64,000 nucleotides of DNA from NCBI RefSeq assembly GCF_003932495.1, contig NZ_QZMT01000003.1:62001-126000 (forward strand), read 5' to 3'. The translations under genes were made by a program, and so were the position numbers. The notes beneath the pieces are model-generated. The model ran no database searches and had not been told where the DNA came from. It worked only from the letters and a program-made list of their open reading frames with translations. Source of the DNA: Guyparkeria sp. SCN-R1. Its GTDB lineage: Bacteria > Pseudomonadota > Gammaproteobacteria > Halothiobacillales > Halothiobacillaceae. Position 1 is the first letter of the stretch; each line of letters opens with the position of its first letter. This document shows, one piece after another, positions 1 to 64,000 of this stretch.

Positions 1-19
1 CCAGCGGTTGCGCACTCAT
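1..19 (-). CDS. N-terminal fragment of a gene running off the left edge
   Basis: Only the first six codons are in the window, reading M-S-A-Q-P-L from an ATG at 19. Its start overlaps the stop of the sirB2-like gene in an ATGA arrangement, so the two are probably translationally coupled. Nothing can be said about function from six residues; the existence of the gene rests on the overlap alone. Confidence 0.4.
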
Positions 20-432
20 ACGCCCGTCACCATGGCCGGCAGAACGTCCTGCAATTGCGGGTGCGTGTTCGCCACGCCCACGGCGGCGACGTACAGGAAG
101 ACCAGGATGGCCAGCACCCAGGCGCTGGCGCGCAGACCGCGGGTCTTGCCGAAGCGCATCGCCACCAGGCCCAGGCCGATGTAGACGATCAGCCCGACGA
201 TCTTGACGGTCAGGAAGTCGGGGTGGACGCCATTACCCCAGAACAGCAGCCAGGCGGCGACCAGGGCGCTGACCAGCAGCACGGTGTCGACCACGTGCGG
301 GGTGATCTTCACCCATTTCCTGCTCAACATCGGCGAGCCGGAGAACATCCAGATGCCGCGCACGACGAAGCCGATCAGCGAGAGCACGGCCGCCAGGCCG
401 TGCAGGTGAATCCAGAGGGAGGCGTTGGCCAT
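16..432 (-). CDS. SirB2-family integral membrane protein
   Basis: A 138-residue, four-helix hydrophobic protein that matches the SirB2 family of small inner-membrane proteins of unclear biochemical role. Despite the name, which comes from Salmonella invasion gene expression, the family is widespread in environmental proteobacteria. The start at 432 (M-A-N-A-S-L-W) is chosen because it begins just before the first membrane helix, while the upstream extension to 666 is a low-quality Arg/Ser-rich sequence. The stop overlaps the start of the next gene by ATGA. Family assignment is from sequence character; function is not known. Confidence 0.75.
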   Translation of the reverse strand: MANASLWIHLHGLAAVLSLIGFVVRGIWMFSGSPMLSRKWVKITPHVVDTVLLVSALVAAWLLFWGNGVHPDFLTVKIVGLIVYIGLGLVAMRFGKTRGLRASAWVLAILVFLYVAAVGVANTHPQLQDVLPAMVTGV

Positions 433-572
433 GGGGTATCTTCCCGATTGATGTGTCCGTGTGACCGCGGGGGAAATTTCCCCGGATGCGGAAAAGGCCA
501 AAGCATAAATCATCGGCGCCCACCCCCCAAGGTCGCTACACTGGCCTGCCTCGAACGCCTTGAGGTGACGCC

Positions 573-1241
573 ATGCAGCTACCCAACCACCTGGTCTCCC
601 TGCCGATTGGCGGGATCGGCTGGCTGATCGCGCTGACGAGTCTCGCCTGGGCGGTGCGCATTGCACCCTGGCCGGCCCTGCGCGCCGAGCCGATGCGGAT
701 TCACCTGGTCCTCCTGGCCGTCGTCTTTCTGACCGGCATGTGGACGCTCTCGGCCACGCTGATGCCGGGACTGACCCTGCATTTTCTCGGCGTAGCGACG
801 GTCACGCTGGTCATCGGGCTGGAACTGACCCTGATTGCCGGCCTGATCGCGGCCATTCTCTCGGCATTGCTATTCGGCCATGGCCTGGCCATCACCGGCT
901 GGACGTTTCTGCTGAGCGCCGCCCTGCCCGCCGCGATCACCTACGGCATCACGCGCGCCTCGCAACGCTTTCTGCCGCCGAACTTCTTCATTTACCTGTT
1001 CATCGGCGTGTTCCTCTCCGCGGTACTGGGCGTGCTGGCCCACGGTGGCGGCACCGCGTTGCTGGTGATGGCGCTGGGGTTGTACGACGGCGACATCGTC
1101 TGGAACAACTACTTGCGGATCCTGCCGCTGCTGGCGTTCTCGGAAGGGGTGATCAACGGCATGCTGATGACGGCCCTGGCACTGGTCAGCCCGCAGTTGG
1201 TGATCTCCTTCGACGACCACCATTACATCGACGGCCGGTGA
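573..1241 (+). CDS. CbiM-like (COG3235-type) membrane protein
   Basis: A 222-residue polytopic membrane protein with about six hydrophobic segments and the gene-family look of energy-coupling-factor permeases of the CbiM type, which carry cobalt or nickel across the inner membrane. Here no CbiN, CbiQ or CbiO partner follows, so it is an orphan of the kind usually called uncharacterised membrane protein COG3235. It ends with an unusual Asp/His-rich tail (S-F-D-D-H-H-Y) that could bind a metal; that is inference. It diverges from the SirB2 gene across about 140 bp that should hold both promoters. Confidence 0.7.
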   Translation: MQLPNHLVSLPIGGIGWLIALTSLAWAVRIAPWPALRAEPMRIHLVLLAVVFLTGMWTLSATLMPGLTLHFLGVATVTLVIGLELTLIAGLIAAILSALLFGHGLAITGWTFLLSAALPAAITYGITRASQRFLPPNFFIYLFIGVFLSAVLGVLAHGGGTALLVMALGLYDGDIVWNNYLRILPLLAFSEGVINGMLMTALALVSPQLVISFDDHHYIDGR

Positions 1242-1391
1242 ACCGAACGATCCGGGTGGCCCAGGCCGGCGGTGCTGACGGATTGCGTCCTGATGTCTCG
1301 CATTTGCAAGATGCAACTCCCGCCGCTGTCATCAGTCGAACCGGACTGGGGTAAGCGTTTGTTTATGAACAGACGCCGACCCGCGCGCGGG

Positions 1392-1407
1392 TGGCATGGA
1401 ACCTGCT
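1392..1407 (+). promoter_or_regulatory. candidate sigma-54 (-24/-12) promoter for the cytochrome c gene
   Basis: The sequence TGGCATGGAACCTGCT has GG at 1393-1394 and GC at 1405-1406 with exactly ten bases between, as sigma-54 promoters require; the -24 box is TGGCA and the -12 box CTGCT. It lies about 70 bp before the cytochrome start. An imperfect inverted repeat about 30 bp upstream (GT.TGTT / AACA.AC, near 1355-1373) could be an activator site. Pattern match only. Confidence 0.4.
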
Positions 1408-1475
1408 TTACCAAGCCCTAGCCGAGCAGGAGTGAGCTCGGGTAACTAAATGACACGAGATATCAGGAGTTCCTC

Positions 1476-1814
1476 ATGAAAAAACTGACCGCGATCGCAT
1501 TCGCCTCCGGTCTGGCCGTTGCCTCCGGGCAGGCCATGGCCGCCGACGTGGACGCTGGCAAGAAGCTCTACGAGCAAAGCTGCGCCTCCTGCCACGGCCA
1601 GAAGGCCCAGGGCCAGGGCATGTTCCCGGCGCTGGCCGGCAAGGGCGCTGACCACATCGTCACCGCGCTGGGCCACTACAAGGACGGCAACCAGGACGCC
1701 CTCAAGGAAATGGGTGATCTGGGCGGCTCGAACTTCGCCATCATGGCCCCGAACGCTGCCGGCCTGTCCGACGGCGACATGGAGAACCTGGGCGCCTACA
1801 TCGAGAGCCTCTAA
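1476..1814 (+). CDS. periplasmic mono-haem cytochrome c
   Basis: A 112-residue class I cytochrome c. A Sec signal peptide ends at A-M-A (residues 20-22) and is followed by one CASCH haem site (C36, C39, H40). The likely axial methionine is M90 in the F-A-I-M-A-P-N motif. The start has a good AGGAG ribosome site. It is probably a soluble electron carrier in respiration or sulfur oxidation; the partner cannot be told. Its M-A-P-N-A-x-G-L-S-D block is also found in domains 1 and 2 of the three-haem protein at 3472-4755, so the two are paralogues. It is a single-gene unit between a possible sigma-54 promoter and a strong terminator. Confidence 0.93.
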   Translation: MKKLTAIAFASGLAVASGQAMAADVDAGKKLYEQSCASCHGQKAQGQGMFPALAGKGADHIVTALGHYKDGNQDALKEMGDLGGSNFAIMAPNAAGLSDGDMENLGAYIESL

Positions 1815-1854
1815 GCTCCCGCGCCCGACACCCGGGGACACCCCGGGGCAAACG

Positions 1855-1886
1855 AAAACCCGGACCGCATGGTCCGGGTTTTTTTG
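1855..1886 (+). terminator. rho-independent terminator after the cytochrome c gene
   Basis: A perfect 10-bp stem (AACCCGGACC / GGTCCGGGTT) with loop GCAT is followed by a run of T at 1879-1885. It lies 40 bp after the cytochrome stop codon. Confidence 0.92.
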
Positions 1887-1980
1887 TGGTCGACGCCGGC
1901 GACAAAAGGCCGGATGCAAGATCGGGCTCGGTCGCCTGACCACGCCCACGACGCTTCGCGGCGTAGGCGACCGGGTGGTT

Positions 1981-2781
1981 TCAGCGCCCGCTGCGCAGGC
2001 GGTCGAGCCGCAGGCGGTCACGCGCGTCGAACAGGCGCCGTGCGCCCAACTGCACGGCCACCAGCGAGCCGAAGCCCGTCGCCGCGGTGATCAGGAACAT
2101 GATCAGGATCTGGTACTTGACCGCCTCGATCGGCGGCGAGCCGGCCAGGATCTGGCCGGTCATCATCCCCGGCAGACTAATCACGCCGGCGGCGGCCAGC
2201 ATGTTGAGCGTCGGGATCAGGCCGGCGCGCATCGAATCCGATCGCAGCTCGGAGGTGGCATCACGCACCGTGTGACCCAGCACCAGCCGCGCCTCGATCT
2301 CGACGCGGGTCTGCCAGGCCGTCTGCGTCAGGTTGTTCAGTGCCAGCCCGATGCCCGTCATGGTGTTGCCGAGGATCATCCCCAGCAGCGGGATGGCGTA
2401 TTGCGGCTCGTACCAGGGATCGGTCTCGATCATCAGCGTCAGGGCCAGCACGGTAACGATCAGTGCGGTCACGCTCATCGACGCCAGGCCAATGCCGTAG
2501 CCATGCCAGCCACGGATGGCCCGCTTCTGCCGCGCGACCACCTCGTAACCGGCCAGCCCCATCATCACCAGCGCGATCAGCACGATCCACGGCAGCGTGG
2601 CCGCGTCGAACACCGCCTTGAGGATCACGCCCACCAGCAGCAGCTGCAGCACCATGCGCACGCTGTTCAGGGCCAGGGTGCGGAACAGGCCCAAGCCGAG
2701 CAGTATCTGCACCACCCCGAGGGCCAGCACCAGACTGGCCGCCACGACCAGGTCGACCGGCGTCAGGCTATACAGATCCAT
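1981..2781 (-). CDS. fetB: FetB iron-export ABC permease
   Basis: A 266-residue permease of the UPF0014/FetB family with about seven hydrophobic segments. In Escherichia coli FetAB pumps iron out of the cytoplasm and protects against oxidative stress. The family block around G-N-T-M-T-G-I-G-L-A-L-N is present. The start overlaps the last 14 bp of fetA, showing a two-gene operon fetA-fetB. The family can be confused with other small permeases, but pairing with a matching ATPase makes FetB the best call. Substrate is inferred from the family. Confidence 0.88.
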   Translation of the reverse strand: MDLYSLTPVDLVVAASLVLALGVVQILLGLGLFRTLALNSVRMVLQLLLVGVILKAVFDAATLPWIVLIALVMMGLAGYEVVARQKRAIRGWHGYGIGLASMSVTALIVTVLALTLMIETDPWYEPQYAIPLLGMILGNTMTGIGLALNNLTQTAWQTRVEIEARLVLGHTVRDATSELRSDSMRAGLIPTLNMLAAAGVISLPGMMTGQILAGSPPIEAVKYQILIMFLITAATGFGSLVAVQLGARRLFDARDRLRLDRLRSGR

Positions 2782-3370
2782 GCAGCACCCCTCCCTCGGA
2801 CGTCATTTCCAGCCAGCGATCGCCGTGGGCGTCGATCTCGCGCGGATCGTGACTGATCCACACGGCGGCTGCGCCCTGATCGCGCAGGTAGTCGAGCAGC
2901 AGGCCCGCCATCGCCTCGGCGTTGTCACGGTCGAGGTTCGCGGTCGGCTCGTCGAGCAACAGCACGCGCGGCTCGAGCGCAAGGGCCCGCAATACCGCCA
3001 GCCGCTGACGCTCACCGGAGGACAGCCTCTCGACGGGCGAGTCCCACAAGGCCGCCCGCAGGCGCAAGCGTTCCCACCAGGCCTCGGACGGCCGGGCCGG
3101 GAAGTGCTCGGCGACCGTGTCGGCCCACCAGCCGGACTCCGCCGGCACCAGGGCCACCTGGCGGCGCCAGTCGGTCGCCGGCATGGATTGCTGCTCGACG
3201 CCCTCCAGGCTGATTTCGCCCTCGTGCGGAGACAGATCGGCCAAGGCGCGCAGCATCTGGCTCTTGCCCACGCCCGACTCGCCGCGCACCGGCAGCACCT
3301 CGCCGGCGGCAAGCGCGAACGAGACCGGCGGCACATTGGGCCCGCACAGCCCCCTCACCTCGAACAACAT
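2768..3370 (-). CDS. fetA: FetA iron-export ABC ATPase
   Basis: A 200-residue ATP-binding subunit with Walker A G-E-S-G-V-G-K-S (30-37), signature L-S-S-G-E-R-Q-R (116-123) and Walker B V-L-L-L-D-E-P (136-142). The start at 3370 follows AGGGGA at correct spacing; an upstream extension to 3406 adds 12 residues with no family support and is not used. It energises the FetB permease encoded directly downstream. A terminator for the three-haem cytochrome gene separates it from that gene, so fetAB has its own promoter in the short gap or depends on read-through. Confidence 0.88.
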   Translation of the reverse strand: MLFEVRGLCGPNVPPVSFALAAGEVLPVRGESGVGKSQMLRALADLSPHEGEISLEGVEQQSMPATDWRRQVALVPAESGWWADTVAEHFPARPSEAWWERLRLRAALWDSPVERLSSGERQRLAVLRALALEPRVLLLDEPTANLDRDNAEAMAGLLLDYLRDQGAAAVWISHDPREIDAHGDRWLEMTSEGGVLHGSV

Positions 3371-3400
3371 GCAGTTCCCCTGTCGAAAAACGCGCCACAC

Positions 3401-3430
3401 AAACAAAACGCCGGCCCTCGGGCCGGCGTC
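3401..3430 (-). terminator. terminator after the three-haem cytochrome gene
   Basis: Read on the minus strand, a CGCCGGCCC / GGGCCGGCG hairpin with a tiny loop is followed by TTTTGTTTG. It sits about 45 bp beyond the cytochrome stop (3472) and before fetA. Confidence 0.85.
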
Positions 3431-3471
3431 GTTGCTGCTAGCGGGCCGGCGAAACGGCCCGTCTTGCGACC

Positions 3472-4755
3472 TTACTGGGCCGCGGCACCTGCCGGTGCCT
3501 CACCGCCGGACTCGGCCGGGAGTTCTTCCTCGTCCATGACCGCGATGTAGGCACCCAGGGCCTCGATGTCATCATCGGTCAGACCCTTGGCCTGCGGGAT
3601 CATCGCGTAGGAGTTCGGGCCCATCTCCTGCCCCTTGCGGTAGATCTTCAGCAGGTTGATGGTCTGGTCCATCTTGGTACCGGCCAGCTTGGGCGCGTTG
3701 AACAGCTCTTGGCCCTCACCCTCGGCGCCGTGGCAGATGGCGCAGGAGGAGTACAGCGCGCGACCGCGGTTGATCACCGACTCGCTGACGATACGCGGCT
3801 CGGCCGGCTTCTCTTCCTTCTTGGCCTCGTCACCCTCGGACTTGGCCTCGTCACCACCTTCGCTGGCGCCGGCATCGCCGCCACCGCCATTGGTGCCACC
3901 GAACTCGTCGGCGATGTAGACCGACAGGTTGGCGATCTGCTCGTCGGAGAGGCTGGAGGCGTTCGGTGCCATGGTGCCGAAGCGGTCACCCAGACCCTGC
4001 TCCTTGAGGTAGTCCTGATCGCCTTCACGGTAGGCGACCAGCTTCTTCTGCACGTCGGCTGCGTCCATCTCGGTGAGAACCGGGAAGGCGCCACCCTGAC
4101 CGCTGCCGTCGGCACCGTGGCAGGCCGCGCAGGAGGCGTAGGCTTCCTTGCCGGCTGCAACGTCACCATCAACGGCACCACCGTTGCCCCCGTCAGAGCC
4201 GCCGTCACTCTCGCTGTCGCCAGCGTCGGCCGAACCACCGGCACCACCACCGAATTCGTCACCGATGTAGGCAGCCAGGTCAGCGATGTCCTCGTCGGAC
4301 AGCCCGGAAGCGTTCGGCGCCATGGTGCCGTAACGGTCGCCCAGGCCCTGCTCCTTGAGGTAATCCTGATCGCCATCGCGGTAGGCAGCCAGCTTCTTCT
4401 CGGCCTCGTCAGCCGGGATGCCGGTCAGCACCGGGAAAGCGCCGCCCTGACCCTTGCCGTCCGCGCCGTGACAGGCGGCACAGGAAGCGTACTTTTCCTT
4501 GCCGGCCGCGATGTCACCACCGGAGCCGCCAGCAGAGGACTTCTCGTCGCCGCCCGACTTCTCGTCAGCCGAGGCGGTCTTGGTTTCCTCTTCCTTGGTT
4601 TCCGGCTTCTCGACCACCTGCCCCTCGAGCGAGTTCTCGCCCGCGGTGTTGAAGAGCGCGTTCACGAGATAGAACACGGCAACCAGCAGGACCAGCGCCG
4701 AGACGAAGCCAACCAGCTTCGACATCGGATCGACCTTGGGGGTATGTTGAGCCAC
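3472..4755 (-). CDS. membrane-anchored three-haem cytochrome c
   Basis: A 427-residue protein with an N-terminal membrane helix (residues 13-33) and three class I cytochrome c domains in tandem. Haem sites are C92-A-A-C95-H96, C209-A-A-C212-H213 and C338-A-I-C341-H342, with likely axial methionines M145, M262 and M385. Domains 1 and 2 are nearly the same (Y-R-x-G-D-Q-D-Y-L-K-E-Q-G-L-G-D-R) and come from a tandem duplication; domain 3 is more distant. The domains are joined by long acidic Gly/Ser/Asp/Glu linkers, as in halophiles. The start is GTG at 4755, supported by GGAGG seven bases upstream. It probably passes electrons between a membrane complex and soluble cytochromes. The sequence TATACT (4803-4808, minus strand) is a likely -10 box. 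Confidence 0.9.
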   Translation of the reverse strand: MAQHTPKVDPMSKLVGFVSALVLLVAVFYLVNALFNTAGENSLEGQVVEKPETKEEETKTASADEKSGGDEKSSAGGSGGDIAAGKEKYASCAACHGADGKGQGGAFPVLTGIPADEAEKKLAAYRDGDQDYLKEQGLGDRYGTMAPNASGLSDEDIADLAAYIGDEFGGGAGGSADAGDSESDGGSDGGNGGAVDGDVAAGKEAYASCAACHGADGSGQGGAFPVLTEMDAADVQKKLVAYREGDQDYLKEQGLGDRFGTMAPNASSLSDEQIANLSVYIADEFGGTNGGGGDAGASEGGDEAKSEGDEAKKEEKPAEPRIVSESVINRGRALYSSCAICHGAEGEGQELFNAPKLAGTKMDQTINLLKIYRKGQEMGPNSYAMIPQAKGLTDDDIEALGAYIAVMDEEELPAESGGEAPAGAAAQ

Positions 4756-4845
4756 GAGAGTCCTCCAGAATCTTTATCGTTTTAGCATGCGCAACGGCGC
4801 GTAGTATATCGGCAAAAATCCTCGTTTGACAGAACCGGCGCCCGC

Positions 4846-6972
4846 ATGTCTCGCCCCGTATCCAGAAAAAACCACACATCCGGCAAGAGTACTACCTCGG
4901 GGCGCGCCAGAAAGCCGCCTCCGGGACTCTCATCGCCCGTGGCGGACCTACCGGGCGTCGGCCCGAAGGTAGCTGAAAAGCTCGCGCGCCTGCACATCGA
5001 GGCCGTCGAGGACCTGCTCTGGCATCAGCCATTGCGCTACGAGGACCGCGGCACCAAGCAACCGCTCTCACCGGAACACATCCACGAAGCGGCCCTGTTC
5101 GAGGTGCGCATCACCGAGGTGCGTCCGCTGTTTCGCGGCAAGGCTCGCCTGGTCTGCCAAGCCGTTGGGGAGGGGCCGTCGGGCCCGATACCCCTGACCG
5201 TCTGGTTCTTCGGCCGTTTCGGCCCCACCCCCCAGGCCGGACGGACCTACCTGCTGTTCGGCGAATTGCAGCATGGACCGCACGGGCTAGAGATGGCCCA
5301 GCCCGAACTCGTGGCACCCAACCAGATTGGCCAGATTCGCCCGGTGTACCCGGCCACCGAAGGTGTCGCCCAGCCCAAGCTGCGCCAGTTGGTCGAGGCG
5401 GCACTGGAAGTGGCCGTGCGCGACCTGCGCGACCCGTTGCCCGTCACGATTCGCGAGGCGCGTGACTGGCCGCCGCTGATGCGCGCCCTGCAACGCATCC
5501 ACCTGCCCAAACGCAACGACGGTGTGCCCGATCGGACCGAGCCGGCACTGCAACGCCTGATCACCGAGGAACTGGCGACCCACATCCTCGCCCTGCGCCA
5601 GCGCCGCGCGGTCACCCGCCAGGTTGCCGCGCCGGCCATCCCGCCGCAGGAACACCTGTTCGAACAACTGCTCGGGCATCTGGGCTTCACGCCCACCGGC
5701 GCGCAAAAGCGAGTGATCGGCGAGATCAAGACGGACCTAGCACAGCGCCTGCCGATGCTGCGTCTGGTGCAGGGCGACGTCGGCTCGGGCAAGACCCTGG
5801 TCGCCGCGGCCGCGGCACTGGACGTGATCGACGCGGGCTACCAGGTCGCGCTGATGGCGCCCACCGCCCTGCTCGCCGAGCAGCATGCGCGCAACTTCGC
5901 GCAGTGGTTCGAACCGCTGGGGCTGTCGGTGCTGCTGCTCTCCGGCCAGCAGTCGGCGGCAAGCCGACGCGAGGGACTGGCGCAACTGGCCGACGGGCGC
6001 GCCCAGATCGTCATCGGCACCCACGCCCTGTTCCAGGAATCGGTGGCCTTCGATCAACTGGGGCTGGTGATCGTCGACGAGCAGCACCGCTTCGGCGTGC
6101 ACCAGCGCCTGGCGCTGACCGACAAGGGCGCAAGTCAGGACGGTGGTGCGCGCCGACCACACCAGCTGATCATGACCGCCACCCCCATTCCGCGCACGCT
6201 CGCCATGACACAGTTCGCGGACCTCGACGTGTCGATCATCGACGAGTTACCGCCGGGGCGCACGCCGGTGACCACGGTGGTGGTACGCGCCGACCGCCGC
6301 GGCGAGGTGATCGAGCGCATCAGCCAGGTGTGCGCCGAAGGTCGGCAGGCCTACTGGGTCTGCCCGCTGATCGAGGAAGGCCAGATCGAGGCGCAGGCGG
6401 CCGAGTCCACCTTCGCCATGCTGGGCGAGGAGTTGCCGCACTTGAACATCGGCATGGTCCACGGCCGGATGTCTGCGGCGGAAAAGCAGCGCGAGATGGC
6501 CCGCTTCAAGGCCGGTGACTATCACCTGTTGGTGGCGACCACCGTGATCGAGGTGGGCGTGGACGTGCCGAATGCCTCGCTGATGATCATCGAGAACGCC
6601 GAGCGCATGGGACTGGCGCAACTGCACCAGCTGCGTGGGCGGGTCGGGCGTGGCGCGACGGCCAGCCACTGCGTGCTGCTGTTCGACGAGCCGCTCTCCG
6701 ATCGCGCCCGGGCGCGGCTGGGCCTGATGCGCGAGACCGAGGACGGTTTCCGCCTGGCCGAGGCCGACCTCGAACAGCGCGGTCCCGGCGAGGTGCTGGG
6801 CACCCGCCAGGCCGGCATCGCCAAGCTCAAGATCGCCAACCTGCTGGAAGACCAGGGCAGGCTCGAAGAAGCGGGGCAACTGGCGGACGAGTTGCTGGAT
6901 CGCTTCCCCGAGTCGGTCAACCCGCTGATCGCCCGATGGGTCGGAGCGGCCGGCCAGTACGGGCAGGTGTAG
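4846..6972 (+). CDS. recG: RecG ATP-dependent DNA helicase
   Basis: A 708-residue RecG. An N-terminal wedge/OB domain begins with an L-P-G-V-G-P-K helix-hairpin motif (about residue 34). The helicase core has Walker A G-D-V-G-S-G-K-T (310-317) and the D-E-Q-H box (411-414); the C-terminal domain carries the Q-L-R-G-R-V-G-R motif. RecG reverses stalled forks and branch-migrates Holliday junctions. The protein has about 20 residues more before the L-P-G-V-G motif than E. coli RecG, and no ribosome site is seen at 4846, so the true start may differ. It diverges from the three-haem cytochrome gene across 90 bp. Confidence 0.95.
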   Translation: MSRPVSRKNHTSGKSTTSGRARKPPPGLSSPVADLPGVGPKVAEKLARLHIEAVEDLLWHQPLRYEDRGTKQPLSPEHIHEAALFEVRITEVRPLFRGKARLVCQAVGEGPSGPIPLTVWFFGRFGPTPQAGRTYLLFGELQHGPHGLEMAQPELVAPNQIGQIRPVYPATEGVAQPKLRQLVEAALEVAVRDLRDPLPVTIREARDWPPLMRALQRIHLPKRNDGVPDRTEPALQRLITEELATHILALRQRRAVTRQVAAPAIPPQEHLFEQLLGHLGFTPTGAQKRVIGEIKTDLAQRLPMLRLVQGDVGSGKTLVAAAAALDVIDAGYQVALMAPTALLAEQHARNFAQWFEPLGLSVLLLSGQQSAASRREGLAQLADGRAQIVIGTHALFQESVAFDQLGLVIVDEQHRFGVHQRLALTDKGASQDGGARRPHQLIMTATPIPRTLAMTQFADLDVSIIDELPPGRTPVTTVVVRADRRGEVIERISQVCAEGRQAYWVCPLIEEGQIEAQAAESTFAMLGEELPHLNIGMVHGRMSAAEKQREMARFKAGDYHLLVATTVIEVGVDVPNASLMIIENAERMGLAQLHQLRGRVGRGATASHCVLLFDEPLSDRARARLGLMRETEDGFRLAEADLEQRGPGEVLGTRQAGIAKLKIANLLEDQGRLEEAGQLADELLDRFPESVNPLIARWVGAAGQYGQV

Positions 6973-7147
6973 CGCCGCCCGGAGCAACCCTTGCTCGTAT
7001 CCGGCCGCTGACATACAGTTTTCCTTATACCCCGATTCGGGCGACATCGACCCGGCACCCCGAACGGACCACAAGGACGACCACGCCACCCGACCGCGAC
7101 GGTCGGAACGACCCCGCCCCAGGCACTGACGGAACCACGCGCCGGCC

Positions 7148-9313
7148 ATGAAGCGACTCTGCCTTTCTTTACTCGGGACCTGGTTCCTGCTGATCGCCCC
7201 CGTGATTGCTCAAGGCGCCATTGCCGAGGGCGCATCGGCCGCGCCCCTCAGCGCTGAAGAAAAGGCATTCCTCGAAGAACACCGGACCGTCAGCATCGCC
7301 ATGATGGTCGAGCACCCACCGTTCACCATCCTCGGCGATGGCTCGGGCAACGGCTTCGAACACGACATCCTGCACCTGATCGCCAGCAAGACCGGGCTCA
7401 GGTTCGAGAAGAGCTTCGGCACCTGGGTGGACTCGTACCGTCGCTTCCGCGAGGGCGAGGTCGACGTGATCTCCAGCATCTCCTACCACGAGGATCGCAC
7501 CGCCTTCACGCTGTTCACCGAGCCGTACTACGAGTTGCCGATCTTCGTCTTCGTCCGCGACGATTTCGGCGACTACTCGGGCATCGCGGACCTGGCCGGG
7601 CACAAGGTCGGGGTGATCGAGGAGATCTTCTACGTCAACGACCTCGAGGCCGCCGACGGCATGGACCTGCGGCGCTACGGCACCTACCAGGAAATGACCC
7701 GCGCGCTGGTGCTGGGCGAGATCGATGCGCTGGTGCAGAACCTCACCAACATCAACGAGGTCATCAAGCGCCGCGCCTACACCAACATCCGCATCGCCGG
7801 CGAGCTGGCGCTACCCGGCGTGGACGAGGAAGACCTGCGCTTCGGCATCACGCCGGACAAGCCCGAGCTGCGCTCGATCATGCAGAAGGGCCTGGACGCC
7901 ATCACCCCGGCCGAGTGGGGCACCCTGACCGGACGCTGGCTGGGCGTGCGCGGCGAGGGGGCGCGTCAGGGCCGAGCAGCGGCCATTCCACTGACGGACG
8001 CCGAACGCACCTACCTCGACGACGCGGGCCATATCGACATCTGTATCGACCCGAACTGGATGCCCTTCGAGCGCTTCGACGAAAACGGCCAACACGATGG
8101 CATCAGCGCCGATTACTTCGCCCTGTTCGAACAGGCCCTTGGGGTCGATTTCCGCCCCCTGCCGGTCGAGACCTGGTCCGAGTCGGTCGAACACCTCAAG
8201 GCGGGCGACTGCGACCTGCTCAGCCTGGCCATGCGCACCCCGGAACGCGAGACCTACGCCGAGTTCACCGACAGCTACATCCAGACCCCACTGGTCATCG
8301 CCACCAAGGCCGACGTCGCCTTCATCAATGACCTGGGTGACCTCAGCGGACGACCGATCGCGATCCCGGTGCTGTACGCCTTCGCCGAATTGCTCCGCGA
8401 GGGCTACCCCGATCTGGACCTGGTCGAAGTGACCGACATCGACGCCGGCCTGGCGATGGTGAGAAGCGGCGAGGTCTTCGGCTACATCGGCACGCTCGCC
8501 ACCATCGGCTACAAACTGCAAACCGAATACGGCGGCGAGCTGCGCATCACCGGCGATACCGGCAAGTCCTGGGACATGGGCGTGGCCGTGCGCGAGGACC
8601 GGCCGGTGCTGCACGGCATCATGGAAAAGGCGGTCGCCAGCATCACCGAGGAGCAGCGACGGGACATCAACAACAAGTGGATCTCCATTCGCTACGACCA
8701 GCGGGTCGACTACACCCTGCTCTGGCAGGTCAGCGCGGTCTTCGTCCTGCTGCTGGTCGCCGGCGGGTTCGTCTACCTAAAGCAGGTCAACCTCAAGCGC
8801 CAGCTCGAAGCCGCCTACCGACAGACCGAACGGCTGGCCGTGACCGACAAGCTCACCGGGGTGTACAACCGCCACCGGCTCGACCAGGTCCTCGGGGAAG
8901 AGACGCGCCAGGCCGATCGCTACGGCGATGCCTTCGGCGTGATCATCCTGGACATCGACCACTTCAAGGCCATCAACGACCGATTCGGCCACCGCGCCGG
9001 CGACGCCGTCCTGCGCGAGTTCGTCGACGTGCTGCGCCGCAACTGCCGCCAGACCGACATCCTCGGACGCTGGGGCGGCGAGGAATTCCTCATCATCGCC
9101 CCACATGCCGACAAGGCGACCCTCCTCACACTGGCCGAAAAGCTGCGCACCGCCATCGAGGCAACGACCTTCCGTGACGTCGAACGAGTCACCACCAGCA
9201 TCGGCGCGAGCGTCTACCAGCGCGGCGACAACCCCGACACCCTGATAAAGCGGGCCGACGACGCGCTCTACGACGCCAAGCGGCAGGGGCGCAATACCGT
9301 GGCGTTTCGCTAG
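7148..9313 (+). CDS. diguanylate cyclase with two periplasmic solute-binding sensor domains
   Basis: A 721-residue sensor. Order: signal peptide (1-23), two successive SBP_bac_3-type solute-binding domains (about 35-270 and 280-515), one membrane helix (about 525-548) and a GGDEF domain. The active-site motif is G643-G-E-E-F647, a working variant, and the product-inhibition site R634-Q-T-D637 lies exactly five residues before it. The protein should therefore make cyclic di-GMP under feedback control, in response to small periplasmic ligands such as amino acids. The second SBP domain has a Cys pair (C-I-D-P-N-W-M and D-C-D-L). No EAL domain is present. It stands alone. The ligands are unknown. 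Confidence 0.9.
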   Translation: MKRLCLSLLGTWFLLIAPVIAQGAIAEGASAAPLSAEEKAFLEEHRTVSIAMMVEHPPFTILGDGSGNGFEHDILHLIASKTGLRFEKSFGTWVDSYRRFREGEVDVISSISYHEDRTAFTLFTEPYYELPIFVFVRDDFGDYSGIADLAGHKVGVIEEIFYVNDLEAADGMDLRRYGTYQEMTRALVLGEIDALVQNLTNINEVIKRRAYTNIRIAGELALPGVDEEDLRFGITPDKPELRSIMQKGLDAITPAEWGTLTGRWLGVRGEGARQGRAAAIPLTDAERTYLDDAGHIDICIDPNWMPFERFDENGQHDGISADYFALFEQALGVDFRPLPVETWSESVEHLKAGDCDLLSLAMRTPERETYAEFTDSYIQTPLVIATKADVAFINDLGDLSGRPIAIPVLYAFAELLREGYPDLDLVEVTDIDAGLAMVRSGEVFGYIGTLATIGYKLQTEYGGELRITGDTGKSWDMGVAVREDRPVLHGIMEKAVASITEEQRRDINNKWISIRYDQRVDYTLLWQVSAVFVLLLVAGGFVYLKQVNLKRQLEAAYRQTERLAVTDKLTGVYNRHRLDQVLGEETRQADRYGDAFGVIILDIDHFKAINDRFGHRAGDAVLREFVDVLRRNCRQTDILGRWGGEEFLIIAPHADKATLLTLAEKLRTAIEATTFRDVERVTTSIGASVYQRGDNPDTLIKRADDALYDAKRQGRNTVAFR

Positions 9314-9370
9314 GACGACAATCGCGTCGTTGACCGGCCGCTCCACTTTGCCGCAGATTTACACTATCTT

Positions 9371-9397
9371 TTGAATTGGCAATCTTTGCCATACGAT
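9371..9397 (+). promoter_or_regulatory. parDE promoter with embedded operator palindrome
   Basis: A -35 box TTGAAT (9371-9376) and a -10 box TACGAT (9392-9397) are separated by exactly 15 bases, and those 15 bases are the perfect inverted repeat TGGCAA-TCT-TTGCCA (9377-9391). A ParD dimer bound there would block RNA polymerase, the usual autoregulation of type II toxin-antitoxin operons. The 15-base spacer is short, so the promoter may be weak. Confidence 0.55.
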
Positions 9398-9425
9398 GGC
9401 TTCACTTTCCGCGAGGTGCCCCGCC

Positions 9426-9668
9426 ATGGCGACCATGAACGTTTCCCTTCCCGATGGAATGAAGACATGGGTCGAGCAACAAACTCGATCCGACCGCTAC
9501 AGCAATGCCAGCGATTACGTGCGCGACTTGATCCGACAGGATCAGCAACGGGCGCTGAGAATCGCCCATATGCAGAAACTGGTCACCGAAGGCATCGAAA
9601 GTGGTGCAGGTGACCGGTCAATGGACCAGTTGCTCGACGCCGCCCGCCAGCAAACACCCGCCGGCTGA
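9426..9668 (+). CDS. parD: ParD-type antitoxin
   Basis: An 80-residue protein with the ribbon-helix-helix N-terminus of the ParD/CopG family (M-N-V-S-L-P-D-G-M near the start) and a charged, probably flexible C-terminal half (I-E-S-G-x-G-D-x-S-M-D) that would wrap the toxin. The start at 9426 is preferred over 9396 because GAGGTG lies eight bases upstream and the family begins here. It is followed three bases later by the toxin gene. The antitoxin neutralises ParE and represses the operon, probably at the palindrome at 9377-9391. Confidence 0.9.
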   Translation: MATMNVSLPDGMKTWVEQQTRSDRYSNASDYVRDLIRQDQQRALRIAHMQKLVTEGIESGAGDRSMDQLLDAARQQTPAG

Positions 9669-9671
9669 CGC

Positions 9672-9968
9672 ATGGCTTACCGACTAAGCCGCAAAGTAGA
9701 AGAGGACATCATCGGGATCTTCGTCAGCGGCACGTTGGAGTTCGGCCCGGCACAAGCGGAGCGGTATCACAAAGAACTCGAACGGACCTTCCGCTTCCTC
9801 GACGACAACCCGCTCGCGGCTCGTCTGCGAGAAGAAATCTCCCCGCCCGTCCGGGTTCACCCCGTCGGCTCACACCTGATCGTCTACACACAAGAACCGG
9901 ACGGGCATATCTTCATCGTCCGGGTACGGCACAGCCACGAGGATTGGCAGAGTCATACGGGCAGATGA
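9672..9968 (+). CDS. parE: ParE-type toxin (RelE/ParE superfamily)
   Basis: A 98-residue RelE/ParE-fold protein. Family features include the N-terminal Y-R-L-S-R-K-V-E-E-D, the central F-L-D-D-N-P-L-A-A-R-L-R-E-E and the C-terminal I-V-R-V-R-H-x-H-E-D-W. ParE toxins inhibit DNA gyrase. It is full-length and starts three bases after parD. The pair lies between a diguanylate cyclase and a transporter gene, a typical accessory position. The exact target (gyrase or another) cannot be told from sequence. Confidence 0.9.
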   Translation: MAYRLSRKVEEDIIGIFVSGTLEFGPAQAERYHKELERTFRFLDDNPLAARLREEISPPVRVHPVGSHLIVYTQEPDGHIFIVRVRHSHEDWQSHTGR

Positions 9969-10017
9969 ATCCCCTTCGTTCCTCTGTCAAACGGCCCCAC
10001 CTCACAACTCGTGCCAG

Positions 10018-11286
10018 CTACGAGGCCCTGGCTTGTTCCGTGTCGGGTTCCAGTGGATTGCCATCCGCGTCGAGAAGCTGGCTATCGTAGGCTGCTTGGA
10101 GGCCGGTTTCGCGCTCGCCCTCCTCGGACTCTTCGCCGATGGTGCGCGGGTACAGGGGAGAGAGGATGGCGACCACCACCCCGATCGCGGCGAATATCGC
10201 AAACGCCTCGGCGTAGCCGAATGCCTTTATCAGCGTGCCGACAACGGGCGAACCGACCGCCTGCCCAAGCGAGACCGCGACAAACGGCAGCACCGGCCCC
10301 ATCGACAGGCGCCCCGGCAACAGGCGGATGCCGGTCATCAGGTAGAGCCCCGTCAGACTCATGTAGGCCAGGCCGAACACCAGCGCTGAAAAGGCCGCCA
10401 GAAACAGGTTCTCGGGGCTGGCGGCGAGCAATGCCAGGCTAGTCGACAGCATCATCAGCATCAGCGCCTGGGTGATGGGCGGGTTGTTGCGATCGGCCAG
10501 ATCAGCCACCACCGCCCCACCGAGGCCGGCAATGCCCACCGCCAACCACAGCCAACCCGTGGCCCCGGGCGGCAGTTCACCCAGGGTGACCACCAGGTCG
10601 GGCGCGAAGATCCAGTAGGCGGCGGAGACGAAGCCCATCAGGAAAGCGAACACCGAGAGCCGACCAAGACGCCACCACTGCAGGGAGCTGATCGGCGCCG
10701 GGGGTGCGGCGTCCGATGGCGTGACCCGCGACACCGACGGAATCAAGCGCCACGTGGCGACCACACCGATGACGGCCAGCACGGCAAAGGAGCCGTAGGC
10801 CAAACGCCAGGCGTCAGCCAGGAACAGCACCGCCGGCACAGCAACGGCCACGCCCACGCTGGTGCCCGCGTTCATGATCGAGCTCACCCGGCCGTGCATC
10901 GAGCGCTCGACTACCGCCTGCATCGCGCCCGAGAGCGCCGGCATCATCAGGCCGGTGGAGACGCCGCAGGCGAACACCCCCACGCCCAGCGACATCGCAT
11001 CCGGGGACTGGCTGATCACCAGCAGCCCACTGGCCGCGAGCGTGCCCGAGAGCATCGCGGTATAGCGGGCACCCATCCGCTTGGCGAGAACCGGCGCGGC
11101 GAAGGAGGCGAGGATGAAGCTGATCAGCGGCAGCGCGCCGATCACACCGACCACGTCCGGAGACAGCCCCAGATCGGCACGGATCGGCGGCACGAACAGG
11201 CCGAAGGCGAAGCGCGCGAGACCGTAGGTGATGGCGATCAGCCCGGCACCGAACAGCGCGAACCTCATGCTCGAAGGGAATTGCAT
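10018..11286 (-). CDS. MFS transporter
   Basis: A 422-residue major facilitator with 12 predicted helices in two halves joined by a loop near residue 190. The N-terminal block (T-Y-G-L-A-R-F-A-F-G-L-F) resembles the YbfB/YjiJ group of uncharacterised MFS proteins. The C-terminus ends in an acidic cytoplasmic tail (E-E-S-E-E-G-E). The start at 11286 is preferred over upstream alternatives because it begins just before helix 1 and has a purine-rich GGGG tract close by; an internal ATG at 11268 is also possible. The substrate is unknown. A 195-bp gap separates it from the PAS-GGDEF gene, where I see nothing else. Confidence 0.82.
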   Translation of the reverse strand: MQFPSSMRFALFGAGLIAITYGLARFAFGLFVPPIRADLGLSPDVVGVIGALPLISFILASFAAPVLAKRMGARYTAMLSGTLAASGLLVISQSPDAMSLGVGVFACGVSTGLMMPALSGAMQAVVERSMHGRVSSIMNAGTSVGVAVAVPAVLFLADAWRLAYGSFAVLAVIGVVATWRLIPSVSRVTPSDAAPPAPISSLQWWRLGRLSVFAFLMGFVSAAYWIFAPDLVVTLGELPPGATGWLWLAVGIAGLGGAVVADLADRNNPPITQALMLMMLSTSLALLAASPENLFLAAFSALVFGLAYMSLTGLYLMTGIRLLPGRLSMGPVLPFVAVSLGQAVGSPVVGTLIKAFGYAEAFAIFAAIGVVVAILSPLYPRTIGEESEEGERETGLQAAYDSQLLDADGNPLEPDTEQARAS

Positions 11287-11481
11287 ACCACCCCGCCAGA
11301 CTCGCATCGAGAAGTGTGGCCCTCGGCGGCATGTGCACGCCGGAGGCCGAACCATCAGAGCCTAGGATTCTCCCCCGCCAGGTTCAAGCAAGCTTTCTGC
11401 TGCCCCCTTTCCCCACGGCCCGGAAGGATCGGCAATCGCGGCATTAGCCGATGCCGGCCACTTGCAAGCTCGTCAGCCGGT

Positions 11482-12336
11482 TTACGATCGGCGCCCTTTC
11501 ACCCGGTACATTTCGTCATCCGCATGGCTCAGCAGGGTATCGGCATCCGCACCGTCCGCCGGATAACAGGCGACACCGATACTGCAGGACACGGCCTTCA
11601 GCCCACCGAACTCGGCGCCCAGCGGCTCGGCCAGGACCGCGACAATCTCGTCGACCTTCATGGAAACGGCATCCGCCGACTGGATGTCCGTCAACAAGAC
11701 AGTGAATTCATCACCGCCCATCCGGGCCACCGTATCCGTCTCGCGTACGCAGCTTTCCAGCCGTCGTGCAATCGTGCACAGCATGCGATCACCCATCGCA
11801 TGGCCATGGGTGTCATTGATGGATTTGAAGTCATTGACGTCCACGAACAGCAAGGCCAGCTTGCTCCGGTGACGATGGGCCGCGCGCAAGGCTGAGTCCA
11901 GGCGGTCGTTGAACAGCGACCGATTGGTCAGCCCGGTCAGCGGATCGTGATGCGCGAGGAAGCGCAACTTGTCCTCGGCCAGCCTAAGTGCCGTCACGTC
12001 CCGCGCCACACCGATGCGCACACCGTCCTCCTCGGACCAGCGGGCCGACCACAGGATGTCGACGATCGAGCCATCCTTGCGGACATAGCGGTTGTGGAAA
12101 TCACTGTGCGACTGACCGCTCATGACCCGGACAATCGAGTCACGTGTCGCCTCCAGATCGTCGGGATGCATGTAGTCGGTGATCGGCGTGCCAATCAACT
12201 CCTCGGCGCGGTACCCAAGGAGTGCCTCGCAGGCATCGCTCACGAAGACGATCTGGTTGTCCGCGTCGACCACGAAGACCGCGTCCATCATCAGGTGGAT
12301 CAGCTTCGGGTACAGCGCTTTGATATCCACGGGCAT
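11482..12336 (-). CDS. PAS-GGDEF diguanylate cyclase
   Basis: A 284-residue cytoplasmic protein with one PAS/PAC sensor (about residues 10-115) and a GGDEF domain. The active site is G207-G-D-E-F211, intact, and the inhibitory I-site R198-E-T-D201 lies five residues before it. There is no membrane helix, so it should sense a cytosolic cue such as redox state or oxygen and make cyclic di-GMP. It is the second cyclase in 5 kb. It has the same strand as the MFS gene that follows but 195 bp apart, so a shared operon is uncertain. Confidence 0.92.
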   Translation of the reverse strand: MPVDIKALYPKLIHLMMDAVFVVDADNQIVFVSDACEALLGYRAEELIGTPITDYMHPDDLEATRDSIVRVMSGQSHSDFHNRYVRKDGSIVDILWSARWSEEDGVRIGVARDVTALRLAEDKLRFLAHHDPLTGLTNRSLFNDRLDSALRAAHRHRSKLALLFVDVNDFKSINDTHGHAMGDRMLCTIARRLESCVRETDTVARMGGDEFTVLLTDIQSADAVSMKVDEIVAVLAEPLGAEFGGLKAVSCSIGVACYPADGADADTLLSHADDEMYRVKGRRS

Positions 12337-12515
12337 GGTTTAGGGCTTCGGCTGGTTCATATGGCGGTCAGTGTAGCCCCAGGGGGCAGAGCCCTTCGCC
12401 CCGTGTGTTTGGCTGTTGGTGTGAGCGCGGGGCGCCCTGTCGTGGAGGTGGTACGGTTTCGGGCGTTTGTCTCGCGTGGCGGTTTCGATCGCGGCGCGCT
12501 GCCAACGCCCGAGGC

Positions 12516-12740
12516 ACTTTCTATTGCTTGTCCAATAGAAAGTCCCCAAAGACAAAGACACCCCGGCGCCTTGGCCCTTCGGGCTCCCCTCGTCACCGCC
12601 GGGTTGCGGCCGGGTCGGTTCGACGCGACTTCCTGTCGCGCAGAACCTCGGAGCGACCTTCCTGTCGCGCAGAACCTCGGAGCGACTTCCCTGTCGCTCC
12701 GACCCTGCAACCCGGCGGCAACGATGCAAGGCGCAGGGGC
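12516..12740 (+). repeat. hairpin-headed repeat element, copy A
   Basis: The left end is a perfect 11-bp hairpin, ACTTTCTATTG and CAATAGAAAGT around the loop CTTGTC. Next comes AAGACAAAGACACCCCGG and GCCTTGGCCCTTCGGG. A central palindromic block follows (12618-12648), starting GGTTCGACGCGACTTCCTG. In this copy a unit of the block, CCTGTCGCGCAGAACCTCGG, occurs twice in direct repeat. The right end is GATGCAAGGCGCAGGGG. Two further copies lie at 44066-44290 and 44461-44682. It has no gene of its own and looks like a non-autonomous element. Confidence 0.75.
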
Positions 12741-12821
12741 CCCGTGCGCGCCAGCCGTAAAGCTCCTTCTTCGATAACTACCCTTGGCAAACCGACAGCA
12801 GGACAGCCGCACCGCGGCTTT

Positions 12822-12992
12822 CGCGGCCAAGGGCCGCTACCACACATCCACCAGATCCCCCGTGGGAGCGAGCCCCGCTCGCGAAACGCGCCACCGGCAG
12901 CGTGCCCCACCAGCAACCCCACAACCAAATCAATCGCGCCTAAAGACGCTCCTACAACATTCTCCACCCCGTAGGAGCGCCTTCAGGCGCGA
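12822..12992. repeat. cluster of REP-like palindromes
   Basis: Four units of the extragenic palindrome type occur in about 170 bp. They are CGCGGCCAAGGGCCGCTAC (12822-12840), GTGGGAGCGAGCCCCGCTCG (12862 on), TCGCGCCTAAAGACGCTCCT (12934-12953, reverse orientation) and GTAGGAGCGCCTTCAGGCGC (12971-12990, forward). The last two form an inverted pair like a REPIN. The same core is seen at 26178-26257. No RAYT transposase gene is in the window. Confidence 0.75.
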
Positions 12993-13070
12993 AGGTCCAT
13001 CCAGGGCAACGCATCATCAGCCGGCCAGTTCCCCTTCGCCCTTGCCGAGCGGGCGAAAACCCAGTTGATC

Positions 13071-13093
13071 GAAAAGGGTTCTGACCCCTTTTC
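13071..13093 (-). terminator. palindromic repeat, probable fic terminator
   Basis: GAAAAGGGTTCTGACCCCTTTTC forms an imperfect hairpin with A and T tracts on both sides, so it can end transcription from either strand. It lies about 75 bp past the fic stop. A near-copy in opposite sense lies at 14715-14739 on the other side of the fic locus. Confidence 0.55.
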
Positions 13094-13168
13094 CGGTGTC
13101 AGCGCCGAGCTGGCCGACGGGTCGAATTGACGCAGGAAACCGATCAGGTTGGCAAACGGGACTCTCGT

Positions 13169-14515
13169 CTATTCGGCCACGTCTTCGATGCGTCGGGAGA
13201 GGTCTTCCGGAACGATAAAAACCCACGCACGACCACGCTTGGTCTTGTCCAGCAGACCGGCGTCAGCGAGTTTGAGCAGATCAGAGCGCGCCGTTGCGTA
13301 GGACACGTCATGAGACCGTTGGTGGCCCTCGATCAGGTAGTCGTATCCCGGATGTTTCAGGGCATGAGACAGCAGGGCTAGTTGTCGGTGATTCAGCTGC
13401 CCCCGGAAAGCCCGGGAGCCGCGTAGCCGCTTCTCCGTATCCTGCTGCTCCTTGCTCTTCCGGGCCAGATAATGATGAAGCGAGTCGATCGCCTCCCGGA
13501 TGACCCTCAGCTGATGCAGGATGAAATAGGTGGTGTCGTTGCGATCCGTCTCGCAGTAAAGAAAAGCGCGCGCATACTTGGACGGAGCCCGCTTGATGAT
13601 ATGAGAGATGGACAGGTATTCCATTAGCCAGTAACCCTGTCGCGCCATACTCCAGTAGAACAGAGCCCTGGCCGCCCGGCCATTGCCATCCACAAACGGG
13701 TGGTCATACCCAATCATGAAGTGCAGCAGAATCGCCCGAAGCACCGGCGGCACGAATGGCTCATCCTCCTCGGAGCCATTGGCAAAGGCACAGAGCCACT
13801 CCACCCTCTCTGGCAATTCGGAGGCGAGCGGCGGCTGATGCAAAACTATCTGATCTCGATGATCGACGACACGGACATCATCTCTCTTCCTCAGCCGTCC
13901 GGCATCTTCAGGTGTTTCGAGTGTCCCCTCGGTCACGATTCGGTGAAGATCGAGCAACAGCTCGGGAGTGAGCGGCTTATTTTTGTGTTCCCTCACCCAC
14001 TCCATCGCCCGGTAATTATTGAAGATCATGAGCTCGCCGCGGTCTTCGGGATCGCGCCCCTCGCGCAACATCTCCTCCGCCACCACCCGGGTAGTGCAAG
14101 CCCCTTCCAATTGGCTGGACGTGATGGCCTCTTCGATCAAGGAGTTGACGATGTACCGATCACGATCACTGCTGTTGGCCACCTGCTCGGGAAACAGGAT
14201 CTCGCCCGCCGCCCCCTTATCGATGGGGCTCAAATGTCGCAAAACGGGTTCCGGCATGGAAAACCGAATCGGGGAACCATGCGTGTCGACCAGCGGCAAT
14301 GATCTCAACTGAGCCTGACGCGCCGTGCGCACCATCGCCCACCACGTTTCATGATCCAATCCTTCCGGCGGACCACGATGACGCAGTTCATCCCAATGAA
14401 GGTAGCGCCCCTCTACCAGGGGCCCCTCCTGAGCCTGCATGGCATGAATGATCTCGTCAGCCGAAAGACGACTCAGGACTTGCGAGATATCGGGGGGCGA
14501 GAGAGGCTTTTTCAT
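13169..14515 (-). CDS. Fic-domain protein with inhibitory helix and C-terminal winged helix
   Basis: A 448-residue Fic protein. The active loop H272-P-F-V-D-G-N-G-R280 matches the HPFxDGNGR consensus, so it should transfer AMP (or another nucleotide part) to a hydroxyl side chain. The inhibitory motif S133-x3-E137-G138 lies before the Fic core (class II, self-inhibited). The C-terminal ~80 residues look like a winged helix (S-Y-A-T-A-R-S-D-L-L-K-L-A-D-A-G-L), which may bind DNA. The gene is visibly less GC-rich than its neighbours and is bounded by palindromic repeats, suggesting transfer. Upstream is an AT-rich array of TATCAA half-sites that the protein itself may bind. The target protein is unknown. 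Confidence 0.92.
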   Translation of the reverse strand: MKKPLSPPDISQVLSRLSADEIIHAMQAQEGPLVEGRYLHWDELRHRGPPEGLDHETWWAMVRTARQAQLRSLPLVDTHGSPIRFSMPEPVLRHLSPIDKGAAGEILFPEQVANSSDRDRYIVNSLIEEAITSSQLEGACTTRVVAEEMLREGRDPEDRGELMIFNNYRAMEWVREHKNKPLTPELLLDLHRIVTEGTLETPEDAGRLRKRDDVRVVDHRDQIVLHQPPLASELPERVEWLCAFANGSEEDEPFVPPVLRAILLHFMIGYDHPFVDGNGRAARALFYWSMARQGYWLMEYLSISHIIKRAPSKYARAFLYCETDRNDTTYFILHQLRVIREAIDSLHHYLARKSKEQQDTEKRLRGSRAFRGQLNHRQLALLSHALKHPGYDYLIEGHQRSHDVSYATARSDLLKLADAGLLDKTKRGRAWVFIVPEDLSRRIEDVAE

Positions 14516-14520
14516 GACGA

Positions 14521-14630
14521 ACTATCAACTCATGACAATTTGATACTTGAGTGATAGTTCCACAGCGCAATGGCACGAGTCAACAAACTATCAATTTGAT
14601 ATACACTAATAGTTAACTGATATCAACTCG
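14521..14630. promoter_or_regulatory. AT-rich operator array upstream of fic
   Basis: In about 110 bp directly before fic the half-site TATCAA (or its complement TTGATA) occurs five times: 14523-14528, 14540-14545, 14589-14594, 14596-14601 and 14621-14626; GTGATA at 14551-14556 is a sixth, weaker one. TATCAA-T-TTGATA (14589-14601) is a perfect palindrome. The stretch is far more AT-rich than the rest of the window and must hold the fic promoter. Binding by the Fic winged helix is inference. Confidence 0.6.
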
Positions 14631-14714
14631 TGGCTTGACTCCCCGACCGCTCGAGAAGCCTGAGGGAAGCTCCCAAGCGGATTGACTTGCTACTGCTACC
14701 AGGTCACTCGTCCA

Positions 14715-14739
14715 CCAAAAGGGGCAGACCCGTTTTCGG
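14715..14739 (-). terminator. palindromic repeat, probable terminator of the lipoprotein gene
   Basis: Read on the minus strand, GAAAACGGGTCTGCCCCTTTT forms a hairpin ending in T, just after the lipoprotein stop at 14746. It is related, in inverted orientation, to the repeat at 13071-13093 (shared GAAAA..GGGT.CTG..CCCCTTTT), so it may be both a terminator and the edge of an inserted fic module. Confidence 0.5.
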
Positions 14740-14745
14740 CGCCCC

Positions 14746-15195
14746 TCAGTCCTCACTCTTAGCATCTGCACCCGCAAACAACTCCTCAACCAACGGCTCA
14801 ATCTTGCTCCGCGTCGGCCCAAACTTGTCCATGCGCCCACCACCATTCCGCGCATCGTAGGTCGCACGCCCTTCGAGCCCATCCTGATCAAACACCTTGA
14901 GATCCGCATAAGACAGGTACATCGCCATGTCCCAGCGCCAGTTGGCGGTGTACTCGAGGTAGTGGGAGCAACCGACCGGCCGCTCGCCCTGGTACACCTC
15001 GGTATACAGCCCCTGCTCCTCGATCAATTCGCAGACGGCCGGCTCGAAGCCGTCCATCAGCACATCGGGGTTGTGCTCGACGCAGATACGCTCGATATCG
15101 TTGTCGGCGACCGGCTGGACGTTCTGGGTGATGGAGCAGCCGCTCAGCCCGAGCAGCAGGCCGAGGCCGGCAATGAGTTTCGCTTGTGGTGACAT
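14746..15195 (-). CDS. small lipoprotein, Sbal_3080-like family
   Basis: A 149-residue protein with a lipoprotein signal peptide ending in a lipobox L-S-G-C, so it should be anchored in the envelope. The mature part has the block H-Y-L-E-Y-T-A-N-W-R-W-D-M-A-M-Y-L-S and a C-terminal K-F-G-x-T-x-x-K-I-x-P-L-V-x-E-L-F. Both are features I associate with the Sbal_3080 family of proteobacterial lipoproteins, whose function is unknown. The start at 15195 has AGGAGG at good spacing; the longer frame to 15297 is not supported. It stands alone between a terminator and the end of the ectoine operon. Confidence 0.75.
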   Translation of the reverse strand: MSPQAKLIAGLGLLLGLSGCSITQNVQPVADNDIERICVEHNPDVLMDGFEPAVCELIEEQGLYTEVYQGERPVGCSHYLEYTANWRWDMAMYLSYADLKVFDQDGLEGRATYDARNGGGRMDKFGPTRSKIEPLVEELFAGADAKSED

Positions 15196-15300
15196 GAGAC
15201 CTCCTTGGTCATTGTTATTCCCTGCGGGGCGTTGCACCCCGAATTCGCATGGTCGCATGTTTACGTGACGTCGTGCGCACCCGGCTTGATCGAGCACACA

Positions 15301-15351
15301 AACAAAAGGCCAGCGACCGGCGGGGGCATCCCCACTCGGCGCGCTGGCCTT
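15301..15351 (-). terminator. terminator of the ectoine-degradation operon
   Basis: On the minus strand the 10-bp arms AAGGCCAGCG and CGCTGGCCTT enclose a GC-rich loop with its own small hairpin and are followed by TTTTGTTTG. It lies 30 bp past the doeC stop. Confidence 0.85.
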
Positions 15352-15380
15352 GCTTCGAGCTTGCCGTTGTCAGCTTTAGG

Positions 15381-16757
15381 CTAGCCTGTCTTCGGCCCCA
15401 CCCACACCTGCTGGGCGTTGACGAACATCTTGATCCCATGCGGACCGAGTTCGCGGCCGTAGCCGGAGCGCTTGACGCCGCCGCTGGGCAGGCGCGGGTC
15501 GGTCTTGACGATGCCGTTGATCGATACCTGGCCGGCCTCGAGATCGCGGGCCATGTGGATGGCGCGGGCGGTGTCCGCCGTCCAGACGGCGGCGCCCAGG
15601 CCGTACTGGGTGCTGTTGGCGATCTCGAGGGCGTGGTCGGCATCGCGCGCGGACATGGCCACCGCGATGGGACCGAAGGTCTCCTCGCAGAAGGCGACCA
15701 TCGAGTCGTCGACATCGGCGAGCAGGGTGACCGGGTAGAAGAAGCCATCGCCCTCGGGCATCTCGCCGCCCATCAGGCAGTGCGCGCCGGCCTCCACCGA
15801 AGCCTGCACCTGCCGATGCAGCCCCTCGCGCAGATCCGCGCGGGCGATGGGGCCGACGTCGGTGGATTCCTCGTGCGGGTCGCCCATCGTCAGTTTCTCG
15901 AGACGGGTTTTCATCATGTCGAGGAAGCGCTCGTAGATCGACTCCTCGATGATGATGCGCTTGGCCGCGATGCAGGACTGCCCGGCGTTGATGATCCGCG
16001 AGAGCACCACGGTGTCGGCGGCGGCCTCGAGATCGGCGTCCGCCAGCACGATCACCGGGTCGGAACCGCCCAGCTCCAGCACGGCGGGCTTGATCTGCCG
16101 GGCGGCGGTGGCCGCGACGATCGCGCCGGCACGGTCGGAGCCGGTGAACGAGACGGCGCGCACGCACTCGGTCTCGATCGCGCCCTGGATGTCGTCGGTC
16201 TCCAGCGGCAGGTTCTGGAACACGCCCTGCGGGAAGCCCGCCTTCTCGAAGGACTCGGCGATGCCCGCCGCGCAGGCCGGCACGTGCGCATCATGTTTCA
16301 TCACGCAGGTGTTGCCGGCCATCAGCGCCGGCGCGGCGAAGCGGAAGGCGAGCCAGAACGGCGCGTTCCACGGCAGGATGCCCAGCACCGTGCCGATCGG
16401 CAGGTACTGCACGTAGCTGACCGTGGCGTCCGAACCGAGCATCTCGCTGGCGAGATATTCCTCGGCGTGATCGGCGTAGTGCTCGGCGCACCAGGCAGCC
16501 TTGTCGACCTCGCCGCGCGCCTCGCGGATGGGCTTGCCCATCTCGTCGGTCATCAGCAGCGCCAGCCGCTCGCGGTCCTCGCGCATCACCTGTGCCACGC
16601 GCCGCAGCAGGCCGGCGCGCTCGGCAAAGCTGGTCTTGCGCCACTCGCGGTAGGCGACGTCGGAACGCTCGAGCACCGCGTCGCGCTGGGACGGGTCCAT
16701 CACCGGGAAGTCGTGCAGGGTCTTGCCCGTGGTCGGGTTGATGACGGTCTGGCTCAT
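15381..16757 (-). CDS. doeC: aldehyde dehydrogenase, probable DoeC aspartate-semialdehyde dehydrogenase
   Basis: A 458-residue NAD(P)-dependent aldehyde dehydrogenase. General base E228 (L-E-L-G-G-S) and catalytic C262 (G-Q-S-C-I) are in place, as is the P-W-N-A-P-F-W motif near 130. By its own sequence it would be called succinate-semialdehyde-type. Its position as last gene of a doeB2-doeD-doeA-doeC run makes oxidation of L-aspartate semialdehyde to L-aspartate, the last step of ectoine breakdown, the likely job. Its ATG overlaps the doeA stop in an ATGA coupling, and a terminator follows. Confidence 0.85.
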   Translation of the reverse strand: MSQTVINPTTGKTLHDFPVMDPSQRDAVLERSDVAYREWRKTSFAERAGLLRRVAQVMREDRERLALLMTDEMGKPIREARGEVDKAAWCAEHYADHAEEYLASEMLGSDATVSYVQYLPIGTVLGILPWNAPFWLAFRFAAPALMAGNTCVMKHDAHVPACAAGIAESFEKAGFPQGVFQNLPLETDDIQGAIETECVRAVSFTGSDRAGAIVAATAARQIKPAVLELGGSDPVIVLADADLEAAADTVVLSRIINAGQSCIAAKRIIIEESIYERFLDMMKTRLEKLTMGDPHEESTDVGPIARADLREGLHRQVQASVEAGAHCLMGGEMPEGDGFFYPVTLLADVDDSMVAFCEETFGPIAVAMSARDADHALEIANSTQYGLGAAVWTADTARAIHMARDLEAGQVSINGIVKTDPRLPSGGVKRSGYGRELGPHGIKMFVNAQQVWVGPKTG

Positions 16758-18073
16758 GAGGCGCGCGACTCCTTGGGGTTCTTCTGGGAATGCTTCTGAG
16801 ATTTCTTGTGTTCCTGCTTGTGGTGGGACTTGGAGTCCGCCTTGTCACTCTCGCGCGAGGCGAGCAGCTCGATCACCGGCTGCTGCTCCTGGATCTCGCG
16901 CTTGGCCTCCTCGCGCTTGACGGTGAAGTCTTGGTCGAGGGTGAAGAATGACTCGCAGCCATCCTTGGTGATGTAGATGGTGTCGGAGATGCCGCAGGTC
17001 TTGTCACCGTCAACGCCCCAGGCCCAGGGGATGATGTGGAAGGTCATGCCCTCGCGCAGTACGGTCTTGTCGCCGTGCATCAGGCTCAGGATGTAGCCCT
17101 CGTCCCAGCTGGGCGGGAAGGCGATGCCGATGGAATAGCCCGAGCGGGTGATCAGCTTCCCGTGGGCATCGTCGACGGTCATGATCGAGCGGACCAGGTT
17201 GTCGGCATCGGAGACGGTCACGCCCGGGCGGATCAGTGCCTTGACGCGTTCGAGTGCCTCTTTCATGCGCTCCTGCGCCTTCCACATCAGCTCGGTGGGC
17301 TCGCCCAGCACGGCGGTGCGCATCATCGCGGTGTGGTAACGGCGATAGCAGCCCCCTACCTCGATGAAGACGTGCTCACCGGGTTTGACCACGCGGCCCT
17401 CCCAGGTGGCATGGCCGATCATGGTGCGCGGACCGGAGGTGACGTAGGGCATCACCGCGGGCGGCTCGCCACCGGCGCGGAACATGCCGGCGCTGATCTC
17501 GGCACCGATCTCGTTCTCGGTCACGCCAGCCATGCAGGCCTCCAGACCCGCCTTCATGCCCGCCTCGGTAGCGATGGCGGCGCGGCGCATGATCTCGATC
17601 TCGTGCTTGGATTTAGTGCGTCGACCGCACTCAACGATGCCGAAGCAGTCAAGCAACTTCGCTCCGGTCAGCGTGGTGTGCAGTGCATCCTGCTGGTAGG
17701 CGGGGAAGAAGTAGCTGTTGCGCTCGTAGCCGATGTACTTGTTCGCCAGCCCGAATTCCTTCAACGAGGAAACTAGCATCTGGATGGCATCACCGGTGTC
17801 CGGGTAGGGCCGGGTGATCTCCACCCAGGTCCGTGCGTGGACGTTGGATTCCTCCATCGTCCGCGTGATCATGAACGGCTTGTCGTCGAGCGGCACCACC
17901 AGCGCCTGGAAGAACGAGTACCCCGTGGTCTGGTAGTCGGTGAGGTACATCAGGTTCTCGGGGTCGGTGATGATCACCGCGTCGAGCAGCCGCTCGGCCA
18001 TGCGCATGCGCAGTTCGCCGAGCCGGCGCTCGTACTCTTCCATCGGGAAGGTCATGTCGTCGCGTTGGCGCAT
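16754..18073 (-). CDS. doeA: ectoine hydrolase, M24/creatinase-fold (DoeA/EutD)
   Basis: A 439-residue creatinase-fold protein of the M24 family. DoeA opens the ectoine ring to give N-acetyl-L-2,4-diaminobutyrate. The metal-ligand positions of true M24 peptidases are changed here (F-I-E-V-G-G-C-Y-R-R-Y-H-T-A-M-M-R-T in place of the Asp-rich block), which fits a creatinase-like hydrolase rather than a metallopeptidase. The core ends near residue 405 and is followed by a ~35-residue Lys/His/Ser-rich tail (K-S-H-H-K-Q-E-H-K-K-S-Q-K-H), longer than the usual ~400 residues. The start has GGAGGG upstream and lies three bases after the doeD stop; the end overlaps doeC by ATGA. Confidence 0.9.
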   Translation of the reverse strand: MRQRDDMTFPMEEYERRLGELRMRMAERLLDAVIITDPENLMYLTDYQTTGYSFFQALVVPLDDKPFMITRTMEESNVHARTWVEITRPYPDTGDAIQMLVSSLKEFGLANKYIGYERNSYFFPAYQQDALHTTLTGAKLLDCFGIVECGRRTKSKHEIEIMRRAAIATEAGMKAGLEACMAGVTENEIGAEISAGMFRAGGEPPAVMPYVTSGPRTMIGHATWEGRVVKPGEHVFIEVGGCYRRYHTAMMRTAVLGEPTELMWKAQERMKEALERVKALIRPGVTVSDADNLVRSIMTVDDAHGKLITRSGYSIGIAFPPSWDEGYILSLMHGDKTVLREGMTFHIIPWAWGVDGDKTCGISDTIYITKDGCESFFTLDQDFTVKREEAKREIQEQQPVIELLASRESDKADSKSHHKQEHKKSQKHSQKNPKESRAS

Positions 18074-18076
18074 GGT

Positions 18077-19351
18077 TCAGCCCTCCACCTGTGCATCGAC
18101 GGCCTGCTCGAAGAGATTCAGCCCTTCCTCGAGGTCGTCGTCGGGAATGGTCAGTGGCGGGATCAGCTTGATCACCTGCCCCTTCGAGCCGCAGACCGCC
18201 GCCAGCAGGCCGCGATCGAAGCACTCGCGCGCCACGCGCTTGGAGAGATCGCCGTCGATGAAATCCAGCGCCTGCATCATGCCGCGACCACGCACGGCAA
18301 AGCGCGGGTACTTTTCCGCGATCTTTTCCAGGCGCTTTCTGATCACCTCGCCCTTGCGGCGGGTCTCCTGCATGAAGGCCGGGTCGTCGAAGTAGCCCAG
18401 CGCCACGGTGCCGGCGATGAACGACAGGTCCTGGCCGCGGAAGGTGCCGGTGTGCTCGCCCGGCGCCCAGTGCTTGTCGTGCTCGGGTTTGTTGAGGTTC
18501 ATGGCGATGGGCGTGCCGAAACCGCCAAGCCCCTTGGCCAGGGTGATGATGTCCGGGTCGAGTTCCATGTCGTCGAAGCTGAAGTACGAGCCGGTGCGCC
18601 CGGAACCCATCTGGATGTCATCGACGATGAACAACGCGCCGGTCTCGCGGGCCAGGTCCTGGATGCCCTTGAGCCATTCCTCGGAGGCAACACGCACGCC
18701 ACCCTCGGCCTGGACGGTTTCCACCAGGAACGCCGCCGGCGGGGCATAGCCGGAAGACGGGTCGGCATAGATGTCGCGCAGGCGCTCGAGCGAGGGCATG
18801 CCGCAACCCAGCGTGCAGTTGGGGCACTGGGTCTCGCAGCCGAACGCCTGGTGGACGACGTTATCCAGTGGGACACCGGCGGCGTTGCGGAAGTGCGCAT
18901 TGGTGGTCGCGGCCAGCGCGCCCAGCGTCATGCCGTGGAAGGCGTGGTGGAAGGAGACCACCTGCTGCCGGCCGGTGACACGACGGGCCAGCTTGAGCGC
19001 CGCCTCGACGGCGTTGGTGCCGGTCGGGCCGACGAACTGCAGCCGGTAGTCCATGTCGCGCGGCTTTAGGATCGTCTCGACGAACTTGGTGATGAAGGCG
19101 CGCTTGGCGGTGGTGTACATGTCCAGGCTGTGGGCGACACCGTCGTTCTGGATGTAGTCGATCAGCGCGTCCTTCATCTTCGGGTCGTTGTGCCCGAAGT
19201 TCAGCACCCCCGCGCCCGCATAGAAATCGAGATAACTTCGGCCCTGCTCGTCGGTCTGGCGGGCGTTGCTCGCCGAATGAAAGACGGTGGGTGCGGCACG
19301 GCAGTACGCGCGGATCTCGGATTCCCACTGCTCGAACACCTGCATGTGCAT
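18077..19351 (-). CDS. doeD: diaminobutyrate aminotransferase (DoeD)
   Basis: A 424-residue class III PLP aminotransferase with Schiff-base lysine K273 (L-A-K-G-L-G-G-F-G) and V-D-D-I-Q (243-247). It resembles EctB of ectoine synthesis, but the neighbours are all catabolic, so it most likely removes the amino group of L-2,4-diaminobutyrate to give aspartate semialdehyde. An unusual four-cysteine insert, C172-x3-C176-x2-C179-x3-C183, lies at the position where some GABA-aminotransferase relatives carry cysteine clusters. The start at 19351 has GGGAGA eight bases upstream; a longer frame to 19429 lacks support. No ectA or ectC is nearby. Confidence 0.88.
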   Translation of the reverse strand: MHMQVFEQWESEIRAYCRAAPTVFHSASNARQTDEQGRSYLDFYAGAGVLNFGHNDPKMKDALIDYIQNDGVAHSLDMYTTAKRAFITKFVETILKPRDMDYRLQFVGPTGTNAVEAALKLARRVTGRQQVVSFHHAFHGMTLGALAATTNAHFRNAAGVPLDNVVHQAFGCETQCPNCTLGCGMPSLERLRDIYADPSSGYAPPAAFLVETVQAEGGVRVASEEWLKGIQDLARETGALFIVDDIQMGSGRTGSYFSFDDMELDPDIITLAKGLGGFGTPIAMNLNKPEHDKHWAPGEHTGTFRGQDLSFIAGTVALGYFDDPAFMQETRRKGEVIRKRLEKIAEKYPRFAVRGRGMMQALDFIDGDLSKRVARECFDRGLLAAVCGSKGQVIKLIPPLTIPDDDLEEGLNLFEQAVDAQVEG

Positions 19352-19410
19352 TGACGCTATCTCCCCTGGTTGCGGGTGTAATCGGGCCCACCGCCGGGCG
19401 ACGGGCCTTT

Positions 19411-19458
19411 GTGCCGGTTCGTCCGGCACGTATGTCGGTCGACAGGCCAGGCCTGTCG
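19411..19458. other. two hairpins in the doeB2-doeD gap
   Basis: The 111-bp gap inside the operon holds two perfect inverted repeats: GTGCCGG-TTCGT-CCGGCAC (19411-19429) and CGACAGGCC-A-GGCCTGTCG (19440-19458). Neither is followed by a T run on the minus strand. They may shape mRNA stability or differential expression, or be an operator; this is not decided by sequence. Confidence 0.5.
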
Positions 19459-19462
19459 TCGT

Positions 19463-20632
19463 TCAGTCCGCCGCGGTCTCGACCGGGGCGCCGACCAGGT
19501 CGGCGAAGATGCGCCCCACCGGGTCGATCAGCCGGTCGTTGAAGTCGTAGCGCGGGCTGTGACAGGGCTCGTGATGCCCCTGCCCGTCATCGGCGCCGAT
19601 CAGGGCGAAGGCGCCGGGGACTTCCCGAAGGTAGTAGCTGAAATCCTCCGACGCCATGATCGGCACCGGCAGGGTGGTATCACGCCAGTCCACGCCCAGG
19701 GCTCGCGCCAGCGCGCCGCGGTAGTGCGCCGCCGCCTCCGGGTGGTTGACGGTGGCGTGGTAACGGGGAGTGAAGGTGAAGCGTGCCTCGACGCCGTAGG
19801 CCGCCGCGGTATCGCGGGCGATCTGGTCGAGATGCTCGGCCACCGCGTCGCGCTGGTCGGTACGCTCGACACGCACGGAACCGGCCAGGCGGGCGGTGTC
19901 GGGGATCGCGGTGATCGCCCCGCCGGCCTCGAAGGTGGTGACGCTGACCACCGCGGCGGTCTGCGGCGCCAGCCGGCGCGAGACGATCTGCTGGATGGAT
20001 TGGACCAGCGCGGAGCCGGCGAGCACCGGGTCGCGGCAGGCCTCGGGCTGGCTGGCGTGACCGCCGCTGCCGGTCAGCCGGATCTCGAAGGTGCCGTTCG
20101 CCCCCATCACCGGGCCGTCGGGGCAAACGGCCTGGCCGAAGGGAATCGCCGGCCAGTTGTGCCAGCCGAATACCCAGTCCACGCCCTCGAGCGCACCGTC
20201 TCGGATCATCTCGCGCGCGCCGTGCCCGCCTTCCTCGGCCGGCTGGAACAGCAGGGTGACCGGGCCGGGCAGGTGGTCCTCGCAGGTCTTGAGCCAGCGG
20301 GCGACCGCCAGCAGCGTGGCGGTGTGCCCGTCGTGACCGCAGGCATGCATGATGCCCGGCGTGCCCGAGGCCCACTCGGCGCCGGTAATCTCGTCGATGG
20401 GCAGGGCATCGATGTCGGCGCGCAGGGCGATATGCCGGCCGCGCGCCTCGGGGGCTAGTCGCCCCACCGTGCCGGTGCCGGCACAGGCGCGCCAGGGGAT
20501 GCCAAGGTGATCGAGCTCCGTGCGGATCGCCCCGGCGGTAGCGTGCTCCTGCCAGGTCAGCTCCGGGGCCTGGTGCAGGCGACGGCGAAAGTCGGTGGCC
20601 TGGGTGGCAATGTCGGTCCAGATCGAGGGCAC
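19463..20632 (-). CDS. doeB2: M20-family deacetylase, probable DoeB2 (N-acetyl-diaminobutyrate deacetylase)
   Basis: A 389-residue M20D amidohydrolase with metal motifs H-A-C-G-H-D-G-H (near 96-103) and E-E-G-G (near 132-135). In ectoine breakdown DoeB removes the acetyl group from N-acetyl-L-2,4-diaminobutyrate made by DoeA. Some bacteria use this M20-type enzyme (DoeB2) in place of or beside the AstE-like DoeB. It is first in the operon, so transcription should start in the gap to 20958. GTG start at 20632 with AGGAGG upstream. Other M20D substrates such as hippurate or indole-acetyl amino acids are possible on sequence alone; context decides. Confidence 0.82.
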   Translation of the reverse strand: MPSIWTDIATQATDFRRRLHQAPELTWQEHATAGAIRTELDHLGIPWRACAGTGTVGRLAPEARGRHIALRADIDALPIDEITGAEWASGTPGIMHACGHDGHTATLLAVARWLKTCEDHLPGPVTLLFQPAEEGGHGAREMIRDGALEGVDWVFGWHNWPAIPFGQAVCPDGPVMGANGTFEIRLTGSGGHASQPEACRDPVLAGSALVQSIQQIVSRRLAPQTAAVVSVTTFEAGGAITAIPDTARLAGSVRVERTDQRDAVAEHLDQIARDTAAAYGVEARFTFTPRYHATVNHPEAAAHYRGALARALGVDWRDTTLPVPIMASEDFSYYLREVPGAFALIGADDGQGHHEPCHSPRYDFNDRLIDPVGRIFADLVGAPVETAAD

Positions 20633-20957
20633 CGGGGCCTCCTATCGGCGACCGGCACGAGCCGGGCGCGGGTGGTTCAAGCGGATAACGGGGCGCATCC
20701 ACCAGTGGGAAACGGGCGACCCGATGGCTTCGAGCTAAGCACAGGTGTTGGCCCGGACGCAACAAGCCGCTTACCCCACTGTGGCGCCAGCGCCACGCCA
20801 GCCGGATACACGCCCGGCGAGGCCACGCCGATTGGCAAAAATGTCGGGCGGGGGGTTGAGAAACTCTTGCCCCATCCCTAGGTCCGAACGTCAGTCAACA
20901 GAATATCTGATAGATTCCCAAGCCACGCTTATTCACTTTCATTCCTGGGGAGTATCC
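20633..20957. other. 325-bp divergent intergenic region
   Basis: It must hold the promoter of the doe operon (minus) and of the persulfide dioxygenase-rhodanese gene (plus). A short palindrome ATCT-GAT-AGAT lies at about 20905-20915. No clear -35/-10 pair or known operator is seen, and no ectoine-operon regulator gene (EnuR type) is present. Confidence 0.4.
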
Positions 20958-22385
20958 ATGCTGTTCGAAGCGTTCGAAGAGACTGGCCTGTCACAACTGA
21001 GCTATGCCGTCGGCTGCCAGCAGAGCAAGGAGCTGGCGATCGTCGACCCGCGCCGCGACATCGACATCTACCTCGATTTCGCCGAGGAAGAGGGGTACGT
21101 GATCCGGCACGTCATGGACACCCACATCCACGCGGACTACGCCTCCGGCGCGCGCGAACTGGCCGAGGTGACCGGCGCGAAGCTGCACCTGTCGGCCTAC
21201 GACGACAACGAGGTCTTCGAGGTGGGCTTCGACCACCTGCCGATGCAGGAAGGCGACTCGGTGCAGATGGGCAACGTCCGCATCGAGGCGCTGCACACAC
21301 CGGGCCACACCCCGGAGCACATCTCGTTCCTGGTCTACGATGGCGCCCGCTCGCCGGACGTCCCGGCCGTCGCCCTGACCGGCGATTTCCTGTTCGTCGG
21401 CAGCCTCGGCCGCCCCGACCTGCTGGGCGAAGAGGCCACCCGCGGGCTGGCCAAGCAGGCGTTCCACAGCGTGCGCGAGAAGCTCCACGGCCTGCCCGAC
21501 GGCCTGGAGATCCGCCCGGGGCACGGCGCGGGCTCGGCCTGTGGTGCCGGCATGTCGGGGCGCACCGTCTCGACGCTGGGCTATGAGCGCGCCGCCAACC
21601 CGCTGCTCGACCCGTCACTGACGGAAGACGAGTTCATCGACACGCTGCTCGGCAACCTGCCGCCGGCGCCGGATTTCTATCCGCGCAACAAGGTCACCAA
21701 CTCCGAGGGCCCCAAGCCGGTGCAGGGCATGGTCGACCTGCTGGCCGAGGAGATTGAGGTGTTCGACATCGACGATCTCAAGGCCCAGATCGACGCCGGC
21801 GCGGTGGTCATCGACATCCGCGACCGACTGGCCTTCAACGCCGCGCACATCAAGGGCTCGCTGGGCATCGAGTACGGCGACAATCTCAGCACCTGGGCCG
21901 GCTGGGTCGCTCCGCCGGACAAGCCGCTGATCCTGGTCGACCACGACGGTGACGACGAGCTGATCAGCGAGGCGATCCGCGCACTGGTACGCGTCGGGCA
22001 GGACAACGTGGCCGGCTTTCTCGACGGCGGCTTCGATGCCTGGCTCAAGGCCGGTGAGGCGTTCGAGAACATCCCGCTGGTCGACGCCGAAACCGCCAAG
22101 ACCGACCTCGACCACGACCGCCGCGCGCTGTGGGACGTGCGCGAGACCAGCGAATGGGACGAAGGCCACGCGCTGGGCGCGCGGCACACCCCGGCCCACG
22201 ACGCCCGCGACGGGCTCGACGGCATCAGCAAGGACGAGCCGGTCACGCTGGTCTGCGGCTCGGGCATGCGCTCGACCGTCGCCGCCAGCCTGCTGCGACG
22301 CGCCGGCTACACCAACGTCGCCAACCTCATGGGCGGCATGGACGCCTGGGAAGAGGCCGGCCTGCCGGTGGTCGCGAAGGATTAA
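20958..22385 (+). CDS. persulfide dioxygenase fused to two rhodanese domains
   Basis: A 475-residue protein. The N-terminal metallo-beta-lactamase fold has T-H56-x-H58-x-D60-Y61, H117 and D143, the ETHE1/CstB-like persulfide dioxygenase set with Tyr at the fourth motif position as in rhodanese-fused members. Two rhodanese domains follow. The first (about 265-355) has no catalytic cysteine (loop D-H-D-G-D-D); the second has C433 in C-G-S-G-M-R-S. It should oxidise glutathione persulfide or similar sulfane sulfur to sulfite and move sulfur to thiosulfate in the cytoplasm. GGGGAG precedes the start at 20958; the upstream frame extension is not used. It is a single-gene unit ended by a strong terminator. 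Confidence 0.9.
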   Translation: MLFEAFEETGLSQLSYAVGCQQSKELAIVDPRRDIDIYLDFAEEEGYVIRHVMDTHIHADYASGARELAEVTGAKLHLSAYDDNEVFEVGFDHLPMQEGDSVQMGNVRIEALHTPGHTPEHISFLVYDGARSPDVPAVALTGDFLFVGSLGRPDLLGEEATRGLAKQAFHSVREKLHGLPDGLEIRPGHGAGSACGAGMSGRTVSTLGYERAANPLLDPSLTEDEFIDTLLGNLPPAPDFYPRNKVTNSEGPKPVQGMVDLLAEEIEVFDIDDLKAQIDAGAVVIDIRDRLAFNAAHIKGSLGIEYGDNLSTWAGWVAPPDKPLILVDHDGDDELISEAIRALVRVGQDNVAGFLDGGFDAWLKAGEAFENIPLVDAETAKTDLDHDRRALWDVRETSEWDEGHALGARHTPAHDARDGLDGISKDEPVTLVCGSGMRSTVAASLLRRAGYTNVANLMGGMDAWEEAGLPVVAKD

Positions 22386-22404
22386 CTTCAGCAAGGCCGA
22401 AACG

Positions 22405-22438
22405 AAAAAGCCCCGCTCGTCGACGAGCGGGGCTTTTT
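22405..22438. terminator. bidirectional terminator
   Basis: AAAAAGCCCCGCTCG-TCGA-CGAGCGGGGCTTTTT: a perfect stem flanked by A and T runs, between the convergent persulfide dioxygenase and ssb genes. It can serve both. Confidence 0.95.
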
Positions 22439-22513
22439 ATTGAGTAAGGGCCAGAAACAGCAAACCCCGTCCGAAGACGGGGTCTGCCTAATTCGATCGA
22501 GGCCAGCAATTCC

Positions 22514-23083
22514 TCAGAACGGAATGTCGTCTTCACCAAAGCCATCGTCGATCGACTTGGCCGGACGCTGGTCCTGGCTCGGCGGCGGGGGCGGTGCGCC
22601 GTAGTCGGACTGGCCACCGCCGTAACCCGCGCCGGCACCACCAGCCGCGGCACCACCGCCGTAACCGCCGCCATAGCCACCTTGACCACCCTGGCTGGCC
22701 TGACCACCGCCGTAGCCGCCGCCCTGGCCGCCACCAGCACCCGGACGGCCGCCGAGCATCTGCATCTCGTTGGCGACGATCTCGGTGGTGTAGCGGTCCT
22801 GGCCATCCTGGCCCTGCCACTTGCGGGTCTGCAGGCGGCCTTCGATGTAGACCTGGCTGCCCTTCTTCAGGTATTCGCCGGCGATCTCGGCAAGCTTGCC
22901 GAAGAAGACGATGCGGTGCCACTCGGTGTTCTCGCGGTTCTCACCGGTGGTCTTGTCGCGCCACTGCTCGGAGGTGGCCACGCGGATATTGGTGACCTGG
23001 CCGCCGGACGGCAGGTAGCGCACGTCCGGGTCGACCCCGAGGTTGCCGATGATGATTGCCTTGTTCACACCGCGGCTCGCCAT
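22514..23083 (-). CDS. ssb: single-stranded DNA-binding protein
   Basis: A 189-residue SSB. The OB fold occupies residues 1-110 ([10 protein letters not shown] near the start). A long Gly-rich linker (about 115-165) and the conserved acidic tip D-D-I-P-F that binds repair proteins follow. The start at 23083 has AAGGAG; the frame upstream to 23149 is not used. It diverges from uvrA, the usual gammaproteobacterial layout. The Gly/Gln-rich linker is longer than in E. coli. Confidence 0.97.
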
Positions 23084-23241
23084 ATTCACACTCCTTCTGG
23101 TTCCTGCCGGACCGGTCGAGTCGCCGGCCAAACCAACACTATAAAGCATCGGGGAAGAGGGGCACCACTCGCCTTGGTGATCCGCTTAACCGCTTGGCAG
23201 GTCAATGAGATCTCCCCCCTTTCGACTACAATGACCGGTTC

Positions 23242-23278
23242 CGCTCGCGGCGGGGAGCAAGCCTCTTCGCCGCGAGCG
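23242..23278 (+). promoter_or_regulatory. large hairpin in the uvrA leader
   Basis: A perfect 11-bp inverted repeat, CGCTCGCGGCG and CGCCGCGAGCG, with a 15-nt loop, 33 bp before the uvrA start and 10 bp after a possible -10 box TACAAT (23227-23232). No LexA box (CTGT-N8-ACAG) is seen in the ssb-uvrA gap. Its role, if any, is unknown. Confidence 0.45.
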
Positions 23279-23310
23279 ACGTCCATTCAATCGAGCGACA
23301 ATCGCACACC

Positions 23311-26142
<2,832 letters not shown>

Positions 26143-26177
26143 GGGCGCCCCATCGGCGCGCGGCCGGGCCTCAGATT

Positions 26178-26257
26178 GTAGGAGCGCCTTCAGGCGCGAT
26201 TCGCTAATCCGGACTCCGTGCGGCGCCAAACCGTTTCGCGGCTAAAGCCGCTCCTAC
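26178..26257. repeat. inverted pair of REP-like palindromes
   Basis: GTAGGAGCGCCTTCAGGCGC (26178-26197) and, in reverse orientation, TCGCGGCTAAAGCCGCTCCT (26236-26255) lie 36 bp apart between the convergent uvrA and PRC-barrel genes. The first unit is identical to that at 12971-12990. The order of units is opposite to the pair at 12934-12992. Confidence 0.8.
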
Positions 26258-26266
26258 CGTAGCGAT

Positions 26267-26809
26267 CTACTCCAGGGTGCGCTGCAGGCTCTCGAGCACG
26301 TCGCGGGTCTTTTCCTTGGTCTTGTCGATGACGTTGGAGGTGGTGTCCTTGGTCGCCTGCCAGGCGCTCGATGCGCCAGATTTGGTGCTTGACCAGATGT
26401 CGGCAGCGGCTTCCTTGGTCTGGGCCCACCAGTCGTTGTCGACGCGCGGATAGTCGCGCACCTGGTCGAGGTCGTCGTTGAGGAACACCGCGTAGGAAAC
26501 GCGATCAAGTCGGTCGCCGGAGCGGGTCGCCACCGAGAACTGCTGCACCTCGACGAATCGGTAATCGTCGCCAGTCACGCCATCGATGGCATCGTCGAGC
26601 TCGATTACCAGGCCGTGGACCTTCATGTTCTCGGCCACCAGGACGTCCTCGACCTCACCCACCTCGCGATTGCGATCGGCGGCCAGAAAGACGTCCGCCC
26701 CGATCAGGGCATCCATCGAATACAGCCCTTCCGGCGCGTTTTCCGCCAACACGGACTGGGACAGCGTTACGGCAATGGCTCCAGCCAACAGGGTGTTCAT
26801 GCGCTTCAT
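26267..26809 (-). CDS. exported PRC-barrel domain protein
   Basis: A 180-residue protein with a Sec signal peptide (cut near A-L-A-E, residue 23), a PRC-barrel domain (about 28-120) and a C-terminal amphipathic helix region rich in Lys/Thr/Asp (T-K-E-A-A-A-D-I-W-S-S-T-K-S-G-A), like stress-type LEA/apolipoprotein repeats. Secreted PRC-barrel proteins are common in gammaproteobacteria, function mostly unknown. GGAGAG precedes the ATG. It ends a possible operon behind the DsrE and zinc-finger genes, with a 21-bp gap. Confidence 0.8.
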   Translation of the reverse strand: MKRMNTLLAGAIAVTLSQSVLAENAPEGLYSMDALIGADVFLAADRNREVGEVEDVLVAENMKVHGLVIELDDAIDGVTGDDYRFVEVQQFSVATRSGDRLDRVSYAVFLNDDLDQVRDYPRVDNDWWAQTKEAAADIWSSTKSGASSAWQATKDTTSNVIDKTKEKTRDVLESLQRTLE

Positions 26810-26830
26810 AGGATCTCTCCTGATTGGTTG

Positions 26831-27181
26831 TTATTCACTCTCGGCGCACTCGACGCAGCGCGTCACGCTGGGATCGTTTTGGAGTCGACGGACGGGAATG
26901 GGTTCCCCGCAGACGAAGCAGTCGCCATACTCCTCGTTTTCCATCCGCCGCAGGGCGCCGTCGACGCGGCCGAGTTCGCGTTTCCAACGGGCGCGGAGCG
27001 CCCGAGCCATTTCCCGAACCTGCGCTGAATCGATGCGCGACAGCTGACTCTCCTTGCTCTGGCACGCGCTGTCGATTTCCACCCGCTCGGTGGATTCGTC
27101 ACTGCCGCTCAGCAGCTCTCGCAGCGATTCGCGCCTCTCGAGCAACTGGACGCGGAGTGCCTCGCGCAGCGCGTCATCCAC
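26831..27181 (-). CDS. DksA/TraR-like zinc-finger protein
   Basis: A 116-residue protein of the DksA/TraR family. A helical N-terminal part is followed by a four-cysteine zinc finger, C-F-V-C-G ... C-V-E-C, near the C-terminus. It is shorter than DksA (151 in E. coli) and the coiled-coil tip lacks the D-x-x-D-x-A motif, so it may not act as a full DksA. Start is GTG, six bases after the DsrE-like stop, with no clear ribosome site, which suggests translational coupling. Confidence 0.82.
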   Translation of the reverse strand: MDDALREALRVQLLERRESLRELLSGSDESTERVEIDSACQSKESQLSRIDSAQVREMARALRARWKRELGRVDGALRRMENEEYGDCFVCGEPIPVRRLQNDPSVTRCVECAESE

Positions 27182-27187
27182 GGGCGG

Positions 27188-27685
27188 TCAGTCGATCTTG
27201 ATCTTGGCGTAGCCCCGCTGGGCGTAGGCCGCGGCAGTGACGAATGTGTTGCCCACCTCGACCAACGGCTCGACCAGGTCGGCCTGGGTGATACCCGAGC
27301 GGCGACTGGCGATCGAGCAGACCTCCATGCGCTCGACACCCGCCAGGGCGTGCAGCTCGGCGAGCTTCGAGTGGATCTGCAGAATCGTCTGGGCGTGCTC
27401 GATGTTCCGGTCCGGGGCATCACGGGTCAGCAATCGAACCGATCCGCCACGAAAACCGAACACCATGCGCGGCGTCACGCCCTGGCGTTCGAGATCCCGG
27501 TAGGTCTGTTCGATCACGCCCAGCCGCGCGAGCAGGGCACCCGGGTCGGATGCCGTCACGTCCCAGAGGATGCGCGCCTCCTCGAGCCCCTGCAGGGCAC
27601 GCGAGTCGTCCGGCCGCGGCACGTCATTGGCGACCGCCAGTCCCGGCAGCAACATGAACATCAGACCCAGCATCACTCGGCGCAT
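27188..27685 (-). CDS. periplasmic DsrE-like protein
   Basis: A 165-residue protein with a signal peptide (cut near A-V-A-N, residue 19) and a DsrE/DsrF-like fold, with C-S-I-A-S-R-R-S-G at about residue 122 as the only conserved cysteine site. Exported DsrE-like proteins are frequent in sulfur oxidisers and may carry sulfane sulfur. The start at 27685 has AAGGAGG; the longer frame to 27757 is not used. It leads the DsrE, zinc-finger and PRC-barrel group. Confidence 0.78.
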   Translation of the reverse strand: MRRVMLGLMFMLLPGLAVANDVPRPDDSRALQGLEEARILWDVTASDPGALLARLGVIEQTYRDLERQGVTPRMVFGFRGGSVRLLTRDAPDRNIEHAQTILQIHSKLAELHALAGVERMEVCSIASRRSGITQADLVEPLVEVGNTFVTAAAYAQRGYAKIKID

Positions 27686-27831
27686 GGCCCCTTCCTCCTT
27701 GTGCTCAATGGCGACACGTCCAACCAGTAAAGCCGATCGGGGCGGCAATGCAAGCAATTGATTTTCGGTCGGCGCGGGCCTGTCGGTGGAGAGTCACGCG
27801 ATCCGATTCGACCAACCCCCACAGGCGGGCA

Positions 27832-27864
27832 CAAAAAAACCGCCCGCGGATTGCTCCGGGGCGG
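27832..27864 (-). terminator. terminator of the periplasmic metallo-beta-lactamase-fold gene
   Basis: On the minus strand CCGCCCC..GGGCGG pairs and is followed by seven T (27833-27839), 30 bp past the stop at 27893. Confidence 0.85.
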
Positions 27865-27892
27865 CCTGACGGAACGGTGACTCGTCAGTCGA

Positions 27893-28891
27893 TCAGAACT
27901 CGAATTCCATCTTCTGGAAGACGCGCCCGGCGTTCTGGCCGGCGAGTTCGTCGTAAGTGTGCCAGTGCGAGAACTGGCTCTGGTCAAGCTCGTAGGCATC
28001 CTGCAGGCTGCCGCCCTCGTCGATGATCTTGCCGATCTCGGTGCGCAGGAACGTAAGGTAGTCAGCGGTGTAGTGCTGGACCGTTTCCATGTCGGTCGGC
28101 CCACCGTGGCCCGGGATGATGGTCTTGCCCTCGGCGACCTCGACGAACTTCGGCCATGTCTCCAACCAGGCGGCCGTGTCGGTGTACTCGAAGATCGGCA
28201 GCATGCGGATGTTGAAGGCCATGTCGCCGGCGATCACCACGTCACGCTCGGGGATGACCACCGAGATATCGCCCGGGGAATGGGCCTCGCCGAAGTAGAT
28301 CACCTCGGCGGTCATGCCGCCGAGGTCGAGTTCAATGCGGTCCTCGAAGGTGCGGCTGACGGAGACCGCCTCGTCGGTGCCTTCGGCCTTTTCCTCGGCG
28401 ATGCGCTTGAGCGTGTCGAGGTAGTCGGCCTTGTGGCTGTCGTAGTACTCGGCGGCATCGACGTGGGCGATGACCTCCGCACCCTGGTCAATCCAGTAGC
28501 CGGTCGCCAGGGACGAGTGCAGCTGACCGTTCTCGTTCACCACGTACTTGACCGGCACGTCGGTGCGCTTCTTGATTTCCTCGTGCAGGGCCTCGGCGAG
28601 CTGGTAGGAGGCGCCGGCATTCATGACCAGCACCGCGTCCTCGCCGATCACGAACGAGAGGTTGTTGTTATGCAACGAGTTCTCGTAGGTGTAGGGCTGG
28701 GTCGCACCGATCGCCGACCAGACGTCATCGGTGACCTTCTGCGGCATGTCGTAGAGCATCGAATCCGGCGCCTTATCGGGCGGATTGTCATCTTCGGCCA
28801 TCGCCGGACCGGCGACCAGGCCGGTGGTCGCCATCGCCAAAAGCGCACTACCGGCCAGGTTGCGCGTGCCTCTCATCCATTCGGTCAACAT
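27893..28891 (-). CDS. exported metallo-beta-lactamase-fold protein with degenerate metal site
   Basis: A 332-residue protein with a signal peptide (cut near A-M-A-E, residue 32). The fold of SoxH-like metallo-hydrolases is clear (A-G-D-M-A-F-N, G-E-A-H-S-P-G-D, P-G-H-G-G-P-T-D). The normal HxHxDH block is replaced: residues 118-127 read V-N-E-N-G-Q-L-H-S-S, so both histidines and the aspartate/histidine pair are lost. The other ligands (His in G-E-A-H, Asp in A-G-D, His in P-G-H) remain. It may bind one metal or none. AAGGAG precedes the start at 28891; the frame upstream is not used. A palindrome upstream matches those of the sulfur locus at 54.6 kb. Confidence 0.82.
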   Translation of the reverse strand: MLTEWMRGTRNLAGSALLAMATTGLVAGPAMAEDDNPPDKAPDSMLYDMPQKVTDDVWSAIGATQPYTYENSLHNNNLSFVIGEDAVLVMNAGASYQLAEALHEEIKKRTDVPVKYVVNENGQLHSSLATGYWIDQGAEVIAHVDAAEYYDSHKADYLDTLKRIAEEKAEGTDEAVSVSRTFEDRIELDLGGMTAEVIYFGEAHSPGDISVVIPERDVVIAGDMAFNIRMLPIFEYTDTAAWLETWPKFVEVAEGKTIIPGHGGPTDMETVQHYTADYLTFLRTEIGKIIDEGGSLQDAYELDQSQFSHWHTYDELAGQNAGRVFQKMEFEF

Positions 28892-29035
28892 ACGGTTCCA
28901 CTCCTTGCCTTGGGCAATACCCACAAGCATTTTGGGTTTAACTATTAGCGAGCTAACCATCTCGCCGTTCACGCGAGAAAACAACCCCACGAACCATTCG
29001 GGTTTTTGATTCGAAAGAACATACGTTAATCAGCA

Positions 29036-29053
29036 TTCAATCAACCAGTTGAT
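29036..29053. promoter_or_regulatory. third copy of the TTCAAT-N6-TTGAT operator
   Basis: TTCAATCAACCAGTTGAT differs at only three of 18 positions from the palindrome at 54605-54622. It lies about 145 bp before the metallo-beta-lactamase-fold gene, overlapping a possible minus-strand -35 box (TTGATT). The surrounding 150 bp are clearly AT-rich and also hold a TTAGC-GA-GCTAA palindrome at 28946-28957. Confidence 0.5.
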
Positions 29054-29078
29054 CGATTCAGGCTGAAATGTCTGGGGG

Positions 29079-30062
29079 CTAGTTCCAGTCTAGTCCGCCG
29101 CGCGTCGCCCAGTACGACTCGGGACGCTCGGCAAGCGCAGCCAACGCCTCTCGGTCCGCCGGCGCGAGGGTGACGTCCAGCGCCCGTAGGTTGGACGCCA
29201 GCTGTGCCTCGTTACCGGCCCCGGACAGCACCATGTCCACGCACGCCTGATCCAGCAGCCAGCCGATCGCCATTGCGTCACGCCCAACCCCGTGCCGCCC
29301 GGCCACGGCATCCAGCGCCTCCATCGCGCCCGCGTCCTCCGGCCGGTCGTTGCGCGCGGTCAATCGGCCGTTGGCGACTGCCTCCTTGATGATCACGGCC
29401 ATGCCGGCCTGGGAGGCCTGTTCGAGCTGGCCCAGCACCGACGGTTCGAGCAGGTTGACGGTCGCCTGCACGGCGTCGAACAGGGGCCGACCGTCGATCT
29501 CGACCTCCATCGCCCGGGCCAGGGTCTCGGCCTGCGCCGGGCCGCTGGTGGTCAGGCCGATGGCCACACCCTGGTCGCGCAGTTCGCCCAAACGCTCGAG
29601 CACCGACCCGTTCTCCAGCACACCGGAGTCGAGCGTGGCCGAGTGAATCTGGTAGAGCGCGGGCGCAAAGCCGAGCGCCCCCACGGTTTCGCCCCACTGG
29701 CGGTCGAGCACCTCGAGGCTGTGCTCCTTGACCTCGTGGACGTCGGCATCCACCTGCCAGCCGGCGGTGTAGGTGTAGCCCCATTTCGAGCCCACCGTGG
29801 GGCGCTCGTCGGCCGACCGATGGGCCAACCAGTCACCCAGGAACGCCTCGGCCCGGCCGTAGGAGCGCGCGGCATCGACGTAGCGGAGGCCATGCCGCCA
29901 GGCGCTCTCGAGCATGGCGTGGCAGTGCGCGCGCATGGCCTCGACATCGCGACCGTCGGGCATGTCCTCGCCGTGGCCGAGGTTGATGTAGCCGGGGCGG
30001 CCGAGGGCGGCCAGCCCCAGGCCGACGCGGGGTCGGGGAAGGGTCAATCGCTTCTCCGGCAT
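29079..30062 (-). CDS. aldo/keto reductase
   Basis: A 327-residue NADPH-dependent aldo/keto reductase. The catalytic tetrad is visible as D63, Y68 (D-A-A-R-S-Y-G-R), K93 (S-K-W-G-Y) and H140 (Y-Q-I-H-S). It is a monofunctional TIM-barrel enzyme that reduces aldehydes or ketones; the substrate is unknown. It stands alone, with psiE divergent about 100 bp away. Confidence 0.9.
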   Translation of the reverse strand: MPEKRLTLPRPRVGLGLAALGRPGYINLGHGEDMPDGRDVEAMRAHCHAMLESAWRHGLRYVDAARSYGRAEAFLGDWLAHRSADERPTVGSKWGYTYTAGWQVDADVHEVKEHSLEVLDRQWGETVGALGFAPALYQIHSATLDSGVLENGSVLERLGELRDQGVAIGLTTSGPAQAETLARAMEVEIDGRPLFDAVQATVNLLEPSVLGQLEQASQAGMAVIIKEAVANGRLTARNDRPEDAGAMEALDAVAGRHGVGRDAMAIGWLLDQACVDMVLSGAGNEAQLASNLRALDVTLAPADREALAALAERPESYWATRGGLDWN

Positions 30063-30165
30063 GGTGAACGATCTCTCGTGGCTGAATGGTCAAGAAGGGA
30101 TATACAGTAGGCAAAAGACAACGACGGGCCAACACGACGGCCCGGCATCAAATGGAGAGGCTAGC

Positions 30166-30627
30166 ATGCAGCAATTTCGTCTGGGTCCACCGGTACACCG
30201 CGTCGTTCGTGGCCTGGAACTCGTCGGCCTAGTGGTGATCCTGATCGCCACCTTCATCGCTGCCGGGCAGGACATCGCCGAGATGATCGAGGCGCGGCGC
30301 GTCACGCTCGCCGACTTGCTGCTCCTGTTCCTCTACCTCGAGGTGCTGGCGATGATCGGCGCCTACCTGCAGACCGGCCGGCTGCCGATCCGGTTCCCGA
30401 TCTACATCGGTATCATCGCGCTGGCGCGATTCCTGGTACTGGAAGTGAAGGATCTGGAGGCCTGGAAGATGCTGGCCGTCGGCGCGACCATGCTGATCCT
30501 GGCCGGCACGGTGCTGCTGTTGCGCTACGGGCACCTCAAGCTGCCCTACCCGGAGAACGAGGCCGAGACCATTACCGGCGACGTCGACGACTCAAGGCGA
30601 CGAGGTGTGGAGCACGACGGCAGCTGA
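30166..30627 (+). CDS. psiE: PsiE-family membrane protein
   Basis: A 153-residue membrane protein with four hydrophobic helices, matching the phosphate-starvation-inducible PsiE family (A-R-F-L-V-L-E-V-K-D in helix 3-4). The function is not known. GAGAGG precedes the ATG at 30166; the frame upstream is not used. Its position next to phoU and ppk fits a phosphate theme, but no PHO box is seen upstream. Confidence 0.85.
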   Translation: MQQFRLGPPVHRVVRGLELVGLVVILIATFIAAGQDIAEMIEARRVTLADLLLLFLYLEVLAMIGAYLQTGRLPIRFPIYIGIIALARFLVLEVKDLEAWKMLAVGATMLILAGTVLLLRYGHLKLPYPENEAETITGDVDDSRRRGVEHDGS

Positions 30628-30634
30628 ACGCAAA

Positions 30635-30659
30635 ACGGGCCGGCATGATGCCGGCCCGT
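30635..30659. terminator. probable terminator between psiE and phoU
   Basis: ACGGGCCGGC-ATGAT-GCCGGCCCGT is a perfect 10-bp stem between convergent genes. The T tract is poor on both strands (CTCGTTCC on plus; TTTGC on minus), so it may work with Rho. Confidence 0.65.
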
Positions 30660-30706
30660 CTCGTTCCCGCCCGTCGCGCGGGCTGGCGCGCTTTTGAATC
30701 TACGTG

Positions 30707-31429
30707 CTAGATCTGCGTGCGTTCCTTGTCGTCACCGCGGCTCTGCCGGCAGACGCCCACGCCGCGCTGCTGGAAGATGACGTATTCGGCGATGTTGGCG
30801 CAGTGATCGCCGATGCGCTCGATCGCGCGCATGCAGTAGAGCATCCGCAGGCTGAGATCGACGTTCTGCGGGTTGTTCGCCATGTAATCGAGCAGTACCT
30901 CGTGGACGGCGTTGTACTCGTGGTTGACGTGCGTGTCGCGGCGAATGATCTCCTCGGCGGCGACGCAATCCTGGCGAACGAAGGCGTCGAGCGCGTCGTG
31001 GAGCATGCCCTTGACGATCCGGCCCATCACGCGGAAGTGGGTGGAAAACGCCGTCTGTTGCAGCGTCGGCCCGACTTCCTCGGCAATGCGCGCGAGCTTC
31101 TCGGACTTGTCGCCGATGCGCTCGAGATCGGTGATCGCCTTGACGATCGCCATGATGGCGCGCAGGTCGCTGGCGGTGGGCGCGTAGCGGGCGATGATGT
31201 GGATCGCCAGCTCGTCGATGGAGGTCTCGAGTCGGTCGATCTCGTAGTCCTGTTCCATGGCCACGCGGCCACGCTCGGCGTCCCCGTCGAGCAAGTAGGC
31301 CAGCGCGTCGTCGAAATGCTGTTCGGCCACGCCGCCCATGTTCATCAGCAGCGAACGCAGCGCGCCGAGATCATCGTCGTAACGGGTCAGGGTGTGCGGC
31401 GTGAGGTTGGGCGTGTCTTTGTCGCTCAT
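30707..31429 (-). CDS. phoU: PhoU phosphate-signalling protein
   Basis: A 240-residue protein with the two symmetrical three-helix bundles of PhoU. Metal-binding patterns E-x-x-x-D are seen in each half (D-L-E-R-I-G-D and A-I-E-R-I-G-D-H). PhoU passes the state of the Pst phosphate transporter to PhoR and curbs phosphate uptake. No pst or phoBR genes are in the window. It diverges from ppk across 170 bp. Confidence 0.95.
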   Translation of the reverse strand: MSDKDTPNLTPHTLTRYDDDLGALRSLLMNMGGVAEQHFDDALAYLLDGDAERGRVAMEQDYEIDRLETSIDELAIHIIARYAPTASDLRAIMAIVKAITDLERIGDKSEKLARIAEEVGPTLQQTAFSTHFRVMGRIVKGMLHDALDAFVRQDCVAAEEIIRRDTHVNHEYNAVHEVLLDYMANNPQNVDLSLRMLYCMRAIERIGDHCANIAEYVIFQQRGVGVCRQSRGDDKERTQI

Positions 31430-31600
31430 TTGTTCGGGATCTCCTTAAGGCGGCTTGTCTCGACCCGGTTGCTAGGGTTTACTCGTGGCATGAGGGCTTA
31501 ACATGCCTGTCATGCCCGGCGGGCAGACTGGACGACCCGCATGACACCGGGGCTGGCCGCCCAAATACGCGTACTCTAACCGACTTTACGTTGCGAAATA

Positions 31601-33676
31601 ATGACAAGCACCGACGAGAAATCCCTGCCGTTCATCAACCGCGAGCTGAGCCTGCTCGGTTTCAACCGCCGCGTGCTCGAACTGGCACAGGACCGCAACG
31701 TCCCGCTGCTCGAACGGCTCAAGTTCCTCTGCATATCCTCCGCCAACCTCGACGAATTCTTCGAGGTGCGCGTCGGCACACTTACCCAGCAGATTCGGGC
31801 CGGCATCTCCCGCCCGGACGACGCCGGGCTTTCCCCGCAGACACAGCTGGATCTCGTGCTCGAGCAGGCGCATGCCCTGGTCCACGACCAGTACGAGACG
31901 CTCAACCGCGAGGTCATCCCCGCGCTGGCCAAGGAGAATATCCACTTCCTGCGCCGTACGCATTGGACCGAGGCGCAGGCGCTGTGGGTCAAGCAGTACT
32001 TCCGCCGCGAGCTGCTGCCGCTGCTGACGCCGCTGGGCTTGGACCCGTCGCATCCCTTCCCGCGGATTCTCAACAAGTCGCTCAACTTCATCGTCTCGCT
32101 GGAAGGCAACGACGACTTTGGCCGCGAGGCGTGGCTGGCGATCGTGCAGGCACCACGCGCCCTGCCGCGCATCATCCAGATGGCCGAGGAAGCCGCCGAG
32201 GGCCCGGCCGCCTTCGTCTTCCTCAGTTCGATCATCCACGCCCACGTCCATGAACTGTTTCCCGGGATGACCGTCACCGGCTGCTACCAGTTCCGCGTGA
32301 CGCGCAACAGCGACCTGTCCGTGGACGTCGACGACGATGACGACCTGCTGCAGACCCTGCAGGGCGGCCTGTTCGAGCGCAACTACGGCGACGCCCTGCG
32401 CCTCGAGGTGGCCGACAACTGCCCGGCGGACATGATCGACTTTCTCTGCGAGCGCTTCGCCCTCGACGACCGCCAGGTGTTCCAGGTCCACGGCCCGGTC
32501 AACCTGCACCGCCTGATGGCGCTGCCCGGCCTGATCGACCGCCCCGAGCTCAAGGATCCGCCGTTCACGCCGCGCCTCGAGGCGGACTTCGACCCGGACC
32601 GCAACATCTTCGAGACCATCGAGCAGCAGGGCAGTGTGTTGCTGCACCACCCCTACCAGTCATTCATGCCGGTGGTGGAATTCATCCGCCAGGCGGCCAC
32701 CGACCCGCGGGTGGTGGCGATCAAGATGACGCTCTACCGCACCGGCAAGGACTCCGCCATCGTCGACGCCCTCGAGGCGGCCGCGCGCACCGGCAAGGAG
32801 GTCACCGCGGTGGTCGAGCTGCGGGCGCGCTTCGACGAGGAAGCGAACATCAACATCACGACGAGGCTGCAGAAGGCCGGCGCCTACGTCGCCTACGGCA
32901 TCGTCGGCTACAAGACCCACGCCAAGATGGCGCTGGTGGTCCGTCGCGACGGCAACCGCCTCAAGCGCTTCGTGCACCTGGGCACCGGCAACTATCACCC
33001 GGGCACCGCGCGGCTGTACACCGATTTCGGCCTGATGACCGACGACCGCTTCGTCGGCGAGGACGTCAACAAGCTGTTCATGCAGCTGACCGGCCTGGGC
33101 CGCGGCATCCGGCTCAAGCGCCTGCTGCAGTCGCCGTTCACCCTGCACGACGGCATGCTCGAGCGCATCCGCCGTGAAACGGCGCACGCCCGCAACGGCC
33201 GGCCGGCGCGCATCCGCGCCAAGATGAACGCCCTGATCGAGAAACGCGTGATCGAGGCGCTCTACGAGGCCTCCCAGGCCGGGGTAACCATCGAGCTGGT
33301 GATCCGCGGGGTCTGCTGCCTCAAGCCGGGTATCCCGGGCGTGTCCGAGAACATCCATGTCCGCTCGGTGATGGGACGGTTCCTCGAGCATCCCCGCGTC
33401 TTCTATTTCCACAACGACGGCGAGGAGGAACTGTTCCTCTCGAGTGCCGACTGGATGCCGCGCAACTTCTTTGCCCGAGTGGAGACCGCCTTCCCGGTCG
33501 AGACGCCGGAAATCCGCGCCCGGGTGATCGACGAGGCGTTCGACCGGTATCTCGCCGACAACACCGGCGCCTGGGAACTCACCGCGGCCGGCGAGTACCG
33601 CCGCATCACGCCGGCCAAGGGCGAGAAACCGTTCAATGCCCAGCAATCGCTGATCACCGATCTGGGCAAGGCCTGA
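31601..33676 (+). CDS. ppk1: polyphosphate kinase 1
   Basis: A 691-residue PPK1. The N-terminal F-I-N-R-E-L-S-L-L-G-F-N and the autophosphorylated histidine in Y-K-T-H-A-K-M mark the family. It makes long-chain polyphosphate from ATP at the membrane. No ribosome site is clear before the ATG at 31601. No ppx exopolyphosphatase follows. It lies divergent to phoU, linking storage and uptake control of phosphate. Confidence 0.97.
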   Translation: MTSTDEKSLPFINRELSLLGFNRRVLELAQDRNVPLLERLKFLCISSANLDEFFEVRVGTLTQQIRAGISRPDDAGLSPQTQLDLVLEQAHALVHDQYETLNREVIPALAKENIHFLRRTHWTEAQALWVKQYFRRELLPLLTPLGLDPSHPFPRILNKSLNFIVSLEGNDDFGREAWLAIVQAPRALPRIIQMAEEAAEGPAAFVFLSSIIHAHVHELFPGMTVTGCYQFRVTRNSDLSVDVDDDDDLLQTLQGGLFERNYGDALRLEVADNCPADMIDFLCERFALDDRQVFQVHGPVNLHRLMALPGLIDRPELKDPPFTPRLEADFDPDRNIFETIEQQGSVLLHHPYQSFMPVVEFIRQAATDPRVVAIKMTLYRTGKDSAIVDALEAAARTGKEVTAVVELRARFDEEANINITTRLQKAGAYVAYGIVGYKTHAKMALVVRRDGNRLKRFVHLGTGNYHPGTARLYTDFGLMTDDRFVGEDVNKLFMQLTGLGRGIRLKRLLQSPFTLHDGMLERIRRETAHARNGRPARIRAKMNALIEKRVIEALYEASQAGVTIELVIRGVCCLKPGIPGVSENIHVRSVMGRFLEHPRVFYFHNDGEEELFLSSADWMPRNFFARVETAFPVETPEIRARVIDEAFDRYLADNTGAWELTAAGEYRRITPAKGEKPFNAQQSLITDLGKA

Positions 33677-33778
33677 CCGGCTCGTCGGATCGCGACCCGG
33701 CCCGCCTGCGGGCTGGAGGACGGTCCGACGTGCGATACTCTCGACCGTCGTCATCCCGATCACGGTAACCACCCGCCC

Positions 33779-34018
33779 ATGCTCAAGCTGCTGTTCTGGC
33801 TCATCGTCGCCCTGGTCATCGGGCTGTTCTTCGCCATCCGCCAGGCCAATCGCCTGCGTGCGGAACAACAGGACGATTCGCCCCAGACCCGCTCGCTGGA
33901 GTCCGTGCGCTGCGCCCACTGCGGGGTGTTCGTGCCCGAGGACAAGGCGGTGCGGCGCGACGGGCAGGACTTCTGCAGCTGGGAGCATGCCGAGGCGTGG
34001 CACCGGGAGCAGGGATGA
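33779..34018 (+). CDS. PP0621-family small membrane protein with zinc ribbon
   Basis: A 79-residue protein: one membrane helix (residues 3-20) then a cytoplasmic zinc-binding tail with C-A-H-C, a second Cys (F-C-S) and His residues (E-H-A-E-A-W-H). This is the PP0621 family, which is regularly found before pilS in gammaproteobacteria. Its stop overlaps the pilS start as ATGA, so it should be made together with the kinase. Function unknown. Confidence 0.88.
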   Translation: MLKLLFWLIVALVIGLFFAIRQANRLRAEQQDDSPQTRSLESVRCAHCGVFVPEDKAVRRDGQDFCSWEHAEAWHREQG

Positions 34019-35640
34019 TCCAGCCGGCCGGCACGGAGAACTGGCGCGGGCTGCGGCTCGCCAACGCCTATCGCCTGCTGCTGGCCCTCGCCCTGACCGC
34101 CGCGGCACTGACCGATCGCGGCCCGGCGGTCTTCGGCCAAGCCAATGCCTCGCTGTTCATGGTCACCGCCTGGGCCTACCTGTTCCTGGCCATGGCCTTC
34201 GAATGGCTGCTGGAACTGCGCATCCTGCCGTTCCGCCCGCAGGCCCACCTGCACACCGCGGGCGATCTCGCCTGCCTGATGCTGATTGCACACGCCTCGG
34301 GCGGGCCGGAAGGCCCGATCGCGCTAGCGCTGGTGATCGCCATCGGCATCGCGGCGGTGTTGCATGGCGGACGGGCGGCGATCGGCTACGCCGCGATCGG
34401 CGTGCTGCTGGTCCTCGGTGAGGCGATCTACGCCTCGTGGACACAGACGGATGCCAACCACCTGACCAACTCCGGTTTTCTCGGCGCCGCCCTGCTGTTG
34501 ATCACCGTGCTGGTGATCGCCTTCGAGCGCCGCGCGGCTATCTGGGAACACCAGAGCCACGCGCGCGAGCGCGAGGTACGCTACCTCTCGGAACTCGCCC
34601 TGCGGGTCATCGAGCAGACCGACAACGGCATTGTCGTTTCCGACCCTGAGGGGAGGATCGAGTACATCAACGCCGCCGCGCGCCAGATGCTCGGCGAGCG
34701 CGGCGCGGCCGACCTGGCGGACGACCACCGCCTGCCGGACCTGCACCCCGGGGTCTGCGATGCCCTGCGGGCCTGGCACGCCGGCAACGGCGGCCAACAG
34801 CAGGACTTCGACCAACCACGCCGACTGCGCGCGCAGTTCCACCGCATCGAGACCGCGCTGGGTCCACGTGCCCTGATCGTGCTGCTGGACCTGTCGGCCG
34901 AGGACGAACGGGTACGGCGCGACAAGCTCGCCGCGCTGGGCCGTCTGATCGCCTCGATCGCCCACGAGGTGAGAAACCCGCTGTCTTCGATCCGCCAGGC
35001 CGCCGAACTGCTGCCGGAATCCGATACCCCGGAAGAGCGCGAGCAGCTGACCCAGATCATCACGCGCCACAGCGACCGCATCAATCGACTGGTCGAGGAC
35101 GTGCTCGGCGCGGCCCGCTCACCGGCAGTCAACGCCCAGAACGTCGAGCTGGGAGACTGGCTGGAGCGATTCGCCGAGACCCGTCGCCAGGCCTGGAAAA
35201 CGGCCGGCAAGCCGTACGTGATGGCGCTCACCGCCCCGATCGAACCGGCATTTGCCCGGGTAGACACGACCCACCTCTGGCAGGTCATCGACAATCTCTG
35301 TGACAATGCCGAACGCCATGCTCGGCCCGACGACGGGCGACTCAGGCTCCGCCTGCGCCTCGAAGCAGCAACGCGCGGCGGCTGGCAGATCCGGGTATGC
35401 GACAACGGCCCACGCATTGCGGCCGAGGACCGTAGCGCCCTGTTCGAACCGTTCTTCACCACGCATTCGCAGGGAACGGGGCTAGGACTGTTCGTTTCGC
35501 GCGAGCTGGCACTGGCCAATCGCGGCGAACTGGTTCTCGAGGAACCCGACGCGTCCCGGGAGACGGGCAACTGCTTCCGCCTGTGCCTGCCGGCGGCGGA
35601 CGAGGCGATCGAGACGGCAACGACACAAGCAAGGGAATGA
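34015..35640 (+). CDS. pilS: PilS-type sensor histidine kinase
   Basis: A 541-residue kinase with about six N-terminal membrane helices (1-180), a PAS domain (near 195-300), a phosphoacceptor H317 (I-A-H-E-V-R-N-P-L) and a C-terminal ATPase domain with C-D-N-G-P and G-T-G-L-G-L-F. PilS phosphorylates PilR to drive sigma-54-dependent pilin transcription. The ATG at 34015 overlaps the preceding stop by ATGA. No pilin genes are in the window; similar kinases control other sigma-54 genes. Confidence 0.9.
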   Translation: MIQPAGTENWRGLRLANAYRLLLALALTAAALTDRGPAVFGQANASLFMVTAWAYLFLAMAFEWLLELRILPFRPQAHLHTAGDLACLMLIAHASGGPEGPIALALVIAIGIAAVLHGGRAAIGYAAIGVLLVLGEAIYASWTQTDANHLTNSGFLGAALLLITVLVIAFERRAAIWEHQSHAREREVRYLSELALRVIEQTDNGIVVSDPEGRIEYINAAARQMLGERGAADLADDHRLPDLHPGVCDALRAWHAGNGGQQQDFDQPRRLRAQFHRIETALGPRALIVLLDLSAEDERVRRDKLAALGRLIASIAHEVRNPLSSIRQAAELLPESDTPEEREQLTQIITRHSDRINRLVEDVLGAARSPAVNAQNVELGDWLERFAETRRQAWKTAGKPYVMALTAPIEPAFARVDTTHLWQVIDNLCDNAERHARPDDGRLRLRLRLEAATRGGWQIRVCDNGPRIAAEDRSALFEPFFTTHSQGTGLGLFVSRELALANRGELVLEEPDASRETGNCFRLCLPAADEAIETATTQARE

Positions 35641-35644
35641 AGTC

Positions 35645-36991
35645 ATGGCGTACTGCCTGATCGTGGACGACGAGCCGGACATCCGCACGCTGGTCGCCCT
35701 GTTCATGAAGCGCGAAGGAGTCACCACCCTCGAGGCCGCCGACCTAGCCGAGGCGCGTGAGCGGCTGGCGGCAAACGAGGAGATCGACCTGTGTCTGGCC
35801 GACATGCGCCTGCCCGACGGCAACGGGCTGGACCTGGTCGACGAGATCCGCCAACAGCGTCCCGATCTGCCGGTGGCGGTGATCACTGCCCACGGCCAGG
35901 TCGAGGCCGCCGTCCGGGCGCTCAAGGCCGGGGCCTTCGACTTCATCAACAAGCCGATCGAGCAGGACACCCTACGCCGCCTGCTGCGCGACGCGCGCAA
36001 CCTGCAGCCCGGCCGGCCGACGACAAATGCCCCCGCCGAGACGGATGGCGGTGACTCGCCCCTGATCGGCCAGTCGCGCGCCATGCGCCAGTTGCGCGAG
36101 ATGATCGGCCGGCTGGCGCGCTCGCAGGCGCCGATCTTCATCCAGGGCGAGTCCGGCACCGGCAAGGAGCTGGTCGCCCGCGAGATACACAACCACAGCA
36201 GCCGCGCGGGCGGCCCGTTCGTGCCGGTCAACTGCGGCGCGATCCCCGGCGAGCTGATCGAGTCCGAACTGTTCGGCCACCACAAGGGATCGTTCACCGG
36301 CGCGACCCGCGACAAGCCCGGCCTGTTCCGGGCGGCCGAGGGCGGCACCCTGTTTCTCGACGAGATCGCCGAACTGCCGCTGCCCCTGCAGGTCAGCCTG
36401 CTGCGGGTGCTGCAGGAGCGTCGCGTACGGCCGGTGGGTGGCACCGAGGAGGTGCCCATCGACGTGCGGATCGTCTCGGCCTCGCACCAGGATCTCAACC
36501 AGGCGGTGACCGATGGCCGATTCCGCCAGGACCTGTTCTTCCGCCTGAACGTGATCGGCCTGCGCGTACCGCCGCTGCGCGAACGCCTCGACGACCTGCC
36601 GGCGCTCGCCTCGGCGATCGTCGCCCGGCTGGCCGCACGCGACCAGCGCCCGGTGCCCGGCATCGATCCCGCCGTGCTGCAGACCCTGGCCAGCCAGCCC
36701 TTCCCGGGCAACGTGCGGGAACTGGAAAACCTGCTCGAACGCGCCATGGCCCTGACCGACGGCGAGCGGATCACCGACCAGGCCGTCGCGCCGCACCCGA
36801 TGATGACCGGCGAGGAGGAGCCCGGCTCGGCCCTGGGTGCCTGTCCCGGCTTCATCCCGGAGACCGACGAACAGCACGACGTGCTTGCCGCCCTGCAGCA
36901 GACCCGCTGGAATCGCAGCGAGGCCGCCCGCCGACTGGGCATGACCCTGCGCCAGTTGCGTTATCGGTTGCAGAAGTGGGGAGTCGAATAA
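35645..36991 (+). CDS. pilR: PilR-type sigma-54 response regulator
   Basis: A 448-residue NtrC-family activator. Receiver D53 (L-A-D-M-R), AAA+ Walker A G168-E-S-G-T-G-K174, the sigma-54 contact loop G215-S-F-T-G-A220 (Ser for the usual Ala) and a C-terminal Fis-type helix-turn-helix (about 422-448) are all present. It starts four bases after pilS. Targets normally include pilA; within this window possible sigma-54 promoters lie before the cytochrome c gene (1392) and the DUF4124 gene (57381), but a link is inference. Confidence 0.93.
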   Translation: MAYCLIVDDEPDIRTLVALFMKREGVTTLEAADLAEARERLAANEEIDLCLADMRLPDGNGLDLVDEIRQQRPDLPVAVITAHGQVEAAVRALKAGAFDFINKPIEQDTLRRLLRDARNLQPGRPTTNAPAETDGGDSPLIGQSRAMRQLREMIGRLARSQAPIFIQGESGTGKELVAREIHNHSSRAGGPFVPVNCGAIPGELIESELFGHHKGSFTGATRDKPGLFRAAEGGTLFLDEIAELPLPLQVSLLRVLQERRVRPVGGTEEVPIDVRIVSASHQDLNQAVTDGRFRQDLFFRLNVIGLRVPPLRERLDDLPALASAIVARLAARDQRPVPGIDPAVLQTLASQPFPGNVRELENLLERAMALTDGERITDQAVAPHPMMTGEEEPGSALGACPGFIPETDEQHDVLAALQQTRWNRSEAARRLGMTLRQLRYRLQKWGVE

Positions 36992-37053
36992 AAGGCGGCA
37001 GAAATCAGAACGCAGATTTCGGAAAGACAGTGCCTAACCGCTGACCTCTTCGA

Positions 37054-37560
37054 TCAATCCGCCAACGCGCGCAACACGGCCGGCGGCAGGGCCCAGACCA
37101 GCTTGCCATTGCCGTAACCGACGGCGTTGTCGAAACGAATCAGGATCATGCCGCCCTTTTTCATCGGCATGTTGCCGGACGGCCGCCCGGCGAGCAGGCA
37201 TTTGGCCAGTTGCCCGAGGCTCGGTTCGTGCCCGACCACGGCCATGCCCTCCACGCGGGGCTGCTTGCGCAACCACTCCACCGCCGCCCCGATGGGAGCC
37301 TCGGGGGCGAACACCCCCTCCTGCTCGACCCGGCGTTGCTCGACAGCCGGCGCGACGATCTCGGCGGTCTGCACGGCGCGCACGGCCGGGCTGGTCACCA
37401 GGCGTTCGATCGGCAAGGCCATGGTGGTCAGGCCGCGGGCCGCCATCTGCATGCGCTCGATACCGCGCTTGGTCAGCGGGCGCTCGGCATCGGGACGCCC
37501 CTCGCGGGCAAAGGCCTCGCGGTCCTGAGCGGCGGCGTGTCGGATGATCAACAGGTCCAT
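37054..37560 (-). CDS. sixA: SixA-type phosphohistidine phosphatase
   Basis: A 168-residue histidine phosphatase. The R-H motif is at the N-terminus (M-D-L-L-I-I-R-H-A-A-A) and the second His lies in V-V-G-H-E-P. SixA removes phosphate from histidine on phosphotransfer or PTS proteins. The start at 37560 is set by the family N-terminus, but no strong ribosome site is visible. It is convergent with pilR. Confidence 0.88.
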   Translation of the reverse strand: MDLLIIRHAAAQDREAFAREGRPDAERPLTKRGIERMQMAARGLTTMALPIERLVTSPAVRAVQTAEIVAPAVEQRRVEQEGVFAPEAPIGAAVEWLRKQPRVEGMAVVGHEPSLGQLAKCLLAGRPSGNMPMKKGGMILIRFDNAVGYGNGKLVWALPPAVLRALAD

Positions 37561-37745
37561 GATGGGTCTCGCGGGTTTCGATAGCGGCATCCTGACGCCG
37601 CCAAGCTACCGGATTGTGACAATGTGACTGACCGGAGGTGGACCGTGATCCGGCGGGTTGGTTCACGGGCCGGGCACCTCTGGTAACCGCGGCGCTCTGG
37701 GCTATGATGATGGGCCCAGCTACCGTCACATCGCGAGGAGACGAC

Positions 37746-38288
37746 ATGGAAGGCCGCGACGCGCAGGATGCCCGCTCCACCCCCCATACCCATCACCGCC
37801 CGAGCCGCTCGGCCGGCCCGCAGGGCACCATGCTCTTCCAGGCCGACGAGATGCGCCGACAGGCCGAGGCCGCCGAACCGCAGGGCAACGAGCGCGCCTC
37901 GGTCGCCGAGCCGATCCTCGAAGGGGTCAGCGGCGGCATCGAGGGGCGACGATTCACCCTGCGGGCCGGTCGGCAGACCATCGGTCGTCGCGAGGACAAC
38001 GACATCGTCCTCGACGAACCCAGCGTCTCCTCCTCGCACGCGTGGATCCTCAACCAGCAGGGCCACCACGTGGTCATGAACATGCTGTCCACCAACGGCA
38101 CCTTCGTCAACGACCAGCGGGTGCACGAGGCCACCCTCAAGCACGGCGATCGCGTGCGGCTCGGCCAGGCAGAGTTCGTGTTTCTCACCCGCGAGGCCGG
38201 CGACGGCAAGGTCGGGCCGCGTCACTGGCTGGTGGGAGCGCTGCTGCTCGCGGCCATGGGGCTGGCCTTCTACCTGATCTGGAACTGA
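37746..38288 (+). CDS. FHA-domain protein with C-terminal membrane helix
   Basis: A 180-residue protein. A disordered N-terminus (1-55, His/Pro/Ser-rich) is followed by an FHA domain (about 62-148) with the phosphothreonine-binding core G80-R-R-x-x-N-D-I-x-L89, S-S-S-H (95-98) and T-N-G-T (116-119). A single C-terminal helix (about 159-178) anchors it in the membrane. GAGGAG precedes the ATG. It lies seven bases before the Ser/Thr kinase gene and is the likely reader of that kinase's phosphothreonines. The N-terminal Thr residues may be the targets. Confidence 0.9.
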   Translation: MEGRDAQDARSTPHTHHRPSRSAGPQGTMLFQADEMRRQAEAAEPQGNERASVAEPILEGVSGGIEGRRFTLRAGRQTIGRREDNDIVLDEPSVSSSHAWILNQQGHHVVMNMLSTNGTFVNDQRVHEATLKHGDRVRLGQAEFVFLTREAGDGKVGPRHWLVGALLLAAMGLAFYLIWN

Positions 38289-38295
38289 GCCGGTC

Positions 38296-39993
38296 GTGAC
38301 AGTCCGCGAGACGCCGAAGACGATTGGCCGCTACCGCATCGAGGGGGTTCTCGGCGAGGGGGCGATGTCGATCATTTATGCCGGCTTCGACCCCAGCATC
38401 AACCGCCACCTGGCGATCAAGTGCCTGCGAGACGAGGTGGCCCGCGACGATGCCTACCGGCGCCGCTTTCTCACCGAGGCCCGCGCCGCCGGCACGCTAA
38501 ACCACCCCAACATCGTCACCATCTACGACGTCGGCGAGGCCGACGGCCAGCCCTACATCGCGATGGAACGGCTGCACGGCGAGACCCTGGCCGATCGCGT
38601 CGCCCGCGAGGGTTTTCCCCCGATACCGGTCGTCATCGACCTGGTCGGACAGATCGCCGCCGCCCTGGAATTCGCCCACCGTCATGGCGTGATCCACCAG
38701 GACATCAAGCCCGACAACATCATCCTGGTGGAAGGCTGGACCCACGCCAAGGTCAACGATTTCGGCGTGGCGCGCCTGCCCGAGGGCGACGAGCACCATG
38801 ACGGCATGGTCGCCGGCACCCCCGCCTACATGTCACCCGAACAATTGCGTGGCGCGGCGACCGACGGGCGCAGCGACCTGTTTTCACTGGGCGTGCTGCT
38901 GTTCTGGCTGCTGACCGGGAACAAGCCGTGGCAGGAGTCGGAGATCGACCGACTGATGGCCGAACGCCACGACAACCCCCAGCCGTCCCTGCTCCCGCGC
39001 GAGCCGGCCACGCCCGAGGTGCTGTTGGAGATTACCCGCAGCCTGCTGCAGTCCGACGCCAACCAGCGCTACCAGCACGCCCACGAGGTGATCGATGACC
39101 TGCGGCACGCCCGGCGCGAGCTCGAGCGCCTGCGGGCCGACCCGATCGCCACCCGGATCCTGCCGATGCGGGTGCGCTGGGCGGCGATCCTCGGCACCAT
39201 CCTCACCGTCACCCTGCTGACCGGCCTGGCCTCGGTCTACGTCAAACAGGATCAGGCGCTGACCGGCCTGGCCCTGGACTTCGGCGCGTCCTTGGGACGC
39301 ACCATCGCGCATGAAACCGCCGAAGACCTGCTGCTCAACGACGATGTCGCCGTGCGCGCCCTGGTCGAGGACATGCGGCGCAATGACCAGATCCGCTACC
39401 TGGCCGTCGCCAACCGCGAGCGCCAGGTAATCGCCAGTGCCCGCGACGACGAAGTCGGCGCGCTGCTGCCGGCCCTGCCCGACACCCGCCGACGCGACCT
39501 CGACGACGGCATCGTCAGCCATCACGGCACACTGCCGGCGACGGACACGGACGAGACCCTGCTGCTGTTCGACGTACCCATTCGCTACCAGTCGCATCCG
39601 ATCGGCACATTGCGGCTCGGGGTCGAGAGCGAGCCGTTGGCCGCGGCGAACCGCACGACGCTGATGGCAATGATCACGGCGCTGCTGGCGACACTCGTGG
39701 TGGTGCTGGGCGCGGCCTGGTGGCTGTTCCGTCGCCTACTCGCCCCACTCGACGTTCTGCGCGACGCGCTGATGCGTGTTGCCCGCGGCGAGACCAGTCA
39801 TCGCATCCGACTGGTGCGGCGCGACGAATTCGCACGCCTGTTCACGGCCTTCAACCTGATGAGCGAATCACTCTCGCGGCGCGAGGCCACCCCATCGACC
39901 AACCAGCCGAACCCGGCCACCGACACCGAGCCGACGCGCGTGATCGAACCGGGTGATGCCTCAGGCGACGAGCCGACCGAGCCACCGCGATAG
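38296..39993 (+). CDS. transmembrane Ser/Thr protein kinase with periplasmic sensor and HAMP
   Basis: A 565-residue Hanks-type kinase. In the kinase domain (about 12-275) K42, E61, the loop H134-Q-D136-I-K-P-D-N141 and D155-F-G are present, so it should be active; the usual Arg before Asp is Gln. A membrane helix (about 294-315), a periplasmic sensor of about 140 residues, a second helix (about 455-478) and a HAMP domain (479-530) follow, then a disordered Pro/Thr-rich tail. HAMP after a kinase is unusual. GTG start. Its FHA neighbour and the PP2C phosphatase at 41082 complete a phosphorylation circuit. Confidence 0.9.
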   Translation: MTVRETPKTIGRYRIEGVLGEGAMSIIYAGFDPSINRHLAIKCLRDEVARDDAYRRRFLTEARAAGTLNHPNIVTIYDVGEADGQPYIAMERLHGETLADRVAREGFPPIPVVIDLVGQIAAALEFAHRHGVIHQDIKPDNIILVEGWTHAKVNDFGVARLPEGDEHHDGMVAGTPAYMSPEQLRGAATDGRSDLFSLGVLLFWLLTGNKPWQESEIDRLMAERHDNPQPSLLPREPATPEVLLEITRSLLQSDANQRYQHAHEVIDDLRHARRELERLRADPIATRILPMRVRWAAILGTILTVTLLTGLASVYVKQDQALTGLALDFGASLGRTIAHETAEDLLLNDDVAVRALVEDMRRNDQIRYLAVANRERQVIASARDDEVGALLPALPDTRRRDLDDGIVSHHGTLPATDTDETLLLFDVPIRYQSHPIGTLRLGVESEPLAAANRTTLMAMITALLATLVVVLGAAWWLFRRLLAPLDVLRDALMRVARGETSHRIRLVRRDEFARLFTAFNLMSESLSRREATPSTNQPNPATDTEPTRVIEPGDASGDEPTEPPR

Positions 39994-40021
39994 CTCAGCG
40001 GCCCACCGTCACCCGCTTGGG

Positions 40022-41050
40022 TCACAACTGGTCGACGCGACGCTGCAGTTCGCGGGCACGCGCCCGGTAGGTGCGGGCAGGCTCGAAGGTCGGATCGATC
40101 GCCAGCAGGCGATCCCACAGGGCAATCGCCTCGTCCAGATCCTGGTTGCGATAGCGCAGGATCGCCCGCTCGTGGTACTCGTCCACCAGCCGTTCGCGCA
40201 ACGCGGGCGCCCGAGTGGCTGCCGGCTCGATACCCTCGTCCTCGGCCAGCGCGGCCTCGAACCGCTTGAGCGCCGCCCCAGGCCGGTCGTCGGCCAGCAG
40301 GGACATCGCCTCCTTCTGCAGCTGTTCGGCGCGTGTTCCAGTCTCGTTCGACGATGATCCCGACGACGCAGCATCGCGATCGGCGGCAGCGGACTGGAAC
40401 GACGGCAGCGGCGCGTCCGGCAAGGCCAGTGCCGCGGCCGTCTGCCGCGAGGGAATGGGGGCACGCTCGAGCTGCCGACGCGCCGGCTGCCCCTCGTCCG
40501 CCAGTGCGGTCGGCCCGGCATCGCTTGAGCGCGGCGGCCCCGGCAGGCGCAGGCTCTCGCCGACACGCAGGTCGGAGGGGTTTTCGGAGTCGTTGTAGCG
40601 GGCGAGGATCAGGAACAACCCGGCATCGCCGAGGTGACGGGCGGCCAGCGCGCTGTAGGAATCGCCCGGGCGCACCGTGTACTCGTGCGACTGGCGACCG
40701 AGCACCTCCTCGGGATCGGCGGTCAGCTGACGCATGACGGCCCGGGCCACCATGTCGCCCGGGTGTCGTTCCAGGTACCGGGCGAGATCCCGGCGACCCG
40801 GCGCGTAGCCACCGCGCTGGAGATCATCGAGGATCGCATCCAGCGAGCGGCGGTCGGCCGGCGGGGCAACGGCCGATTCCTCCACCGGAGTGGCTTCGGC
40901 CTGCTTGCCATCACCGCCGGCCAGCCCCTGCAGTCGGGCGTCGAGCTCGCCGAGCTGGGCACAGCCGGCCAGGACGGTCGAGCCCACCAGCAGGGCGACG
41001 ACCGGGGCGAGTCGGATTGGGGAGTCGGAACGTCCACCGAAATTCATCAT
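40022..41050 (-). CDS. LysM lipoprotein with helical repeats
   Basis: A 342-residue envelope protein. Lipobox L-A-G-C30 follows a signal helix (14-29). A LysM domain that binds peptidoglycan lies at about 124-171 (Y-T-V-R-P-G-D-S-Y-S-A-L-A). The C-terminal part (about 240-340) is helical and TPR-like (A-I-L-R-Y-R-N-Q-D-L-D-E-A-I-A-L). The start is uncertain: ATG at 41050 is used, but no ribosome site is visible, and TTG at 41071 is in frame. It lies 31 bp after the PP2C gene and converges with the kinase gene 28 bp away. It may sense the cell wall for the kinase; inference. Confidence 0.78.
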   Translation of the reverse strand: MMNFGGRSDSPIRLAPVVALLVGSTVLAGCAQLGELDARLQGLAGGDGKQAEATPVEESAVAPPADRRSLDAILDDLQRGGYAPGRRDLARYLERHPGDMVARAVMRQLTADPEEVLGRQSHEYTVRPGDSYSALAARHLGDAGLFLILARYNDSENPSDLRVGESLRLPGPPRSSDAGPTALADEGQPARRQLERAPIPSRQTAAALALPDAPLPSFQSAAADRDAASSGSSSNETGTRAEQLQKEAMSLLADDRPGAALKRFEAALAEDEGIEPAATRAPALRERLVDEYHERAILRYRNQDLDEAIALWDRLLAIDPTFEPARTYRARARELQRRVDQL

Positions 41051-41081
41051 GGTTCGGTTGCCGTGATTCAAGAAAATGGAT

Positions 41082-41888
41082 TCAGGTGATCGACAGTCGC
41101 CCCGCCAGCCGGCCCAGCCACGAGGCGGGGCGATCGGAGCGCGCGAGGATCAGACCGAGGTTGTCACCCGTCGCGCCACCGCGCTCGGCCCCGAGGGCGA
41201 GTCCTTCGTGCAGGGCGTCGAACAGGTCGGGCGCACGCAGCAGGCCGGCCAGTTCCGCGCGACTCAGGGTCTCCCAGATGCCGTCACTGCACAGCGCGAA
41301 GCCGTCACCGGGTCGCACGACGGCATAGCCATGCTCGACCTCGGGCGGTTCGCTGCCACCCAGCCCCCGTAGCAGCACGTGCTGGTCGGGGTCATGGGCC
41401 AGGTCGGCCTCGCGGATCTCGCCGCGATCGAGCTTGAGCCGGGCCAGGCTGTGGTCCCGGGTAACGCTCAGGCAGCGCCGGCCCCGGAAATGGTAGAGAC
41501 GGCTGTCGCCGACATGGGCCCAGTAGGCCTGCCCGTCACGCAGCAAGAGCGCGACGATGGTGGAATGCGGCTCGGCGGCCACCCAGGCGTTGCGCCGGCG
41601 GATCTCGTCATGCGCCGCCTGGCAAAGGGTTTCGAGGAACAGCGCGCCGGGCTGGTCGCGCCAGGCCCGCTCGTCCCACAACTCGCGGGCGGCGTGGATG
41701 ACACCACCCGAGGCGAGCTCGCCGGCGCCGTCACCGCCCATGCCGTCGGCCAGCACCATCAGCGAGGTCGACTCGCGCGCGTCGTGCAGGCAGATCAGGT
41801 CATCCTGCTGCGAGGGCCGGCCGCCCGGCGCGCGGCCCCCGACCATGCCCGGGGCCTCGCGAATGTCGAACTCACCGTCCCTGTCCAT
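41082..41888 (-). CDS. PP2C-type protein phosphatase
   Basis: A 268-residue PPM/PP2C phosphatase. Metal-site motifs S-Q-Q-D-D, A-D-G-M-G-G, H-V-G-D-S-R-L-Y, C-S-D-G-I-W-E and G-D-N-L-G are all in place. It should remove phosphate from Ser/Thr targets of the kinase encoded at 38296. It is soluble. The start at 41888 is chosen by domain extent; GTG at 41942 is an in-frame alternative. Together with FHA and kinase genes it resembles the Fha-PpkA-PppA set of type VI secretion, but no secretion genes are present. Confidence 0.9.
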   Translation of the reverse strand: MDRDGEFDIREAPGMVGGRAPGGRPSQQDDLICLHDARESTSLMVLADGMGGDGAGELASGGVIHAARELWDERAWRDQPGALFLETLCQAAHDEIRRRNAWVAAEPHSTIVALLLRDGQAYWAHVGDSRLYHFRGRRCLSVTRDHSLARLKLDRGEIREADLAHDPDQHVLLRGLGGSEPPEVEHGYAVVRPGDGFALCSDGIWETLSRAELAGLLRAPDLFDALHEGLALGAERGGATGDNLGLILARSDRPASWLGRLAGRLSIT

Positions 41889-42029
41889 GCCTGCGAGCGC
41901 TCCTGGTTCGCCTGTCCCGTGTGCCAGCCGGCAGTCCGCCACCGGCCGCGATCGACATCACCTCGATCGGTCGGGGCAGTATAGACCCGCCACCAACGAC
42001 CCGGAAACGGATTCAGACCTCTTCCTTGG

Positions 42030-43946
<1,917 letters not shown>

Positions 43947-44065
43947 GTGGTCTCCAATCGGAATCGACGCCGTAAAGATTGGCGGCGCCGCAAATGAGCG
44001 TGGCAAGGGGCGCCGAGAGATCGAAACCCCTCAAAGCGCCCCGGCATGACAACGGAGGGCGGATT

Positions 44066-44290
44066 ACCCCTTGTGCCTTGCCTCGCGAGCGAGGGGTTGC
44101 AGGGTCTGGCCGGCATGGACGCCGGCCAGAGGTTCGTCGCGACAGGATGTCGCGACGAACCGACCCGTCCGCAATCCCTCGTTCGCGAGGCTGATCGTCG
44201 CGGATGGAATCCGCGGCGATCAGGCCCGCAGGGCCAAGGCACCGGGGTGTCTTCTTTTCGTCGGTTTTCTTGGACAAGCAAGAAAATCGA
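44066..44290 (-). repeat. hairpin-headed repeat element, copy B
   Basis: On the minus strand it starts with a 12-bp hairpin (one G-T pair) ending in TTTTCTTG and CAAGAAAA around loop CTTGTC, then GACGAAAAGAAGACACCCCG and GCCTTGGCCCTGCGGGCC. A 13-bp perfect palindrome, GGTTCGTCGCGAC and GTCGCGACGAACC (44131-44161), follows, and it ends GCGAGGCAAGGCACAAGGGG. Same order of parts as copies A and C. Confidence 0.75.
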
Positions 44291-44460
44291 CTCGCGCGCT
44301 ACCAACGCGGTCACGCTCAAAGCACCCATCTAACAAGGCGCGCGAAACCTGGCTAACCGCCTATTCGACGCCGCAACCTCACGATCAGGTCAACGCGGGT
44401 CGTTTTCGCACGCCTGGCAGGGCTTGCCAACTGACTCACCACCCGGTGCCGGGCGTGCGA

Positions 44461-44682
44461 GCCCCTTTTCTTGCTTGCCCAAGAAAAGGGGCGAAAAGAA
44501 GGGCACCCTGTGTCTTGGTCCTGCGGACCCGGGAGCCTCACAAGGAGGCTCCCGGCCTCGCAAGCGCCGAGCGGCTATCCGGGTCCGGTTCGACGCGACT
44601 TCCTGTCGCGGCGAACCTCGAAGCGACGTCCCTGTCGCTTCGCCCCGGCCGCCCGACGCTCGCGAGGCAAGACACCAAGGGG
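44461..44682 (+). repeat. hairpin-headed repeat element, copy C
   Basis: It starts with a perfect 13-bp hairpin, GCCCCTTTTCTTG and CAAGAAAAGGGGC around loop CTTGCC, then CGAAAAGAAGGGCACCC and TGTCTTGGTCCTGCGGACC. The core block at 44587-44617 is nearly the same as in copy A (GGTTCGACGCGACTTCCTG). It ends GCGAGGCAAGACACCAAGGG. Confidence 0.75.
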
Positions 44683-44750
44683 AACATCCCTCCGATTCGC
44701 CTCGGTAGATCAAGTCATCGACCCGACCAACAAAACTTCGTGCCCAAAAC

Positions 44751-44784
44751 CAAAAAGGCCGGGACCCCAAACGGGGCCCCGGCC
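44751..44784 (-). terminator. terminator after tRNA-Pro
   Basis: On the minus strand GGCCGGGGCCCC and GGGGTCCCGGCC pair around GTTT with small mismatch and are followed by TTTTTGG. It starts 9 bp past the CCA end of the tRNA. Confidence 0.85.
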
Positions 44785-44792
44785 GGGGAATT

Positions 44793-44869
44793 TGGTCGGA
44801 GTGGCAGGATTCGAACCTACGACCCCTACGTCCCGAACGTAGTGCTCTACCAGGCTGAGCTACACTCCG
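44793..44869 (-). tRNA. tRNA-Pro (anticodon CGG)
   Basis: A 77-nt cloverleaf. The acceptor stem CGGAGTG / CACTCCG, D arm GCTC...GAGC, anticodon stem CTACG / CGTAG with loop TTCGGGA (anticodon CGG), and T arm with loop TTCGAAT all pair. The 3' CCA is encoded. It reads Pro CCG codons, common in this GC-rich genome. Followed by its own terminator. Confidence 0.97.
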
Positions 44870-44892
44870 AAAGACCGTCGACGCCTGAGACG

Positions 44893-45876
44893 TCAGTGGT
44901 CGCGCTGAACGCTGATGTCCGCCAGGGCGGCCATCGCTCGGGAATAGTCACTGTCGGGCAGAACCCCCAGTGCCTGCTTGGCCGCATCGGCCTCGCGTTC
45001 AGCGAGCGCCGAAGTATACGAGAGTGCGTCGGTCCGTTCAACTACTTCGAGCACCTCGTCGATCCGATCGGCCGACTGCGACTCGATCGCCTCGCGCACC
45101 AACTCGGCGCTGGCCGCGTCCGCCCGCGCCATGGCGATGATCAGGGGCAGGGTGGGCTTGCCCTCGGCGAGGTCGTCACCGACGTGTTTGCCGGTCTGCG
45201 CCTCGTCGCCGCGGTAGTCGAGTACGTCGTCGATCAGCTGGAAGGCCACACCCAGTCGATAGCCGTAGTCGCCCAGCGCCCGCTCGGTGACCTCGTCGCG
45301 GTCGTCGAGCACGGCGGCGAGACGGCAAGCGGCCTCGAACAGGGTGGCCGTCTTGCGCCCGATCACGTCCATGTACAGCGCCTCGGAGACCGTCGCGTCG
45401 CCGATGTTCATCAGCTGCATCACCTCGCCCTCGGCGATGCGGTTGGTGGCATCGGCAAGAATGCTCATCACGCGCGGTCGCTCGACCTCGACCATCATCT
45501 GGAAGGCGCGCGAGTAGAGGAAATCGCCGGTGAGCACCGAGGCGGCGTTGCCGAAGCGGGCATTGGCGGTATCGCGGCCACGCCGCAGCGTCGACTCGTC
45601 GACCACGTCGTCGTGCAGCAGGGTCGCGGTGTGAATGAACTCCACCACGGCCGCCATCTGCGCCGAACCCGGCAGGTCCGCCCCCTCGCCGCGCAATGCC
45701 CGACTGGCGAGCATGTGCAGCAACGGGCGGAAGCGCTTGCCGCCGGAGTGGACGATGTAGCTGCCCAGCTGGTTGATCAGGGCGACGTCCGAGCCGAGCC
45801 GATGCATGATCACGCGGTCGACGGCCTGCATGTCGTCGGCCATCAATGCGCGGATCTCGTTCAACTGCATGCTCAT
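44893..45876 (-). CDS. ispB: octaprenyl diphosphate synthase
   Basis: A 327-residue trans-prenyltransferase with the first Asp-rich motif L-L-H-D-D-V-V-D (near 87-94) and the second L-I-D-D-V-L-D-Y (near 216). It makes the side chain of ubiquinone from IPP and FPP. It lies just before tRNA-Pro, 75 bp after batD on the same strand, so it may be at the end of that operon or have its own promoter. Chain length is inferred from the family. Confidence 0.93.
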   Translation of the reverse strand: MSMQLNEIRALMADDMQAVDRVIMHRLGSDVALINQLGSYIVHSGGKRFRPLLHMLASRALRGEGADLPGSAQMAAVVEFIHTATLLHDDVVDESTLRRGRDTANARFGNAASVLTGDFLYSRAFQMMVEVERPRVMSILADATNRIAEGEVMQLMNIGDATVSEALYMDVIGRKTATLFEAACRLAAVLDDRDEVTERALGDYGYRLGVAFQLIDDVLDYRGDEAQTGKHVGDDLAEGKPTLPLIIAMARADAASAELVREAIESQSADRIDEVLEVVERTDALSYTSALAEREADAAKQALGVLPDSDYSRAMAALADISVQRDH

Positions 45877-45951
45877 CGTCTCGCTGTTCGCTCGGTAGTT
45901 GGGGATGCCCGACGGGCCGCCGCCAACCTTACACCAAGGCCCGGTAGGCGA

Positions 45952-47328
45952 CTACCGGAACCACCCAGCCGGCAGGGATCGGGCCAGGGTCTCGCGCGAC
46001 GCCCGGAATGCCTCCTCGTCGGCTTCGTCACCGGCAAAGCGCAGGCGCTCAAGGGTCGAACGCGCCTCCAGCCACTCCGTTGGTGCCCCGCGCGCCAGCA
46101 ACGCCGAGCGCACCGAGCTCACCATCGGCTGAGGCAAGGCGGCCAGCACGCGACCCAACCGCTCACGCAGGGCCTGCGGATCCGCGGCCGAGCGCAATTC
46201 CTGCTGGGCGCGGCGCCAGTCGCGGCGGGCACTCCACCAACGCCATCCCGCCCGAGCGATCAGCCCCAGCAGCACCAGGCCGACCAGACCGGCGAGCACC
46301 CAGGGCAAGGCGGCACGGATGGCATCGAGCCGCTGCTCGGCCGGCTCGGCCTGCCAACGGACCGTTTGGGCCTCGCTGCGAGCGAAACCGATCGTCGTTC
46401 CCGGCTTGTCGGCCGCCGGGTCGATGTAGGGCAGCTCGACTGCCGGCAAGCGGGCCTTGCGGGCGCCATCGCCGCCGCCCGTCACCGCCGGCAGGATCGA
46501 GAACCGCACCTCCCAGGCATCGGCCAACGGCCCCATCGATTCCGCCCGCGCCTGGTCGGGGGCCGGACGAATCGCCGGCTCGTCGATGCGCAGGCCCGTC
46601 GGGGCAATCAGCTGCGCCCGCAGCAGTTGCTCGAGCGCCTTCTCGGAGAGGCCCTCGCCGAACACCACGAAACGCCATTCACCCGGTTCGCCGGCAACCA
46701 GCTCACCGACCTGCATCTCCCGCAGTTCCAACGCCGGCGTAACCGGCAGGTATTCGGGCAGGTGGGCAGGCAACGGCTCGACCGCTAGGCGCCGGGCGAC
46801 CGGCACCCAGGCAAATTCACTCTGGGCCGTGCCGACCACATCGAAATCGATACGCTGGAATTCGAGCGTCACCTCGCCGCCACGCAGCGCCTGCACGGCC
46901 CAGCGGTAGTGACGCCGGACCACGCGCCGCCCGTCGATCTCGACGGTGTCCTGCGTCGCAGCCAGCACCTGCGTGTCGATACCCTGACCCTCCGGGCGAT
47001 GCACCTCCACGCCACGCAACTGCCGGGCCGGGTCGAGGATGGTCTGCGTGACCAGGAAAGTCTGGCGCTGCACCGGATCGATCGCGGCCACCTCGGTCTC
47101 GACGATCACCCCGCGCGGCGCACGCCCCGCGCCGTCCTGGCTGACCCGCTCGGTTATCGCCGGGAGCGGGTCGATCGGCCCCAGTTCCGCCTGTTCGGCA
47201 AAGCCGTCACGGTCCCGATCGCGATCCGGTCGCGGGATGTCCGCGATAGCCGGTAGCGTTCCGCCCACGGCGAGCAGGGCCGCCAGCAATGGCGCCGAGA
47301 ACCGGCGTGCGATTCGCATTGCGCTCAT
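45952..47328 (-). CDS. batD: BatD-like oxygen-tolerance protein
   Basis: A 458-residue protein with a signal peptide (cut near A-I-A-D, residue 30), beta-sandwich periplasmic domains (about 60-360), one membrane helix (about 345-368) and a cytoplasmic tail. This is the BatD family, which partners with BatA/BatB von Willebrand proteins in the envelope. Its ATG at 47328 overlaps the batBC stop by ATGA. The N-terminus has a D-R-D-R-D-R-D-G calcium-site-like stretch just past the signal peptide. Shorter than many BatD proteins. Confidence 0.82.
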   Translation of the reverse strand: MSAMRIARRFSAPLLAALLAVGGTLPAIADIPRPDRDRDRDGFAEQAELGPIDPLPAITERVSQDGAGRAPRGVIVETEVAAIDPVQRQTFLVTQTILDPARQLRGVEVHRPEGQGIDTQVLAATQDTVEIDGRRVVRRHYRWAVQALRGGEVTLEFQRIDFDVVGTAQSEFAWVPVARRLAVEPLPAHLPEYLPVTPALELREMQVGELVAGEPGEWRFVVFGEGLSEKALEQLLRAQLIAPTGLRIDEPAIRPAPDQARAESMGPLADAWEVRFSILPAVTGGGDGARKARLPAVELPYIDPAADKPGTTIGFARSEAQTVRWQAEPAEQRLDAIRAALPWVLAGLVGLVLLGLIARAGWRWWSARRDWRRAQQELRSAADPQALRERLGRVLAALPQPMVSSVRSALLARGAPTEWLEARSTLERLRFAGDEADEEAFRASRETLARSLPAGWFR

Positions 47329-49163
47329 TGCCCTGCCTCCGTCTCGTCACCGGCCAGTCCCTGACGGACCACCGACTTGTAGGGCTGCTGGCGGAGCAGG
47401 CCGTCGATCGGCGGGACAGGGCGATCCTCGATGCGCTCGAGCTTTTTGCGCGCGCCACCGAGCAGGCCCTCGTCGAGCGCGAAGGCCTCGCCCTCATCCG
47501 GTGCCTGATCGGCCACCGCACCGCCCTGGCCGCTGCCCTCGGCCTCGAGCATCTCCTCGGCCATTTCCGCACCGTCGTCCTCGACGATCTCGCGGCGCAG
47601 CTGCGATTCGTAACCCTGGAATTCCGGCGTTGGCTCGAGGGACTCCTCCTGGGCCCCGCCGCGCAACGCCTCGACCAGATCCCGGTTGGTACGGGCATCG
47701 TCATGCTCCGGATCAATCCTCAGCGCGGCATCGAAGGCATCCACCGCCCCGCCATAACGACGGGCGAGCGTCAGGGCATTGCCCAGATTGAACAGCGCCA
47801 GCAACCGTTGCTGATCGGTGTCGGCCAACCAGGACGCCGCCTGCAGGCGCTCGACGGCGTGCGGGTAGTCGGCGCGACGAAACGCCGCCATCCCGCTGCC
47901 CAGACGGGCGTTGAATCCCGCCACGCGATCGAACTCGCTCTGCGCACGAGCAAACTCGCCGGCCTCGAATGCCTGCCAAGCCTGTTCGAGATGGGTCTCG
48001 CGCTCCGACTCGTCGATCAGCGGGGAGGCCCCGGCGATCGTGAACACCACCGGGGTGAACACGGCGAACAGCACTACCAGCCCAAACCGCCAGCCACGCC
48101 CCCGCCCGGGCGTCGCGCCCCACTCGAGCACCAGGTGGATGATCAACGCGACCATCGCCACCCACAGGGCCAGCACCGCCACCGAGCGATAGCCGTCGAC
48201 GGTCTCGGCCGAACGGGCAGGCGCGGGCAGGGCGTCGATACGTTCGCGCAGGAAGGCGACGTCGTCCTGCAACACGCCGGTCCGCCGCGCCTCGCCGCCG
48301 GCAAGCTCGGCCAGTTCGGTGACGCGCTCGAAGGCAGGCTCGGAAACGATCACCTCGTTGTCGTCATTGCGCCGCGGCTGGCCATCCTTGAACAAGGGCG
48401 TGCGCTCGCGCGCCATGCTCAGGGCGAACAGCGGAATGCCACGCTCGGCCAGGTCCTCGGCGCCCGCCAGAACGCGGCTGCCGAGCTCGCCGCCGAACTG
48501 TCGGCCGTCGGCCGAGGTCAGCCAGATCACCGCCCCGCCCTCCAGTGCCTGCATCTCGGCGGCCAGGGAGAAGGCTCGATCCGGGCGCGCGACCAGGCGA
48601 TCATCCACCAGGCCGGGCAGATGACCGGCGTAGAACTCAAGCAGGTTGGCATCCGGTCCCGGCGGCAGCATCACGCCGGCGGTATCCACCGAGCGCAACA
48701 GGCCCATGGGCCGCCCCGACTGCGACTCGGCCAGCAACTCGATCAGCAGCACCGCGCGCTCGATGCGGTTGGGTTCGACATCCCGGCCGGTCATGGCGGC
48801 GGTGCCGTCGACCACGAACAGCAGCGGGGCCCGGACCTCTTCCTGCGATTCGCGATCCTGCGCCACGCGCGGGTCGGCCAGTGCCAGGACGGCAAACAGC
48901 CAGAACAGCACCCACAACAGACGGGCGGCCAAGGCACCCCCCTTGCGACGACGCCCGCCACTGGTCGTGCCGGCAAAGGCCCAGTCGTGCAGTTCCGGGT
49001 CGGCGTAGGCATCCAGCCGAGCGCGCCGCTGTTGACGCCACAACGCCAACGCGAGCGGCAAGACGAGCAACCATAGCGCCTCCGGCCGGGCCAGCACGGG
49101 CCAGGTCTCGGCACCGAGCAACAGCTGCCAGAGGTCGATCAGGCTGTAGCGGGAACCGTCCAT
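47325..49163 (-). CDS. BatB-BatC fusion: VWA domain with TPR tail
   Basis: A 612-residue protein. Two N-terminal helices (about 28-42 and 80-97), a von Willebrand A domain (about 110-310), a helix pair (about 335-385) and TPR repeats (about 400-500) with an acidic C-terminal tail. The MIDAS motif is degenerate: D119-G-T-A-A123 where the consensus is DxSxS, so the usual metal contact is weakened. BatB and BatC are often separate genes; here they are joined. ATG at 49163 has GAGG close upstream; GTG at 49169 is an alternative. The stop overlaps batD (ATGA). Confidence 0.85.
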   Translation of the reverse strand: MDGSRYSLIDLWQLLLGAETWPVLARPEALWLLVLPLALALWRQQRRARLDAYADPELHDWAFAGTTSGGRRRKGGALAARLLWVLFWLFAVLALADPRVAQDRESQEEVRAPLLFVVDGTAAMTGRDVEPNRIERAVLLIELLAESQSGRPMGLLRSVDTAGVMLPPGPDANLLEFYAGHLPGLVDDRLVARPDRAFSLAAEMQALEGGAVIWLTSADGRQFGGELGSRVLAGAEDLAERGIPLFALSMARERTPLFKDGQPRRNDDNEVIVSEPAFERVTELAELAGGEARRTGVLQDDVAFLRERIDALPAPARSAETVDGYRSVAVLALWVAMVALIIHLVLEWGATPGRGRGWRFGLVVLFAVFTPVVFTIAGASPLIDESERETHLEQAWQAFEAGEFARAQSEFDRVAGFNARLGSGMAAFRRADYPHAVERLQAASWLADTDQQRLLALFNLGNALTLARRYGGAVDAFDAALRIDPEHDDARTNRDLVEALRGGAQEESLEPTPEFQGYESQLRREIVEDDGAEMAEEMLEAEGSGQGGAVADQAPDEGEAFALDEGLLGGARKKLERIEDRPVPPIDGLLRQQPYKSVVRQGLAGDETEAGQ

Positions 49164-49170
49164 TCGCACC

Positions 49171-50127
49171 TCAGGCCGTCAACCGGACTTTCAGGAACTG
49201 GGCGACGAGCAGCACGGCAAGCCCCAGTGCCAGGAACCAGCCCAGCAGGGAATGACGCTCCCGGCGGGTGTCCTGGGCCTCCGCCTTCGGCTCGTGCCGC
49301 TCGATGACGTCGGTAACCGACAGCAGGGCCTCGCGATCACCGGCGGCAATCGCCTCGCCACCGGACAGTCGTGCCAGATCCTCAAGGGTCGGGTCACCGC
49401 TTGCCGGGCCGGCACCGCCGGGGGCGAGATTGATGGTGAACAGCTCGATGTTCTCGGCGCGCGCCAGGGTCAGGGCCTCGGCCGGGCTCATCTCGCCGCC
49501 GGTATTGACCCCATCAGTCCAGACCAGCAACTGCGGTGGCGCCTCGCCACGCTCGCGGCGCTCGGCGATCGATTCCATCGCCACGGCCAGGCCGTCGCCC
49601 AGCGCGGTGGCGCTGCCGTCGAGACCCGGTTCGAGCTGCTCGATCCAGAAACGCAGCGCGCCGTGATCGTCGGTCTCGGGCACCAGCGTGCCGGCCGAGT
49701 CGGTTACCACCATCAGGGAAAAGCGATCCTGCGGGTGGGCGGCGATGAATGCGTCCAGTGCCTCGCGCATCACGCCCATGCGCGAGACCGGCTGCCCCTC
49801 GGCGTCGCGGAAATCGCGGGTCGACATGCTGGGACTGGCGTCCACCAGCAGCACGATCGACCGGGCCGGCTCGTCGACCTGCAGCGACTCGCCCACCCAG
49901 ACCGGGCGGGCCAGCGCCACGACCAGGCTGGCCAACGCGAGCAACAGCAGGGCCAGCAACCAGCGCTGCCCGCCACGGGGGCCACCCTCGGCCGGATCGC
50001 GCCCAAGCGCCGGATGGCGCAACAGGCGCGAGGGTGCGCGATCACGCACCCGGCGCGCCCAGGCCGGGTAAATCAGCGGCAGGGCGACCAGCAGCAACAA
50101 GACCCAGGGCGAATCGAAGCCGATCAT
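49171..50127 (-). CDS. batA: BatA-like VWA membrane protein
   Basis: A 318-residue protein: N-terminal helices (about 8-24 and 56-74), a von Willebrand A domain (about 90-285) with a perfect MIDAS motif D96-A-S-P-S100, and a C-terminal helix (about 292-312). BatA and BatB form a complex in the membrane tied to MoxR. The ATG at 50127 overlaps the DUF4381 stop by ATGA. Unlike its downstream partner it can bind metal. Confidence 0.88.
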   Translation of the reverse strand: MIGFDSPWVLLLLVALPLIYPAWARRVRDRAPSRLLRHPALGRDPAEGGPRGGQRWLLALLLLALASLVVALARPVWVGESLQVDEPARSIVLLVDASPSMSTRDFRDAEGQPVSRMGVMREALDAFIAAHPQDRFSLMVVTDSAGTLVPETDDHGALRFWIEQLEPGLDGSATALGDGLAVAMESIAERRERGEAPPQLLVWTDGVNTGGEMSPAEALTLARAENIELFTINLAPGGAGPASGDPTLEDLARLSGGEAIAAGDREALLSVTDVIERHEPKAEAQDTRRERHSLLGWFLALGLAVLLVAQFLKVRLTA

Positions 50128-50642
50128 GCCGTCGGCCTCCGCCACAGCGCGCGGCGCATCGCGCGCAGTCGTTCGACGACCGCCGTCCGCCAGGAGTCGG
50201 GGGCCGGCCTCGAATGTACCGACTGCCGACCGAAGCGGGCGTGATCGATCTCACGCACCCAGGCGGACCACGGCTCGGCCAGCCGCTCGCGCCACGGGGC
50301 CCGGCCGCCGTGCTGCCAACGGCCAATCGCCCGGATCACCTCATCCTGCAGCGCGCGCTCTCCGGCCGCATCGATGACGCGCGCCGACTGGCGCTCCAGC
50401 TGCCACAGGGCCCACCACAAACGCAGATCACCCCGATGGCGCCAGAGCCACCAGCCGGCCAGCAACAGTAGCGCGATGGCCACAACCATCAGCCACGCCA
50501 ACGAGCCCTCGTCGGCAGGCGCCGATGCATCGCCGGCACGTTGCACCAGCCAGGGAGCGGTGTAGATATCGACCAATCCCTCGGGCGCCTGCTCGGGCAG
50601 GCCGCCGCTGGGGTGCGCCCAATCGCGGTAGCCTTCACTCAT
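50124..50642 (-). CDS. DUF4381 membrane protein of the MoxR/Bat operon
   Basis: A 172-residue protein with one membrane helix (about 48-66) and a cytoplasmic tail. It matches the DUF4381 family, which lies between DUF58 and batA in MoxR operons. The N-terminal L-V-D-I-Y-T-A-P-W-L-V motif is seen. ATGA overlap at both ends (start 50642 with DUF58; stop with batA). Function unknown. Confidence 0.8.
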   Translation of the reverse strand: MSEGYRDWAHPSGGLPEQAPEGLVDIYTAPWLVQRAGDASAPADEGSLAWLMVVAIALLLLAGWWLWRHRGDLRLWWALWQLERQSARVIDAAGERALQDEVIRAIGRWQHGGRAPWRERLAEPWSAWVREIDHARFGRQSVHSRPAPDSWRTAVVERLRAMRRALWRRPTA

Positions 50643-51679
50643 GCCGCAGACCCCGCTGCACGCGCCAGGGCCACCGGGGCTTCGGCAAGCCACTCGGCCG
50701 GTTCGGCCTCGGCGGGCAACGCCAGGAAGGCCGCACCCAGTGCCTCGGCCGATTGTCGCCAGGCCTCCAGGCGTTCGTGCTGCCGGCTGGCGAATGCCTC
50801 GCGCCAGCGGCGATTGCCGGTATCCAGCCAGCGAGCCCGATTGCCCGCTTCGAACGCGACCAGTCCCAGGTCGGGCATATTGAGCTCGACCCGGTCGGCC
50901 ACCGAGACGAAAATCAGGTGATGGGCGGCGGCCAGCGGTGCCCAGTCGATGACCCGACCGGGACCGCTATCGGACAGGCAATCGGAGAAGACCATGACCA
51001 CCGAGCCGGCGGGGAGACGCTGCAAGAGGCGTTGGCGCAGACCCGGCCAGTCGACCGGTTGGGCCTCCTCGCAGGTCTCGCCGGCCGCCTCGGCCAGCTC
51101 GGCGAGGCGCTGCAGGATCGCCCCCTGACCGGTCACCGGCCCGGCGGCATGGTGACCGGGGCAAAGCTGCTCGCCGATGCCGTGGATCTCGACGGCCAGG
51201 TTCTGCCGTAGCGCACCGGCGGCGAAGGCATGGGCGGCGAGCAGTGCCTGGGTGAGCTTGAGCCGCCGACGGGTACCGAAGCGCATCGCGGCACCGCAGT
51301 CGACCACCAGGTGGGCCTGGCGCTGGGCCGGCTCGCGGTGCACCCGCACCACCGGCTCGTTGGCCCGTGCCGAGATGCGCCAGTCGATGCGGGCAGCCGG
51401 CTCGCCCGGCTGGTAGGCACGCAGTTGTTCGAAATCCAGCCCCTCGCCCAACCGGCGCGCGAGCTGGTCACCGGACAGACGGGTGGCCGTGGGGAAGCTT
51501 TCCTGCACCAAGGCGGGCAGGCGCTCTCCGTCCGCCCAGGCAACAGCGATCTCCTCGGTCGACGGGGCGACGCCAACCCGCGGGCCGGGCGCCTGATCGC
51601 GGGCCTGCCGACGGCCGATCGCGCCCCGCAGGGCGGCCGCCGCCCGGCCGATCAGTCCCTGAATCACGGTGTGGGTCAC
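50639..51679 (-). CDS. DUF58 protein
   Basis: A 346-residue soluble protein of the DUF58 family, with the block R-A-Y-Q-P-G-E-P-A-A-R-I-D-W-R near residue 88-102 and a VWA-like fold beyond. DUF58 proteins always travel with MoxR ATPases and may be their client or adaptor. GTG start at 51679 overlaps the moxR stop (GTGA). Confidence 0.88.
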   Translation of the reverse strand: MTHTVIQGLIGRAAAALRGAIGRRQARDQAPGPRVGVAPSTEEIAVAWADGERLPALVQESFPTATRLSGDQLARRLGEGLDFEQLRAYQPGEPAARIDWRISARANEPVVRVHREPAQRQAHLVVDCGAAMRFGTRRRLKLTQALLAAHAFAAGALRQNLAVEIHGIGEQLCPGHHAAGPVTGQGAILQRLAELAEAAGETCEEAQPVDWPGLRQRLLQRLPAGSVVMVFSDCLSDSGPGRVIDWAPLAAAHHLIFVSVADRVELNMPDLGLVAFEAGNRARWLDTGNRRWREAFASRQHERLEAWRQSAEALGAAFLALPAEAEPAEWLAEAPVALARAAGSAA

Positions 51680-52638
51680 GGCGCCGGGATCAGCTCGAGC
51701 AGGCGATCGATTACCGCGTCGCGGGTCAGGCCGCTGACCATGGCGCGCGGGCCGAGGATGATGCGGTGACGCAGGGCGTCGGCCGCCAGCTTGATCAGGT
51801 CGTCGGGGACGATGTAGTCACGCCCCTCCAGGTAGGCGGCGGCGCGGGCGGCCTGCACCCAGGCCAGCGCGCCACGCGGCGAGGCGCCGACCAACACCTG
51901 GTCGGCGAGATCCGGATCGAGCTCGCCGACCTTTCGGGTGCCCGCGACCACGTCGACCACCCAGTGCTGCAGGGCCTCGTCGCAACGCACCTGGCGCACC
52001 GAATCGCGCGCGGCCAGCACCTGATCGACGGTGATGTTCTTCGCCTCGCCCACCGGGTTGCTCCCGAGCGTGCCGTCGAGGGTGCGCTTGAGGATGTCAT
52101 ATTCGTCCTCGCGCTCGGGGTAGTCGAGCGACACGTGCAACATGAAGCGATCCATCTGCGCCTCGGGCAGCGGATAGGTGCCCGACTGCTCGAGCGGGTT
52201 CTGCGTGGCCATGACCAGGAACAGCTCGGGCAGATCACGGCTGTGACCGGCGACGGTGACCTGGCGCTCGGCCATCGCTTCGAGCAGCGCCGACTGCACC
52301 TTGGCCGGGGCGCGGTTGATCTCGTCGGCCAGCACGATCTCGTTGAACAGCGGGCCCGGCTCGAAGGTGAACTCGCGCGTCTCGGGGTGGTAGACCTCGT
52401 TGCCCAGCAGGTCCGCGGGCAGCAGGTCGGGGGTGAACTGGATGCGCTTGAAATTGGCGTGCACGCCCTCGGCCAGCGCCTTGATCGCGGTGGTCTTGGC
52501 CAGGCCCGGCAGGCCCTCGACCAGCAGGTGACCGCCGGTGAGCAGACCGATCAGGAGCCGGTCGACCAGCTCGGTCTGGCCGACGATGTAGTGCCCGAGG
52601 TGGGCGCGCAGGTTCTGGATGGGCATCTGTTCGGTCAT
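51676..52638 (-). CDS. moxR: MoxR-family AAA+ ATPase
   Basis: A 320-residue AAA+ ATPase with Walker A G42-L-P-G-L-A-K-T49, Walker B V-L-A-D-E-I-N (near 102) and sensor motifs (A-T-Q-N-P-L-E). MoxR proteins act as chaperones that help mature or insert metal in partner proteins bearing VWA domains. Here its ATG overlaps the stop of the ArsR-rhodanese gene by ATGA, an unusual partner, so production is tied to that regulator. Confidence 0.93.
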
Positions 52639-53336
52639 GGCTCGACTCGGCTTGTCCGCGGTTCGGTTTCGGTGTCGTCAATGCTGGTGGGCAGGCCGGC
52701 GAGCTTCCACTCCGGAAAGCCCGATTCCAGCCTCCGGGTTTGGAATCCCGCCTCGCGCAGGCGGGCGACCGCCTCGAAGGAAAAGGTGCAGTAAGGGCCG
52801 CGGCAGTAGGCGATCACCTCGCGCTCGGGGTCGAGCTCGGCCATGCGCCGCTCGAGGTCCCTGACCGAGACGTTGATCGCCCCGGGGATGTGGCCCGCCT
52901 CGTATTCCTCTTCCGGGCGCACGTCGATCAGCGTGACCAGCCCCTTGCGACAGCGCTCGATCAGCTCCTCGGCGGAAACCGGCTCGAGCGCGTCCTTCTG
53001 GTGCAGGTGGGCGTCGACCATCTGGCGCACCTCGGCCAGGTGCCGCTCGCCGACGCGGCGGAACACGTCCAGCAGTTCGACCACGTCATCGGCGGCAATG
53101 GAATAGATCACCTGCTTGCCCTCGCGGCGGGCGGTCACCAGCCCCGCCTGCTGCATGCGCTGCAGGTGCTGGGAGGTGTTGGCCACGGAGAGCCCGGCGA
53201 CCCGCGCCAGCCCATCGACCGAGCGCTCGCCCTGCGCCAGGTGCTCGAGCAACTCCAGCCGACGGCCGTTGGAGAGCACCTTGCCCAGCCGGGCGAACTG
53301 GTCGTTGAGATCCTGCTTGAATCGTTGTGTCGTCAC
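52635..53336 (-). CDS. ArsR-family regulator fused to a rhodanese domain
   Basis: A 233-residue protein. The N-terminal winged helix (about 8-95) has the ArsR recognition helix S-V-A-N-T-S-Q-H-L-Q-R-M (50-61). The C-terminal rhodanese domain (about 120-225) has C178-R-G-P-Y-C183. There is no cysteine in the DNA-binding half, unlike SqrR/BigR; the only others are C129 in the linker and C183. So the rhodanese cysteines are the likely sensors of sulfane sulfur. GTG start at 53336 with GAGAGG upstream; the longer frame is not used. It lies 20 bp after yeeE and overlaps moxR by ATGA. It likely binds the palindromes at 54604-54677. Confidence 0.9.
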   Translation of the reverse strand: MTTQRFKQDLNDQFARLGKVLSNGRRLELLEHLAQGERSVDGLARVAGLSVANTSQHLQRMQQAGLVTARREGKQVIYSIAADDVVELLDVFRRVGERHLAEVRQMVDAHLHQKDALEPVSAEELIERCRKGLVTLIDVRPEEEYEAGHIPGAINVSVRDLERRMAELDPEREVIAYCRGPYCTFSFEAVARLREAGFQTRRLESGFPEWKLAGLPTSIDDTETEPRTSRVEP

Positions 53337-53356
53337 CTGGTCCTCTCTCGGGATGA

Positions 53357-54466
53357 TCACCCGGCGCAGCCGGCATCGGCGCGGCGGCGCTGGATACGAA
53401 GCGTAATCCAAGCGCCCAGCATGATCGCTGCGATCGACAGCATCGAGCCCAGCGCCAGGGTGGACAGGCCGGTCAGGCCGTGACCGACCGTGCAGCCCAT
53501 CGCCAGCACGGCGCCGACCCCGACCATCGCCGCGCCGATCACCGTGCGCAGCCATTCCCCGATCGCCCGCGGCGCCGAGAACTGCACATCGCGCCGCAGC
53601 AGGGCGCTGACGAGGCTGCCAAGGAACACGCCGACCACCGCCACCACGCCGAAGGTGATCGTGGAGCTGTTGTCGACATTCTGCAGGAAATACACCACGT
53701 CACCCAGCGGCGCACTGAAGGTGAACGACTGCGTGCCCAGGCCCTCCTGCGGCATCGTTTGCATCATCGAGGCCATGTCCGCGGCCTGGCCGGGCGCACC
53801 ACCGGTGACCCAGAACCCCAGCCCGACCGCCGTGCCGAGCAGCAGCACGCCGAACCAGGCCAGGCCGTTGCCGCCCAGCGGCAGCCAGCGCCAGCTCACC
53901 GCCAGCAACAGCGCCGCCAGCGCAGCGGCAATCAGACCGTAGACGATGGCGCCTCCACCGACCAAGGCGGCCAGGTCCTGGTGCGGGATGCCGATGGCCG
54001 TGAGATCGACGCTCAACGCCCCCACCCAGGGCAGGAAGGCGGTCTGGAACAGGCTGGTGCGCGTCATGGCGTAGGCCGCCACCGCCATCACCACGATGGC
54101 GACCAGCGCCTGCAGGCTGCCCTGCGAGGTCCGCACCAGGCTGCGCACCGGGCAGCCCCTGGCGAGCACCATGCCCGCACCGAACAGCAAGCCGCCGATC
54201 AGGTAGCGCCCCCAGGCGAAGTCGGCGGTGCGATAGGGCGGCCGGGTCTGGTCGAGATCGACGGCGGCGAACCACTGCACCAGCGTGGTCACCACGATGG
54301 CCACGCCGATCGCACCCAGGTAGACCGCCATGCGTCCGCCATCGCGCTCGCCCATGTAGGCGCTCATGCCGCCAAGCAGGCAGAAGCGTGTGAATTGTGC
54401 CGCGGCCCCGAACACCACGGAAAGCACCAGGACGTACAGCAGGTACTGGGAAATCGCCGGATCCAT
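53357..54466 (-). CDS. YeeE/YedE-family sulfur transporter
   Basis: A 369-residue membrane protein with about nine helices. Conserved cysteines C29 (F-C-L-L-G-G), C105 (A-R-G-C-P-V-R-S-L) and C325 (A-M-G-C-T-V-G-H-G) match the cysteine relay of thiosulfate-uptake protein TsuA. Substrate is probably thiosulfate or another sulfane sulfur species. GAGGG precedes the ATG at 54466. It is the first gene of the ArsR-rhodanese/MoxR run. No TusA gene is adjacent. Confidence 0.9.
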   Translation of the reverse strand: MDPAISQYLLYVLVLSVVFGAAAQFTRFCLLGGMSAYMGERDGGRMAVYLGAIGVAIVVTTLVQWFAAVDLDQTRPPYRTADFAWGRYLIGGLLFGAGMVLARGCPVRSLVRTSQGSLQALVAIVVMAVAAYAMTRTSLFQTAFLPWVGALSVDLTAIGIPHQDLAALVGGGAIVYGLIAAALAALLLAVSWRWLPLGGNGLAWFGVLLLGTAVGLGFWVTGGAPGQAADMASMMQTMPQEGLGTQSFTFSAPLGDVVYFLQNVDNSSTITFGVVAVVGVFLGSLVSALLRRDVQFSAPRAIGEWLRTVIGAAMVGVGAVLAMGCTVGHGLTGLSTLALGSMLSIAAIMLGAWITLRIQRRRADAGCAG

Positions 54467-54603
54467 ACCCGAGCCCTCTTCTTTGTTGACACGCCGAGCC
54501 GAGCCACGCCGACCGACCATTCATCCATTGCCATCCCGCGTCGCGTGACGCGCACCGCCCACTCGACCCCGGGCACCGCAAGCCGGCAAGACAGATGGCG
54601 ATG

Positions 54604-54677
54604 ATTCAATCAGTCAATTGATTCTTCTGTCAAGCGGCACGAACCCGCTTGACTTTAATTCAATTGAGTAATTGAAT
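54604..54677. promoter_or_regulatory. divergent promoters with two matching operators
   Basis: O1 is TTCAATCAGTCAATTGAT (54605-54622) and O2 is TTCAATTGAGTAATTGAA (54659-54676): the same TTCAAT-N6-ATTGAW palindrome, 54 bp centre to centre. For the plus strand a -35 TTGACT (54649-54654) and -10 TTGAAT (54672-54677) are 17 bp apart, the -10 inside O2. For the minus strand TTGACA (54628-54633) and TTGAAT (54604-54609) are 18 bp apart, the -10 inside O1. A dimer bound at each would shut both promoters. Confidence 0.75.
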
Positions 54678-54708
54678 GATGCCCGTACACACCAGTGGAG
54701 GGCAACCC

Positions 54709-55434
54709 ATGTTCCTGATCCAGCACCCCTGCGAATTCAGCTCACTCGCCTATCTGTTCGGCTGCACCGGCAAGGGCCGGGCCATGGCCGTCGACGTGCA
54801 TCTCGACGACGTCGACCGCTTCGTCGAGATGGCGGAAGAGAAGGGCGTGGAGATCAACTTCGTGGTCGACACCCACGTCCACGCGGATCACAAGACGGGC
54901 GGCCCGGAACTGGCCAAACGCACCGGCGCGGAATACGTGCTGCATGAATCCGCGCCGGTGAAGCACCCGTTCCGCGGCGTGGCGCATGGCGAGCGTCTGG
55001 AACTGGGCAACGTCAGCGCCCAGGTGCTGCACACCCCCGGGCATACCGACGACAGCATCTGCCTCTTGGTGACCGACCACTCGCGCACCGACGAGCCGTG
55101 GTTCCTGATCACCGGGCACACGCTCTTCCCCGGCGGCGTCGGCCGCCCCGACCTGCACGGTCGCGAACGCGAGATGGCGGAAAAGCTCTACGACTCGCTT
55201 TATGGCCCGATCCTCAGCCTGCCGGATCACATCGAGATCCTCGCCGGCGCGCAGGCCGGCAGCGTCTGCGGTGGCGGCATTAGCGGCAAGCCGATGTCCA
55301 CGCTGGGCTTCGAGAAGCGCCACAACAACGGGCTGATCCGCGAGCGCGGCAATTTCGTCGAGACCATCGCCTCGATCGAGCTGCCGCCGGTCGAGGAAAT
55401 CAAGGCCTTCTACGCCTTCAACACCGGCAACTAA
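54709..55434 (+). CDS. ETHE1-like metallo-beta-lactamase-fold protein
   Basis: A 241-residue protein. T-H56-V-H58-A-D60-H61 and H112 are in place, as in persulfide dioxygenases and glyoxalase II relatives, but the Asp ligand of the T-G-D motif is His137 (I-T-G-H-T-L-F). C-terminal G-x-x-x-G-K-P-M-S-T-L-G-F-E-K-R is as in the ETHE1 group. It probably acts on persulfide or another sulfane sulfur. GGAGGG precedes the ATG at 54709. It heads a three-gene run opposite yeeE, under operator O2. Confidence 0.88.
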   Translation: MFLIQHPCEFSSLAYLFGCTGKGRAMAVDVHLDDVDRFVEMAEEKGVEINFVVDTHVHADHKTGGPELAKRTGAEYVLHESAPVKHPFRGVAHGERLELGNVSAQVLHTPGHTDDSICLLVTDHSRTDEPWFLITGHTLFPGGVGRPDLHGREREMAEKLYDSLYGPILSLPDHIEILAGAQAGSVCGGGISGKPMSTLGFEKRHNNGLIRERGNFVETIASIELPPVEEIKAFYAFNTGN

Positions 55435-55459
55435 AGCCACACCGGGACAGCGACACACC

Positions 55460-55948
55460 ATGAAAATCACACCGACACTCAAATCAGGCCTGGTCGCCAG
55501 CGCGATGATCTCCAGCCTGACCCTCGGCGCCACGTCGCCGGTCATGGCGGAAAATGAGGAACTCATCGATGCCATGGAGGGCTATGTGATGTTCCAGGAA
55601 TACCACGGCGCCACCATCCGTCCGGAGCAGATCCCGGCGGATCAGTGGGAGAACATCACCATCGTCGATACCCGCGATGCCGGTCAGTACGCCGAGGACC
55701 ACATCCCCGGCGCGATCAACATCGAGTGGCGCCAGATCCTCGAGCGCCGCGACGAGCTGCCGACCGACGAGATGGTACTGGTGTACTGCAATACCGGCTC
55801 GCTGTCGGCGCAGGCCGGTCTGATGCTGCGCCTGGCGGGGATGGACAACGTCCGCATCCTCCAGGACGGCTTCACCGGCTTCCAAAAGGCCGGTGGCTTC
55901 GAGGCGAACGCCCGGGCCCAGGAAGAGGCCGAGGAAGCGGGCGAGTAA
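55460..55948 (+). CDS. periplasmic rhodanese
   Basis: A 162-residue single-domain rhodanese with a Sec signal peptide (cut near V-M-A-E, residue 30) and active-site loop C110-N-T-G-S-L-S. It should move sulfane sulfur in the periplasm, perhaps to the YeeE transporter. It starts 25 bp after the ETHE1-like gene, thus in the same unit. A weak hairpin follows. Confidence 0.9.
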   Translation: MKITPTLKSGLVASAMISSLTLGATSPVMAENEELIDAMEGYVMFQEYHGATIRPEQIPADQWENITIVDTRDAGQYAEDHIPGAINIEWRQILERRDELPTDEMVLVYCNTGSLSAQAGLMLRLAGMDNVRILQDGFTGFQKAGGFEANARAQEEAEEAGE

Positions 55949-55959
55949 CTCGTCCCACC

Positions 55960-55985
55960 ACGCCCCGCCATGGCGCGGGGCGTCT
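55960..55985 (+). terminator. possible terminator after the periplasmic rhodanese gene
   Basis: ACGCCCCGC-CATG-GCGGGGCGT-like hairpin (one base bulge), followed by CTTG. The T tract is short, so read-through into the MFS gene 100 bp on is likely. Confidence 0.5.
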
Positions 55986-56081
55986 TGCCCGATTCGGCCC
56001 ATACGAGCGGATCGCATCCGGCAAGACGTATAACAAACACGATACGAAACCCAGTCACCCGCAAGGGACAAGAGGAAACCC

Positions 56082-57332
56082 ATGGATATCACCCACCGGG
56101 ATCTCACTCACGGCATTGCCGCCAACCGCGGCCAGTTCGTCCAGTTTCTGCTGCAGGTCTTCTTCGTCGGCGCGCTGGTGGGCATGACCCGCACCGTGCT
56201 GCCGGTGCTCTCGGAGTCGGACTTCGGCCTGGCCGCGGGGGCATTCACCACGTTGGCAAGCTTCGTGGTGATCTTCGGCGTGATCAAGGCCACCCTCAAC
56301 CTGCTGGCCGGGCGCTTTTCTGACCGGTACGGGCGCAAGCGCGTGCTGGTGGCCGGTTGGCTGTTCGCGATCCCCGTGCCGTTCCTGCTGCTGATCGCCG
56401 ATTCCTGGGGCTGGGTGCTGCTGGCCACGGTGTTCCTGGGCATCAACCAGGGCCTGGCGTGGTCGATGGCGCTCAACAGCAAGCTGGACCTAACCCACGC
56501 CCACCAGCGCGGGCTGGTCAACGGCGCCAACGAGTTCGCCGGCTACGGCGGCGTGGCGGTGGCGGGCTATCTCGCCGCGATTGCCGCCGAGCATCTCGGC
56601 GCGCGTGAGGGCCTGTTCTGGTTCGGCCTGGCTGTGATCATCCTGGCCCTGGCCCTGGCCATCTGGATGGCGCGCGACACCCTGCCCTGGGCGCACGCCC
56701 AGCAGAAGTCCAGCGGCAACGGCACCGCCCCGGCACGCCGCTCCGGGCTGAGCTTCTTCCTGCATGCCACCTGGGGCAATCGCAGCCTGCTGGCCATCAA
56801 CCAGGCCGGCCTGGTCGAGAAGTTCACCGACACCATCATCTGGCTGTTCGTGCCCATCCTCTTGGTCACACGCGGCGCGGATCTGGTGACCACCGGTTTC
56901 CTCGTGGGCATCTACGGCGTGGTCTGGGGCGCCGGCCAGCTGATCACAGGGCCGACCTCGGACAAGCTCGGTCGGCGCGGCCTGATCACCTGGGGCATGT
57001 GGCTCTGCGGGGCGGGGATCATCGCGATCGTCCTGACCCACTCGGCCTGGGCCTGGGGACTGGCGCTGGCGGTGACCGGCGTGGGCATGGCGATGCTCTA
57101 CCCGACCTTGGGGGCGGCGGTGGCCGATCACTGCGAGCCGGTCGAACGAGCCGGCATCCTCGGCGTATATCGATTCTGGCGCGACTTCGGCTATGCCGTG
57201 GGCGCGCTGGCGCTGGGGCTGGTGGCGACGCTCACCGGCGGCATCGAGGCGGGCTTCTGGTTCGTCGGGCTGAGCATGGCGCTGTCCGGGCTGTGGGTGG
57301 CGCTGGGGCTCGCGCCGCGCGGTCAGGATTGA
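56082..57332 (+). CDS. MFS transporter of the sulfur locus
   Basis: A 416-residue major facilitator with 12 helices; the signature G-R-F-S-D-R-Y-G-R-K-R after helix 2 is clear, and the counterpart G-P-T-S-D-K-L-G-R-R-G after helix 8. AGAGG precedes the ATG. Its place behind the ETHE1-like and rhodanese genes suggests export or import of a sulfur compound (for example sulfite or thiosulfate), but the family does not tell the substrate. Confidence 0.85.
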   Translation: MDITHRDLTHGIAANRGQFVQFLLQVFFVGALVGMTRTVLPVLSESDFGLAAGAFTTLASFVVIFGVIKATLNLLAGRFSDRYGRKRVLVAGWLFAIPVPFLLLIADSWGWVLLATVFLGINQGLAWSMALNSKLDLTHAHQRGLVNGANEFAGYGGVAVAGYLAAIAAEHLGAREGLFWFGLAVIILALALAIWMARDTLPWAHAQQKSSGNGTAPARRSGLSFFLHATWGNRSLLAINQAGLVEKFTDTIIWLFVPILLVTRGADLVTTGFLVGIYGVVWGAGQLITGPTSDKLGRRGLITWGMWLCGAGIIAIVLTHSAWAWGLALAVTGVGMAMLYPTLGAAVADHCEPVERAGILGVYRFWRDFGYAVGALALGLVATLTGGIEAGFWFVGLSMALSGLWVALGLAPRGQD

Positions 57333-57380
57333 CGCCCGGATCGGCCAACCCCTCTAGCCTGGCCCACCACTCTGGCCAAC

Positions 57381-57396
57381 TGGCATCGTGCTTGCA
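57381..57396 (+). promoter_or_regulatory. candidate sigma-54 promoter for the DUF4124 gene
   Basis: TGGCATCGTGCTTGCA has GG (57382-57383) and GC (57394-57395) ten bases apart, with both TGGCA and TTGCA boxes perfect. It lies about 118 bp before the DUF4124 start. A near-perfect 18-bp palindrome, CTTGCACACGTGTCCAAG (57391-57408), overlaps the -12 box. Confidence 0.5.
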
Positions 57397-57513
57397 CACG
57401 TGTCCAAGTGAACGCGCCATCTCTGTCGGGAGTCCCTACGGGGAGGGCGCATTGTCACTTTCTGACCCTGCGACCAGGCCGGTCGTAGCCATCTTGGACA
57501 CAAGGAGATCAGC

Positions 57514-58095
57514 ATGCAGGTCCGCCATCGCGCCATTCTGGCCGGTCTCGCGCTCACCCTGCTTTCGGGCCTTGCCTTGCAGGCGGTCCAGGCCGCCGAC
57601 GTCACCTATCGCTGGGTGAACGGCGACGGCAATCTGCAGTTGAGCGACACCCTGCCCTCCGGCGCCGCCGCCAACGGTTACCAGGTGATCGATCCGCATA
57701 CCGGTGCGGTCGTCCGCGAGGTCGCGCCGCGCAAGACGGCCGAGGAAAAGGCGCGCGAGGCCGCCGAACAGCGGGCCGCCGAGAAGGCCGCCGGCGAGGC
57801 GCGGGCACAGGCCGAGCGAGACCGCATCCTGCTGTCGCTCTACAGCAACGAGGCGGACCTGAAGCAGGCGCGCGACCAGCGCCTCGACCGGATGGACAGC
57901 CGCATTGCGCAAATGGAAGGCTCGATCGAGCGGATGCAGGCGAACATCGACGACGGGCACGACGACCCGGCATATGCGCGTGATCTCGAACGGATGAAGC
58001 AGGCGGTGGTCGAGGTGCGCGCCGAGCGCGACGCGGTGGCCGAGCAGTTCGAGGCCGATCTCAAGCGCCTGCGCGAGCTCAGGTCGAACGGCTAG
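57514..58095 (+). CDS. exported DUF4124 coiled-coil protein
   Basis: A 193-residue protein. A signal peptide (cut near V-Q-A-A, residue 28) is followed by a DUF4124 domain (about 30-75: Y-R-W-V-N-G-D-G-N-L-Q-L-S-D-T-L-P) and a long, highly charged helix (about 78-190) rich in Ala/Glu/Arg that probably forms a coiled coil. AAGGAG precedes the ATG. DUF4124 proteins are common in the gammaproteobacterial envelope with no known function. Convergent with argB. Confidence 0.85.
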   Translation: MQVRHRAILAGLALTLLSGLALQAVQAADVTYRWVNGDGNLQLSDTLPSGAAANGYQVIDPHTGAVVREVAPRKTAEEKAREAAEQRAAEKAAGEARAQAERDRILLSLYSNEADLKQARDQRLDRMDSRIAQMEGSIERMQANIDDGHDDPAYARDLERMKQAVVEVRAERDAVAEQFEADLKRLRELRSNG

Positions 58096-58136
58096 CCCCG
58101 ACCGCCCGCACGGACTGGCCGCGACTCACGCGGGAA

Positions 58137-59324
<1,188 letters not shown>

Positions 59325-59325
<1 letters not shown>

Positions 59326-59780
59326 TAGCCTCGGCCGGTGTGGCCGAAGCCGCCGGTGCCGCGCTCGGTCTCGCCGAACTCGTCGACCGCTTCGAAGGCC
59401 ACCTGCACCACGGGCACGACCACCAGCTGAGCGATACGCTCGCCGATCTCGACGGTGAACGCACTGTTGCCGCGGTTCCACATCGAGACGAACAGCTGGC
59501 CCTGGTAGTCCGAGTCGATCAGCCCCACCAGGTTGCCCAGCACGATGCCGTGCTTGTGGCCCAGTCCCGAGCGCGGCAGGATCATGGCGGCCAGCTCCGG
59601 ATCACCCAGGTGGATCGCCATGCCGGTGGGCACCAGCTCGGTCTGGCCGGGCGCGAGCGTCAGTGGCTCGTCCAGGCAGGCACGCAGGTCGAGACCTGCC
59701 GAGCCGTCGGTGGCGTAATCCGGGCGCGGAATCTCGTTGCCCAGTCGGGGGTCGAGCCATTTGACCTCAACGCGATGCAT
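59325..59780 (-). CDS. dut: dUTP diphosphatase
   Basis: A 151-residue trimeric dUTPase with its five motifs, among them [17 protein letters not shown]-x-I-D-S-D-Y-Q-G and the C-terminal [10 protein letters not shown]. It keeps uracil out of DNA. It starts four bases after the coaBC stop (operon coaBC-dut, the usual order). The stop lies at the edge of the inverted-repeat segment. Confidence 0.97.
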
Positions 59781-59784
59781 CGTC

Positions 59785-60987
59785 TCAATCCTGTTTGATC
59801 TGGTGATAGGTGTCGAATATCCCGCCGGCGAGATGGCGTTTGTCGGCCTGCGCCAGTGCGCGCTCGCCGCCCTCCCACAGGAGCAGCAGGGTGTTGTCCG
59901 TTCGATCGAAGCCCTTGTCCGCGCCGACCTCGTTGGCACAGATCAGGTCCATGCCTTTGGCCGCGCGCTTGGCGGCCGCGTACTCGCGCACATGCTCCGT
60001 CTCGGCGGCGAACCCGATGACGAACGGCCGATCGGCGCGCGATGCGACGCCGCGGATGATGTCCGGGTTGGGCACCAGCTCCAGGCTCAGGGGCTCGCCG
60101 CTCTTCTTGAGCTTGTGGTCGGCGGGTGCCGCCACGCGGTAGTCGGCCACGGCCGCGGCACCGACGAAGATATCCATCGACTCGATCGACTCGACCGCCG
60201 CCTGCATCTCGGCCGCGGTTTCCACGTCGATCCGGTTCACGCCCGACGGCGTGGCCAGGGCCGAGGGTCCGGCCACCAGCGTCACGGCAGCACCTCGGCA
60301 GGCCGCCTCGGCGGCGATGGCGAATCCCATGCGACCGGAGGAACGGTTGGCAATGAAGCGTACCGGATCGATCGGCTCGCGGGTGCCGCCCGCCGTGACC
60401 ACGACATGCCGTCCGGCCAGATCCTGCCGAGTGTTGGTCAGCAGGGCATCGGCCAGTGCCTCGACGATGGCTTCCGGCTCGAGCATGCGGCCTTCGCCGA
60501 TCTCACCGCAGGCCTGGGCGCCGGCCGCTGGCCCCAGCAGGGTCACGCCGCGCGCCAGCAGGGTGTCGCGATTGGCCTGCGTGGCCGGATGGGCCCACAT
60601 CTGCCGGTTCATGGCCGGGGCGAGGTGAACCGGGGCGTCTGTGGCGAGACAAAGGGTGGTCAGGAGATCGTCGGCCATGCCGGCGGCCAGCCGCGCCATC
60701 AGGTCGGCGCTGGCCGGGGCGATCACCACGGCATCGGCCCAGCGGGCCAACGCGATATGATCCATGCCCGACTCGGCCTCGGCATCCAGCAGGGTGGTGC
60801 GCACCGAGTGACCGCTGACCGCCTGGAAGGATAGCGGCGTGACAAAGCGGGTCGCCGCCTCGGTCATCACCACGCGCACCTCGCAGCCGGCCTCGACCAG
60901 CCGGCGCACCAGCACCACGGCCTTGTAGGCCGCGATGCCGCCGGACACGCCGACGAGGATGCGCTGGTTGGATAATGGGGCATTCAT
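59785..60987 (-). CDS. coaBC: CoaBC phosphopantothenoylcysteine synthetase/decarboxylase
   Basis: A 400-residue bifunctional enzyme of coenzyme A synthesis. The N-terminal flavin decarboxylase half has [25 protein letters not shown] and the catalytic [10 protein letters not shown]. The C-terminal synthetase half begins near residue 188 ([16 protein letters not shown]). Full length. Followed four bases on by dut. Confidence 0.97.
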
Positions 60988-61106
60988 GGGCGCAGTTTAT
61001 CAGGGAAGATCGGCGCGCAGCCGATGCCGCTGTCCGGGCGCGTCACGACTCGGCGTGCCGGCGCAGGCATCCGCAACCTTTCACCGACTATCTTCGAGAC
61101 AGACAC

Positions 61107-61700
61107 ATGCCAGACGACCCGAACAACAAGGGCAATGAACCGGGCCACAACACGGGCAATGGCCCCGGTGACACCCCGCCGTCAAAGCCGAAACGTCGCC
61201 TGCCGCGCTGGGCACGATGGACCCTCGAGGGCCTGGTGTTCATCGCTGCATTGCTGGCCGTTCAGGCGTGGATGGGGCCGGATCTGCCGGAGGGCGAGAT
61301 CCCCGGCATGGCGGCAGAAACCATCGATGGCAAGCAACTGACCCTCGGCGGGCCGGCGGGCGAGCCCACCGTGGTGGTGTTCTGGGCCACTTGGTGTGGT
61401 TACTGCGACCTGGAGATGCCCTGGCTGGTCGACCTGGTCGACGACCATCGCGTGATCACCGTGGCCATGCAGTCGGGCGATGCGAACACGGTGCGCGCCC
61501 ACATGCGGGAAAACGATCTCGAGAAGCTGCCGGTGATCAACGACCCCGACGGGCAGATCGCGGCCAGCCTGGGCGTGAACGTCACGCCCACCTTCCTGTT
61601 CTTCGACCAGACCGGCCGGGTGGCCCATTCGACCACCGGCCTGACCAGTCCCTGGGGCGTGCGCCTGCGGATGTGGTGGATGAACCGCGCCGCCGACTAA
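61107..61700 (+). CDS. membrane-anchored thioredoxin-like protein
   Basis: A 197-residue protein: a disordered N-terminus (1-33, Asn/Gly/Pro-rich), one membrane helix (about 38-56) and a periplasmic thioredoxin fold with W-C97-G-Y-C100 and the cis-Pro V-T-P-T-F. It resembles ScsD/TlpA-like disulfide reductases or oxidoreductases; direction of electron flow is not clear. The start at 61107 follows a weak site (GAGACAGA). It diverges from coaBC and converges with tal. Confidence 0.85.
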   Translation: MPDDPNNKGNEPGHNTGNGPGDTPPSKPKRRLPRWARWTLEGLVFIAALLAVQAWMGPDLPEGEIPGMAAETIDGKQLTLGGPAGEPTVVVFWATWCGYCDLEMPWLVDLVDDHRVITVAMQSGDANTVRAHMRENDLEKLPVINDPDGQIAASLGVNVTPTFLFFDQTGRVAHSTTGLTSPWGVRLRMWWMNRAAD

Positions 61701-61711
61701 TTTGGGGTACG

Positions 61712-62809
61712 TCAGGCCTGATCGATAGCGGCGAGCAAGTCGTCGAAGGCGGCCTGGAACTGCTCCAACCCCTCGTCAAGCAACTGGTCGCGTACCGCGC
61801 CGTCCATGTCGACACCCACCTCGGCCAGTTCGGCCCAGACCTCGCGATCCTCGTCGAGACGCGGCTTCAACAGGGAGGCAATCCGGCCGTGGTCGGCAAA
61901 GGCCTCGAGGGTCGCATCCGGCAGCGTGTTGATGGTGCGCGGGGCGATCAGGTTCTCGACGTACAGCAGGTCCGAGTAGGCCGGGTTCTTGGTGCCGGTG
62001 CTCGCCCAGAGCAGGTACTGCGGCCAGGCGCCTTCCTGCTCGAAGCGGTCGAACGACTCGTCCTCGAACACCTCGCGGAAATGCGCGTAGGCCATGCCGG
62101 CCAGTGCCAGGGCCGCTCGGCCCTTGAGGGCCTGGGCGCGCCCGCCGCCGATGGCATCGAGCTGCTTGTCGACCAGCGTGTCCACCCGGCTCATGAACAG
62201 GCTGGCCACCGCGCGCACCTCGGCGGGCTTGCCACCGTTTTTCTCCAGTTGCTCGATGCCGCGTCGATAGGCCGCGAATACCCACCGTACCTGATCGAGC
62301 GAGAACAGCAGGGTGACGTTGACGCTCACGCCCTCGCCGATCAGGCGCTCGAAGGCCTCGATGCCCTCGACCGTGCCGGGTACCTTGATCAGCACATTGG
62401 CCCGATCGACCAGTTCTCGCAGCCGATGGGCGGCGCGCACCGAGGCATGGGCGTCATGGGCGATCCCGGGCGATTCCTCCCAGGATACCCAGCCGTCCTC
62501 GCCGTGCGACTGGTCCCAGACCGGTCGCAACAGGTCGCAGGCGCGCTGGATGTCCGTGACGACCAGATGCTCGTAGACCGACTCGACGTCCGAATACTGG
62601 CGCTTGCCCGCGGCGATGTCCTCGGTGTAGAGGTCGCTCCCGACGATTGCCTTCTTGAAGATCGACGGATTGGAGGTCACCCCGCGGATACCGTAGTCGC
62701 GGATCAGCCGCGGCAGGCCCTCGTCCGTCAACAGGGCGCGGGAAAGGTTGTCCAGCCAGAGACTCTGGCCCTGCGATTCGTGGAGTTGGCTCAAGGCATG
62801 CGCGGTCAT
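61712..62809 (-). CDS. tal: transaldolase
   Basis: A 365-residue transaldolase of the longer (TalB-subfamily II) type. The Schiff-base lysine is K142 (N-V-L-I-K-V-P-G-T) and the N-terminal T-S-N-P-S-I-F is typical. It moves a dihydroxyacetone unit in the pentose phosphate path. AGGAG precedes the ATG at 62809. It is monocistronic in what can be seen. Confidence 0.95.
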   Translation of the reverse strand: MTAHALSQLHESQGQSLWLDNLSRALLTDEGLPRLIRDYGIRGVTSNPSIFKKAIVGSDLYTEDIAAGKRQYSDVESVYEHLVVTDIQRACDLLRPVWDQSHGEDGWVSWEESPGIAHDAHASVRAAHRLRELVDRANVLIKVPGTVEGIEAFERLIGEGVSVNVTLLFSLDQVRWVFAAYRRGIEQLEKNGGKPAEVRAVASLFMSRVDTLVDKQLDAIGGGRAQALKGRAALALAGMAYAHFREVFEDESFDRFEQEGAWPQYLLWASTGTKNPAYSDLLYVENLIAPRTINTLPDATLEAFADHGRIASLLKPRLDEDREVWAELAEVGVDMDGAVRDQLLDEGLEQFQAAFDDLLAAIDQA

Positions 62810-62915
62810 CGACGACTCCTCCCGGTTGCTTGCGCGTGACAAGGACGAGGCACCACGTTGGCACCTCTACCGGAAGCTTAGACGCTCATGAGCCGTCCAC
62901 GTGGCCCAAGTGCTG

Positions 62916-63830
62916 TTATCGGGGATCGAAGGGCATCGAGGTGCGCATTTCCTCGTAGAACTCGCGCGCCTCGTCGGTCTTGGCCGGCGGGGTGTGGATC
63001 ATCAGGACCAGCATCAGGTCACCGCCGGCGAAGCCACGCTTGGGGATGCGCAGCTTGCGCCCGGATTGCGACCCGGCGGGCACGCTCATGTTGATGCGCT
63101 TGCCGTCGGGCAGGGTGACCGGCACCTTGGCGCCCAGGGCCGCCTCCCAGGGCGTGATCGGCAGTTCCTGGACGATGTTGTTGCCGTCGACCCGGTCGCG
63201 GTCCTCCTCGCGCAGAGTCAGCACCAGGTAGAGATCCCCCGGCGAGCCGCCCATCGGGCTCGGCTGGCCCTGGCCGGTAAGCCGGATGCGACGCCCCGGC
63301 GTCGACCCGGCCGGCACGTTGACCTTCAGCGAGCGAGCGCCGCCGCGTCCATCGGAGACCCGGATGGTGTGTGCCCCACCCGTGACCAGCAGCGACAACG
63401 GCACCGGCGCCTCGGCCTCGACGTCCTGGCCGCGCACGCTGCGGCCCTGACCGGCCCCGGCCGGGCCACCGGGGCCACCGAAACCGCCGCCGAAGAACTG
63501 CGAGAAGAAATCGGAAAAGCCGCCGGCCGCGAAATCGTCCCCGCCGAAGCCGCCACCAAATCCACCGGGACCGCCCGGACCACCGGGCCCAGCGCCGAAC
63601 TCGTCGCCATGATGGTAGCCCGAACCGAGCGCGTCGTAGCGTGCGCGCTTCTGGGCATCGCCGAGCACCTCGTAGGCCTCGTTGATTTCCTTGAACTTGT
63701 CCTCGGCACCCTCGCCCTTGTTGCGATCCGGGTGGTATTTCTGCGCAAGCTTGCGGTAGGCGCGCTTGATCTCGTCCTGCGAGGCATTGCGCGCCACGCC
63801 CAGGGTTGCGTAGTAGTCGTGATATTTCAC
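62916..63830 (-). CDS. cbpA: CbpA-type DnaJ co-chaperone
   Basis: A 304-residue J-protein. J domain (about 4-68) with the H-P-D motif (Y-H-P-D-R-N), a long Gly/Phe-rich linker (about 72-125) and two C-terminal substrate domains. No zinc-finger is present, so it is of the CbpA/DjlA-class II type. It stimulates DnaK. GTG start at 63830 with GGAGGAG upstream; the frame to 63911 is not used. CbpM is not adjacent in the window. Confidence 0.93.
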
Positions 63831-63938
63831 GCCTGCACTCCTCCGAGTGATGTTCTGTGTGCCGTGTAACCGGCGTCTCGAAAACCCGCCCGTCGGACAG
63901 GCTTTCGGCACGCCGGTGAGCCGAGATGGCCCAATGAG

Positions 63939-63965
63939 GAAAAGCCCGGGGCGGCCGGGCTTTTC
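63939..63965. terminator. terminator near the right edge
   Basis: GAAAAGCCCGG-GGCGG-CCGGGCTTTTC: a perfect stem flanked by A and T runs, upstream of cbpA. It probably ends a gene outside the window on the minus strand and can act in both directions. Confidence 0.88.
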
Positions 63966-64000
63966 GCGTGCTTCCGCGGCCGGCGGCCGAACCGGATCAA

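Follow-up and report, generated by a model that had tools for sequence, protein, structure and literature searches.

A conserved palindrome as candidate operator of a putatively autoregulated ArsR-rhodanese fusion regulator between divergent sulfur genes of Guyparkeria

When two similar palindromes lie between divergent units of sulfur-related genes, and one of the units encodes a regulator fused to a sulfurtransferase domain, the question arises as to whether that regulator binds them and what it might sense. Such an arrangement is found in Guyparkeria sp. SCN-R1 (Halothiobacillaceae), within the 64,000-nucleotide stretch of contig NZ_QZMT01000003.1 that was analysed here as a whole (the window). 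At 51-57 kb, a minus-strand unit comprises a YeeE/YedE-type sulfur transporter gene (Sulf_transp; 53357-54466; PF04143, 163.9 bits, with matches to the TsuA models falling below their cut-offs), the gene for the ArsR-rhodanese fusion (52635-53336, presumably starting at a GTG codon) and a gene for a MoxR-type AAA ATPase (51676-52638; PF07726). The plus-strand unit consists of a PDO-like metallo-beta-lactamase-fold gene (54709-55434), a single-domain rhodanese gene (55460-55948; PF00581, 64.3 bits) whose product has a signal-peptide-like N-terminus by eye, and a gene for an MFS transporter (56082-57332; PF07690, 133.6 bits), and the two palindromes, O1 and O2, lie between both units. Because the MoxR gene overlaps the stop codon of the regulator gene by ATGA, it is probably transcribed from O1 too. 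Beyond MoxR, the minus strand continues with genes of DUF58 and, judged by eye, vWA type (49171-52638), and this set, MoxR included, is also found behind ArsR-rhodanese genes elsewhere in Halothiobacillaceae and at three loci of other families (L069, L071, L075).

The name PDO expresses a resemblance only, to persulfide dioxygenases, and it comes from weak profile matches: the protein encoded at 54709-55434 reaches 22.5 bits with Lactamase_B (gathering score 22.7), stays below the cut-offs of the GloB and Blh models, and scores 54.7 bits against the cut-off of 625 of NF040641, the model for persulfide dioxygenases of the ETHE1/Blh type.

The initial annotation had described the two sites as sharing TTCAAT-N6-ATTGAW, and both the letters and the coordinates are confirmed, with exact fits at O1 (TTCAATCAGTCAATTGAT, 54605-54622) and O2 (TTCAATTGAGTAATTGAA, 54659-54676). 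With up to two mismatches allowed, this pattern gives 8 strand-matches in the 64-kb window against a shuffle mean of 1.07, and 0 of 100 shuffles reach 8. The motif extends by one base on each side to ATTCAA-N8-TTGAWT, so the operators are best described as unstranded 20-bp sites at 54604-54623 (O1, ATTCAATCAGTCAATTGATT, 11 of 12 motif positions) and 54658-54677 (O2, ATTCAATTGAGTAATTGAAT, 12 of 12). In the whole genome (2,418,072 bases, 68 contigs), the exact extended motif occurs at O1 and O2 only; a single mismatch adds a third site, O3, and three other places, against 0 for the reversed control. When the pattern is written as ATTCAA-N8-TTGAAT and up to two mismatches are tolerated, 19 distinct places are found, namely O2 with none, O1 with one and 17 with two, compared with 2 places for the reversed control. 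A 12/12 site is also present upstream of the PDO-like gene at 11 further loci in 10 genomes of Halothiobacillaceae.

Does the palindrome belong to the ArsR-rhodanese gene, or merely to this locus? Homologues of the regulator were sought in 144 genomes, with near-full-length defined as E below 1e-45, and 50 genomes carry such a homologue among the matches listed; 40 larger loci and a further 20 regions were fetched for comparison, and homologue counts throughout are those among the matches listed. In the 160 bp before each ArsR-rhodanese gene, ATTCAA-N8-TTGAAT was scored over its 12 half-site positions and compared with shuffles. Among 19 loci of other families, 17 have a site of at least 10/12 (shuffle mean 0.46) and 15 a site of at least 11/12 (shuffle mean 0.04, maximum 1). 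Sites of at least 11/12 precede the gene at five of 12 Halothiobacillaceae loci outside the genus (shuffle mean 0.02) and at five of 10 loci within it (shuffle mean 0.01); at the threshold of at least 10/12 the counts are 10 of the 12 and, again, five of the 10. At the five genus and two family loci that miss this lower threshold, the regulator gene is preceded by a collinear yeeE gene, or by collinear PDO and YeeE genes, and the site is found ahead of these. All 22 of the 22 Halothiobacillaceae loci, the window included and two coming from one genome (G007), thus have a site of at least 10/12 before the regulator or the collinear genes that precede it. In G007 the regulator and its unit are present twice, on different contigs (L044 and L047), perhaps through a duplication or a mixed assembly, and the two regulators share 94% and 91% identity with that of the window.

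The same picture emerged from a second set, in which 80 loci were reduced to 72 by leaving out one match at a contig edge (L240) and seven presumed duplicates: 63 of the 72 have an upstream site of at least 10/12 (shuffle mean 1.89), 58 of at least 11/12 (0.14) and 41 a perfect 12/12 (0.00). By the taxonomic classes given in the records, the lower threshold is reached at 7/8 alphaproteobacterial and 6/7 betaproteobacterial loci, the rest being mostly gammaproteobacterial; the best upstream site in the single record labelled Acidobacteria is 9/12. It should be kept in mind that the loci are related, so that these upstream tests overstate independence, and that 16 of 101 non-duplicate loci have no upstream site of at least 10/12. 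Only a spacer of 8 is enriched: it occurs at 20 of 31 loci, where no other spacer from 0 to 15 exceeds 3, and in the second set at 58 of 72, where none of the others from 2 to 14 exceeds 6. When the 63 sites are aligned, the commonest base at spacer positions accounts for 44-83%, and a weaker outer symmetry, CWAnT...AnTWG, is seen; since the sites were picked for reaching at least 10/12, only the spacer and the flanks of this logo are informative.

The association also holds at the level of genomes. Of the 50 genomes with a full-length gene among the matches listed, 32 contain ATTCAA-N8-TTGAAT without mismatch, at 41 sites against 2 for the reversed control; of the 94 others, 21 do, at 24 sites against 26 (Fisher p 1.4e-6). 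The 94 include one genome, G125, that has a gene fragment at a contig end with an exact site in front. Judged against the controls, 41 versus 2 and 24 versus 26, the motif is in excess solely in the regulator-carrying set. Of the 41 exact sites, 30 are no more than 4 kb from the regulator gene, 20 of them no more than 300 bp. The others were inspected save for three in G070: one, on a contig other than that of the regulator, has PDO-like and MFS genes on either side (L268), two are upstream of MoxR genes (G011, G079) and one precedes a TauE-like gene (G109); four adjoin genes without an evident sulfur role (L260, L262, L266, L267) and are perhaps due to chance.

What, then, binds the palindrome? 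A sceptic could hold that nothing does, and that O1 and O2 are chance or compositional repeats of the kind that AT-rich promoters generate; promoters are indeed AT-rich, and two-mismatch matches do occur at 17 places in the genome. Against this stand the two exact ATTCAA-N8-TTGAWT sites in 2.4 Mb, the reversed control of 0 even at one mismatch, and the conservation of the motif across classes relative to dinucleotide shuffles. A chance origin of O1 and O2 is refuted by the genome-wide scan and by both upstream-region shuffle tests, and we regard its probability as negligible: the scan of the whole genome and of relatives, which the initial annotation had proposed as a check, shows that the motif is not scattered at random. 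Another regulator might instead bind the palindrome and merely share the neighbourhood, for the sites are at divergent promoters where further proteins could act. However, the motif follows the ArsR-rhodanese gene through changing neighbour genes, and its loss is accompanied by variants of the recognition helix: a site is present upstream of 72 of 78 homologues with the helix N[TA]SQH and of 13 of 23 others (p 2e-4, kinship ignored; this set and the cysteine set below take in only rows with at least 100 bases of upstream sequence). Moreover, within the ArsR type, the two other genes of this genome that score over the family cut-off have no site above 8/12 in the flanking stretches fetched. A different binder is therefore very improbable. 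Because exact sites exceed the reversed control only in genomes that carry the gene, the ArsR-rhodanese protein, already named as the obvious binder in the initial annotation, remains the best candidate, its palindrome accompanying the gene across proteobacterial classes, and from these sequence patterns we strongly infer that it binds.

O3 is a weaker case. Of the 18 positions in its core (TTCAATCAACCAGTTGAT, 29036-29053), 15 are the same as in O1, and it is located upstream of a SoxH-like gene with a metallo-beta-lactamase fold (27893-28891, minus strand), whose start codon is about 150 bp away. That resemblance and that position, both reported when the site was put forward as a third copy, stand; its membership of the regulon does not. 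In its unstranded 20-bp form (ATTCAATCAACCAGTTGATC, 29035-29054) it scores only 10/12, and with two mismatches it is not distinguished by sequence, since the genome holds 17 such places. A genuine, weaker operator of the SoxH-like gene would be consistent with the identity to O1, with the intergenic position and with equivalents at the same distance from the orthologue in G001 (11/12), G002 (10/12) and, degraded, G009 (9/12); but the best upstream score is at most 9/12 in five regulator-carrying genomes (G004, G005, G007, G008, G010) and also in G006, where no regulator was found among the matches listed, and O3 has no TTGAC at the distance that is fixed in Halothiobacillaceae and lies, as stated, about 150 bp from the start codon. 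We consider an operator role for O3 improbable and have rejected it as unproven, as one of 17 two-mismatch sites that is retained in few congeners. Other conserved blocks, around AATCAAAAACCCGAATGG and GATGGTTAGCTCGCTAATA, are seen in several congeners in the same region before the SoxH-like gene (28900-29060), and these suggest that a different regulator may act there.

If O1 and O2 are operators, their placement should make sense in terms of promoters. On the minus strand, a -35-like hexamer for a leftward promoter, TTGACA (54628-54633), lies 4 nt from O1, and on the plus strand a -35-like hexamer for a rightward promoter, TTGACT (54649-54654), lies 3 nt from O2. The far half-site of O1, TTGAAT (54604-54609, minus strand), is 18 nt from TTGACA, and that of O2, also TTGAAT (54672-54677), is 17 nt from TTGACT, so both are -10-like in position. 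The same geometry recurs in the family: of 29 Halothiobacillaceae sites (O1 and O2 included), 26 have TTGAC[ACT] on one strand at a distance of 3 or 4 nt, each with TTGAAT as its far half-site, 17 or 18 nt from that hexamer. With that fixed distance of 3-4 nt from TTGAC, the half-site falls where a -10 element would be expected, and the spacing fits a design of -35, operator and -10 in which the half-site would double as the -10 element. The spacing of the far half-sites would agree with the earlier claim that each operator covers a -10 box. The promoter scan of 54460-54720 found no sigma-70-type promoter, since the scanner requires an A at position 2, which TTGAAT does not have. TTGAAT is a poor -10 hexamer, and it is solely the TTGAC spacing that points to promoters here. 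The stricter pattern TTGAC-N5-palindrome is found at O1 only, the gap at O2 being one shorter. A 9-bp inverted repeat, GTCAAGCGG...CCGCTTGAC (54629-54653), is built around the two back-to-back -35-like hexamers, and was scored as a terminator-like hairpin by a terminator scan. This arrangement is not universal. In other families, represented by 80 loci, most -10-like hexamers are found either 21-25 nt ahead of the first base of the palindrome (35 cases) or at +22 (21 cases), with peaks at these two places, so the operator is probably nearer to the start point there, and its position differs between Halothiobacillaceae and other families.

Which genes would such operators control? In Halothiobacillaceae, palindromes are found at promoters of PDO-like, MFS, YeeE and regulator genes, and the proposal of a regulon with its own operator motif is supported in the form of a small sulfur regulon made up of these four. 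From the layout of the window, O1 would control the leftward yeeE / arsR-rhodanese unit, running on into the MoxR gene, and O2 the rightward PDO-like / rhodanese / MFS unit. The MFS gene is a case in point. Of 27 family genomes, 20 have a close MFS orthologue (E below 1e-80). The regulator accompanies it in 19 of these; the remaining one, G006, with a completeness of 79%, has no regulator among the matches listed. Three genomes that are more than 90% complete and have no full-length regulator among the matches listed (G014, G018, G020) are also without a close MFS orthologue, and two have the regulator and no close MFS orthologue (G011, G012). Within the family, close MFS orthologues therefore occur almost only with the regulator. 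In 12 of the 19 rows the MFS gene is not behind another unit gene, and a site of 10-12/12 is located 52-114 bp upstream; in the remaining 7, the present genome included, it follows PDO-like or rhodanese genes and the best score is 8/12. The second PDO-like gene of the window (20745-22385, plus strand), which encodes a metallo-beta-lactamase fold with, judged by eye, tandem rhodanese-like parts behind it, seems to be outside the regulon since no motif site with up to two mismatches is nearby.

Outside Halothiobacillaceae the cast is different. A homologue of FA_hydroxylase is present in 78 of 110 loci and a homologue of a VTT-rhodanese fusion in 60 of 110, with 7 duplicates or Halothiobacillaceae members included in these neighbour counts, and with VTT-rhodanese, TauE-like and vWA-type genes mostly named by tblastn match or by eye. 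Across these 110 loci, a site of at least 11/12 lies within 350 bp upstream of the FA_hydroxylase gene 71 times and of the regulator gene 89 times, mostly as one shared site, which is typically located between the two genes. In loci L183-L259 and L062-L081, the regulator is most often found beside FA_hydroxylase and VTT-rhodanese fusion genes with one shared palindrome. In G109, an extra perfect palindrome (L261:3264-3283) lies 23 bp before a gene resembling TauE/SafE permeases, on a contig other than that of the regulator, and this gene is likely a member of the regulon. The MoxR gene was rejected as a general member: in a test that covered 31 of the 50 regulator genomes (G011, G012 and 29 from other families) and 32 of the 94 other genomes (60 loci, L338 excluded), a site of its own of at least 10/12 precedes it at just 2 of 29 loci in the former, both 12/12 (G011 and G079), and at 0 of 30 in the latter, so MoxR genes are mostly without a site of their own.

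The regulator itself combines two recognisable parts. Its ArsR/SmtB-type domain scores 74.9 bits with NF033788 (HTH_metalloreg; cut-off 55) and has Foldseek matches to 2kko and 3gw2, while the rhodanese domain, with the loop CRGPYC, scores 70.7 bits with PF00581 (cut-off 22.2). The two cysteines of the loop are nearly invariant: Cys181 is kept in 109 of 110 homologues and the other in 110 of 110 (41 of 41 each in an overlapping set), the loop reads CRGP[YHF]C in 106 of 110, and the sole exception at Cys181 (L269) is a sequence with several stops. The HTH domain has no conserved cysteine: Cys occupies any given alignment column ahead of the rhodanese domain in at most 9 of the 110 homologues. 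Sensing by two cysteines of the ArsR domain does not fit this pattern, and the rhodanese loop is therefore the natural candidate for the sensor. The structure model (mean pLDDT 81.5, pTM 0.70) agrees with two confident domains joined by a low-confidence linker (residues 100-114 below 50), and is silent on any sulfur-driven movement of the HTH. The best 50 Foldseek matches are separate ArsR or rhodanese chains, none with both domains, and among the titles and abstract openings listed in searches of an open-licence library, which has few subscription papers, none describes an ArsR-rhodanese regulator or its operator.

Several related regulators are known. The BigR/SqrR repressors carry a conserved cysteine pair in the ArsR domain. 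BigR is described as controlling a TauE-related transporter together with a dioxygenase/sulfur transferase of the ETHE1 type (PMC5823870). YgaV is described as a repressor of its own operon that acts where the polymerase binds, close to sites of the SqrR-like form ATTC-N8-GAAT, and as sensing with two of its cysteines (PMC9774250). The window's regulator is like BigR, SqrR and YgaV in being an ArsR-type winged helix at a promoter of sulfur genes. It is unlike YgaV in having a fused rhodanese domain and no conserved HTH cysteine, unlike BigR in scoring 43.2 bits against the cut-off of 155 of the equivalog model NF040642, and unlike BigR/SqrR in its operator: ATTC-N8-GAAT is found in 0 of 92 upstream regions and ATTC-N12-GAAT in 60 of 92, one of the 92 (L240) having almost no upstream sequence. 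The SqrR-type spacing is thereby rejected, and by cysteines, model cut-off and operator spacing the sequence places the regulator outside the BigR/SqrR group. SoxR and sHdrR of Hyphomicrobium are described as ArsR-type repressors that respond to sulfane sulfur and are encoded with YeeE-like (SoxT) transporters and sulfur-oxidation genes (PMC12423496, PMC11582611), SoxR forming a sulfur bridge between two conserved cysteines (PMC12423496). The association of an ArsR-type regulator with a YeeE-like transporter and sulfur genes is shared with the present locus; in contrast to the window's regulator, the accounts of SoxR and sHdrR compared here mention no rhodanese domain (PMC12423496, PMC11582611).

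The nearest solved ArsR domain among the matches listed is a fragment of Mb0332 (2kko, 46% identity). We take Mb0332 to be the same protein as mycobacterial Rv0324, carrying a rhodanese domain and homologous to the window's regulator. In one report, Rv0324 shifted its own promoter in EMSA (PMC9953421), which by analogy would agree with autoregulation; the account compared here gives no operator sequence or signal. Rv0324/Mb0332 belongs to another phylum.

We propose, from the computed motif and its conservation, its association with the regulator gene, the layout of the promoters and the conserved cysteines, that O1 and O2 are probably the operators of the adjacent, autoregulated ArsR-rhodanese repressor, which would sense sulfane sulfur through its rhodanese domain. 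Repression and the sulfane-sulfur signal are suggested by the rhodanese domain, the target genes and the operator position, and a site of at least 10/12 stands before the regulator gene itself at 63/72 and 17/19 loci, and before it or its collinear predecessors at 22/22 family loci; binding and the cysteine chemistry of the loop are likewise presumed. A dimer would bind the 20-bp palindrome ATTCAA-N8-TTGAAT, which in Halothiobacillaceae fills the gap between -35 and -10 with its far half-site at -10, and so should exclude RNA polymerase. With back-to-back promoters and one operator each, O1 would govern yeeE, the regulator (autoregulation) and then MoxR, and the O2 promoter the PDO-like gene, the rhodanese and the MFS transporter. 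Rising sulfane sulfur (persulfide or polysulfide) would load onto the catalytic Cys181 (P0001 numbering) and probably be resolved by Cys186 of the same CRGPYC loop, a change that would reach the HTH dimer and free the DNA, so that enzymes consuming or moving sulfur are made. The rhodanese domain could be an enzymatic side-function rather than the sensor, and a repressor that binds the palindrome and answers another signal (e.g., sulfite, a metal, an oxidant or redox state), with the rhodanese as one input or as an enzyme, is an alternative that we hold to be unlikely, though less so than a different binder. It draws on the commonest divergent partner, FA_hydroxylase, often with the VTT-rhodanese fusion, which is not an obvious sulfane-sulfur enzyme, and on the MoxR/DUF58 genes that join the unit in Halothiobacillaceae; however, the loop cysteines are almost invariant, the targets and neighbours repeatedly include PDO-like, YeeE, TauE-like, DsrE-like and rhodanese genes, and the HTH domain is without conserved cysteines for a metal.

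Sulfane-sulfur sensing through the rhodanese domain thus being our preferred reading, a broader one follows that we would put at even chances: ArsR-rhodanese fusions may form a separate class of sulfane-sulfur repressors, widespread in Proteobacteria, in which a sulfurtransferase domain rather than the DNA-binding domain senses via its CRGP[YHF]C loop, and a single 20-bp operator has changed very little while the regulon was rewired between an FA_hydroxylase/VTT-rhodanese unit and the PDO-YeeE-MFS genes of Halothiobacillaceae. The ArsR-family sulfane-sulfur repressors compared here sense with cysteines of the DNA-binding domain, whereas here the DNA-binding domain is joined to an enzyme domain that handles sulfane sulfur. 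An apparently unstudied fusion protein becomes a directly testable sensor, and its 20-bp operator would make the targets of the regulator predictable in many genomes, as a tool for finding reactive-sulfur genes such as the MFS transporter and the FA_hydroxylase/VTT-rhodanese unit.
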